From a virus, in IMG/VR virus record IMGVR_UViG_3300030106_001568, positions 1 to 31,329 of that record: DNA of 31,329 bases, one strand, 5' to 3'. Within the stretch, counting starts at the first letter, position 1; the number at the start of each line of letters is the position of its first letter. Below the pieces are notes generated by a model. The model saw nothing but the letters and a program-made list of their open reading frames with translations, was not told where the DNA came from and made no database searches. Of this stretch, positions 1-31,329 are shown piece by piece. The translations under genes were made by a program, and so were the position numbers.

Positions 1-1553
1 GGACTGTTTGATACCTTGAGGTTAGCTTCATCGACTACATCATCTGCTATAACAGTTGCACCATCAGCAGTAGATGTTACTTCACCAGTATGATTAGGAT
101 GGGTATATGCATTTGCACCATCTGCAACATTTATCATTGTTCTTAGATTAGCTGGGGTAATCTCCTCGATCACTCCTGCACCAGCACTATCTCTACCTAG
201 TATTCTATCTGTTGCTGATACATTCTGTATCTTGGCATAGGTTACAGCATCATCTGCAATAGTAAGGACACCAGTATCTGCAAGTGTTGCATCACCAGAT
301 ACTACGTTATCGATAAACTTAGATGTACCAGCATCATACAATAGTAAAGCACCATCTGCTGGTGAGGTAAGATTAGTATCGCTTGCACCATCTATTGTAA
401 ATGTAGAAGCAACTACATTCCAAGAACTACTATCATAGAATTTAAGTGTGTTGCTTGTAGTATTAAAGAATAAATCACCAGCATCTAGTGATGAACTAGG
501 ATCGGAACTACCTACTCTATATCTTTCTGCAAAACTATTTACACCACTTACATTTGAAGCAACTGTATTTACATTCGATATAGAACCAGCAACTGTATTC
601 ACATTTGATATACTGCCAGCAACTGTATTAATATTAGATATACCACTAGCAACTGTAGATATATTAGAGTTAGCAGAGGCTACTGTAGATACAGCAGAAC
701 TAATACCAGCAACTGTAGTAACATTACTACTTATTCCTGCTACTGTTGTGATATCAGAATTGATACCTGCTAGTGTACTTATATTTGAGTTTGCTCCTGC
801 AACAGTGCTTATGTTTGAGTTTGCTGATGCAACAGTATTGATATTTGAACTGTTAGAATTTACTGCATTTATATTAGTTGTATTATCTGCTACTGCTGTA
901 ACATTACTACTAATACCTGCAACTGTAGTAATGTTACTAGAGTTACCAGCAACTGTAGTTATGTTAGAATCATTACTAGCAACAGTTACTATCTCGGAAG
1001 TTATTGTACCAATAGTTTCTAACCCAGTTGTAGTTAGTGTAGTTTCAACATCACCAACAGAATCAAAGGCAAGTACCTTATTAGCTCTTGTATTTTTAAC
1101 TGGTAACTCTATGTTTGCAGATACAGCATCGTGATCTCGTAGCTTTACACTGCGTTCTGTTTGTGTTTGTGTATCAGCTATCATACTAATAATAGTATCA
1201 AGCTGTGTATTCAATGAAGTAACATCGAATGCACCAGATGGATTAAAATCAGCAGTACGTTCTACAACTATATCTCTAATGATAACAACAACATCACCAG
1301 CTGTAAGACCAGAGCCGAATGTAACAGTACCACCATTACCAAACTCATAAGCTTCATCACTTGTATTTGTTATACCAGTTATTTTGTAAGTTGTTGTAGA
1401 GCTAGGATCTGCATTGTAGGTCATCAGTGTTGCGTTCTTAAATACTTTAACGTCTGCAACTGCAAAGAATTCAAATCCTATAGTAAAATCTGTTTGACCA
1501 CCAGTAGCAGTATAAGAGTTTCTTGGTGTATTCTTTGCAGATAGTACTGTCAT
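1..1553 (-). CDS. Tail fibre protein, T7 gp17-like N-terminus (3' end missing)
   Basis: The reading frame is open from the ATG at 1553 to the left edge (517 codons, no stop), so the C-terminus is outside the window. Residues 1-125 look like the T7 tail-fibre N-terminal domain that docks the fibre on the tail: a glycine/threonine-rich opening, an 'F.IGFEFF..ADVKVF' strand pattern, a 'GDVVVIIRD' strand and a final 'LNTQLDT' helix. Residues 188-337 are about 15 tandem decapeptides of the type N-I-x-T-V-A-G-x-x-S, followed by fibre-shaft-like sequence with 'DGALLLYDAG' and 'ADGANAYTHPNHTGEV'. The ATG overlaps the TGA of the upstream ejection-protein gene (ATGA), pointing to coupled translation. 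The receptor-binding tip is not visible. Confidence 0.88.
   Translation of the reverse strand, partial: MTVLSAKNTPRNSYTATGGQTDFTIGFEFFAVADVKVFKNATLMTYNADPSSTTTYKITGITNTSDEAYEFGNGGTVTFGSGLTAGDVVVIIRDIVVERTADFNPSGAFDVTSLNTQLDTIISMIADTQTQTERSVKLRDHDAVSANIELPVKNTRANKVLAFDSVGDVETTLTTTGLETIGTITSEIVTVASNDSNITTVAGNSSNITTVAGISSNVTAVADNTTNINAVNSNSSNINTVASANSNISTVAGANSNISTLAGINSDITTVAGISSNVTTVAGISSAVSTVASANSNISTVASGISNINTVAGSISNVNTVAGSISNVNTVASNVSGVNSFAERYRVGSSDPSSSLDAGDLFFNTTSNTLKFYDSSSWNVVASTFTIDGASDTNLTSPADGALLLYDAGTSKFIDNVVSGDATLADTGVLTIADDAVTYAKIQNVSATDRILGRDSAGAGVIEEITPANLRTMINVADGANAYTHPNHTGEVTSTADGATVIADDVVDEANLKVSNS
543..992 (-). repeat. Decapeptide-coding tandem repeat in tail fibre
   Basis: About 15 consecutive 30-base units encode decapeptides such as INTVAGSISN, VTTVAGISSN and ISTVASANSN. 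The units are diverged in DNA but keep the T-V-A core and the terminal Asn. Such repeats usually form a regular coiled or beta-type shaft in phage fibres; that role is inferred from the family. Confidence 0.85.
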
Positions 1554-4500
1554 CCTATAGTCCTTTCGATAGCTTCACTATACATAGGTTTTAACAAATG
1601 TTCTATTCCAATTAAATTTTGGAATGGTAACATTAATCGTATCATATCATGTTTTGTATTGTAATCGTAGCTACCTGTCAATATTCTTATAATATCTATT
1701 GGCACACTTGGACCAGGGCCTAGAATTTCACCTACTGCATCCCCTGGGTCTGGTTCACCATAACGTGGTCCAATATCTTGATTTTGTAATGCACCAATCA
1801 ATGGTCTTACACCTACCATCTCACCAGTAAAACCTTGAGAAGTTGTTTCGATTGCATAGTTTATATCAGGTATCAAACCTAACAATCCAGAACGTTCAAC
1901 AGCTTCGAGTGCAAGTTCTGTTTTACTCATATTTTGTACACCATATGGATTTTTCATATAGGCAACCATACCACCTAGTGTAAATGTTGCCAGCATCCAT
2001 GATAATACTTCACGTTCGCCATCACGTAGTGCTTGTGCGCCACCAATTATCATTTTATTTGTAGCCGCAAATGCCCATGGCATGAATTGAAATGGTAAAG
2101 ATCCCCATGTCATATTGATTTTATAACCATATTTTGTTTTTACTGGTTTGATAATTTTATTTATTAGTGGATTCTTTAATACAGCAGCGGCTTCATCACT
2201 AGTTAGTGTAATTGCACCACCAATAATATTTGGAGTATCTGTAACCATAGGTGTAATGATTGTATTTTCAGTTTGTGCATGCATAGCAATCTTGAATTTT
2301 TCTCTTGCAACTTTACCCCCGGGGACAGTTTCCCATTTTAGAGAGTTTGCTAAGAGCAGATTGCCCTCTCTTTCATATGGCATACTTGCAATTAACTTTG
2401 CATTCTTACTATTGATACCATGTTGGTTTAACCTTGAGATGATTGCACTCATTTCTCTTTTACCAACCATTCTTTTTGTAATAGGATTTTTACCAGTAGC
2501 TACTTTAATTGAATCAAGCATGATACCATGTGAAGAAACAGTACTACTAAAATTTTTCCAGAAGATTGTCCAAGGTGTTAAACCATTTGCCCAGTAGTAT
2601 GGTACTTGTATTTTCTTTAGACCTCTTGTAAACATGTCAAAGACACTGCCAAGTTTACCACTCTGCCCAGTATAACCAAGATCTTGTATAAATCGGTTCA
2701 TCGCACCAAGTGCTACCTCTAACGGTTCGCCATTTTCTAAATGCACTTGCTTTAAAACTTTTCTAAACAAAGACATATTCTGTGTTATATATGCTTTATA
2801 TAATGGGAATGCTTTTTCAAAACCATGTGCCATAGGTATACGTGCTATCTCTGTAAGGTTTGAAACTAATGCACCACCCATAGCAACCAGTGATGTGTAA
2901 TCTTTTAATGCTTCAACTGTTTGCTTAGTCCAACTACTAGGATCAGTAGTATTAAATGTCATATAGTATCTATTCACTAAGTCATCAAACTTTTGTAGGG
3001 CCTCTCTGACATTTGCTCTACCTTTTTTTGTTGCACCAAATTTCATAGTTAATCGATGAAACTCATCATGCTGTGCAAGTTCAGCAAAAGGATCACCATA
3101 TGCTTTTGCCATCTGCTGTGCTTTGACTACACTATTCGCATAACGTAGTGATATATCAAAAGCATTCATATTGTAATATTTTGCAACTACACTATCTGGT
3201 AATGCTTCGTAATCTATACCAAGTGATCTTCTCATAAAGTTTGAAGCACCTACTCGTAATGTACCTTCATCTAGTTTTATACCTAGTATGTTTGCATCCT
3301 CACCCATTTCAGAAGTTCGTACTAAACCTTCATATATTAACTTAGCTCTTTTTTTAATCACTTCGATAGGTTGACCTATCATTGTAGTTTCACCTAGAAA
3401 CTGTACCCAGTCCTCTTGGAATTGTGTTGGATCTCTCATTATCTCTGGAAAATGTGGGTATAGTGGTATGTAGTTTCTTTGTAAAACATTTTCTTGCTGG
3501 ATAATAAAGCCACGAGAATCATACTTTGTACCTTGCTCTATCAACTTACGTTCTTTTTTTATGAGTGCTATTTTATTTTCAATACTATCTATATTTTTCT
3601 GTAATGCTGCTAGTTGCTCTTTGTTCTTTACTTTCTTTAAATCTGCTTTGAAGATAGCTACTCTTACCTGCATGTTCTTTACTTTTTCTGTAAAGGCTTC
3701 AGCTGTGTCATAAAGATTTAGTTTTTGATTTTCTTCATCTAATCGCTTAAACATAGCTCTCATTTGTCTTGCTGCTGCTTTGGTAAATTTATCTGACTTT
3801 TCAAATACTATATCACTACCAGCAGCTCTCGTTACATCATTAGAAAACTCATCGAGTGTCTGATCTAGCTCATCCATCTCAAAGTCTTTTGTAAACTTTG
3901 CTCGACCTTTGTCATATAAATCCATAGCTTGTTTTGTTTTTATCTCTGGATTTATACCCATTGTATTTGTTGTTTGATCGTATGACATACCATACTTCTT
4001 TTGATATTGTGTTTGTATTGCAGTTCTTACTTCAGTTACTGCTACTTTGAATTCTACACCAGACATTGTAATAGCAGATGCTGGTGTGTTAACATCGTAT
4101 GCATTGTGTCTTTGTTTCACACCATAGTCTGCAAAACCTCTAAGCACAAAACTATACCATTGGTTATCATCTACAGCACCAGTTGATCGTACAACATTAC
4201 TTGTCCATTTGCGCCATGTATTCGCTAACCAATTAAATCTATTGAGATCATCTCCACCTTTAATCATCTCTCTTTTTTGCATCTGTTCATATACAGTATT
4301 CCTAACTATCGCTTCCCACTGTTGCCTTGTTGCTTTTGGATTTTTTTTAGAAAACTTTTTCCATGGTTGGTGGTAAGCTTTTTCTACAGCAACCTCCATA
4401 GCGTATGCTTTGAAACGATTAGGGTGACTAAAAGCTTTTGATGGTAGAAAGTTTACTCCACGAAACTCTATACCATTAGTTATATCACTAAATATTTTTA

Positions 4501-5392
4501 GCTCATTTAAATACATAGTGTCAGTCTTAGTATCATATCTTGCATATGGATCAGTTGGTATTCTACCTTTACCCCCTGGAATTTTATTTACTAACTTCCA
4601 GTCATGGTCAATAACAACTTTAGTTTTAGTTGTAGCAGCATCACTTATATTCCAAAAGAAACCAGTATCTTCCCAGTTCTGGTGTCCATTAAATTCATGT
4701 TGGTCAACAAGATGATCATTAACAACTTTACCAAATATATTCTGTTCTTTGACGGCTTCTTGTGTTTCTTTACTAAGTCCTGGAGTTTCTTTATTACCAA
4801 TTTTTTTACCTAATGCACCAGCAAATAAACCAGACATCAAAAAACTACCACCAAGAATCATAGCAGTTTCTGCGTTAGATGATGTTGGATCTTGTGGTCG
4901 TCTGATAAGTTCAGTCCCACCAATCAAACCAGTACCTATAGCACCACCTTTTACAAACCTGCTAGTAAATCCAATACCTTTTGCTAAAGGTATAGGTATA
5001 TATGTAACTGGATCAAGAAGCATAGCTGTTAAGGCAGGACCCCATACTCTATCACTACCTTCAAGTCTTGATCTTCTTTCAAGGTTCATTGTAATTTTTT
5101 GTTTTATAAAGTTAGCATGTTCTTTATTTTTCACACCATTGAATGCTTGTATATATTGCTCGAAACCCTCTAAATCATCTAACACATTATATGTTGGATC
5201 ATATGGTTTCTCTTTATATATCTTTTGATCAAGTACAAAGTTATTCTGTATTAGTTGCCCAAGCCACGATAACATAAACTCATCTTTAGTATCTGATATA
5301 AAACCACGATCTGGTGATACTGTTTGTACTGGTGCAAAATTAGGGTTATATCTTGGAACAATAGTTACATTATCTTGTTGGTATGTTGACAT
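1550..5392 (-). CDS. Large internal virion / ejection protein (T7 gp16 position)
   Basis: A 1280-residue protein between the gp15-position protein and the tail fibre. This is where T7 gp16 (1318 residues), the largest DNA-ejection protein, lies. Residues about 120-205 are Gly/Ala-rich and hydrophobic, compatible with membrane insertion during DNA ejection. Residues about 540-640 are charged and likely coiled coil, with a run of K/E/L heptads. A second hydrophobic stretch ('SLVAMGGALVSNLTEIA') lies near 870. I see no lytic transglycosylase signature of the sort at the N-terminus of T7 gp16, so any peptidoglycan activity must be elsewhere. The ATG at 5392 shares one base with the upstream stop (TAATG). 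The role rests on position, length and composition, not on a recognised catalytic domain. Confidence 0.7.
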   Translation of the reverse strand: MSTYQQDNVTIVPRYNPNFAPVQTVSPDRGFISDTKDEFMLSWLGQLIQNNFVLDQKIYKEKPYDPTYNVLDDLEGFEQYIQAFNGVKNKEHANFIKQKITMNLERRSRLEGSDRVWGPALTAMLLDPVTYIPIPLAKGIGFTSRFVKGGAIGTGLIGGTELIRRPQDPTSSNAETAMILGGSFLMSGLFAGALGKKIGNKETPGLSKETQEAVKEQNIFGKVVNDHLVDQHEFNGHQNWEDTGFFWNISDAATTKTKVVIDHDWKLVNKIPGGKGRIPTDPYARYDTKTDTMYLNELKIFSDITNGIEFRGVNFLPSKAFSHPNRFKAYAMEVAVEKAYHQPWKKFSKKNPKATRQQWEAIVRNTVYEQMQKREMIKGGDDLNRFNWLANTWRKWTSNVVRSTGAVDDNQWYSFVLRGFADYGVKQRHNAYDVNTPASAITMSGVEFKVAVTEVRTAIQTQYQKKYGMSYDQTTNTMGINPEIKTKQAMDLYDKGRAKFTKDFEMDELDQTLDEFSNDVTRAAGSDIVFEKSDKFTKAAARQMRAMFKRLDEENQKLNLYDTAEAFTEKVKNMQVRVAIFKADLKKVKNKEQLAALQKNIDSIENKIALIKKERKLIEQGTKYDSRGFIIQQENVLQRNYIPLYPHFPEIMRDPTQFQEDWVQFLGETTMIGQPIEVIKKRAKLIYEGLVRTSEMGEDANILGIKLDEGTLRVGASNFMRRSLGIDYEALPDSVVAKYYNMNAFDISLRYANSVVKAQQMAKAYGDPFAELAQHDEFHRLTMKFGATKKGRANVREALQKFDDLVNRYYMTFNTTDPSSWTKQTVEALKDYTSLVAMGGALVSNLTEIARIPMAHGFEKAFPLYKAYITQNMSLFRKVLKQVHLENGEPLEVALGAMNRFIQDLGYTGQSGKLGSVFDMFTRGLKKIQVPYYWANGLTPWTIFWKNFSSTVSSHGIMLDSIKVATGKNPITKRMVGKREMSAIISRLNQHGINSKNAKLIASMPYEREGNLLLANSLKWETVPGGKVAREKFKIAMHAQTENTIITPMVTDTPNIIGGAITLTSDEAAAVLKNPLINKIIKPVKTKYGYKINMTWGSLPFQFMPWAFAATNKMIIGGAQALRDGEREVLSWMLATFTLGGMVAYMKNPYGVQNMSKTELALEAVERSGLLGLIPDINYAIETTSQGFTGEMVGVRPLIGALQNQDIGPRYGEPDPGDAVGEILGPGPSVPIDIIRILTGSYDYNTKHDMIRLMLPFQNLIGIEHLLKPMYSEAIERTIG

Positions 5393-7923
5393 TATTGATT
5401 AATCTTTCTGTTTATCTCTGCTTCAATGGCAAGCATTAATGTTTCATTCTTTTTAGTTTTCTTAGCACGTTTTAATTCAGCAAGTTTCTGTTGTAGTAAA
5501 TCTAAGTTTGCATCTTTAATCACAAAGTCATCTACTTTAACAGCATCTGCAATTGCTTTACCTGCATCTTTTATAACGTCTGTAACTTTAGTACCAAGTT
5601 CAGATAAAGTAAGTGGATCTCCAGTACCACGTCTTTCAACTCTACTTTCAGCAGAGGTTACATACAGATCTGTATCTTCTTCATTTTCTGGCAGTATAAC
5701 TTTCTCTTCACCTTGATTTGTTTCTACTAAAGTATTTCTACCAGCTGTGTATTTTTCTTTTTCTTTATCTATTTCCAATAATGCAGGTATATTATTTATT
5801 GTTAGTTCTTTTAAAACTCCGTCATCTTCATAGATGATATGATATACGACTGGTTGTATATCATCTATTGGATCAACTCGTAGGCCATCACCTAATACTG
5901 CATCTGCTGGTACCCCATCTGCAAATTGATCTGCATCTTTGATTAAATTATTTACTATTGGTTCAATCCAAGTGTGGTTACCATCAACCTCTGCTTGTTT
6001 TTCAAGAGGGAATAATGCTACTGTATAACTATTAACATTAACATCTTCATCTAAAATATCACCAGCAAAAGGAGATAAACTATTGCCTGACCAGTTATAT
6101 CTAGAAATGCCAAACATAGATGTTTCATTATTTATTGCACCATCAATAAATTGATTTACTAAGTTTTCTACATCTCTATCTCTATCTACTAAACCACCAG
6201 CACGTATGTAATCAATTACATATTCTTCAACTTGACCATACAACATTTGTGACACTCTCATGTTTTTTATTGCTGGTTGTTTGGTACCATCTGGCAGTTT
6301 GATATCACCTAGTTCATCATCTAATGATTTTTGTATAACTTGTTTTAACTCTGTAAGAGAATTGTATCTACCAGTTTGCTTCAGTATAGTAGTTATAGGT
6401 GTAGTATAATCACTAAATCCAGCTTGTTTTACCCTTTCTAAATGCATAGCAATATCTCTATAAGATTCTCCTCTATCTATTCTATTTTTAATTACACTTG
6501 CTTTAGCTACAAGTTTTTGTGAGATATTTGTATTGCCAGCTGGATTGTAAGTAATAGCCTTTCTAAAAGTTTCTCCATTTTCTGTGTATGTAATTATTCT
6601 TGTATTTTGAAAAAGGGTATCAAAGAATCCACTGTTACCTAGTTGTTCGATATCCTCTTCATCATTTCTAGTGATAGCATTTTCTACAACGTTTGCATAA
6701 CCACTTGGAAAAACACCAGTAGTTCTAAATATTATCTGCGCTACTTTACTATCATTTATGTTAATACGACCATCTGTGTAGTATTTTGGATTATCTTCTA
6801 TAGGATATGCACTTGTAAAACCAGTAACAAAGCTATCTACTTGATCATCTATTGCTCTTATCAATGTGGTTTGATCAAATCCAGCAAGCACTCCTGGGCC
6901 TTCATCGAAAGATTTTACAATTCCAGGACCAACTAAAGTATTCAATCTATCTAAATCTTCAAAAGCATTTACATCTGATTTTATAGCATTGATTAATTGT
7001 TGTATCTTGCTACGCGCACCAGCGGTAATCATTCTATCTATATCTTCTTTAGTAAATGTTTTACCATCGCTAAACGTAACATCACCTAAACCATAGACTA
7101 AAGTTTCTAACCTTGCTATATCTACAAGAGTTACAGATAATTCTGCTGCTGTTTGTTCAGTAAAAGGTTTACCAGCTACTGTATTAGCAAGATAAGGTTG
7201 ATACAATTTCATGCCAAACTCTTGCAATCCTTTTAACTCTGGATCAAGCATAGCTTTGTTTCTGGTATACCAATCTGTATTATTGAGCAAATCATAACTC
7301 TCTTGGAATTCTTCTGGGTCCATACCTCGTAATGCTTTATCTACTAATACATCATATGAATACTCACTTTGTTTATCAGCTTGAGCTTTTTGATCAGTCA
7401 TATAAGTAGTCATCACTCGATTGTAAGCTTGGAATTGTTGATTAGCTAATTGTGTAACTGCTAAGTTTCTTACATCTGCTGGTAGATCTGCTGTCAAAGC
7501 ATCAATCTGACTAGACACTTCAGCATCAAAAGCTGTATGGGATTGTCTGTTATTACGAAATTCAGTTTCAATATCTGCTATAATCTTATTACCAGCAGTA
7601 ACTGTTTCAAGTATATATCTTGCAGATAAATCTTTTTCATAAGCTGCTTGTGAGGTACGAGTTACTGGTACAAAATTTTCTACTGGTACTAGTGCGCCAT
7701 TGTCATTTGTAACGAATTGAACATTCTCAGCTGCATCCTCACCAATTTTTTTACCACGAGTTTGTATTTCATTTAACATAACTTTAGCAAAGCTATCTGT
7801 TAAATTTTCAAATGTATTTGCTCTAGATTTGTATGCATTAGCAAGACTGTTAAATCCAGTACCACGATTTACAGATATCTTAGTTGCATAATCTACTTGT
7901 TGTTGTTCTCTCTTCAATGCCAT
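5392..7923 (-). CDS. Internal virion protein (T7 gp15 position)
   Basis: An 843-residue soluble, largely helical and acidic protein without signal peptide or membrane segment. It sits between the gp14-like and gp16-position genes; T7 gp15 is 747 residues. It opens 'MALKREQQQVDYATKISVN', a typical amphipathic start for this class. The C-terminal 40 residues form a charged helix rich in K, L and E. In T7-like phages this protein builds part of the tube that crosses the periplasm during genome ejection. Both ends are TAATG one-base overlaps with neighbours. Family-level identity is inferred from synteny and size. Confidence 0.68.
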   Translation of the reverse strand: MALKREQQQVDYATKISVNRGTGFNSLANAYKSRANTFENLTDSFAKVMLNEIQTRGKKIGEDAAENVQFVTNDNGALVPVENFVPVTRTSQAAYEKDLSARYILETVTAGNKIIADIETEFRNNRQSHTAFDAEVSSQIDALTADLPADVRNLAVTQLANQQFQAYNRVMTTYMTDQKAQADKQSEYSYDVLVDKALRGMDPEEFQESYDLLNNTDWYTRNKAMLDPELKGLQEFGMKLYQPYLANTVAGKPFTEQTAAELSVTLVDIARLETLVYGLGDVTFSDGKTFTKEDIDRMITAGARSKIQQLINAIKSDVNAFEDLDRLNTLVGPGIVKSFDEGPGVLAGFDQTTLIRAIDDQVDSFVTGFTSAYPIEDNPKYYTDGRININDSKVAQIIFRTTGVFPSGYANVVENAITRNDEEDIEQLGNSGFFDTLFQNTRIITYTENGETFRKAITYNPAGNTNISQKLVAKASVIKNRIDRGESYRDIAMHLERVKQAGFSDYTTPITTILKQTGRYNSLTELKQVIQKSLDDELGDIKLPDGTKQPAIKNMRVSQMLYGQVEEYVIDYIRAGGLVDRDRDVENLVNQFIDGAINNETSMFGISRYNWSGNSLSPFAGDILDEDVNVNSYTVALFPLEKQAEVDGNHTWIEPIVNNLIKDADQFADGVPADAVLGDGLRVDPIDDIQPVVYHIIYEDDGVLKELTINNIPALLEIDKEKEKYTAGRNTLVETNQGEEKVILPENEEDTDLYVTSAESRVERRGTGDPLTLSELGTKVTDVIKDAGKAIADAVKVDDFVIKDANLDLLQQKLAELKRAKKTKKNETLMLAIEAEINRKINQ

Positions 7924-8405
7924 TACAGTAAATCAAACTCCCTTGCTGTATCACTAGCTCGTAGTAAAGAACGACCAATAGTACCCATACCTTCTGTACG
8001 TGCTGTAACACCAGCTGCTCTACCAGTAAGTCTTGATTGTTCTGCTTCTCTCAATGCAGATACTTGTCGTTCAGTACCTTGAGTTCTTAGTCTATTAATA
8101 TCTTTTCTGTATGTCTTTTCATTTGCTTTTAGAAATGCACGATAACTAGGACTATCTAAAGCAATACCAGTCTGTGCCATCAATGCTCTGTTTTCAGCAA
8201 GTTGTGTGGTATATCTTTCTCTCCTATCTATTTGTGCTTGTATTGTTTCTAACTCAACTGCAACTGCTGCATCTTGGTATTGTTGTACTTGCATACGAGA
8301 TTGCATCTGTTGATAAGCAAGTGCTTGTCGCTGTGAACGTAGTGATAATAATGTACCAATACCTTGACCAGCAATACTAATTATACCAAGTAATGAAGTA
8401 GCCAT
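7923..8405 (-). CDS. Internal virion protein (T7 gp14-like)
   Basis: A 160-residue protein with a short hydrophobic N-terminal helix ('LLGIISIAGQGIGTLLSL', residues 4-21). A long polar, Gln/Arg-rich helical body follows ('QALAYQQMQSRMQVQQYQDA'), then a Gly/Arg-rich tail. This is the usual make-up of T7 gp14 (196 residues), which forms the outer-membrane pore in genome ejection. It lies directly after the gp12-like nozzle gene, as in T7, where gene 13 intervenes. Starts and stops on both sides are TAATG overlaps, so the gp12-gp14-gp15-gp16 block is probably translated as a coupled set. Confidence 0.75.
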   Translation of the reverse strand: MATSLLGIISIAGQGIGTLLSLRSQRQALAYQQMQSRMQVQQYQDAAVAVELETIQAQIDRRERYTTQLAENRALMAQTGIALDSPSYRAFLKANEKTYRKDINRLRTQGTERQVSALREAEQSRLTGRAAGVTARTEGMGTIGRSLLRASDTAREFDLL

Positions 8406-10861
8406 TAGTAATATACCTCCGTTGTAATACCAAGTAATCTCATAGGTAGTGGTCTTGTTTGCCTTATCTCTATATTAGGTTCTAAGCTATACCCTAATAT
8501 ATAAACTTCTTTTTTACCAGTAAAACTCTCTAATCCAGCTGAAGTTCCTATACTAGTTGTAGCTATTACTACATCTCTTGAGTTGATTTGTATATTATAA
8601 GTTGAAGAAAGTTCTACTACAGCTTTAGCAATCTTTCTTGGTAAGCCAGTGATTTGTCCTTGTGTGGCTTGTGCATCAGCACTGAACGTATCAATTTCTA
8701 CATCGAAGCTTAGACCAAAGTCTGCACTGTTTGTAGCTGTACCAATACTAACAACACCACCACTACTTACAGTACCACTGCCATAATAATATACTGCACT
8801 ACCTTCAACACTACCGGCAGTTGCATGTACAGTTTTACCAATGTAATCTGTAAGACCACTAAATACTTTGCTTGTTACAAACTGTAATGCAACACCATCT
8901 GATTGTGAGCTAGCTGCATCTACAACAATAGTATACTCACCAGAGGTACTAGTTGCTGTTACAGAGTTAATGGTATAGGTAGTACCACTACCACCAAACT
9001 GAAATGTCTCACCAATACTTGGTGCATTGGTAAAACCATCTGCTATGAATGTAGTAGTAGATGAGTGTGAGCCATTAGTAAGTGGACTACCATGTGGTTG
9101 ATAGCTACCAGATAATGTTTTAGATGTAGTATAGTCTGTAGGTAAATCAAAAGCATCATCACTATATTGTTCTAATGCATATACAGTTGCACTGTTGATT
9201 GTTCTTGCTACTGCTACATAAACATCAGTTGATGTTGTAGTTATTGATTCATAGTTACCATCTGTATTCCACTGCATCCATCCAGCTATCTTTTCATTTC
9301 TTTGAGAAAGAAATACAGCTATTGTTCCATCATCATTTACTAAATAATAAAACTGTTCTGTTCGCCCAGGGACTGAAGTTAACTTAGCAGAATCAACTGG
9401 GTTACTTACTAGATGACTAGATAGTAGTGATATACTATTAGAACTATACTCTTCAGCAGATTCACTATAAAGATATTCACGTACAGTTCTACCGTTATTC
9501 TGTACAAAAACTGTTGCATTATCAAACTGTCGTGGCTTTGCTTTTGCTTGTGAGCCAAATGTAGATTGATTTATTATACGTATATCAGTTGGTGTAACGG
9601 GTTGCGATACTGGTGGTCGAAGATAGAATTCACCAGTACTTGTAAGTATCTGTAAATTCTTACCAGAAACTAAATGTTCAATCTCATTAATCTGATCTGA
9701 AGCTATCTGTATCTGTATTGATTCATCGTCTTGTGCTTCACCTACATCGAAGTTAAAGAAGTTGCCAATCTTACTTCCTTGTATACCATCTGGTAAACCA
9801 CTTGTACCACCAAAGTATAATCTTTGTTCATGAAATGTTGTTGTTTGTGGGTATCCATTTACATCACATACTACTTGCTCATCCCATTGTGTTGTAGGAG
9901 GGTGGCCCTCAACTGTGATATTTACACCACCACCATCTAATGATTCTGTTGCTGTATCAGATGAACCAGCTGTATATGTAAAATGATTATCATCTTTGAC
10001 TGTAATAGTAAATGTACCATTTAGATTACCTTGTGCTAGACCAGATCCAGATGAATTAAATATATCTTCTGCACCAGCTATAGTTATCGATGCACCAGTT
10101 GTAAATCCATGCTGTACCATTGTTACTTCTATAGTACCAGAACCTTGTGTAGTTCTTAATGGATCTTGATCTAGTGGTATCTTTACAGCACCCTTAAGTG
10201 TTGCAGTAACAGTTGTTGCATTAGTGTAACCAGTAATGAGTAACTCTACACCATGATATCTGATGCGTTTACCTACATAACTAGATGTAAAGTAATCAGC
10301 AGAAGTAACACAAGTAACACCAGTTGCATCTTTAGTTGTATTATCAATGTCTAGTGTTATCGTATCATCTGCAAATTTAAAATAAGGTTGGTATACTTTC
10401 TCACCATTCTGACTTGTTGCAAAAGTAAAATCAGTAACAGTAAAAGTTGTAGCACCAGTTCTTGTAATAACTTGAGGATGAAAACCAGAATGTACAACAA
10501 TCATAGTATCACCCGTTTGTGATACATCTAGTTCAAAGAGTTGTGCTGTTGTCCAATCACAGCTAGAGATTGTCTGCAGTAAAACACCAGCTGTACTATA
10601 TATCTTCAGTACTGTATTTTGAAATGCTAAGATATACTCTTGACCTGCACTAAAGATAAAACTTTCTAGTCTACTTTGTCCACCCAAGTTTGCACGGAAT
10701 GCTGTACCACATCTTCTTTCAATACCACCTTGGTTGATTGGTATTACGTTCCTTGCTTTTCTTAGACCAGTTCCAAATGCTGCTAGGTCAGTACGAGATA
10801 CCATATTGGGATCTAACTCACCTCTAAGAAAACTAGCTTGATGTACTCTTTGAGTAGGCAT
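8405..10861 (-). CDS. Tail tubular protein B / nozzle (T7 gp12-like)
   Basis: 818 residues, against 794 for T7 gp12. The N-terminus carries the family hallmark: 'QASFLRGELDPNM' followed by 'R.DL..F..GLRKARNVIPINQGG' and 'RCGTAF'. A 'TSTGEFYLRP' segment and 'QRNEKIAGWMQWNTDG', typical of nozzle proteins, are present. Around residues 240-320 there is an apparent insertion of the 'HGFTTGASITIAG ... NGTFTITV' type, a beta-rich repeat often inserted in phage tail proteins. The protein would form the distal tail tube and carry the fibres. The gene begins 9 bases after the adaptor gene and overlaps the gp14-like gene by one base. Confidence 0.9.
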   Translation of the reverse strand: MPTQRVHQASFLRGELDPNMVSRTDLAAFGTGLRKARNVIPINQGGIERRCGTAFRANLGGQSRLESFIFSAGQEYILAFQNTVLKIYSTAGVLLQTISSCDWTTAQLFELDVSQTGDTMIVVHSGFHPQVITRTGATTFTVTDFTFATSQNGEKVYQPYFKFADDTITLDIDNTTKDATGVTCVTSADYFTSSYVGKRIRYHGVELLITGYTNATTVTATLKGAVKIPLDQDPLRTTQGSGTIEVTMVQHGFTTGASITIAGAEDIFNSSGSGLAQGNLNGTFTITVKDDNHFTYTAGSSDTATESLDGGGVNITVEGHPPTTQWDEQVVCDVNGYPQTTTFHEQRLYFGGTSGLPDGIQGSKIGNFFNFDVGEAQDDESIQIQIASDQINEIEHLVSGKNLQILTSTGEFYLRPPVSQPVTPTDIRIINQSTFGSQAKAKPRQFDNATVFVQNNGRTVREYLYSESAEEYSSNSISLLSSHLVSNPVDSAKLTSVPGRTEQFYYLVNDDGTIAVFLSQRNEKIAGWMQWNTDGNYESITTTSTDVYVAVARTINSATVYALEQYSDDAFDLPTDYTTSKTLSGSYQPHGSPLTNGSHSSTTTFIADGFTNAPSIGETFQFGGSGTTYTINSVTATSTSGEYTIVVDAASSQSDGVALQFVTSKVFSGLTDYIGKTVHATAGSVEGSAVYYYGSGTVSSGGVVSIGTATNSADFGLSFDVEIDTFSADAQATQGQITGLPRKIAKAVVELSSTYNIQINSRDVVIATTSIGTSAGLESFTGKKEVYILGYSLEPNIEIRQTRPLPMRLLGITTEVYY

Positions 10862-10869
10862 GCATTATC

Positions 10870-11481
10870 CTACGAAGGTGTTGTAGCAGTTATATCATTC
10901 AATGCTGATCGTGTTCGTACATTTCTAAACCTATCAACATTAACTCTTCTAGTTGTTTGTGCTTGTGAATCTATTGATTTAGCTTGTTGCATTTGTGCAA
11001 CTGCTCTTGCTGCATATAAGTTTGCAAGATCATCATTTCTTGGGATTGCACCAGCAAACAAAGATGCTAGTTCAAATACTAGCACCTTTGTAAAGTAGGG
11101 TGGGAAGATACTCTCACTTGGTTGAAAGGTATAGTCAGCTATGACTGTATCACTACTAGTTGTATTAGTAAATAAATTTTGCCCATATCTGTCATAAATA
11201 ATTACATTATCACCGACAGTTACAGTGTGTATTATAACGGCATCAGTTGGTAAAGCATATGAAGATTCATATCTTGCATCTGGGTTATCAGAATTTTTAC
11301 TAAGTTGTGCCTGCTTTGAAGCAAACCTCCATCTGCATTTTGTTAGCAGATCTTCTAATGTTGTTTCGTATAATTGATTTGCTACTATTGATTCTGTTGT
11401 GTTTTGTGAAAAGCTAGAGATTGTATTTGCACCTACTAATACTAGTGCTTGATTACATATATCAAATTTACTTAATGACAT
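10870..11481 (-). CDS. Tail tubular protein A / head-tail adaptor (T7 gp11-like)
   Basis: 203 residues, against 196 for T7 gp11. The opening 'SKFDICNQALVLVGANTI' and the following 'A..LYETTLEDLLTKCRWRFA' are the standard signature of this adaptor family. The central 'YALPTDAVIIHTV' and the helical C-terminus also fit. It joins the portal to the nozzle. A Shine-Dalgarno-like AAAGGA lies about 7 bases before the ATG. The gene follows an intercistronic hairpin at 11499-11520, which may set its expression apart from the capsid gene. Confidence 0.9.
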   Translation of the reverse strand: MSLSKFDICNQALVLVGANTISSFSQNTTESIVANQLYETTLEDLLTKCRWRFASKQAQLSKNSDNPDARYESSYALPTDAVIIHTVTVGDNVIIYDRYGQNLFTNTTSSDTVIADYTFQPSESIFPPYFTKVLVFELASLFAGAIPRNDDLANLYAARAVAQMQQAKSIDSQAQTTRRVNVDRFRNVRTRSALNDITATTPS

Positions 11482-11498
11482 TTTCTATCCTTTTAGTT

Positions 11499-11520
11499 GA
11501 GAGGGGATTGCTCCCCTCTC
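11499..11520 (-). terminator. Intercistronic hairpin between capsid and tail genes
   Basis: A perfect 8-bp inverted repeat, GAGAGGGG / CCCCTCTC with a 6-base loop, lies between the small capsid-associated gene and the tail adaptor gene. Read leftward it is followed by AACTAAAAGG rather than a U-run, so it looks more like an attenuator, pause or RNA-stabilising hairpin than a full intrinsic terminator. T7 has its partial terminator in the equivalent place, after gene 10. Confidence 0.55.
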
Positions 11521-11527
11521 ATTATGG

Positions 11528-11773
11528 TTATGTACCATTAGCTACTGTTACAGTAGATGCACCCGTTGCACTTGTTACAACGACCATATCGACTGTTTCT
11601 GTGCCACCAGTTGAACCAACGACAAAGATAATATCATGCTCTTTGAGTTCGTTAGTTGCATCATTGAAGTATCCAGATGCTACAATAGTACTAAGTGCAT
11701 CAGTACTGCTGTAGTAGAAGATACCTCTTGCACCACCAGCAACTTTTAATAAAGCACTTGCTGAATAAGCCAT
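11528..11773 (-). CDS. Small capsid-associated protein (putative head decoration)
   Basis: An 81-residue protein starting 'MAYSASALLKVAG' with a conserved-looking 'FYYSSTDALSTIVASGYF' segment and 'DIIFVVGSTGGTETV'. Short proteins of this pattern, with a 'Y.STDA..T....GYF' core, commonly follow the major capsid gene in phages and are annotated as head or decoration proteins. The ribosome binding site is very strong (AAAGGAGATATA just before the ATG), consistent with a high-copy structural protein. A biochemical role is not shown by the sequence. Confidence 0.72.
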   Translation of the reverse strand: MAYSASALLKVAGGARGIFYYSSTDALSTIVASGYFNDATNELKEHDIIFVVGSTGGTETVDMVVVTSATGASTVTVANGT

Positions 11774-11788
11774 ATTATATCTCCTTTC

Positions 11789-12610
11789 TTATTCTGTGAT
11801 CTGGCACTCAATGGCACCATTGTTATCAATCATTACTGCGCCCATGGACATATATGATGTGATAAGGTTACTGACTTTTTCTGGAATGTAGTTGATCTCT
11901 GATCGGATATCTGATCCCATGCCAACACCCACAGCAGTTTTGTGGAATGCATGGCAATCACGAGTTGTACCAGATATTGATAGACCAGAGTGTGTGAACC
12001 ACATAAATCCAAGCCATCTCTTAGCTGTAAGACCACCACTATATGGTAGATCGCCTTCACCCACATATTCCATACGTGAGAATTGATCGATCTGCAATAG
12101 GTCTGCCCAACCAGCTGGTGATACAACGAAGTAACGTTGACCATCATCTGGGACATCCCCTTCACCAAATGCTTCATAAACAGTTAGTGCTTTTGCTAGT
12201 GTTAGTCCAGCAGATCCATGAACAACATTGTTGCTGTTAGAACCTGCATCCAAAACATCAATGATGAGTTGGTCTGTCTTTCTGCCAAGAGCGGCAGCAG
12301 CTGACATAGACAAGACTTGTCTTTCGTCAATGTTTGTTTTCAGTTCATCTAGTCTATCGACATAGTCGGCAGCATAGAAATCTGAAAGTGTTACATCAAC
12401 TGTTGAGTGGCTTACATCCATTGTTGGGACTTGAGCGTGTCTGCTTTTAGACACAGCTGTGCCAGTACCAACTTTTTGGAAGCGAGCTTGGTTCCCAGTT
12501 ACCTGGGTTGATCGCACAGTATTACGCAGTTTGGAACCCATACGTTGGTATGCCATATGTACTTCAGCTTCAAACTGTTTAATAAAGGCTGTACTAATAG
12601 ATGTACTCAT
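11789..12610 (-). CDS. Major capsid protein
   Basis: A 273-residue protein in the capsid position, between the scaffold/gp13-like genes and the tail adaptor. It begins 'MSTSISTAFIKQFEAEVHMA' and continues with 'GNQARFQKVGTG' and 'SDFYAADYVDRLDELKT', patterns seen in the coat proteins of many marine podovirus-like phages. A helical 'AAAALGRKTDQLIIDVL' segment and a C-terminal 'GAVMIDNNGAIECQITE' complete it. An HK97-like fold is inferred. The Shine-Dalgarno is strong (GAAGGAGT about 6 bases upstream). Codon use is slightly richer in G+C than in most neighbours, as expected for a highly expressed gene. Confidence 0.85.
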   Translation of the reverse strand: MSTSISTAFIKQFEAEVHMAYQRMGSKLRNTVRSTQVTGNQARFQKVGTGTAVSKSRHAQVPTMDVSHSTVDVTLSDFYAADYVDRLDELKTNIDERQVLSMSAAAALGRKTDQLIIDVLDAGSNSNNVVHGSAGLTLAKALTVYEAFGEGDVPDDGQRYFVVSPAGWADLLQIDQFSRMEYVGEGDLPYSGGLTAKRWLGFMWFTHSGLSISGTTRDCHAFHKTAVGVGMGSDIRSEINYIPEKVSNLITSYMSMGAVMIDNNGAIECQITE

Positions 12611-12657
12611 AATGTACTCCTTCTAAAGTTAAAGTTAAAAACAAACAATTATCCATG

Positions 12658-13080
12658 TTAGGGAAGTTCAGTTGTCCAGATAGGGCCTATTTCTTCTAAT
12701 ATGGGTTGTACTCCTTGTTTAGTTACACTAGGTAACTGTTTATAGAAATACATTATTTTTACACCTTTGACAAGTGTTGGTTGTTTAACAAAGTTAAATC
12801 CTTGCCATTTAAGCCAGTTAATAGACATTTTGTTTTCACAAGTTATGTAGTTACCAAGAAAGCTATAGTGTTCTTCGAGATAAGCTAACCATCTTTTATT
12901 CTTCTTTAGAAAATCTATATAATGTTTTTTTAGTAAGTCAGATGCAAGAAACCATATCCTGCCATGTAGAAGTTTTTGTGATGTAGGCATAACACCAAAT
13001 ATACCAACAATGTTTTGATCATCATTGAAGATGGTATAAGTATGAACATTCTTTAGTTTAGTTCTGAAAGGAAACATCAA
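12658..13080 (-). CDS. T7 gp13-like virion protein (DUF2833, acetyltransferase fold)
   Basis: The visible 140 residues match the T7 internal virion protein A family: 'FGVMPTS', 'RIWFLASDLL' (T7 gp13 has WFVTSD), and 'NYITCENKMSINWLKWQGF', the equivalent of a GNAT acetyl-CoA-binding C-half. The first usable start is TTG at 13080 or ATG at 13077. The same frame stays open upstream to 13203 and encodes family-like sequence, including 'EDCWRLAPNIRQIDKYEIAL' and 'WGVDPLQAL'. The true protein is therefore probably about 180 residues, with no ATG, GTG or TTG to start it; ATA codons at 13200 and 13194 are possible. In T7 the gene lies after gp12; here it precedes the capsid gene. Confidence 0.72.
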   Translation of the reverse strand: MMFPFRTKLKNVHTYTIFNDDQNIVGIFGVMPTSQKLLHGRIWFLASDLLKKHYIDFLKKNKRWLAYLEEHYSFLGNYITCENKMSINWLKWQGFNFVKQPTLVKGVKIMYFYKQLPSVTKQGVQPILEEIGPIWTTELP

Positions 13081-13190
13081 TGCTTGTAGAGGATCTACTC
13101 CCCATAGTGCTATTTCATACTTATCTATCTGTCGTATATTTGGTGCTAATCTCCAGCAATCCTCTGGGATTGTTTTTTCACAATATAGTC

Positions 13191-13952
13191 CTATCTGTAT
13201 AACCTAGAAAATGCATCATCTACTTTTCTTACAAATGAAGCATCCCTTTCTTTTGGATCATAGTATCTTTTATCTTTCATCATATTACGTACATCATCTA
13301 ATGTAAGTGGTCGCTCTGGTTGTGCAACTTGGTTTGCAGATGTAATAGTTTGTTTTGTCGTTTGCATCATACGTTCCAAAGCTTCTATGCCTTCTGCTGT
13401 TGCACCTAGTGTACCAGCTATAGCTTCATATTCTTCTGGTGGGAAGAAAGTAGTTGCCCAGCTATTAACGGCATCAAGTCTTGCATTTGCATTCTCACCT
13501 AATTTTTCTATCTCTTTCTCTAGGTTTGGTGCTTGGCTAATATAACTATCAACATATTGATTAATACCTTCTTCATATATTTCTTGACTGTATGCATTCT
13601 CATCACAGTGTTCTTTCCACCACTTAGCCATACCGTTATCTTGTAACATTTCTTCTGTTACACCCTCTGGTAATTTTGGCAGCTCGTATGATTCCGGTCT
13701 TTCCGAATCAGCTTCTTCTGATAATTCATTGATGATTACTTCACGCATTTCATCTTTCTTGCCACCAACATACTTCTCAAGATTACTATATGATCTACCA
13801 AACTCTTCCATGTTTACATTACCAGCTTCTGCATTCCAAAACTTTTCTGGTATATAATCTGGTCGAGGTGTAGGTTCTGTTGTTGTAGGTTTACCTTCTT
13901 CAACGGCTGGTGTTTCTTCTACTTGATTTTCAACATTATCATTTTCATTCAT
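13191..13952 (-). CDS. Capsid scaffolding protein (T7 gp9-like)
   Basis: A 253-residue, strongly acidic protein just upstream of the capsid genes. The disordered N-terminus is rich in E, T and P. It is followed by 'RPDYIPEKFWNAEAGNVNME', the typical scaffold motif in which the protein is said to have a 'PEKFWD' segment, and then 'SYSNLEKYVGGKKDE'. The C-terminus is helical and mixed-charge ('YYDPKERDASFVRKVDDAF'), fitting a capsid-binding tail. It would direct procapsid assembly and leave before or during packaging. The start overlaps the Bbp19-like gene by 8 bases. Confidence 0.85.
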   Translation of the reverse strand: MNENDNVENQVEETPAVEEGKPTTTEPTPRPDYIPEKFWNAEAGNVNMEEFGRSYSNLEKYVGGKKDEMREVIINELSEEADSERPESYELPKLPEGVTEEMLQDNGMAKWWKEHCDENAYSQEIYEEGINQYVDSYISQAPNLEKEIEKLGENANARLDAVNSWATTFFPPEEYEAIAGTLGATAEGIEALERMMQTTKQTITSANQVAQPERPLTLDDVRNMMKDKRYYDPKERDASFVRKVDDAFSRLYR

Positions 13953-14229
13953 TAGTTTTATCCTTAATTATTTTTTGACTTTTACCTTTATTAATTCTTC
14001 TCTGTATTAGTCCAACAATATATCTTTGACCTTCTAAATGCATTAGATGATCCTTACCAATCTGTGGACCAGCTACTGTTTCAATAGATATTGAACGTAA
14101 GTATTCTAATACCTTTACACCAGTTGGTGTATTAAAGGCAATAGAAAATGCTTCATTCAACATCTGTTCATCCTCTGCAGATCTTTCTATATTATCTAAA
14201 CCAATTAGTTTATTGACTTGTGTTTCCAT
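13945..14229 (-). CDS. Bbp19-like small phage protein
   Basis: 94 residues. A central helical core 'AFNTPTGVKVLEYLRS' plus 'LMHLEGQRYIVGLIQRRIN' matches the pattern of the Bbp19 family (a short domain with 'F.T..G..VL..L' and 'EGQR.....I'). Such genes usually sit near portal or scaffold genes; function unknown. The gene overlaps its neighbours by 20 and 8 bases. The family call comes from motif recall and was not tested by a search. Confidence 0.6.
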   Translation of the reverse strand: METQVNKLIGLDNIERSAEDEQMLNEAFSIAFNTPTGVKVLEYLRSISIETVAGPQIGKDHLMHLEGQRYIVGLIQRRINKGKSQKIIKDKTNE

Positions 14230-14443
14230 CCACTACTCCATATTCTTTTATTAATATTGCGTGCAGAAACCATATAGCTTTTTGTATATCTTCTGCACCA
14301 TTCTTTTCTCTATGCCTAACAATATACTTTATTGCTGAAGCATCTGGGTATGGCATCTCACGAACAAAGTCATAAGTTTGTAGCTTCTTGCCACAATCAC
14401 ATACACCTTTCTGATAATAACTTGGGTTTATTCTATCTGTCAT
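14210..14443 (-). CDS. DUF3310 protein
   Basis: 77 residues with the DUF3310 pattern: 'INPSYYQKG' near the start, then 'DASAIKYIVRHREKNGAEDIQKAIWFL', the conserved I+YI.R...K...DI.KA.W.L helix pair. A 'CDCGK' pair of cysteines near residue 16 is an added feature. DUF3310 proteins are widespread in phages and are sometimes called nucleotide-kinase-like, but no kinase motif is visible. The ATG overlaps the TGA of the phosphoesterase gene (ATGA). Confidence 0.72.
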   Translation of the reverse strand: MTDRINPSYYQKGVCDCGKKLQTYDFVREMPYPDASAIKYIVRHREKNGAEDIQKAIWFLHAILIKEYGVVDGNTSQ

Positions 14444-15138
14444 ACAATCTCCTTTATCCAGTTACCTTTATTATCTAGCACCATTGGTAGTAGTCTGGGA
14501 ACACCATTTATGATAATTCCACAACCTAATACAAATCGTGTGTTAAAGTTTTTTGCATAACTGAATGCCATAGACTTCTGATTTATCAGACAACCAACAT
14601 TCATACCCCAGTATAAATCATCTGGGTTTGCCCAGTAGCTAATACAAAACTTAGTATGGTAATGTCCTTGTACTGCTGACATACCCATAGTCTGCGATAC
14701 CTTGAGTATGTCTGCTGACTTACCATGTGTGAAATAAACCTTCTTTCCATTACTAAGTTTCAACACCATATCATCTACCCACTGCCATTTCTTTGTACCA
14801 AGAAACTCACCATATGGTCTGAGAAACTGCGCAGACATACCATACTTGATTGCTCTTCGATAGACCAAACTACTATGATTACTATGTACTTCTGTAACGA
14901 CTGGGAATATACTTTCTAGTTCTTTGATATGAGCTTTTGCAATACTTAACTCATCACCTATTGATGGTAAGTCTGGATTATGCTCATGAAAAGAAATAGC
15001 ATGGAAATCAAGTAGATCCCCAATATTGATAACGGTATCTGGTTTAAATTGTTTTTTAACTTCTTCAAGAAATTTAAAAGAATCTTTGTGATGATACGGG
15101 ATGTGTAGATCACTAATGACAAGTACTCTCTCATGCAT
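14440..15138 (-). CDS. Calcineurin-like metallophosphoesterase
   Basis: 232 residues with the full metal-binding set of the calcineurin-like superfamily: SDLHIPYH (D10, H12), GDLLD (D41), a degenerate GNH motif S-N-H at 86-88, THGK near 138 and GHYH near 160. The substrate cannot be read from sequence; phage relatives are annotated as DNA- or nucleotide-acting phosphatases or phosphodiesterases. It has a strong ribosome binding site (GGAGG). It is unusual to find this enzyme inside the head gene cluster, between portal and scaffold. Confidence 0.85.
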   Translation of the reverse strand: MHERVLVISDLHIPYHHKDSFKFLEEVKKQFKPDTVINIGDLLDFHAISFHEHNPDLPSIGDELSIAKAHIKELESIFPVVTEVHSNHSSLVYRRAIKYGMSAQFLRPYGEFLGTKKWQWVDDMVLKLSNGKKVYFTHGKSADILKVSQTMGMSAVQGHYHTKFCISYWANPDDLYWGMNVGCLINQKSMAFSYAKNFNTRFVLGCGIIINGVPRLLPMVLDNKGNWIKEIV

Positions 15139-15152
15139 AATATCCTCCTATA

Positions 15153-16730
15153 TTATGTTGGCTCTTGAGGTGGTCCTTGCATTTGTTGTTGTTGTTGCAT
15201 CTGTTGGAGTTGCATAGCCGCCTCCTGCATCTCTTGTTCACTTCTAATTAGTTCTTCTGGTATACCCAGTTTACTTGCAATAAACTTAGCAACCTCATCT
15301 TGTTTAATTAGAATATTCAACAATTCTGGACCCACCCTCATTTGCATCATACCTAAAAATCTATCAATGGTCGCAACGTCTTGTTGCTGTTGTGCTTGGG
15401 CAAGAGGTGAAGATGAACGTATCTTTATCTCTCTACCATTGACTACTGGGATTTGAATTCTTCCTTGTTTCTTCAGTATATAGATTACTCGCTGAAGTAC
15501 TGGATTAACAAGTTCAGCTTGCAGTCTACCGAAGGCAGCACCTATTTGTCTGGAAAGATCAGCCATTCTTTCTGCGATCTCTGTTGCAGTCATAGGTGTT
15601 TTTTCATTTGGTGTACCTAGCATATCGTTGTAGAGAGCCTTCTTAATATTGGTTCTCATATCTCTAAGTACAAGATCAGATACATTGAAGTTACCAGCTG
15701 GTGCTATTGGTTGTAGTCCAGATGAACCACCAGCTTTTGGTATTATAGTTCCAGGGATAAGTTGTATGTTATCTACATTGATAACACCATCATCTTCTAC
15801 TTGATACATACCAGATATACTCATCTGCGCATTCTCAAGTATAAGTTCGATCACAAGGTTTGCAGTTTTGATTGCTGGTAATGCAAGTTGTATTGGGCCT
15901 CTACCATATACTTCTCCTGCTACCTTTGACCATCTATATACAACATAAGGATTAGAACCAACACCTTTGAATGTTTCTTTCATAATCTCATGTTCATATT
16001 CTTTTGCTATGACACAATAGATATGTTCTTCATCTTTTGTATTTGCATAGTTTCTATATACAACTTCTAATACTTCACACTCTTTGTCGCCACCCTTTTC
16101 CATATCCATCATCATCTTATCAGACAGTTGACCTTTTGGATAAGCATACTGTAGATCTCTCATTTTAATTCTACGCATGCGATATACATGATCTATAGTA
16201 TCATTATGACCAGAATCAAGTGTTACTTGTGGTAATGGTATTGCTTTGAAACGTATAGGGTTTAGTGCATCACCTTCTTCTACTAACAATACACCAGTAC
16301 CTACAGCACAATCTAAAAATGTTTCATTGACTTCTTGTGAAAAGTTTGAGTTCTGTAGTATTTCAAAAACATACTCAGTAACTTCATCAAGCATTTGATT
16401 GACTTCTTTCTGTTGATCTTCTGGTATTTCAGAACCTGCAACTAAGTCTGCCCATCGTGCGAAGTTAGGTACAATCCCAGATTGTAATCTACTAGCAAAC
16501 TCTTGTACACCAACTACAGCTGTTTCATCAAAGATTCTATCTGATCTTCTACGCCCTGGACTTTCAGAATAAAAACTTTCTCGTTGTGGGAGTGCATACT
16601 CATAACACTCTTCAAAGGTAGGCAACCATAAATCTTTCAATGATTGTGCTGATCGATATCGTGAGAGTAATCTTTTAACACCACTCTCGTATACGTTTTC
16701 TTGACTTTGAGGTTTTACATCTATTACCAT
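15153..16730 (-). CDS. Portal protein (T7 gp8-like head-tail connector)
   Basis: 525 residues, close to T7 gp8 (536). Diagnostic stretches include 'RYRSAQSLKDLWLPTFEECYEYALPQRE', 'RRSDRIFDETAVVGVQEFASRL', 'GVGSNPYVVYRWSKVAGEVYGRGP' and 'MTATEIAERMADLSRQIGAAFGRLQ'. All fit the head-to-tail connecting protein family. The C-terminal 30 residues are rich in Gln and Met, a tail often seen in this family. It forms the dodecameric DNA-entry ring and binds terminase. The gene is TAATG-coupled to the small proline-rich gene upstream. (Motifs quoted are split in the protein; the longest conserved block begins at residue 22.). Confidence 0.92.
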   Translation of the reverse strand: MVIDVKPQSQENVYESGVKRLLSRYRSAQSLKDLWLPTFEECYEYALPQRESFYSESPGRRRSDRIFDETAVVGVQEFASRLQSGIVPNFARWADLVAGSEIPEDQQKEVNQMLDEVTEYVFEILQNSNFSQEVNETFLDCAVGTGVLLVEEGDALNPIRFKAIPLPQVTLDSGHNDTIDHVYRMRRIKMRDLQYAYPKGQLSDKMMMDMEKGGDKECEVLEVVYRNYANTKDEEHIYCVIAKEYEHEIMKETFKGVGSNPYVVYRWSKVAGEVYGRGPIQLALPAIKTANLVIELILENAQMSISGMYQVEDDGVINVDNIQLIPGTIIPKAGGSSGLQPIAPAGNFNVSDLVLRDMRTNIKKALYNDMLGTPNEKTPMTATEIAERMADLSRQIGAAFGRLQAELVNPVLQRVIYILKKQGRIQIPVVNGREIKIRSSSPLAQAQQQQDVATIDRFLGMMQMRVGPELLNILIKQDEVAKFIASKLGIPEELIRSEQEMQEAAMQLQQMQQQQQMQGPPQEPT

Positions 16731-16990
16731 TACACACCTAATGTATCTTTAGTCATAAGACTTGTTGCTAATTTAAATCCTTCACCACCAGAACGACCAG
16801 TAAGAAGTGAACGTGTACCTCTTTTACCAGTGTAGGCATCAACTCTTCTTTCAAACTGTGCTTGTTTATCTGCTGCTATTTGCCTTTGTTGTTCTTCTCT
16901 TGCTCTCTTACGTTGTTCGAGCAGTGTTGCATCTTGTGGTAAAGGGGGTGGTGGTTTTGGTTTTGATCCTAATAAATTACCGACACACAT
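16730..16990 (-). CDS. Small proline-rich protein between terminase and portal
   Basis: 86 residues: an N-terminal 'KPKPPPPLP' tract, a charged central helix rich in Q, R and E, and a C-terminal 'GTRSLLTGRSGGEGF' motif. Genes with a polyproline start and a 'RSLLTG..GG' ending are common next to portal genes in T7-like marine phages. Their role, perhaps a minor head component, is unknown. Both ends are TAATG overlaps, so it is translated between the large terminase and the portal. Confidence 0.7.
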   Translation of the reverse strand: MCVGNLLGSKPKPPPPLPQDATLLEQRKRAREEQQRQIAADKQAQFERRVDAYTGKRGTRSLLTGRSGGEGFKLATSLMTKDTLGV

Positions 16991-18495
16991 TATTTCATCC
17001 TTCCAAATACTGATCTTGGCTTAACACTAAAGACATCAAAGTTTCTTTTTGCTATTACAGGTTTACTCTGTTTTTGTCCTATTGTCAATGCACGACCTTC
17101 ACCAGCACCTAACAATAGATATTGGAATGCATCATGTATATGACTAAATCTATTCTTGTTTGGTCTTTCATCATATCGTTCACCAGATACTTGTAATCGT
17201 TTGTAGTGGTATCCACCATCAAAACCTTTCACAAGATTTGTGCATTTAGGATCTATGAGCATACCACTTTCGCCATCAGTCATTCTATTCAGTACAGCAG
17301 TAACGGCTTCAAGTCTTAATGCTACATCATTACTAGGTGCTGGTCTTGCATTTAAACCACGACCACGTAGTATTTGGAATGGTGTAGATTCATCGGTCTG
17401 TACTCTTTGATCACCTGCTGGATCACCATAGATAATAAATTCTCTTGGTAAGTACTGTACCATATGCTGTTTCATTAGTTCAGAAAATCTAACAATACCC
17501 ATATCTTCTGCTACCAATTCATCGAATACAATCCATCGACCACGTAGTCTTTGTGCAAATATACATGCAGGTGTAAGACCAAAGTCTATTCCAACAAATA
17601 TTGGTACACCATCTGCAATAGCTAAATCTCCTTTTGCAACATGAGTACTATGTACAAATGATTCATATACTGGCTTACCATCAGATACTTGTCCAAGTTT
17701 ATTAAGAACATAAACATCAATCCATGACTTAGTTTTACCACGAATAATATTCTTATAGTAATCACCAGTTAAGTTTTTACCATTCTCTTTATCTGGATTA
17801 TCTAAGTAATCTTCTATCTCATTACCCTTATTCTTAATCTCTAACATAGCTGATGGTTGATTGTAGAAAGTCCAGTTGTCTGGTTTAACTAACATCTTTG
17901 CTTCTTGCTTAGATATATAATCTGGTAGTATAGAATCACCAGACATAATTGACCACCAGTGTTCTGTATCTGGTGGGTTTGTATCACAGATAACACCATA
18001 CCAAGATGGGCCTCCATCACGCATAGATGGATATCGACCTACTCTCATAGAACATGCATCTACTATAGACTTAGGTATCTCTCTTGCTTCATTGATCCAC
18101 ACACCAGTTAGCTCTAATGATAATAATTTTTTTACATCTTCTGGTCTATCTAGTGCTAAGAATATAACTTCTAAATCTATATTACCTTTACGTATTCTAT
18201 GTGTATATGGTACAGACCAATGGAAGCTACCCCATTCTTCTTCTGGAAACCAATCAAGCCATGTCTTTATTGTTGTTGTTTTAAGTTGCGGGTTAGTATT
18301 TCTTATCACTGCCCAACGTGATTTTTTTATACCATCTTCTGATTCTTCTTGCATGATTGCTCTACGGAATATTTCTATGCAACATGCAACAGACTTACCA
18401 CTACCTACTGGACCACGTAAGCCACGTAGAAAGCTGTTATCTTTCATAAATAGTTTGAGAGTTTCACCGTCTGGTTTATAGTTCAGTGATCCCAT
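16990..18495 (-). CDS. terL: Terminase large subunit
   Basis: 501 residues from the ATG at 18495; a TTG two codons earlier is also possible. ATPase: Walker A 'GPVGSGKS' at residues 28-35 and Walker B with catalytic Glu 'GVWINEARE' at about 131-139. Nuclease (RNase H-like): 'FVGIDFGLTPA' near 300, 'YGDPAGD' near 355 and 'HIHDAFQYLLLG' near the C-terminus supply the acidic metal ligands. It pumps and cuts DNA at the portal. The start lies 20 bases inside the preceding small gene. The small subunit is not adjacent but about 2.7 kb upstream. Confidence 0.93.
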   Translation of the reverse strand: MGSLNYKPDGETLKLFMKDNSFLRGLRGPVGSGKSVACCIEIFRRAIMQEESEDGIKKSRWAVIRNTNPQLKTTTIKTWLDWFPEEEWGSFHWSVPYTHRIRKGNIDLEVIFLALDRPEDVKKLLSLELTGVWINEAREIPKSIVDACSMRVGRYPSMRDGGPSWYGVICDTNPPDTEHWWSIMSGDSILPDYISKQEAKMLVKPDNWTFYNQPSAMLEIKNKGNEIEDYLDNPDKENGKNLTGDYYKNIIRGKTKSWIDVYVLNKLGQVSDGKPVYESFVHSTHVAKGDLAIADGVPIFVGIDFGLTPACIFAQRLRGRWIVFDELVAEDMGIVRFSELMKQHMVQYLPREFIIYGDPAGDQRVQTDESTPFQILRGRGLNARPAPSNDVALRLEAVTAVLNRMTDGESGMLIDPKCTNLVKGFDGGYHYKRLQVSGERYDERPNKNRFSHIHDAFQYLLLGAGEGRALTIGQKQSKPVIAKRNFDVFSVKPRSVFGRMK

Positions 18496-18673
18496 AATCA
18501 ACTGCTAACTTAATTAATTTTTCTCTAGCTTCTTCGGATAAAGATTCAATAATCTTATCTGCCTCAAAGTCATTGATGTGTGATTCTGGATAGTCTTTCA
18601 TATGTTGTGATTTAACAACAGTACGTAACTTAACTAAATCTTTAATTAATACTTTATTAAATATACTAGTCAT
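18476..18673 (-). CDS. Small hypothetical protein before large terminase
   Basis: 65 residues, helical and charged, with 'KDYPESHINDFEADKIIESL' and 'AREKLIKLAVDYGI'. I do not recognise a family. It overlaps both neighbours (8 and 20 bases), as expected for a genuine operon member, and phages of this type often carry a small gene here. No membrane segment or signal peptide. Confidence 0.6.
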   Translation of the reverse strand: MTSIFNKVLIKDLVKLRTVVKSQHMKDYPESHINDFEADKIIESLSEEAREKLIKLAVDYGITEL

Positions 18674-18881
18674 AGTTCTTGCTTACACTAATCAACTCTT
18701 CTGCCATTCTTGTAGCTTCTTCTTTTGTGTAACCTTTTATCATTTTGAATTCTACATACTGATCAATTTGTTTTTGTCTTTGTAGATAGACACGTAGCTG
18801 GTCATTATCAACCATTGTCTTTGCTCGATCTTCTGCTTTTTCTAGTTTAGTGGGTTTCTTCTTTTGGGGGGACTTCGTCAT
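18666..18881 (-). CDS. Small basic helical hypothetical protein
   Basis: 71 residues from the ATG at 18881. I chose that start because GAGGAG lies 7 bases before it; an in-frame ATG at 18887 is too close to that site. The N-terminus is a Lys-rich stretch ('KSPQKKKPTKLEKAED'). The rest is helical, ending 'GYTKEEATRMAEELIS', a small helix-pair like a UBA-type 'GYTKEEA' turn. No family assigned. Confidence 0.6.
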   Translation of the reverse strand: MTKSPQKKKPTKLEKAEDRAKTMVDNDQLRVYLQRQKQIDQYVEFKMIKGYTKEEATRMAEELISVSKNYD

Positions 18882-19017
18882 CTGCATACTCCTCTGCTTT
18901 AAATAATACTTCAAGACACTGTATCATTTCATTCTTTTCACGTATTACTTGTGTAAGCAGTTTGTTTGCATCTGTCAAAACTTCTATTTGTTTTTCCAAT
19001 TCTTTCTTGTTAGCCAT
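18847..19017 (-). CDS. Short coiled-coil protein
   Basis: 56 residues from the ATG at 19017, two bases after the DUF5872 stop. A longer in-frame version would lie wholly antisense to sense-coded DUF5872 sequence and is unlikely. The sequence 'KKELEKQIEVLTDANKLL' and what follows give regular a/d hydrophobic heptads, so a coiled coil is likely. The acidic C-terminus overlaps the next gene by 35 bases. Function unknown. Confidence 0.55.
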   Translation of the reverse strand: MANKKELEKQIEVLTDANKLLTQVIREKNEMIQCLEVLFKAEEYADDEVPPKEETH

Positions 19018-19018
19018 G

Positions 19019-19423
19019 CTAAGTCTTTCTGTACTTGCGTACCTTACGAGCAATTGCTTTAGGCTGTTTACTAAATTGCTTACCTTTCGCTTTATCCCTT
19101 CTCTTCTTTGCTGTTGTCTTTGCGTATTCTTTTGCTGATAATTTTTTGATAGCTTTCGCTGGTAAATATCTTTCACCAGTTTCACTAGACTTCTTACCAG
19201 ACTTAGTTCTCCATTTTTGTTTTGACCATTTAGCTAGTGAGGTTTTAGATTTACCACCACCTCGATAACCACCACCAGCTTTCTTATAAGCTTTCACAGC
19301 TGCTTGTGCTTTACGACCAGACCACTGACCAGCCTTAGTACCATGGCTAGCTTGTGATTTAATACGTGCAACTATTCTTTTCCATAGCGCTGGTTTTGTT
19401 TTTGTTGCAGTATGTTTCGACAT
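19019..19423 (-). CDS. DUF5872 basic protein
   Basis: 134 residues, extremely rich in Lys and Arg. The DUF5872 pattern is clear: 'KPALWKRIVARIK', 'KAGQWSGRKAQAAVKAYK', 'GGGYRGGGKSKTSLAKWSKQ' and 'GERYLPAKAIKKLSAKEYA'. The family occurs in large eukaryotic viruses and marine phages; its function is unknown. The high positive charge suggests nucleic-acid contact, perhaps in the head. It is TAATG-coupled to the gene upstream. Confidence 0.82.
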   Translation of the reverse strand: MSKHTATKTKPALWKRIVARIKSQASHGTKAGQWSGRKAQAAVKAYKKAGGGYRGGGKSKTSLAKWSKQKWRTKSGKKSSETGERYLPAKAIKKLSAKEYAKTTAKKRRDKAKGKQFSKQPKAIARKVRKYRKT

Positions 19424-19920
19424 TAGTAATCGCTCATGTATGCTGTCAAAAGACTTCTTGTATCTTGTCTTTTGTATTTAACTTTTTTCTTTGTTAAATC
19501 TCCACTGATCTCTGAACCTTTAACTAAGTAACCTTTCTTTTTATTCTTCCCTGGTACATACAAGAATGTTACATTACCACTTAGTGTTCCAGCTTTTGTA
19601 TTCAAATCTAATGATGCACTATCCATCTGGACTCCAATTAAGTTACCAGTGCTAGTATCTACCATCTTTGTTCGTTTACTAGTTTGTAAATCTTTCACTG
19701 CTGTTTGTAATTCTAAACCTCTAATAGTTCTAATTGGTCTACGTTTTGGATTACGTACACCTAGTCTTTTATCTATTCTTTTTATTTGTTGAAGTTTATA
19801 TTCGTTTGCAGATTCGGGGGTAAACTCTACCTTCTTTCCTTTGCTATATACTAATGGTGTGTATGTAGGATTGTTTAGCTTCCTTCTTCTCTTCATTAGT
19901 CTTTGATATAAACTTGCCAT
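19423..19920 (-). CDS. Basic hypothetical protein
   Basis: 165 residues, Lys/Arg-rich throughout, with a very basic N-terminus ('LYQRLMKRRRKLNNPTY'). The C-half is predicted beta-rich ('TKAGTLSGNVTFLYVPGKN'). No family recognised. It lies in a run of six basic proteins ahead of the terminase and is coupled by TAATG at both ends. Confidence 0.65.
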   Translation of the reverse strand: MASLYQRLMKRRRKLNNPTYTPLVYSKGKKVEFTPESANEYKLQQIKRIDKRLGVRNPKRRPIRTIRGLELQTAVKDLQTSKRTKMVDTSTGNLIGVQMDSASLDLNTKAGTLSGNVTFLYVPGKNKKKGYLVKGSEISGDLTKKKVKYKRQDTRSLLTAYMSDY

Positions 19921-20387
19921 TACGCATCCATAAATCTTCTGCTTCTATCAAAAGGGTTTAAAAGATTACGTGATTTAGGAGCTATAGGTGATTTCTTTTT
20001 CTTTGGAGCAGGTACAATATTATCTGATTCGTATAAGTCTGGGAATCTTTCACGCAATCTATCTGGGTACAAATCTCTTGGTGTTGTATCATCATAAGGA
20101 TCAAACCGTGTGGATCTTCCTTTCATGCCTGGTGTTAACATACTTGGCGCACGAGGATAACCACTCACACTTTCTAATGCACCAGTCCTATATTTTTTTC
20201 TTGGTGGTGCAGCCTGCCGTATCGATCTAGCTTCTTCCAAAGTATCACCTTGTGTCATGGTACCATAAGTACTCTTGATAAAGTTTTCCATATCACCTAC
20301 AGTGCTTACACGCGGCTTGTACAATCTTGAAAAGTACTTTGGCATTTTCGCTTGCCTTCTTCTTAAGAAGCTTAGAGGTACAGCCAT
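19920..20387 (-). CDS. Basic, proline-rich hypothetical protein
   Basis: 155 residues, rich in R, K, P and D, apparently low in regular structure ('RFDPYDDTTPRDLYPDRL', 'VPAPKKKKSPIAPKSRNLL'). No family recognised. The start at 20387 is one base beyond the TAG of the 40-residue gene upstream. Composition suggests a structural or DNA-binding accessory; that is inference. Confidence 0.62.
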   Translation of the reverse strand: MAVPLSFLRRRQAKMPKYFSRLYKPRVSTVGDMENFIKSTYGTMTQGDTLEEARSIRQAAPPRKKYRTGALESVSGYPRAPSMLTPGMKGRSTRFDPYDDTTPRDLYPDRLRERFPDLYESDNIVPAPKKKKSPIAPKSRNLLNPFDRSRRFMDA

Positions 20388-20388
20388 A

Positions 20389-20511
20389 CTACTTACCTTT
20401 CTTTTTCTTAGAAGCCATTATCTTTTTTTGTAATGCAGCAGGTAATGTCTTTTGCTTCTTTGTAAGACCACCTGACTTTGCTTTACCTTTACTCATTTTA
20501 CCATATGCCAT
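20389..20511 (-). CDS. 40-residue lysine-rich protein
   Basis: A short gene with ATG at 20511 and TAG at 20391-20389, encoding 40 residues. It starts MAYGKMSKGKAKSGG and contains 'LTKKQKTLPAALQKKIMA' before a Lys-rich end. It fits exactly between its neighbours (one base of spacing each side). The 'LTKKQK.LP.ALQK.I' pattern recurs in small proteins of marine phages. Function unknown. Confidence 0.6.
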   Translation of the reverse strand: MAYGKMSKGKAKSGGLTKKQKTLPAALQKKIMASKKKKGK

Positions 20512-20512
20512 A

Positions 20513-20698
20513 TTACTTTCCTTTCTGTTTTTTCATTATCATAGTACGAATTTTTTGTGGCAGATCTTTCATATGAAAGACTGGTTTACTCATACTAGTA
20601 TGTTTTGCACCAGTATGTAAAGAGCCATCTGGCATCTTGTGAGTTTTGCCAGTATATAACATACCAGTTTTTGTATAATGTTTAGATCCTGCAGGCAT
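20513..20698 (-). CDS. Small basic protein, 'HKMPDGS' type
   Basis: 61 residues: 'KHYTKTGMLYTGKTHKMPDG' then 'SLHTGAKHTSMSKPVFHMKD', with a Lys-rich C-terminus. The repeated '(Y/H)TG.(T/K)H' units look like short beta-hairpin repeats with several histidines, so a metal-binding role is possible. The 'Y.K.G..Y.G.THKMPDG' pattern is common among small genes of marine phages. Function unknown. Confidence 0.62.
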   Translation of the reverse strand: MPAGSKHYTKTGMLYTGKTHKMPDGSLHTGAKHTSMSKPVFHMKDLPQKIRTMIMKKQKGK

Positions 20699-21009
20699 TA
20701 TTTCTTACCTTTCTTTTTTTTATTCTTTAGTCGTATTGACATAGCCTTAGCTTTCCTTCTGGCATCTGCCTTGCTCGAAGCACCCCATACTCTTAATGAT
20801 AAAAGTAATCTAGTTGGTTTACCATCTTTGTACTCTGGCCCTGGCATATTACCCATACGTGCAAGAAAAGAAGCACGTCTAGGATGATCCCCACTCTTAA
20901 TGGGTGGTTTGAGTGTACCACCCTTATAGGATGCACGACCTTTAGCATTCAATCCACCTTTAGGATTCTTGCCTTCTTTCCTTGTCCATGCTGGTGTTTT
21001 CTTAGCCAT
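20698..21009 (-). CDS. DUF6321 basic protein
   Basis: 103 residues with the DUF6321 pattern: 'WTRKEGKNPKGGLNAKGRAS', 'SGDHPRRASFLARMGNMPGP', 'KPTRLLLSLRVWGASSKADA'. It ends in a poly-Lys tail. It is the first gene of the basic cluster and follows the hairpin-rich gap and a TTGACA box. DUF6321 is found across marine and other phages near terminase genes; function unknown. Confidence 0.82.
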   Translation of the reverse strand: MAKKTPAWTRKEGKNPKGGLNAKGRASYKGGTLKPPIKSGDHPRRASFLARMGNMPGPEYKDGKPTRLLLSLRVWGASSKADARRKAKAMSIRLKNKKKKGKK

Positions 21010-21053
21010 GAAGAATACATAGCACAGTTTGAACGAACCTTGAAGGAAAAAAT

Positions 21054-21082
21054 TTTGTGGGCAATACTTTTTTATATGTCAA
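21054..21082 (-). promoter_or_regulatory. Possible late promoter (-35 box only convincing)
   Basis: An exact TTGACA is at 21082-21077 on the minus strand, 68 bases before the first ATG of the basic-protein/terminase operon. With a 17-base spacer the -10 position reads CACAAA, a poor match. If real, the promoter probably needs an activator. The -35 abuts the large hairpin at 21081-21152. Confidence 0.35.
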
Positions 21083-21152
21083 CGTGTTAGTTTTTGGGGT
21101 AGGGGTGTATCCCATAAGAGATGGGATCCCTACCACAAGACTAACAAGTTGT
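21081..21152. other. Long imperfect palindrome between small terminase and late operon
   Basis: Three arms pair in register: AAC(G/T)TGTTAGT at the base, GGTAGGG/CCCTACC in the middle and ATCCCAT/ATGGGAT at the top, with a 5-base loop AAGAG at 21116-21120. No U-run follows on either strand. It lies in a noncoding gap of about 200 bases, next to a TTGACA box. It could be an operator, an antitermination site, a terminase recognition (pac/cos) element or an RNA hairpin. Confidence 0.6.
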
Positions 21153-21170
21153 CGTTTTCTTTTCTATGTA

Positions 21171-21211
21171 GAAGATTCTTCAGCTGGCGCTGATTCCAGC
21201 AACGGCTGGAA
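21171..21211 (-). terminator. Three back-to-back hairpins after the small terminase gene
   Basis: Just beyond the small terminase stop lie TTCCAGC/GCTGGAA (loop of 4), TCAGC/GCTGA (loop of 4) and GAAGA/TCTTC, packed without gaps. Read leftward, no clear U-run follows, so this is a candidate attenuator or processing element rather than a proven terminator. Confidence 0.4.
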
Positions 21212-21213
21212 TA

Positions 21214-21591
21214 TCATGTAAGGTCAATATTAATATCAAAGGAACCAGCTATCATGTGTTGATGTCTATCCGGTGCTTTGTATCCAGCTCTATCTAAGAT
21301 ATCTTTGCTCGCTTCGAGACGGACATAGTCCGACTTCGCTTCGCGAGATAGTCTAGAGATAGAGCTTAGTGCGTGGGTGGAGTGTAAACTAATAGCCTTC
21401 CGTAACTGTTGTTGCATATACTCTTGTACTTCTGGTTTCTGTAGCATCTTACTAGCACTAACTCTAGAGCTAACACCCTTATATCCTGCCAGTTTCGAGG
21501 CTTCTGTTATCGTGCATCCTTTGGCTACGAGTATATCCACAAGCTTTCTAGCTTTCGGTGATATGACTTGTTTTGTATTTACTATCTTCAT
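21214..21591 (-). CDS. terS: Terminase small subunit
   Basis: 125 residues. The N-terminal half has the DNA-binding helix-turn-helix pattern of small terminases: 'SPKARKLVDILVAKGCTITE' then 'ASKLAGYKG', with 'ASKMLQKPEVQEYM', the common 'A.+LL..P.V...I' segment. The middle helix ('SSISRLSREAKSDYVRLEAS') would form the oligomerising coiled coil. It recognises the packaging site and presents DNA to the large subunit. It is first in the leftward unit and separated from terL by nine small genes. Its codons around 21300-21350 are unusually G+C-rich and form a hairpin. Confidence 0.8.
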   Translation of the reverse strand: MKIVNTKQVISPKARKLVDILVAKGCTITEASKLAGYKGVSSRVSASKMLQKPEVQEYMQQQLRKAISLHSTHALSSISRLSREAKSDYVRLEASKDILDRAGYKAPDRHQHMIAGSFDINIDLT

Positions 21592-21628
21592 CTCTTGCTC
21601 TTACTGTAGTTAAACACTAATACTAATA

Positions 21629-21678
21629 TAGATACACCTACGTTTCCAGCTTGTCAAGGTACTTTGGTTCATACCTTG
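21629..21678 (-). promoter_or_regulatory. Promoter-like site and dyad upstream of small terminase
   Basis: On the minus strand an exact TTGACA at 21657-21652 is followed 17 bases later by TATCTA (21634-21629), about 40 bases before the terminase ATG. A dyad CAAGGTA / TACCTTG (21655-21661 and 21672-21678) overlaps the -35, as an operator would. Confidence 0.42.
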
Positions 21679-22097
21679 CTAAGCCCTCGTAAAGCTTTTG
21701 AATAATCTCTATCCAAAAGCAACTCGGATGGACAAAAGTGGCTTGTCCACACGTTCGTGCTGATGCTGGCGGCGGCGGTCGCTTGTGGCAACACAGCACC
21801 AAGCTTCGTTACCAACACAAGTGTTGGACTGCAGCTAGTCTAGTATCGCCACCGGACGTAGCACGCGACCTTGACCTTCTAAGGCATGCAAGCATACCTA
21901 AGAAGGTGCCATTTTGGCTTGCGAATAAAATGACGTGAAACCTACCATTGTGTGTGGAGTAGTCAAGTCAAATGCATGCGTCAAAACCTAAGCTAGAATG
22001 GACTCACTCGCTTGCCGCTTGCGCTTGCATGAAACGCGAGCTCGCATCTAGCTAATGTTTTAATCGCGACTTGACTACACCAAAGAACACACAATGG
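21655..22097. ncRNA. Hairpin-dense noncoding region at the early/late divergence
   Basis: No convincing gene lies between 21592 and 22189. Instead there are successive stems: CAAGGTA/TACCTTG, GCTTTTG/CAAAAGC (21694, 21714), TGGACAA/TTGTCCA (21729, 21743), CCAACAC/GTGTTGG (21812-21827), CCTTCT..AGAAGG with inner ATGC/GCAT (21875-21906) and CATTTT/AAAATG (21910-21932). A large nested inverted repeat (21945-22097) follows. G+C is higher than in the flanking genes. This may be a structured RNA, a replication origin or a regulatory region; strand is not decided. Confidence 0.4.
21945..22097. repeat. Nested long inverted repeat
   Basis: The outer arms at 21945-21969 and 22068-22097 share CCATTGTGTGT and AGTAGTCAAGTC-type sequence with one insertion on the right. 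The inner arms at 21983-21997 and 22047-22061 match at 13 of 15 positions (AAAAC..., AGCTAGA). The apex holds CTCGC/GCGAG flanking three copies of GCTTGC. The whole 153-base element can fold as a single long arm. Confidence 0.7.
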
Positions 22098-22135
22098 AGA
22101 GTTCCTCTTACATTTTCTTCTCCAGCAAAAATGGT

Positions 22136-22145
22136 GGGGGGGGGG
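22136..22145 (+). repeat. G10 homopolymer tract
   Basis: Ten consecutive G residues lie 45 bases before the first early gene, in otherwise A+T-rich DNA. Such a tract can slip in replication; it may also be an assembly or sequencing artefact. Confidence 0.8.
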
Positions 22146-22189
22146 ATGTTAATAAATTTAGATAATAATAATATGAAAGGATAAATAAT

Positions 22190-22750
22190 ATGACTAAATT
22201 TAAATATACTAAATATGAATCAATTAATCATTTAACTGAATCACTCAAGTTGGTGTTGTCAGAGGATTTGTTTGAGCCTCGCTCAAATGCGAACCCTCAG
22301 TATTACAAGAACGCACCACGTGAGATGCTGAATTCATTTATAATTACTATTGCTTATAGGCTAACATCTGTAAACAATAAAATACATGGAACAGCAACTC
22401 AGAAATCCTTGAAGGAGCAGAAGAAATTCATCGACAATAATGGTGTAGATTCTGATGTTCAAATGCAACGCAAGGATGATATTAATCATGATTGCCAAGA
22501 GTATGACCAAAACCAGATGATACTCAGGGAGATGCATGAGGCATTCAGTAAACTATATGTTGAGCTATACAATGCAGAACATGTGATGCCTGCACCGAAA
22601 CCAGCACAAACAAATCTTCGTGCTTATGCTCAGCAGTTGGCGAATACCAATGCGGGCAGGATAGCCGCTGGTGAGGAATCACTCACACGTGCAGAGATGG
22701 ACGCGGCAATTCAAGAAATGGCAAATACATTATCTAATAATACTATATAA
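22190..22750 (+). CDS. First early gene, hypothetical protein
   Basis: 186 residues, soluble, mostly helical, no family recognised. It opens 'MTKFKYTKYESINHLTESLK', has a charged centre and ends in a helix with 'ESLTRAEMDAAIQEMANTL'. The ribosome binding site is AAAGGA, 8 bases before the ATG. It is the first rightward gene after the divergence region, and a hairpin (22764-22797) follows its stop directly. That layout suits an early regulator or host-takeover protein, but this is position only. Confidence 0.65.
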   Translation: MTKFKYTKYESINHLTESLKLVLSEDLFEPRSNANPQYYKNAPREMLNSFIITIAYRLTSVNNKIHGTATQKSLKEQKKFIDNNGVDSDVQMQRKDDINHDCQEYDQNQMILREMHEAFSKLYVELYNAEHVMPAPKPAQTNLRAYAQQLANTNAGRIAAGEESLTRAEMDAAIQEMANTLSNNTI

Positions 22751-22763
22751 TGTAATACCAATA

Positions 22764-22797
22764 CCACCTTACCCCCTATATTTAGGGGGTTGGGTGG
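22764..22797 (+). terminator. Strong hairpin after first early gene
   Basis: CCACC and CCCCCTA pair with TAGGGGG and GGTGG around a 4-base loop (TATT), 14 bases after the stop. It is followed by CAAAATTTTG rather than a clean U-run, so it is a terminator or attenuator candidate. Confidence 0.5.
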
Positions 22798-22842
22798 CAA
22801 AATTTTGTGCTTCGCTTCGCTACGCACAAAATTTTGGTTATG

Positions 22843-23011
22843 TTGTGTTCGCATGGCTCACGCGCGCTCGAAGAATGGCACCCCAGGGGGTGGCCATTCT
22901 TCTCGCGCTAAGTCTAATGTTCACTGCGTGATCATCATTGTGTTCGTTGGCACTCACGGGCATTGTCAATCCTTGTAGGATTGTCATGCGTTCGTTGTGT
23001 TCGCTACGCTC
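22843..23011 (+). repeat. Three spaced direct repeats, TTGTGTTCG...CTCAC
   Basis: TTGTGTTCG occurs at 22843, 22939 and 22995, each time followed within 4-6 bases by GCTCAC or CACTCAC. The copies lie between the hairpins of the noncoding island. They could be protein-binding iterons or repeated RNA modules. Confidence 0.6.
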
Positions 23012-23195
23012 ACCGTTGCTGCACCTCTGTACCTAGGTGGTCCAGGGCGAATATAACGGCTTGTACTTTGCTGGGTTTGTGTGCTACAGATTTTTTGTAG
23101 TGGTTCTGTCGCCCTACCCAGCAACGGCTTGCCTTATTAGGCACTAACGTCTTGCAGTTTTTTCCACAAGATTCAGCAAGACTTTCTTTAACCAT

Positions 23196-23250
23196 ATGTT
23201 AATGAACTACCATTAATATATAATATAAATACCATAAACATAGGAGAAGA
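23196..23250 (+). promoter_or_regulatory. Possible early promoter and ribosome binding site
   Basis: An A+T-rich leader contains TATAAT at 23219-23224 but no good -35 box. AGGAGAAG follows at 23242-23249, just before the ATG at 23254. Confidence 0.35.
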
Positions 23251-23253
23251 ATT

Positions 23254-23628
23254 ATGGAACTATTCGATATACTAACTAAAAATAATTGGATGACAGCTGC
23301 TGAATTCTACAAGCTGTCCGACAACTACCAACTTACTCAAGCTGGCAAACAATCAGATGGTATTGCACACGTCAAACTATTCAATGCGACTGGTGCAGGC
23401 ACATGGTTTGTTGGCGAGATGAATGCTGAAGATGGTCATATGTTTGGCAAGGCACACATCTTCGAGCTAGAGTATGGGTATTCATCCATGCTCGAACTAG
23501 TAGATGCACATATGGAGGGTGTCATGGTACTTGAACGTGATCGGCATTGGACCCCAATGCCTCTGAAGGATATCAACTTGGACCACGTATACCCTTTGCA
23601 TGAGCATGTCGAAATGTATTCTAACTAA
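23254..23628 (+). CDS. DUF2958-like protein
   Basis: 124 residues. The core matches the DUF2958 pattern: 'GAGTWFVGEMNAEDGHMFG' (usual form TW...E..PED...FG), then 'ELEYGYSSMLEL' (ELGYVSL.EL) and 'VLERDRHW' (IERD..F). Members are found on plasmids and phages; function unknown. It has a good Shine-Dalgarno and an A+T-rich leader with a TATAAT box. It starts a second rightward block after the noncoding island. Confidence 0.7.
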   Translation: MELFDILTKNNWMTAAEFYKLSDNYQLTQAGKQSDGIAHVKLFNATGAGTWFVGEMNAEDGHMFGKAHIFELEYGYSSMLELVDAHMEGVMVLERDRHWTPMPLKDINLDHVYPLHEHVEMYSN

Positions 23629-23639
23629 TGGAGGTAACA

Positions 23640-23978
23640 ATGAGTACAAGAGAAAACTATAAAGATAACGTAGTAGCATACAAAGAATGGCTAACCAAAG
23701 ATGTGGTTGCTGAATTTTGTAGGCAGATGGATATGGTTGAGCTTGTAGATATGTTCAAGACTATTCAGAAAGAACGTACTGCAGCTTCAAAAGCATTGTG
23801 TAAGACGCATCTTAAGTCAGTGCCAAAACCAAAGGTACGTGTCCGTGCTGGCAAAGACTTGGATAACACTAGAGAAGGTGTACTTGAGAAAGTGAACGTC
23901 AAGTACGCCGTTGTCAGAATGGATACTGGTGCTAAGTTTAATGTACCATTCACATTGATTGAGTGTATACATGAGTAA
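23640..23978 (+). CDS. Hypothetical protein with C-terminal beta-barrel-like motif
   Basis: 112 residues from the ATG at 23640, which has GGAGG 7 bases upstream; an in-frame ATG at 23628 lies before that site. The N-half is helical. The C-half 'EGVLEKVNVKYAVVRMDTGA' then 'KFNVPFTLIE' resembles a short KOW/SH3-like segment ('G.V.KVN.KYA.V....G....VP') seen in many small phage proteins. Function unknown. Confidence 0.62.
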   Translation: MSTRENYKDNVVAYKEWLTKDVVAEFCRQMDMVELVDMFKTIQKERTAASKALCKTHLKSVPKPKVRVRAGKDLDNTREGVLEKVNVKYAVVRMDTGAKFNVPFTLIECIHE

Positions 23979-24072
23979 ACTTCAAGCACTGTATGTTGCA
24001 GTAGTTATAGTGGGAGTTATCCCACTATGGCTGCTAGCTATGATATCAACTGTAATATTTTTTATGGAGTAA
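23971..24072 (+). CDS. 33-residue single-pass membrane peptide
   Basis: ATG at 23971 overlaps the end of the previous gene by 8 bases; TAA is at 24070-24072, three bases before the next ATG. The product, MSKLQALYVAVVIVGVIPLW and 13 more residues, is nearly all one hydrophobic helix (residues 7-31). The tight spacing supports a real gene. Tiny early membrane proteins in phages often act on host membrane proteins or exclude other phages; nothing here shows which. Confidence 0.5.
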   Translation: MSKLQALYVAVVIVGVIPLWLLAMISTVIFFME

Positions 24073-24075
24073 ATT

Positions 24076-24414
24076 ATGACAAAACAAATTGGTAGTGAAG
24101 ATTGGTTTGACTCACACGTTGTTGTGTTGTCAGACGTAGCTGGAGAGAAAGGCGCTCTTCATGAAAAAATCAAAGACATGGTATACGAGAAAGCTAGAAA
24201 AGATGAGTTCGAGGAATGGGTATGGGTAACTCTGAACGAGCAGTGTGAAGAGATCCGATCTCAAGAGCAGCTTGAAAGCTATGTATACAATGAGTATGAC
24301 AAAACTTTGCTAGAAAAATTTGGCGCAAAGTTTGTCAGAGAAACATGTGGTTATGCATTTGAAGTTCATTACGAAAGGCAAATGGACTTTATGAATGACC
24401 AAAGAGATAACTGA
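24076..24414 (+). CDS. Acidic hypothetical protein
   Basis: 112 residues, acidic, helical, rich in E, D, W and Y ('KARKDEFEEWVWVTLNEQCE'). No family recognised. GGAG lies 6 bases before the ATG. Its last codons form the left arm of the first hairpin of the noncoding island that follows, so its mRNA 3' end is probably folded. Confidence 0.62.
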   Translation: MTKQIGSEDWFDSHVVVLSDVAGEKGALHEKIKDMVYEKARKDEFEEWVWVTLNEQCEEIRSQEQLESYVYNEYDKTLLEKFGAKFVRETCGYAFEVHYERQMDFMNDQRDN

Positions 24415-24668
24415 TTAGTAGTACGGTGTATCACGGTTAAGCTAATCAGTTATAGTACAGTAGAGCTGAAGAGAATTCTGTACACTACTGTACTAACGGC
24501 TTGGTGTAGTGGATTAAGGAGTGGCTGACCAATCGCTCGGCTAGCTCTGATGCAGATGATGTAACAGCACTCACGGAGTGAACAGCACTACATCAAGTCG
24601 TGCATGCTTATGGTGGCACAGGTCGGAGGTGTACTTTTATATTATTATTACCTCGCAGAAGTGCCACC
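24407..24668 (+). ncRNA. Candidate structured RNA with four strong stems
   Basis: Between the stop at 24414 and the ATG at 24703 there is no gene. Stems: ATAACTGATTAG/CTAATCAGTTAT (12 bp, 24407-24418 and 24442-24453); AGTACAGTAG/CTACTGTACT (10 bp, 24454-24463 and 24485-24494); a 16-pair helix, 24496-24511 with 24586-24601, enclosing CACTC/GAGTG (24568-24580); and GGTGGCAC/GTGCCACC (8 bp, 24612-24619 and 24661-24668) enclosing GAGGT/ACCTC. The 16-pair helix has two G·U pairs in the + strand that would be mismatches in the other strand. I recognise no Rfam-type family. Confidence 0.55.
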
Positions 24669-24702
24669 ACCATTATTAACAATCAACTTGGAGATAAATT
24701 AA

Positions 24703-25113
24703 ATGGGTATTATAAATAAAACACTATTAGAAGTAACGACTCGTGTTTGGAACAGTGCTTATCGCAAGGTTTTTCTATCGAAAGAACAAGTATGGTCAGA
24801 AGATCAAGAAGTGTGCATAGATCTATGTTCTATATACACAACTCTAGAAGAATGGAGAGACTTTATCGATAAGCATGGTGAACATACATGGAGTATCACA
24901 GATCTGGACGATTACTTTAGTATTGATATTGCTGAGATGTTTTGGGAAAAACAAGATCAAAATGGCAATCACTCTATTGTACACGTCGACGATATTATCG
25001 ATGTAAAAGAGGCTCATTGGACAACTAGAGACACAGCTGTCAAGAGAGCAGAGCTTTTAGCTGAAGGTAAGAAGTATCCAGGGGAGGAGGAGTTACATGC
25101 AGAAAAAGTATGA
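24703..25113 (+). CDS. Hypothetical protein
   Basis: 136 residues, acidic, with many Trp and Asp. It has repeated 'W..TDLDDYFSIDIAEMFW'-like stretches and a helical C-terminus. No family recognised. TTGGAG precedes the ATG. The end overlaps the next gene by 17 bases, so it is co-translated with the recombination module. Confidence 0.62.
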   Translation: MGIINKTLLEVTTRVWNSAYRKVFLSKEQVWSEDQEVCIDLCSIYTTLEEWRDFIDKHGEHTWSITDLDDYFSIDIAEMFWEKQDQNGNHSIVHVDDIIDVKEAHWTTRDTAVKRAELLAEGKKYPGEEELHAEKV

Positions 25114-25336
25114 TTACTATGTGTATCCTAGCTTGATCGTGCTAGATGAAGCAGAGGTACACAAATATTTTGGTATCGGTGGCGCAGGTCGTAGAGCATT
25201 TGCTCACGACTATGCGTATAGTATGCCGATTGAAATATACAAGTACGATATAAACGAAGGACAATTTGTAGAAAGGATGGAGGAATGGGAAAAGCAAGAA
25301 ACAGTACCCCAAACGTTACCGAAGGTAGACACTTAG
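25097..25336 (+). CDS. Small hypothetical protein
   Basis: 79 residues with a 'YVYPSLIVLDEAEVHKYFG' start and 'GIGGAGRRAFAHDYAYSMPI' centre. No known family. The ribosome binding site GGAGGAGG is very strong. Its last 52 bases overlap the start of the exonuclease gene in another frame; both genes have good start signals, so both look real. Confidence 0.58.
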   Translation: MQKKYDYYVYPSLIVLDEAEVHKYFGIGGAGRRAFAHDYAYSMPIEIYKYDINEGQFVERMEEWEKQETVPQTLPKVDT

Positions 25337-25905
25337 GTATAGGTGGTAGTGATTGTTATACTCTATGTCATGGGAAACCAGCTGATGTTGATCGGTTATG
25401 GGAAGAGAAACGTCAGCTGGTTGAACCAGTTGATCTATCAGAGAACTTTCGTGTACGTCTTGGTACATACACAGAAGAGTTTAACAGAAAAATTTTCTAT
25501 GAAAAGATGGCAAAGAAAGAGAAGTGTACACCGGAAGGGTATCAACGTGGTATATATCCTATTGCTACATCAAGGACAGTCAATACAAAGTACGGACCAG
25601 TACCATTGTTTGCACACCTTGATGACTATGACCACGAAGATGATGTAGTAATTGAGTACAAACATACATCGGAGAGTAAGTTAGTACGTGATGTGGTTGA
25701 AACATACAATCCACAAGTACAACATTACATGCATGTAACTAATTCTGATACTGCTTACTTGTCTATTATATTTGGTAATGCACGGCACTCTATCAAGAAG
25801 ATACCTAGAGATCCTATATTCATAGAAGAATTAAAGCATTTACAAGGTAAGTTTTGGAAATGTGTTGTTGATAACACAAGACCTTCTACACTTATCGGTA
25901 AATAA
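25285..25905 (+). CDS. YqaJ-type phage recombination exonuclease
   Basis: 206 residues with the PD-(D/E)XK viral recombinase layout: 'LGIGGSDC' at 17-24, 'RLGTYTEEFNRKIFYEK' at 58-74 (catalytic Glu), 'FAHLDDYD' at 109-116 (Asp), 'VIEYKHTSE' at 122-130 (E124-x-K126) and 'QVQHYM' at 144-149 (the Q..HY motif). It would chew 5' ends of duplex DNA to expose single strands for the annealing protein encoded next. GGAGG lies before the ATG. Confidence 0.85.
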   Translation: MGKARNSTPNVTEGRHLGIGGSDCYTLCHGKPADVDRLWEEKRQLVEPVDLSENFRVRLGTYTEEFNRKIFYEKMAKKEKCTPEGYQRGIYPIATSRTVNTKYGPVPLFAHLDDYDHEDDVVIEYKHTSESKLVRDVVETYNPQVQHYMHVTNSDTAYLSIIFGNARHSIKKIPRDPIFIEELKHLQGKFWKCVVDNTRPSTLIGK

Positions 25906-25939
25906 TGATATAGTAATAATAAAGAAAGGATTAAATATT

Positions 25940-26368
25940 ATGTCAAAAACACCTTATGCTGAGAAGCTAATCAAGAAGTTTAAAACTAAGTACGGTCTAG
26001 CTGGATCAGACTTCTGGCCTCTAAAGTTAGGAGGCAGAGAACAATGGATTATAAATCATAATGCATTGGAACGTGTAGCACTACAAGAAGAGATCTCTTG
26101 GAGTATTGAAGTACTTAACTTTGCACCAGATGTGGTTGTCAAAGCAACGGCTTCACATCCTAGGACTGGAGCTACCATACAAAGTTTGGGTGAGGCTGGA
26201 CCAAAAACTACTAAGAATGCTTATCTGTATGCTATGGCAGAGAAACGTGCTGTCGATAGATGTATACTAAAGCTATTGAATGCACATGCATACTTGTATA
26301 CAGATCAAGATGCAGATGAATTCAAACAAAAAGATGAAGAAGAAACATGGAAGGAGCAAGTAAAATGA
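25940..26368 (+). CDS. Putative single-strand annealing protein (Rad52-like)
   Basis: 142 residues from the ATG at 25940, which has AAAGGA upstream; an earlier in-frame ATG lies inside the exonuclease gene. The sequence has 'EQWIINHNALERVALQEEIS', then a beta-rich middle ('VVVKATASHPRTGATIQSLG') and the helix 'KNAYLYAMAEKRAVDRCILK'. The '(Y)AMAEKRA.DR..LKL' helix recurs in small phage proteins next to exonuclease and SSB genes and resembles that of Rad52/DdrA-type annealing proteins. Context (exonuclease, SSB, resolvase) supports the role. Catalytic proof is not possible from sequence. Confidence 0.62.
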   Translation: MSKTPYAEKLIKKFKTKYGLAGSDFWPLKLGGREQWIINHNALERVALQEEISWSIEVLNFAPDVVVKATASHPRTGATIQSLGEAGPKTTKNAYLYAMAEKRAVDRCILKLLNAHAYLYTDQDADEFKQKDEEETWKEQVK

Positions 26369-26712
26369 TAGAGTGGGATGAAGATTTGGATCGAGTAGAG
26401 AATGAACTGAACGAGTTGATTGCTAAAAAGAAACAAAGGCAGAGTGAGTTGTGGGACATACTCAAGTCAGAGGATACTGGTGAGTATATCTTAGCAAACT
26501 ATTTATTCGCACCACAGTTTATTGGACTGGAGGCTGCAATACGTAATGCAGTTACTAAGACAGACCTTAATCGTATTTGGAAATCATACAAACTAACCTT
26601 GAATGTAATCAAGAATAGTAATGAAAGGTTATTGTATGATGTACTTGAATGGCAATACAAGAGAGAGTTAGATCATGTATCAACAAAGACTGAAACAACT
26701 AAAGGATCGTAG
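26365..26712 (+). CDS. Hypothetical helical protein in recombination operon
   Basis: 115 residues from the ATG at 26365, which overlaps the previous TGA (ATGA) and has GGAG upstream. It begins with a coiled-coil-like stretch ('DRVENELNELIAKKKQRQSE') and ends Lys/Thr-rich. No family recognised. It overlaps the next gene by 38 bases. A partner of the annealing or replication proteins is possible, from position only. Confidence 0.6.
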   Translation: MIEWDEDLDRVENELNELIAKKKQRQSELWDILKSEDTGEYILANYLFAPQFIGLEAAIRNAVTKTDLNRIWKSYKLTLNVIKNSNERLLYDVLEWQYKRELDHVSTKTETTKGS

Positions 26713-27139
26713 GCAATATTTGAACTACACTTTAGAACAACTAGCACATCTTATTGGTGTATCAGATAAGATGATAGGTAAATGGGAAAGAGCAGAGGCT
26801 GTACCAAATATGATGAACTTCGAGGCATGGTGTAATGCACTAGACTTGACTGTAATATTATCAGCAGAAACGTCTTGCGTTGATGATTGGCAGCCGAACA
26901 CAGATTTTCTAAACGAACTTAAACAATTAACGAGAGGTATAAATTATGAATACGAAATTGCAAACTTCAGAGATTGGTACAAATCCAAAGGAGAAAGATC
27001 AGCAGACTGGAACGCACTCTTCAGAATGTGGATCCGTCGGTCTCAAAGATTTAACAGTAAAGCAACAAATGATGATGCGAACAATACCGAGATTCTTTCT
27101 ACCGTTGCTGAGCGAATGCATGCTGATAAGAATATATGA
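26675..27139 (+). CDS. XRE-type HTH protein with DnaT-like C-terminus
   Basis: 154 residues. Residues 5-60 are a Cro/C1 helix-turn-helix: 'TLEQLAHLIGVSDKMIGKWE' with 'VPNMMNFEAWCNAL'. Residues 98-122, 'FRDWYKSKGERSADWNALFR' plus 'MWIRR', match the 'F..YW..KG....DW...WR.W.R' motif at the C-terminus of phage replication initiators and DnaT-like proteins. The combination suggests an origin-binding replication initiator rather than a simple repressor. It overlaps the previous gene by 38 bases. A pure transcription regulator remains possible. Confidence 0.68.
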   Translation: MYQQRLKQLKDRRQYLNYTLEQLAHLIGVSDKMIGKWERAEAVPNMMNFEAWCNALDLTVILSAETSCVDDWQPNTDFLNELKQLTRGINYEYEIANFRDWYKSKGERSADWNALFRMWIRRSQRFNSKATNDDANNTEILSTVAERMHADKNI

Positions 27140-27149
27140 GCTAAAGTTT

Positions 27150-27518
27150 ATGTCAAACAGACCAGAGTTTAACCCATGTGTACCGATAGATATAGAAATC
27201 AATCACATGATACCACATCTACATGAGGCTATACGTAAGCCATCATATGGTGAGGTAGCTCTACAACTAACAAGATTATCTAACGTCTTGCAGTGCCAGC
27301 TTCCAAGTGAGGAAGGATTACAAGAGTACTTCAAGATACTAGCAGAGTTTCCTTTAGTATTACTAGAGGAATGTATTGAGTACATAATACAGACAGCAAG
27401 GTATCGGAAGTTACCTTTGCCCATCGACTTTATTGCTCATATGGAAATATCTAGAACTGTACATGTTACATGGCTAGATAGATTAGAAAGACTATACATC
27501 AACTATAAGGAGAAATGA
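27150..27518 (+). CDS. Putative helicase loader / replisome organiser-like protein
   Basis: 122 residues from the ATG at 27150. Longer starts would lie inside the HTH gene, and an ATG at 27120 is also possible. The body is helical: 'LPSEEGLQEYFKILAEFPLV' then 'ECIEYIIQTARYRKLPLPID'. The 'Y...L...P......A......R...LP.P..F' pattern is typical of small phage proteins that recruit host helicase. Position between an initiator-like gene and SSB supports this. No ATPase motif is present, so it is not a DnaC-type loader. Confidence 0.5.
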   Translation: MSNRPEFNPCVPIDIEINHMIPHLHEAIRKPSYGEVALQLTRLSNVLQCQLPSEEGLQEYFKILAEFPLVLLEECIEYIIQTARYRKLPLPIDFIAHMEISRTVHVTWLDRLERLYINYKEK

Positions 27519-27519
27519 T

Positions 27520-27933
27520 ATGTATAATTGTATAACACTAGTGGGTAACATTGGTGGTGAAAGTAGATTTGAAACGACTGGTGGGGGTAAGCCTTACGCA
27601 ATCTGTTCTCTCGCCACGCACCGGTATGCAGGTGGCGAGAAGAAAACAGATTGGCATAAGATTATTTTTTGGGATGAGAAGAAGGTAGATGTACTGAAGA
27701 AGTACACAAGAGTGGGTAGTAAGATACTCGTTCAAGGGTATCTGACGTACAACAGTTGGGAACGTGATGGTGTAACGCAGAAGTCATCAGAGATACACGT
27801 TGGCTATGGTGGTGCTATCGAACTGCTAGATAGCAAAGGTGATCATACCAGTGTGCCAACTGCCAACACTTCTAATCCACCAGAGGGTGTGCAGAATATT
27901 AAAGATGAAGAACTAGATGCGATACCATTCTAG
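27520..27933 (+). CDS. ssb: Single-stranded DNA-binding protein
   Basis: 137 residues with the bacterial SSB OB-fold signature: 'ITLVGNIGGESRFETTGGGK', 'SLATHRY', 'TDWHKIIFWDEKKVDVLKKY', 'GSKILVQGYLTYNSWERDG' and 'EIHVG'. A flexible linker and the acidic tip 'DEELDAIPF' follow, equivalent to the E. coli DDDIPF tail that recruits partner proteins. Start one base after the upstream TGA, with AAGGAG. It would protect single strands in replication and annealing. Confidence 0.93.
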   Translation: MYNCITLVGNIGGESRFETTGGGKPYAICSLATHRYAGGEKKTDWHKIIFWDEKKVDVLKKYTRVGSKILVQGYLTYNSWERDGVTQKSSEIHVGYGGAIELLDSKGDHTSVPTANTSNPPEGVQNIKDEELDAIPF

Positions 27934-27941
27934 GAGGCCCT

Positions 27942-28208
27942 ATGTTTAATATATACGAACACCATAAAGTCAAGGTACTTACAAAAAGACAGTCAGAAGT
28001 TTATAACTTTGTTGTCAAGTACGTTGAAGAGAATAGGATTGCACCCACCTATCACGAGATCAAAGATGGGTGTGATCTAGGAAGTATTGCAAACTCTTAT
28101 CGTATTATCAAAGATTTAATTACTAAGAAGTTAATACATAAGATTGGCAAGACACAACAACCGAGGCAGGTATATCCTATCATCGATGAAAAATATATAA
28201 GAGATTGA
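27942..28208 (+). CDS. LexA-like winged-helix DNA-binding protein
   Basis: 88 residues equal to the LexA N-terminal domain: 'LTKRQSEVYNFVVKYVEENR', 'IAPTYHEI' and 'SIANSYRIIKDLITKKLI'. The S24 self-cleavage peptidase domain is absent, so it cannot be cut in an SOS response. GGAGG lies before the ATG. It may repress early phage genes or occupy host LexA sites. Both are inferences. Confidence 0.78.
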   Translation: MFNIYEHHKVKVLTKRQSEVYNFVVKYVEENRIAPTYHEIKDGCDLGSIANSYRIIKDLITKKLIHKIGKTQQPRQVYPIIDEKYIRD

Positions 28209-28209
28209 T

Positions 28210-28572
28210 ATGGGTGGATCTAGCTCAAAGCGAAAAGGATACAGAGTAGAGAATGAACTAGTCAAGTATCTTATCAAGAGAGGGATTGATGCAAAGCGCC
28301 AACCCCTCTCTGGTGCCTTATCGGATTTTCCACACGATATACAAATCAACAATCCTAGATTAGTTGTTGAAGTGAAGGCAAGGAAATCCGGCAGTGGTTT
28401 CAAAACTATACTCAACTGGATGGGTAAAGCTGACGTGTTAGTTATGAAACAAGATTATGATGATCCAATAGTAGCTATGCCTATGGGTGTATTTGTAGAT
28501 CTAATTGTTAGCCATGCAGACTACGAACCACCATATATACAAAAATTAAAGGAAATAAAGAAACAGTCCTAG
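28210..28572 (+). CDS. Hjc-like Holliday junction resolvase
   Basis: 120 residues with an archaeal-Hjc-type PD-(D/E)XK nuclease core: Glu14 in 'GYRVENELVKYL', 'RQPLSGALSDFPHDI' with Asp43, and 'VVEVKAR' with Glu54-x-Lys56. Then 'LNWMGKADVLVM' follows, the usual structural strand-helix. It would resolve branched DNA before packaging and completes the exonuclease/annealing/SSB module. It is the last rightward gene and overlaps the convergent membrane-protein gene by 27 bases. Confidence 0.82.
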   Translation: MGGSSSKRKGYRVENELVKYLIKRGIDAKRQPLSGALSDFPHDIQINNPRLVVEVKARKSGSGFKTILNWMGKADVLVMKQDYDDPIVAMPMGVFVDLIVSHADYEPPYIQKLKEIKKQS

Positions 28573-28719
28573 AAAGGCTAGCAAAGCCCATAGAGAAGGT
28601 TTAGGCTTTCTGCACCCTGCACCACATTGTGTGAAGAATATCCTTCTGTATGAGCTTTGTACAGCCTTGAATGGTAGTTTCTTAAATTTACTTGTCCAAT
28701 TTTCAAAGTCTCCAAACAT
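28546..28719 (-). CDS. 57-residue membrane protein at operon end
   Basis: ATG at 28719 lies two bases after the upstream stop and has GAGGTG 5 bases before it; TAA is at 28548-28546. The product opens MFGDFENWTSKFKKLPFKAV, has three Cys near 32-36 and ends with a hydrophobic helix 'LWALLAFLGLFLYFL'. The 3' end overlaps the resolvase gene on the other strand. Position in the lysis block suggests a lysis accessory; not shown by sequence. Confidence 0.55.
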   Translation of the reverse strand: MFGDFENWTSKFKKLPFKAVQSSYRRIFFTQCGAGCRKPKPSLWALLAFLGLFLYFL

Positions 28720-28721
28720 AT

Positions 28722-29075
28722 TCACCTCATTAACGGATTGCTGTTTTCTAATTGTAATGCTTCTAGATTTTTATCTAGTAAATCTAATCTTGTTCTTAAT
28801 ATACCTAAGTTACTAGCAGAATCATTTATGTCTTGTTGTAGTTCTGTTAGTCGATCTGTTACTGCTACATAGTTATCATTGATCTTGTTATTGGTATCAG
28901 TCAGATCAACAGTTTCATTTATCACATATTGTTTTGTTTCTAGCGCAGCTACCTTTTCTTCCAGAGAAGAGATGTTGCCAAGTAATTGTCCATAAGTAGT
29001 AAAGCCTGCACCTATTGCACCTACTACACCTATTAAACTAACTATACCAGTTAGATTATTTTTTAATTTATCCAT
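28722..29075 (-). CDS. Membrane-anchored coiled-coil protein (possible i-spanin)
   Basis: 117 residues: an N-terminal transmembrane helix ('GIVSLIGVVGAIGAGFTTYG', residues 10-29), then a long periplasm-type coiled coil with 'ISSLEEKVAALETKQ' and later heptads. N-in membrane anchor plus coiled coil is the layout of inner-membrane spanins such as Rz, and it lies in the holin block. No embedded lipoprotein (Rz1-like) frame was established, so the spanin call is tentative. The start overlaps the acidic exported protein by 13 bases. Confidence 0.6.
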   Translation of the reverse strand: MDKLKNNLTGIVSLIGVVGAIGAGFTTYGQLLGNISSLEEKVAALETKQYVINETVDLTDTNNKINDNYVAVTDRLTELQQDINDSASNLGILRTRLDLLDKNLEALQLENSNPLMR

Positions 29076-30274
29076 ATCATTCCATCCAGTTGTTGTCGTA
29101 ATCTATATCTTTGCTCTTGATTATCCCTAATATTACTATTGTATGTGGTCAATGGATCATTAGCTTGATAAGTTACATTCATATAAATATCACGATTGTC
29201 AGATAAGTTCAACTGATTAGGATATAAAATTACTGGTTCATAGAATACTGTGTCTGTAATCATTGGCTGTGATTCAATCATAACTTCAAGAGCAAATGCA
29301 TTGGAATCTATCAGTTGTTCTGTAAGGGATAATTCTATGTCGCCATTTTTATTTATTGAGACCAGGGATGTAACGGCTTGCGTTTCTGTATTTTGCTCCT
29401 CCAAAGATTTTTCTTCTTCAATTATTTCTTCTTCTAATATTTCTTGCTCAAGTTCTTCTGTTTCTTCTTCTATAAATTCTTCTTCAATATAATCTAACAC
29501 CTCTTCAGTTGTTATTTCTTCATCAAACTCTTCTTCAATATCTGGTAGTTCATTCTCTATCATAGGCATTTCTTCTTCAAGTAAATATATATCTTCATCA
29601 AAAGTATAGTAATCATCAAACAACTCTACTGGTTCTGTTTCAAACTCATCAATATAAATAAATGTATCTTCTTCAAAAAACAAATCAAATTCTTCTAACC
29701 ACTCTTCGACAAAGCTTGTAGTAAAACTAAAGGTAACTGGTTCATAACTCACAAACAATTCTGGATTACGTACATCAGCAGCATAATGATAGTTAGGTCG
29801 AGATGGTACAGAAAAACTAAACCGTGCAGTTATATCATAGTCATCAGCCACATCATTAATAATAATTGTATTAGTAGGAGAATCTTCATACCAGCATCCA
29901 TTCCATCTATTGCAAGTGCCAGACATTGTAATAGTGTTAGTGTACTCAAGACCATTAGAATCAACTATCTCCTGCGTAAGATCAACTGACTGGCTATAAG
30001 AATTCCAAAACCAAACCTCTGCTTGGAATTGTGATTGAGTTACTCCTTGTATCTCGTAAGCTTCGAGGTGATCGGAGAGAGTAATAGTTTGCTCACGGTA
30101 TTCATTATGAACACCAGCCAAAATATTAGGCCCATGAAAGTGATCATTAGTACCAGTCCAATCATTAAGAAAGTTATTGGAAAGTAAATTATCCGTAACG
30201 TCTGCATTTGTCTTTACAGTTACAAGTACTAGGGCAAGGAAGGATATAAGGAATAAGTATACCAAGCATCTCAT
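29063..30274 (-). CDS. Exported protein with Glu-rich domain
   Basis: 403 residues. A Sec signal peptide (residues 1-24, hydrophobic core 'LVYLFLISFLALVLVTV', likely cleavage after 'KTNA') is followed by a beta-rich domain, about 25-185, with 'DWTGTNDHFHGPNI' and a Cys pair C121/C127. Residues 189-294 are hyperacidic, dominated by Glu in clusters of two to four. A C-terminal domain (300-403) ends with a charged helix. The start overlaps the upstream TGA (ATGA). Envelope or lysis role is suggested by signal and position. No enzyme motif is seen. Confidence 0.68.
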   Translation of the reverse strand: MRCLVYLFLISFLALVLVTVKTNADVTDNLLSNNFLNDWTGTNDHFHGPNILAGVHNEYREQTITLSDHLEAYEIQGVTQSQFQAEVWFWNSYSQSVDLTQEIVDSNGLEYTNTITMSGTCNRWNGCWYEDSPTNTIIINDVADDYDITARFSFSVPSRPNYHYAADVRNPELFVSYEPVTFSFTTSFVEEWLEEFDLFFEEDTFIYIDEFETEPVELFDDYYTFDEDIYLLEEEMPMIENELPDIEEEFDEEITTEEVLDYIEEEFIEEETEELEQEILEEEIIEEEKSLEEQNTETQAVTSLVSINKNGDIELSLTEQLIDSNAFALEVMIESQPMITDTVFYEPVILYPNQLNLSDNRDIYMNVTYQANDPLTTYNSNIRDNQEQRYRLRQQLDGMIWIN

Positions 30275-30930
30275 CTTCCACCATTATACATAACTTGTTC
30301 GGCTTGTATCTCTTCTTTTGTTTTTAGTCGTGCTTTATATTCTTCATAGTCTGGTCTTAGCTTATCATACTTTGCCCATAGTCTTTCAGCATCAGCACCA
30401 ATCTTACCTTCAAATGGACAAGGTGTACCACTCATCTCCATAGCTGTAAACACTCTTGGATCTTGGCACAGTACAGCTATACCAGCAACTTTCATATTAT
30501 GTACTTGTGCTAACTCTCTTGCTAGTTTAATACGTTCACATGTTTCATCTGTATGATTACCACTAGAACTCAATCCAATGAAAGAGCTTTGTATACCAAG
30601 AGAGTGTCCTAAATTACATACGTCAATACCACTGCTGGCAGGAGGTGCAGTAGCTGTAGGAGGGTAGCTTTTAATATTAGAGGTATTATTTGTAGTGCTA
30701 GAAGTACTTGTGCTAGACGAACTGCCAGATTCATAAGTTGTACTTGAGCTGGAAGTATATCCTCCAGATATAATAGTATTATCGCCAGAAACATTTGTGT
30801 TTTCGTTTGCTATTGTTGGGTAAATAGATAGCAAGAGTAATAATGAGGTAAGAATTATCACCCTTGCTATCACTGGGAGAAGAATTAAATCCTTTATAGG
30901 ATATCGTGAATATATATTATTGCAAGTCAT
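30271..30930 (-). CDS. Exported serine-rich protein
   Basis: 219 residues from the ATG at 30930, two bases beyond the holin stop; a GTG at 30945 is an alternative. A long signal anchor or signal peptide ('ARVIILTSLLLLLSIYPTIA') precedes 'NENTNVSGDNTIISGGY' and a Ser/Thr-rich linker. The C-terminal domain has four cysteines and 'MKVAGIAVLCQDPRVFTAME' then 'SGTPCPFEGKIG', a pattern seen in marine phages beside holin genes. It ends in a charged helix. Function unknown; probably secreted to the periplasm. Confidence 0.65.
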   Translation of the reverse strand: MTCNNIYSRYPIKDLILLPVIARVIILTSLLLLLSIYPTIANENTNVSGDNTIISGGYTSSSSTTYESGSSSSTSTSSTTNNTSNIKSYPPTATAPPASSGIDVCNLGHSLGIQSSFIGLSSSGNHTDETCERIKLARELAQVHNMKVAGIAVLCQDPRVFTAMEMSGTPCPFEGKIGADAERLWAKYDKLRPDYEEYKARLKTKEEIQAEQVMYNGGR

Positions 30931-30932
30931 AT

Positions 30933-31329
30933 TTACTTTTTCCACTTACTTAGTGTGGATACACCAAAGGATCCAGCTACTATTGTAAGAACTATGTACC
31001 AAAATTCTGTAGGTGCATTACCTAGTAACTCCCACCCCACTACCATATGTGGCTGTGTGTATGGGACAAAATGTGCTATCAATATTCCAGAAAACACAAT
31101 AGTTAATAGCTCGTCTTTCCATGATTTCGAGCTAGCTTTTACTTGTGCTTTCATTACAGATTGTTGGGCCTTTGCTACTGCTTCTTCTTTCTTTATCTGT
31201 GCAAAATCTGTTTGTGCAATAGCTTGAATCTCTGCTTCTCGAACCATCTTTTTCTTCTCGATAGCATGACTTGCAGCTCCAATAACTTTATCAGCTACAA
31301 GTTTTGTTATTGGATTAGAAAGTAATCCT
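30933..31329 (-). CDS. Holin, GTA 3-TM type (5' end beyond window)
   Basis: The frame stays open to the right edge, and the upstream codons read 'GLLSNPITKLVADKVIGAAS', the standard start of this family, so the true ATG is just outside and not at 31247. The central charged helix ('AQIKKEEAVAKAQQSVMKAQ') is followed by 'SKSWKDELLTIVFSGILIAH' and a second and third hydrophobic segment ending 'GSFGVSTLSKWKK'. It matches the 3-TM holin of gene transfer agents and many phages. It would open the inner membrane for endolysin; no endolysin is in the window. Confidence 0.82.
   Translation of the reverse strand, partial: GLLSNPITKLVADKVIGAASHAIEKKKMVREAEIQAIAQTDFAQIKKEEAVAKAQQSVMKAQVKASSKSWKDELLTIVFSGILIAHFVPYTQPHMVVGWELLGNAPTEFWYIVLTIVAGSFGVSTLSKWKK

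Follow-up and report, generated by a model that had tools for sequence, protein, structure and literature searches.

A modular, stop-codon-anchored hairpin array in an intercistronic spacer of the early operon of a phage related to Pelagibacter phage Hodr

Between two early genes of the marine phage sequence studied here lies a non-coding gap of 288 nt (24415-24702), running from the TGA of one gene to the ATG of the next at 24703, whose + strand folds into a row of four structures, H1 to H4. It is a real RNA element, undescribed so far, and constitutes a modular accessory hairpin array in an intercistronic spacer rather than one fixed RNA family. The structure is in the RNA sense, its pairing is compensated where sequence has changed, it is anchored at a stop codon, its hairpin number is modular, and it holds the same operon position in several phages. 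We tentatively read the array as an element working in cis between cistrons of the polycistronic early mRNA, which could well act post-transcriptionally in end protection or processing and in insulation. Little is known of how SAR11-type phages order their gene expression, and the array offers a concrete control point at the border of the recombination module.

The analyzed stretch (the window) comprises the 31,329 bases of a phage record. Among cultured phages the nearest relative found is Pelagibacter phage EXVC031P Hodr, with 82% identity in the portal protein; Hodr infects SAR11, a group of bacteria highly abundant in the oceans. We would like to note that the Hodr record, OQ414635.1, carries EXVC032PBaldr locus tags though the record is that of EXVC031P Hodr. 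Late genes of the window lie on the - strand and the early operon, which encodes a YqaJ/RecE-like exonuclease and an SSB, on the + strand at 22190-28572; its first gene starts at 22190, so that the H1-H4 spacer sits about 2.2 kb into the operon (Table 1). Contigs L001 and L002, the close relatives, have the same gene order as the window, and in them the 112-aa protein upstream of the spacer is 92% identical at the amino acid level and the 136-aa protein downstream about 50%. The predicted structure of the latter (mean pLDDT 42) was too poor to use, and that of the 25097 protein reached a pLDDT of 66. Elsewhere in the window we observed a ten-G run (TGGTGGGGGGGGGGATG) at 22134-22146, shortly 5' of the first early gene; an unlisted 33-aa membrane-like ORF (MSKLQALYVAVVIVGVIPLWLLAMISTVIFFME) at 23971-24072, resembled by small ORFs that L003 and L014 have in this position; and, antisense inside the SSB-like gene at 27541-27720 on the - strand, the strongest local fold of a 120-nt scan (z = -8.8).

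Table 1. Structures, spacers and genes of the early operon (window coordinates).
Feature	Coordinates	Strand	Description
Second hairpin-packed spacer	22751-23253	+	same operon; z = -7.8
Upstream early gene	24076-24414	+	112 aa, function unknown; TGA (24412-24414) inside H1
H1	24407-24453	+	12-13 bp stem; 21-nt loop with small inner stem; holds stop codon
H2	24453-24495	+	perfect 11-bp stem 24453-24463/24485-24495; 21-nt loop
H3	24496-24601	+	16-pair helix 24496-24511/24586-24601 closing a multibranch interior
H4	24611-24669	+	9-bp stem 24611-24619/24661-24669 plus inner 5-bp GAGGT/ACCTC
Leader	24670-24702	+	33 nt, outside H1-H4; ribosome site TTGGAG of the 24703 gene
Downstream gene	24703-25113	+	136 aa, function unknown; first gene after spacer
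Second gene after spacer	25097-25336	+	function unknown
YqaJ/RecE-like exonuclease gene	25285-25905	+	
SSB-like gene	27520-27933		within early operon

On the + strand, 24400-24702 folds at -105.9 kcal/mol (z = -6.6, with 0 of 100 shuffles as good), and on the - strand at -86.1 kcal/mol (z = -4.0), which bears out the preliminary description of the gap as densely structured. That description had given an uncoded gap of 290 bases, perfect stems of 12, 10 and 8 bp, and a last stem ending 34 bases before the ATG; the gap is indeed uncoded and every stem lies where it was placed, the figures now being 288 nt, 12, 11 and 9 bp, and 33 nt from the 3' end of H4 to the ATG. It had rightly seen the first stem take in the preceding stop codon, the TGA lying inside the perfect 12-bp stem 24407-24418/24442-24453, and had correctly described a 16-pair helix, now in H3, that is imperfect at only two positions, each a G·U on the + strand. 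A short ORF in the gap was considered and rejected: the frame past the TGA is open in the window and closes after 12 codons in L002, so the gap is not coding. The ARAGORN model found no tRNA or tmRNA in the gap, no intrinsic terminator (a G+C-rich stem followed by a T run) occurs within it, and no promoter-like site was found on its + strand. The nucleotide sequence of the window gave chance matches only among the phage records compared. The window and its relatives matched none of the Rfam 15 families at the gathering cut-off, and at E up to 10 only two matches appeared, both far below their cut-offs, in line with the earlier remark that no named RNA family is known with this layout; this sets the element apart from manA, wcaG, PhotoRC-II and GOLLD, which are likewise structured RNA candidates from marine or phage DNA. 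An alternative switch in H3, with GAGUGGCUG pairing CAGCACUC, was dropped because it is broken in L001.

The two G·U pairs had been taken in the preliminary description as a sign of an RNA read in the same direction as the early genes, an argument that is weak when drawn from one helix alone, although the sense itself is upheld by a count over relatives. Wobbles were counted inside stems in a manner favoring neither strand, a G·U on the + strand being a G·U in + RNA and an A·C on the + strand a G·U in - RNA. The stems of the arrays hold 24 G·U and 2 A·C on the + strand, as against about 1:1 (106:122 and 22:20) in control stems elsewhere in the window; some of the loci counted are near-duplicates and a few stems are doubtful, and without those the estimate is approximately 17 to 2, still clearly one-sided. 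Such one-sidedness means that the structure is under selection as RNA in the early-gene sense, and it is strong support for an RNA fold with the polarity of the early genes. A DNA-level element, be it a single-strand origin, a recombination hotspot or a cruciform, is disfavored and hardly credible, since it gives no reason for a wobble bias that the controls lack, nor for anchoring at a stop codon and a ribosome site, even though 24400-24702 also folds as DNA (z = -5.9) and whole hairpins have apparently been exchanged between relatives.

The preliminary description had made pairing across homologues a test of the element, and pairing is in fact kept through compensatory changes. All of H1-H4 are kept in the nearest relative (L001/L002), where H2 and H4 have changed on both sides of many pairs with pairing intact. 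Identity to the close relative is 97% in H1, 57% in H2, 97% and 93% at the two ends of H3, 38% in its middle and 45% in H4; the genes at 23628, 24076 and 25097 are 91-94% identical. Between the window and the close relative 14 of the 22 stem letters of H2 differ, yet the stem is fully paired in both, and in the H2 family (window, L001, L003 and L013; four distinct sequences, a low depth for covariation) changes on both sides affect 8 of 11 pairs, with all cells paired. The H2 alignment was made by hand, RNAalifold on a MAFFT alignment having mis-paired H2 because the stem is replaced. H4, with a depth of two distinct sequences, has 5 of its 14 pairs changed on both sides and every pair intact, the slid controls being 32-54% paired. 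Little covariation comes from H1 and the ends of H3, as these are conserved like the flanking genes (93-97% versus 91-94%). In L001/L002, H1 has one A-U turned to G·U, and H3 has conserved flanks around a replaced middle; in L002, one of the window's two G·U pairs in H3 is G-C and one inner pair is lost. The more distant L040 group shows compensatory change at 2 pairs, with 97.5% of cells paired.

Further contigs were gathered with profiles of the two downstream genes and the exonuclease. At the same junction, L003/L004 have three tandem hairpins, the first holding the TAG of the upstream gene, and L013/L014 have two, the first holding a TAA, while L040-L046 have two hairpins, the stop codon standing a few nt ahead of the first one or at its top; L049, L066, L072-L074, L075, L076 and L078 have arrays of their own or single hairpins. 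The homologous spacers thus contain 2-5 unrelated-looking hairpins in 80-290 nt and fold with z of -2.3 to -7.5, and the stems of the distant relatives share no evident sequence with those of the window. Every array begins with a hairpin that covers the upstream stop codon or stands no more than about 8 nt from it, and between the last hairpin and the next start codon there are usually 15-40 nt. The upstream genes vary among the distant phages, as does the first downstream gene, so that what the array keeps to is the boundary ahead of the recombination module; in L013 and L043 it is followed by a different small gene, which argues for a spacer function and not for a riboswitch serving one particular gene. 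At that junction about nine contigs that are more distant show no gap, which makes the element accessory, and several other intergenic gaps of the same contigs are unstructured (z of +0.7 to -1.2), so that structure is not a property of every gap.

The second hairpin-packed spacer of the window (Table 1) has the layout of the H1-H4 spacer: the TAA at 22748-22750 falls inside the opening hairpin (22726-22754), hairpins tile the gap, and 32 nt separate the last one (23194-23221) from the ATG at 23254. The 9-mer AACGGCTTG has three + copies in the two early spacers (23055, 23123 and 24495), all three located at the 3' foot of hairpins, and it occurs once more at 29372. In L002, the region corresponding to this spacer holds a stem followed by a 12-T run (2133-2178). 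The preliminary description had proposed a novel structured RNA. RNA structure is what we find, but it is not one discrete conserved RNA, given the changing number of dissimilar hairpins, the relatives that lack the gap, and this second spacer.

The loops behave differently from the stems. A 23-nt loop is conserved among L001, L003 and L013 while their stems differ, and the loop is also kept within the L040 group. The H2 loop of the window resembles that of L003 weakly, a nominal similarity reached by 0.3-0.5% of controls, and that of L001 not at all; a covariance model (R1) built from L001, L003 and L013 does not recover the window's H2, and we therefore do not claim sequence homology for this loop. 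An exact loop-motif scan of the genome contigs gave 14 matches, 0 of them a matching hairpin. Complementarity between the loop of an upstream hairpin and a purine-rich stretch that follows the last hairpin directly, before the ribosome site, is present in the L040 group, L013 and L003 (UUCUCCC/GGGAGAA, ACUCCC/GGGAGU and CUUCC/GGAAG, respectively), with the same topology in different letters, and in L013 the loop is able to reach the ribosome site itself as well. Such pairing in three relatives hints at translational control; loop-flank pairing was sought in the window's spacer and none was found.

These contacts bear on the idea that the fold is a translational operator, to which a phage RNA-binding protein, e.g., the operon's SSB or annealing protein, would bind by the ribosome site and so repress the recombination genes. 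T4 gp32 represses its own message in this manner, the gene 32 operator consisting of a pseudoknot and an A-rich unpaired leader (PMC535899). The ribosome site of L013, L003 and L040 lies in an unpaired, A-rich leader that comes after a pseudoknot-like contact, resembling the T4 and RB69 gene 32 operators, in phages that likewise have SSB and recombination genes; the operon encodes an SSB, and loops are kept as stems vary. The window, however, has a far larger spacer (the arrays span 80-290 nt as against about 28 nt for the T4 pseudoknot) with no pseudoknot found, and the gene after the element, here 24703, is not the SSB and changes between phages. We consider such an operator rather unlikely.

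A second known system with hairpins in early phage mRNA is that of the HK022 put RNAs, whose antitermination runs through the zinc-binding domain of the RNA polymerase beta' subunit. The put RNAs are about 70 nt long, consist of two stem-loops, act without a phage protein, and are found at the early promoter or no farther than about 270 nt from it (PMC9378689). H1 and H2 are two adjacent stem-loops of 89 nt in an early operon, but H3 and H4 follow them; like putL and putR the arrays are tandem stem-loops in early phage mRNA that contain no ORF. If put-like, the hairpins would bind host RNA polymerase in the nascent RNA and carry it into the distal early genes. In contrast to the promoter-proximal put sites, the present spacer is in mid-operon, with no promoter-like + site in the gap; hairpin number varies from 2 to 5, and there is no sequence similarity to the phage records compared. 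Position and architecture speak against put membership, and we regard an antiterminator of this kind as very unlikely. It is also improbable that the element is a trans-acting small RNA, excised from the early transcript to serve as an antisense, a decoy or an inhibitor of a host factor. The compact multi-domain fold, the conserved single-stranded loops and the H3 patches kept at 93-97% between replaced segments would suit one; what tells against it is that the element takes in the stop codon of the gene before it, that relatives have exchanged entire hairpins, and that the gap has neither a promoter-like + site nor a terminator.

A cis-acting spacer fits the anchoring to stop codon and ribosome site, the free exchange of hairpins, and the indifference to neighboring genes. 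Tandem hairpins would pack the transcript all the way from the stop codon closing the first cluster to a point shortly ahead of the recombination cluster's ribosome site, the latter cluster consisting of small genes, the YqaJ/RecE-like exonuclease and SSB. There they may block 3'-5' exonucleases, be cut by a double-strand nuclease of the RNase III type, or both, in which case the two gene clusters would decay separately; they might also shield untranslated RNA from RNase E and Rho, and insulate or gate the next ribosome site. In the three relatives with a loop-flank contact, this contact could come apart when a ribosome halts within the first stem. The stems of 11-16 bp are of plausible length for an RNase III site, and a hairpin is indeed found at or just after the stop codon between cistrons. 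REP elements and T7-type RNase III sites are intercistronic hairpins downstream of stop codons. The hairpin of E. coli galE, another case past a stop codon inside an operon, stabilizes the mRNA end (PMC11925234). Unlike all of these, the present gap is tiled with hairpins throughout, occurs in several phage lineages, and has conserved loops. Against the reading as a cis-acting spacer, loop sequence is kept in L001/L003/L013 and within the L040 group beyond what a spacer serving stability alone would require. We would give only a modest chance to the arrays being a new class of phage regulatory RNA, stop-codon-anchored and modular, that sets the timing of recombination-gene expression in marine phages, with exposed loops recruiting a phage or host factor or a loop-to-leader contact sensing terminating ribosomes. 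Family searches miss a recurrent, fast-evolving RNA of this sort because its place and structure are kept and its sequence and hairpin number are not.

Three further structures in the relatives' contigs were noted. In L003, the gap at 1569-1864 before an early gene (start 1865) has very strong structure (z = -9.4) in a long multibranch fold. L042 (802-839) and L044 (77-114) carry, in a dense hairpin cluster, a perfect 11-bp stem with the loop GGGTGGTGGGTGGGTA, which could form a G-quadruplex. Hodr (L008) has its hairpin spacer at 12818-12919; within 12825-12920 of this phage, the 5' arm of the hairpin after gene 022, AGCGATCTTTCA, can be matched by complementarity with the gene 023 ribosome site, TGAAAGGAGATCGCT, a pairing that is an apparent alternative to the hairpin's own stem.
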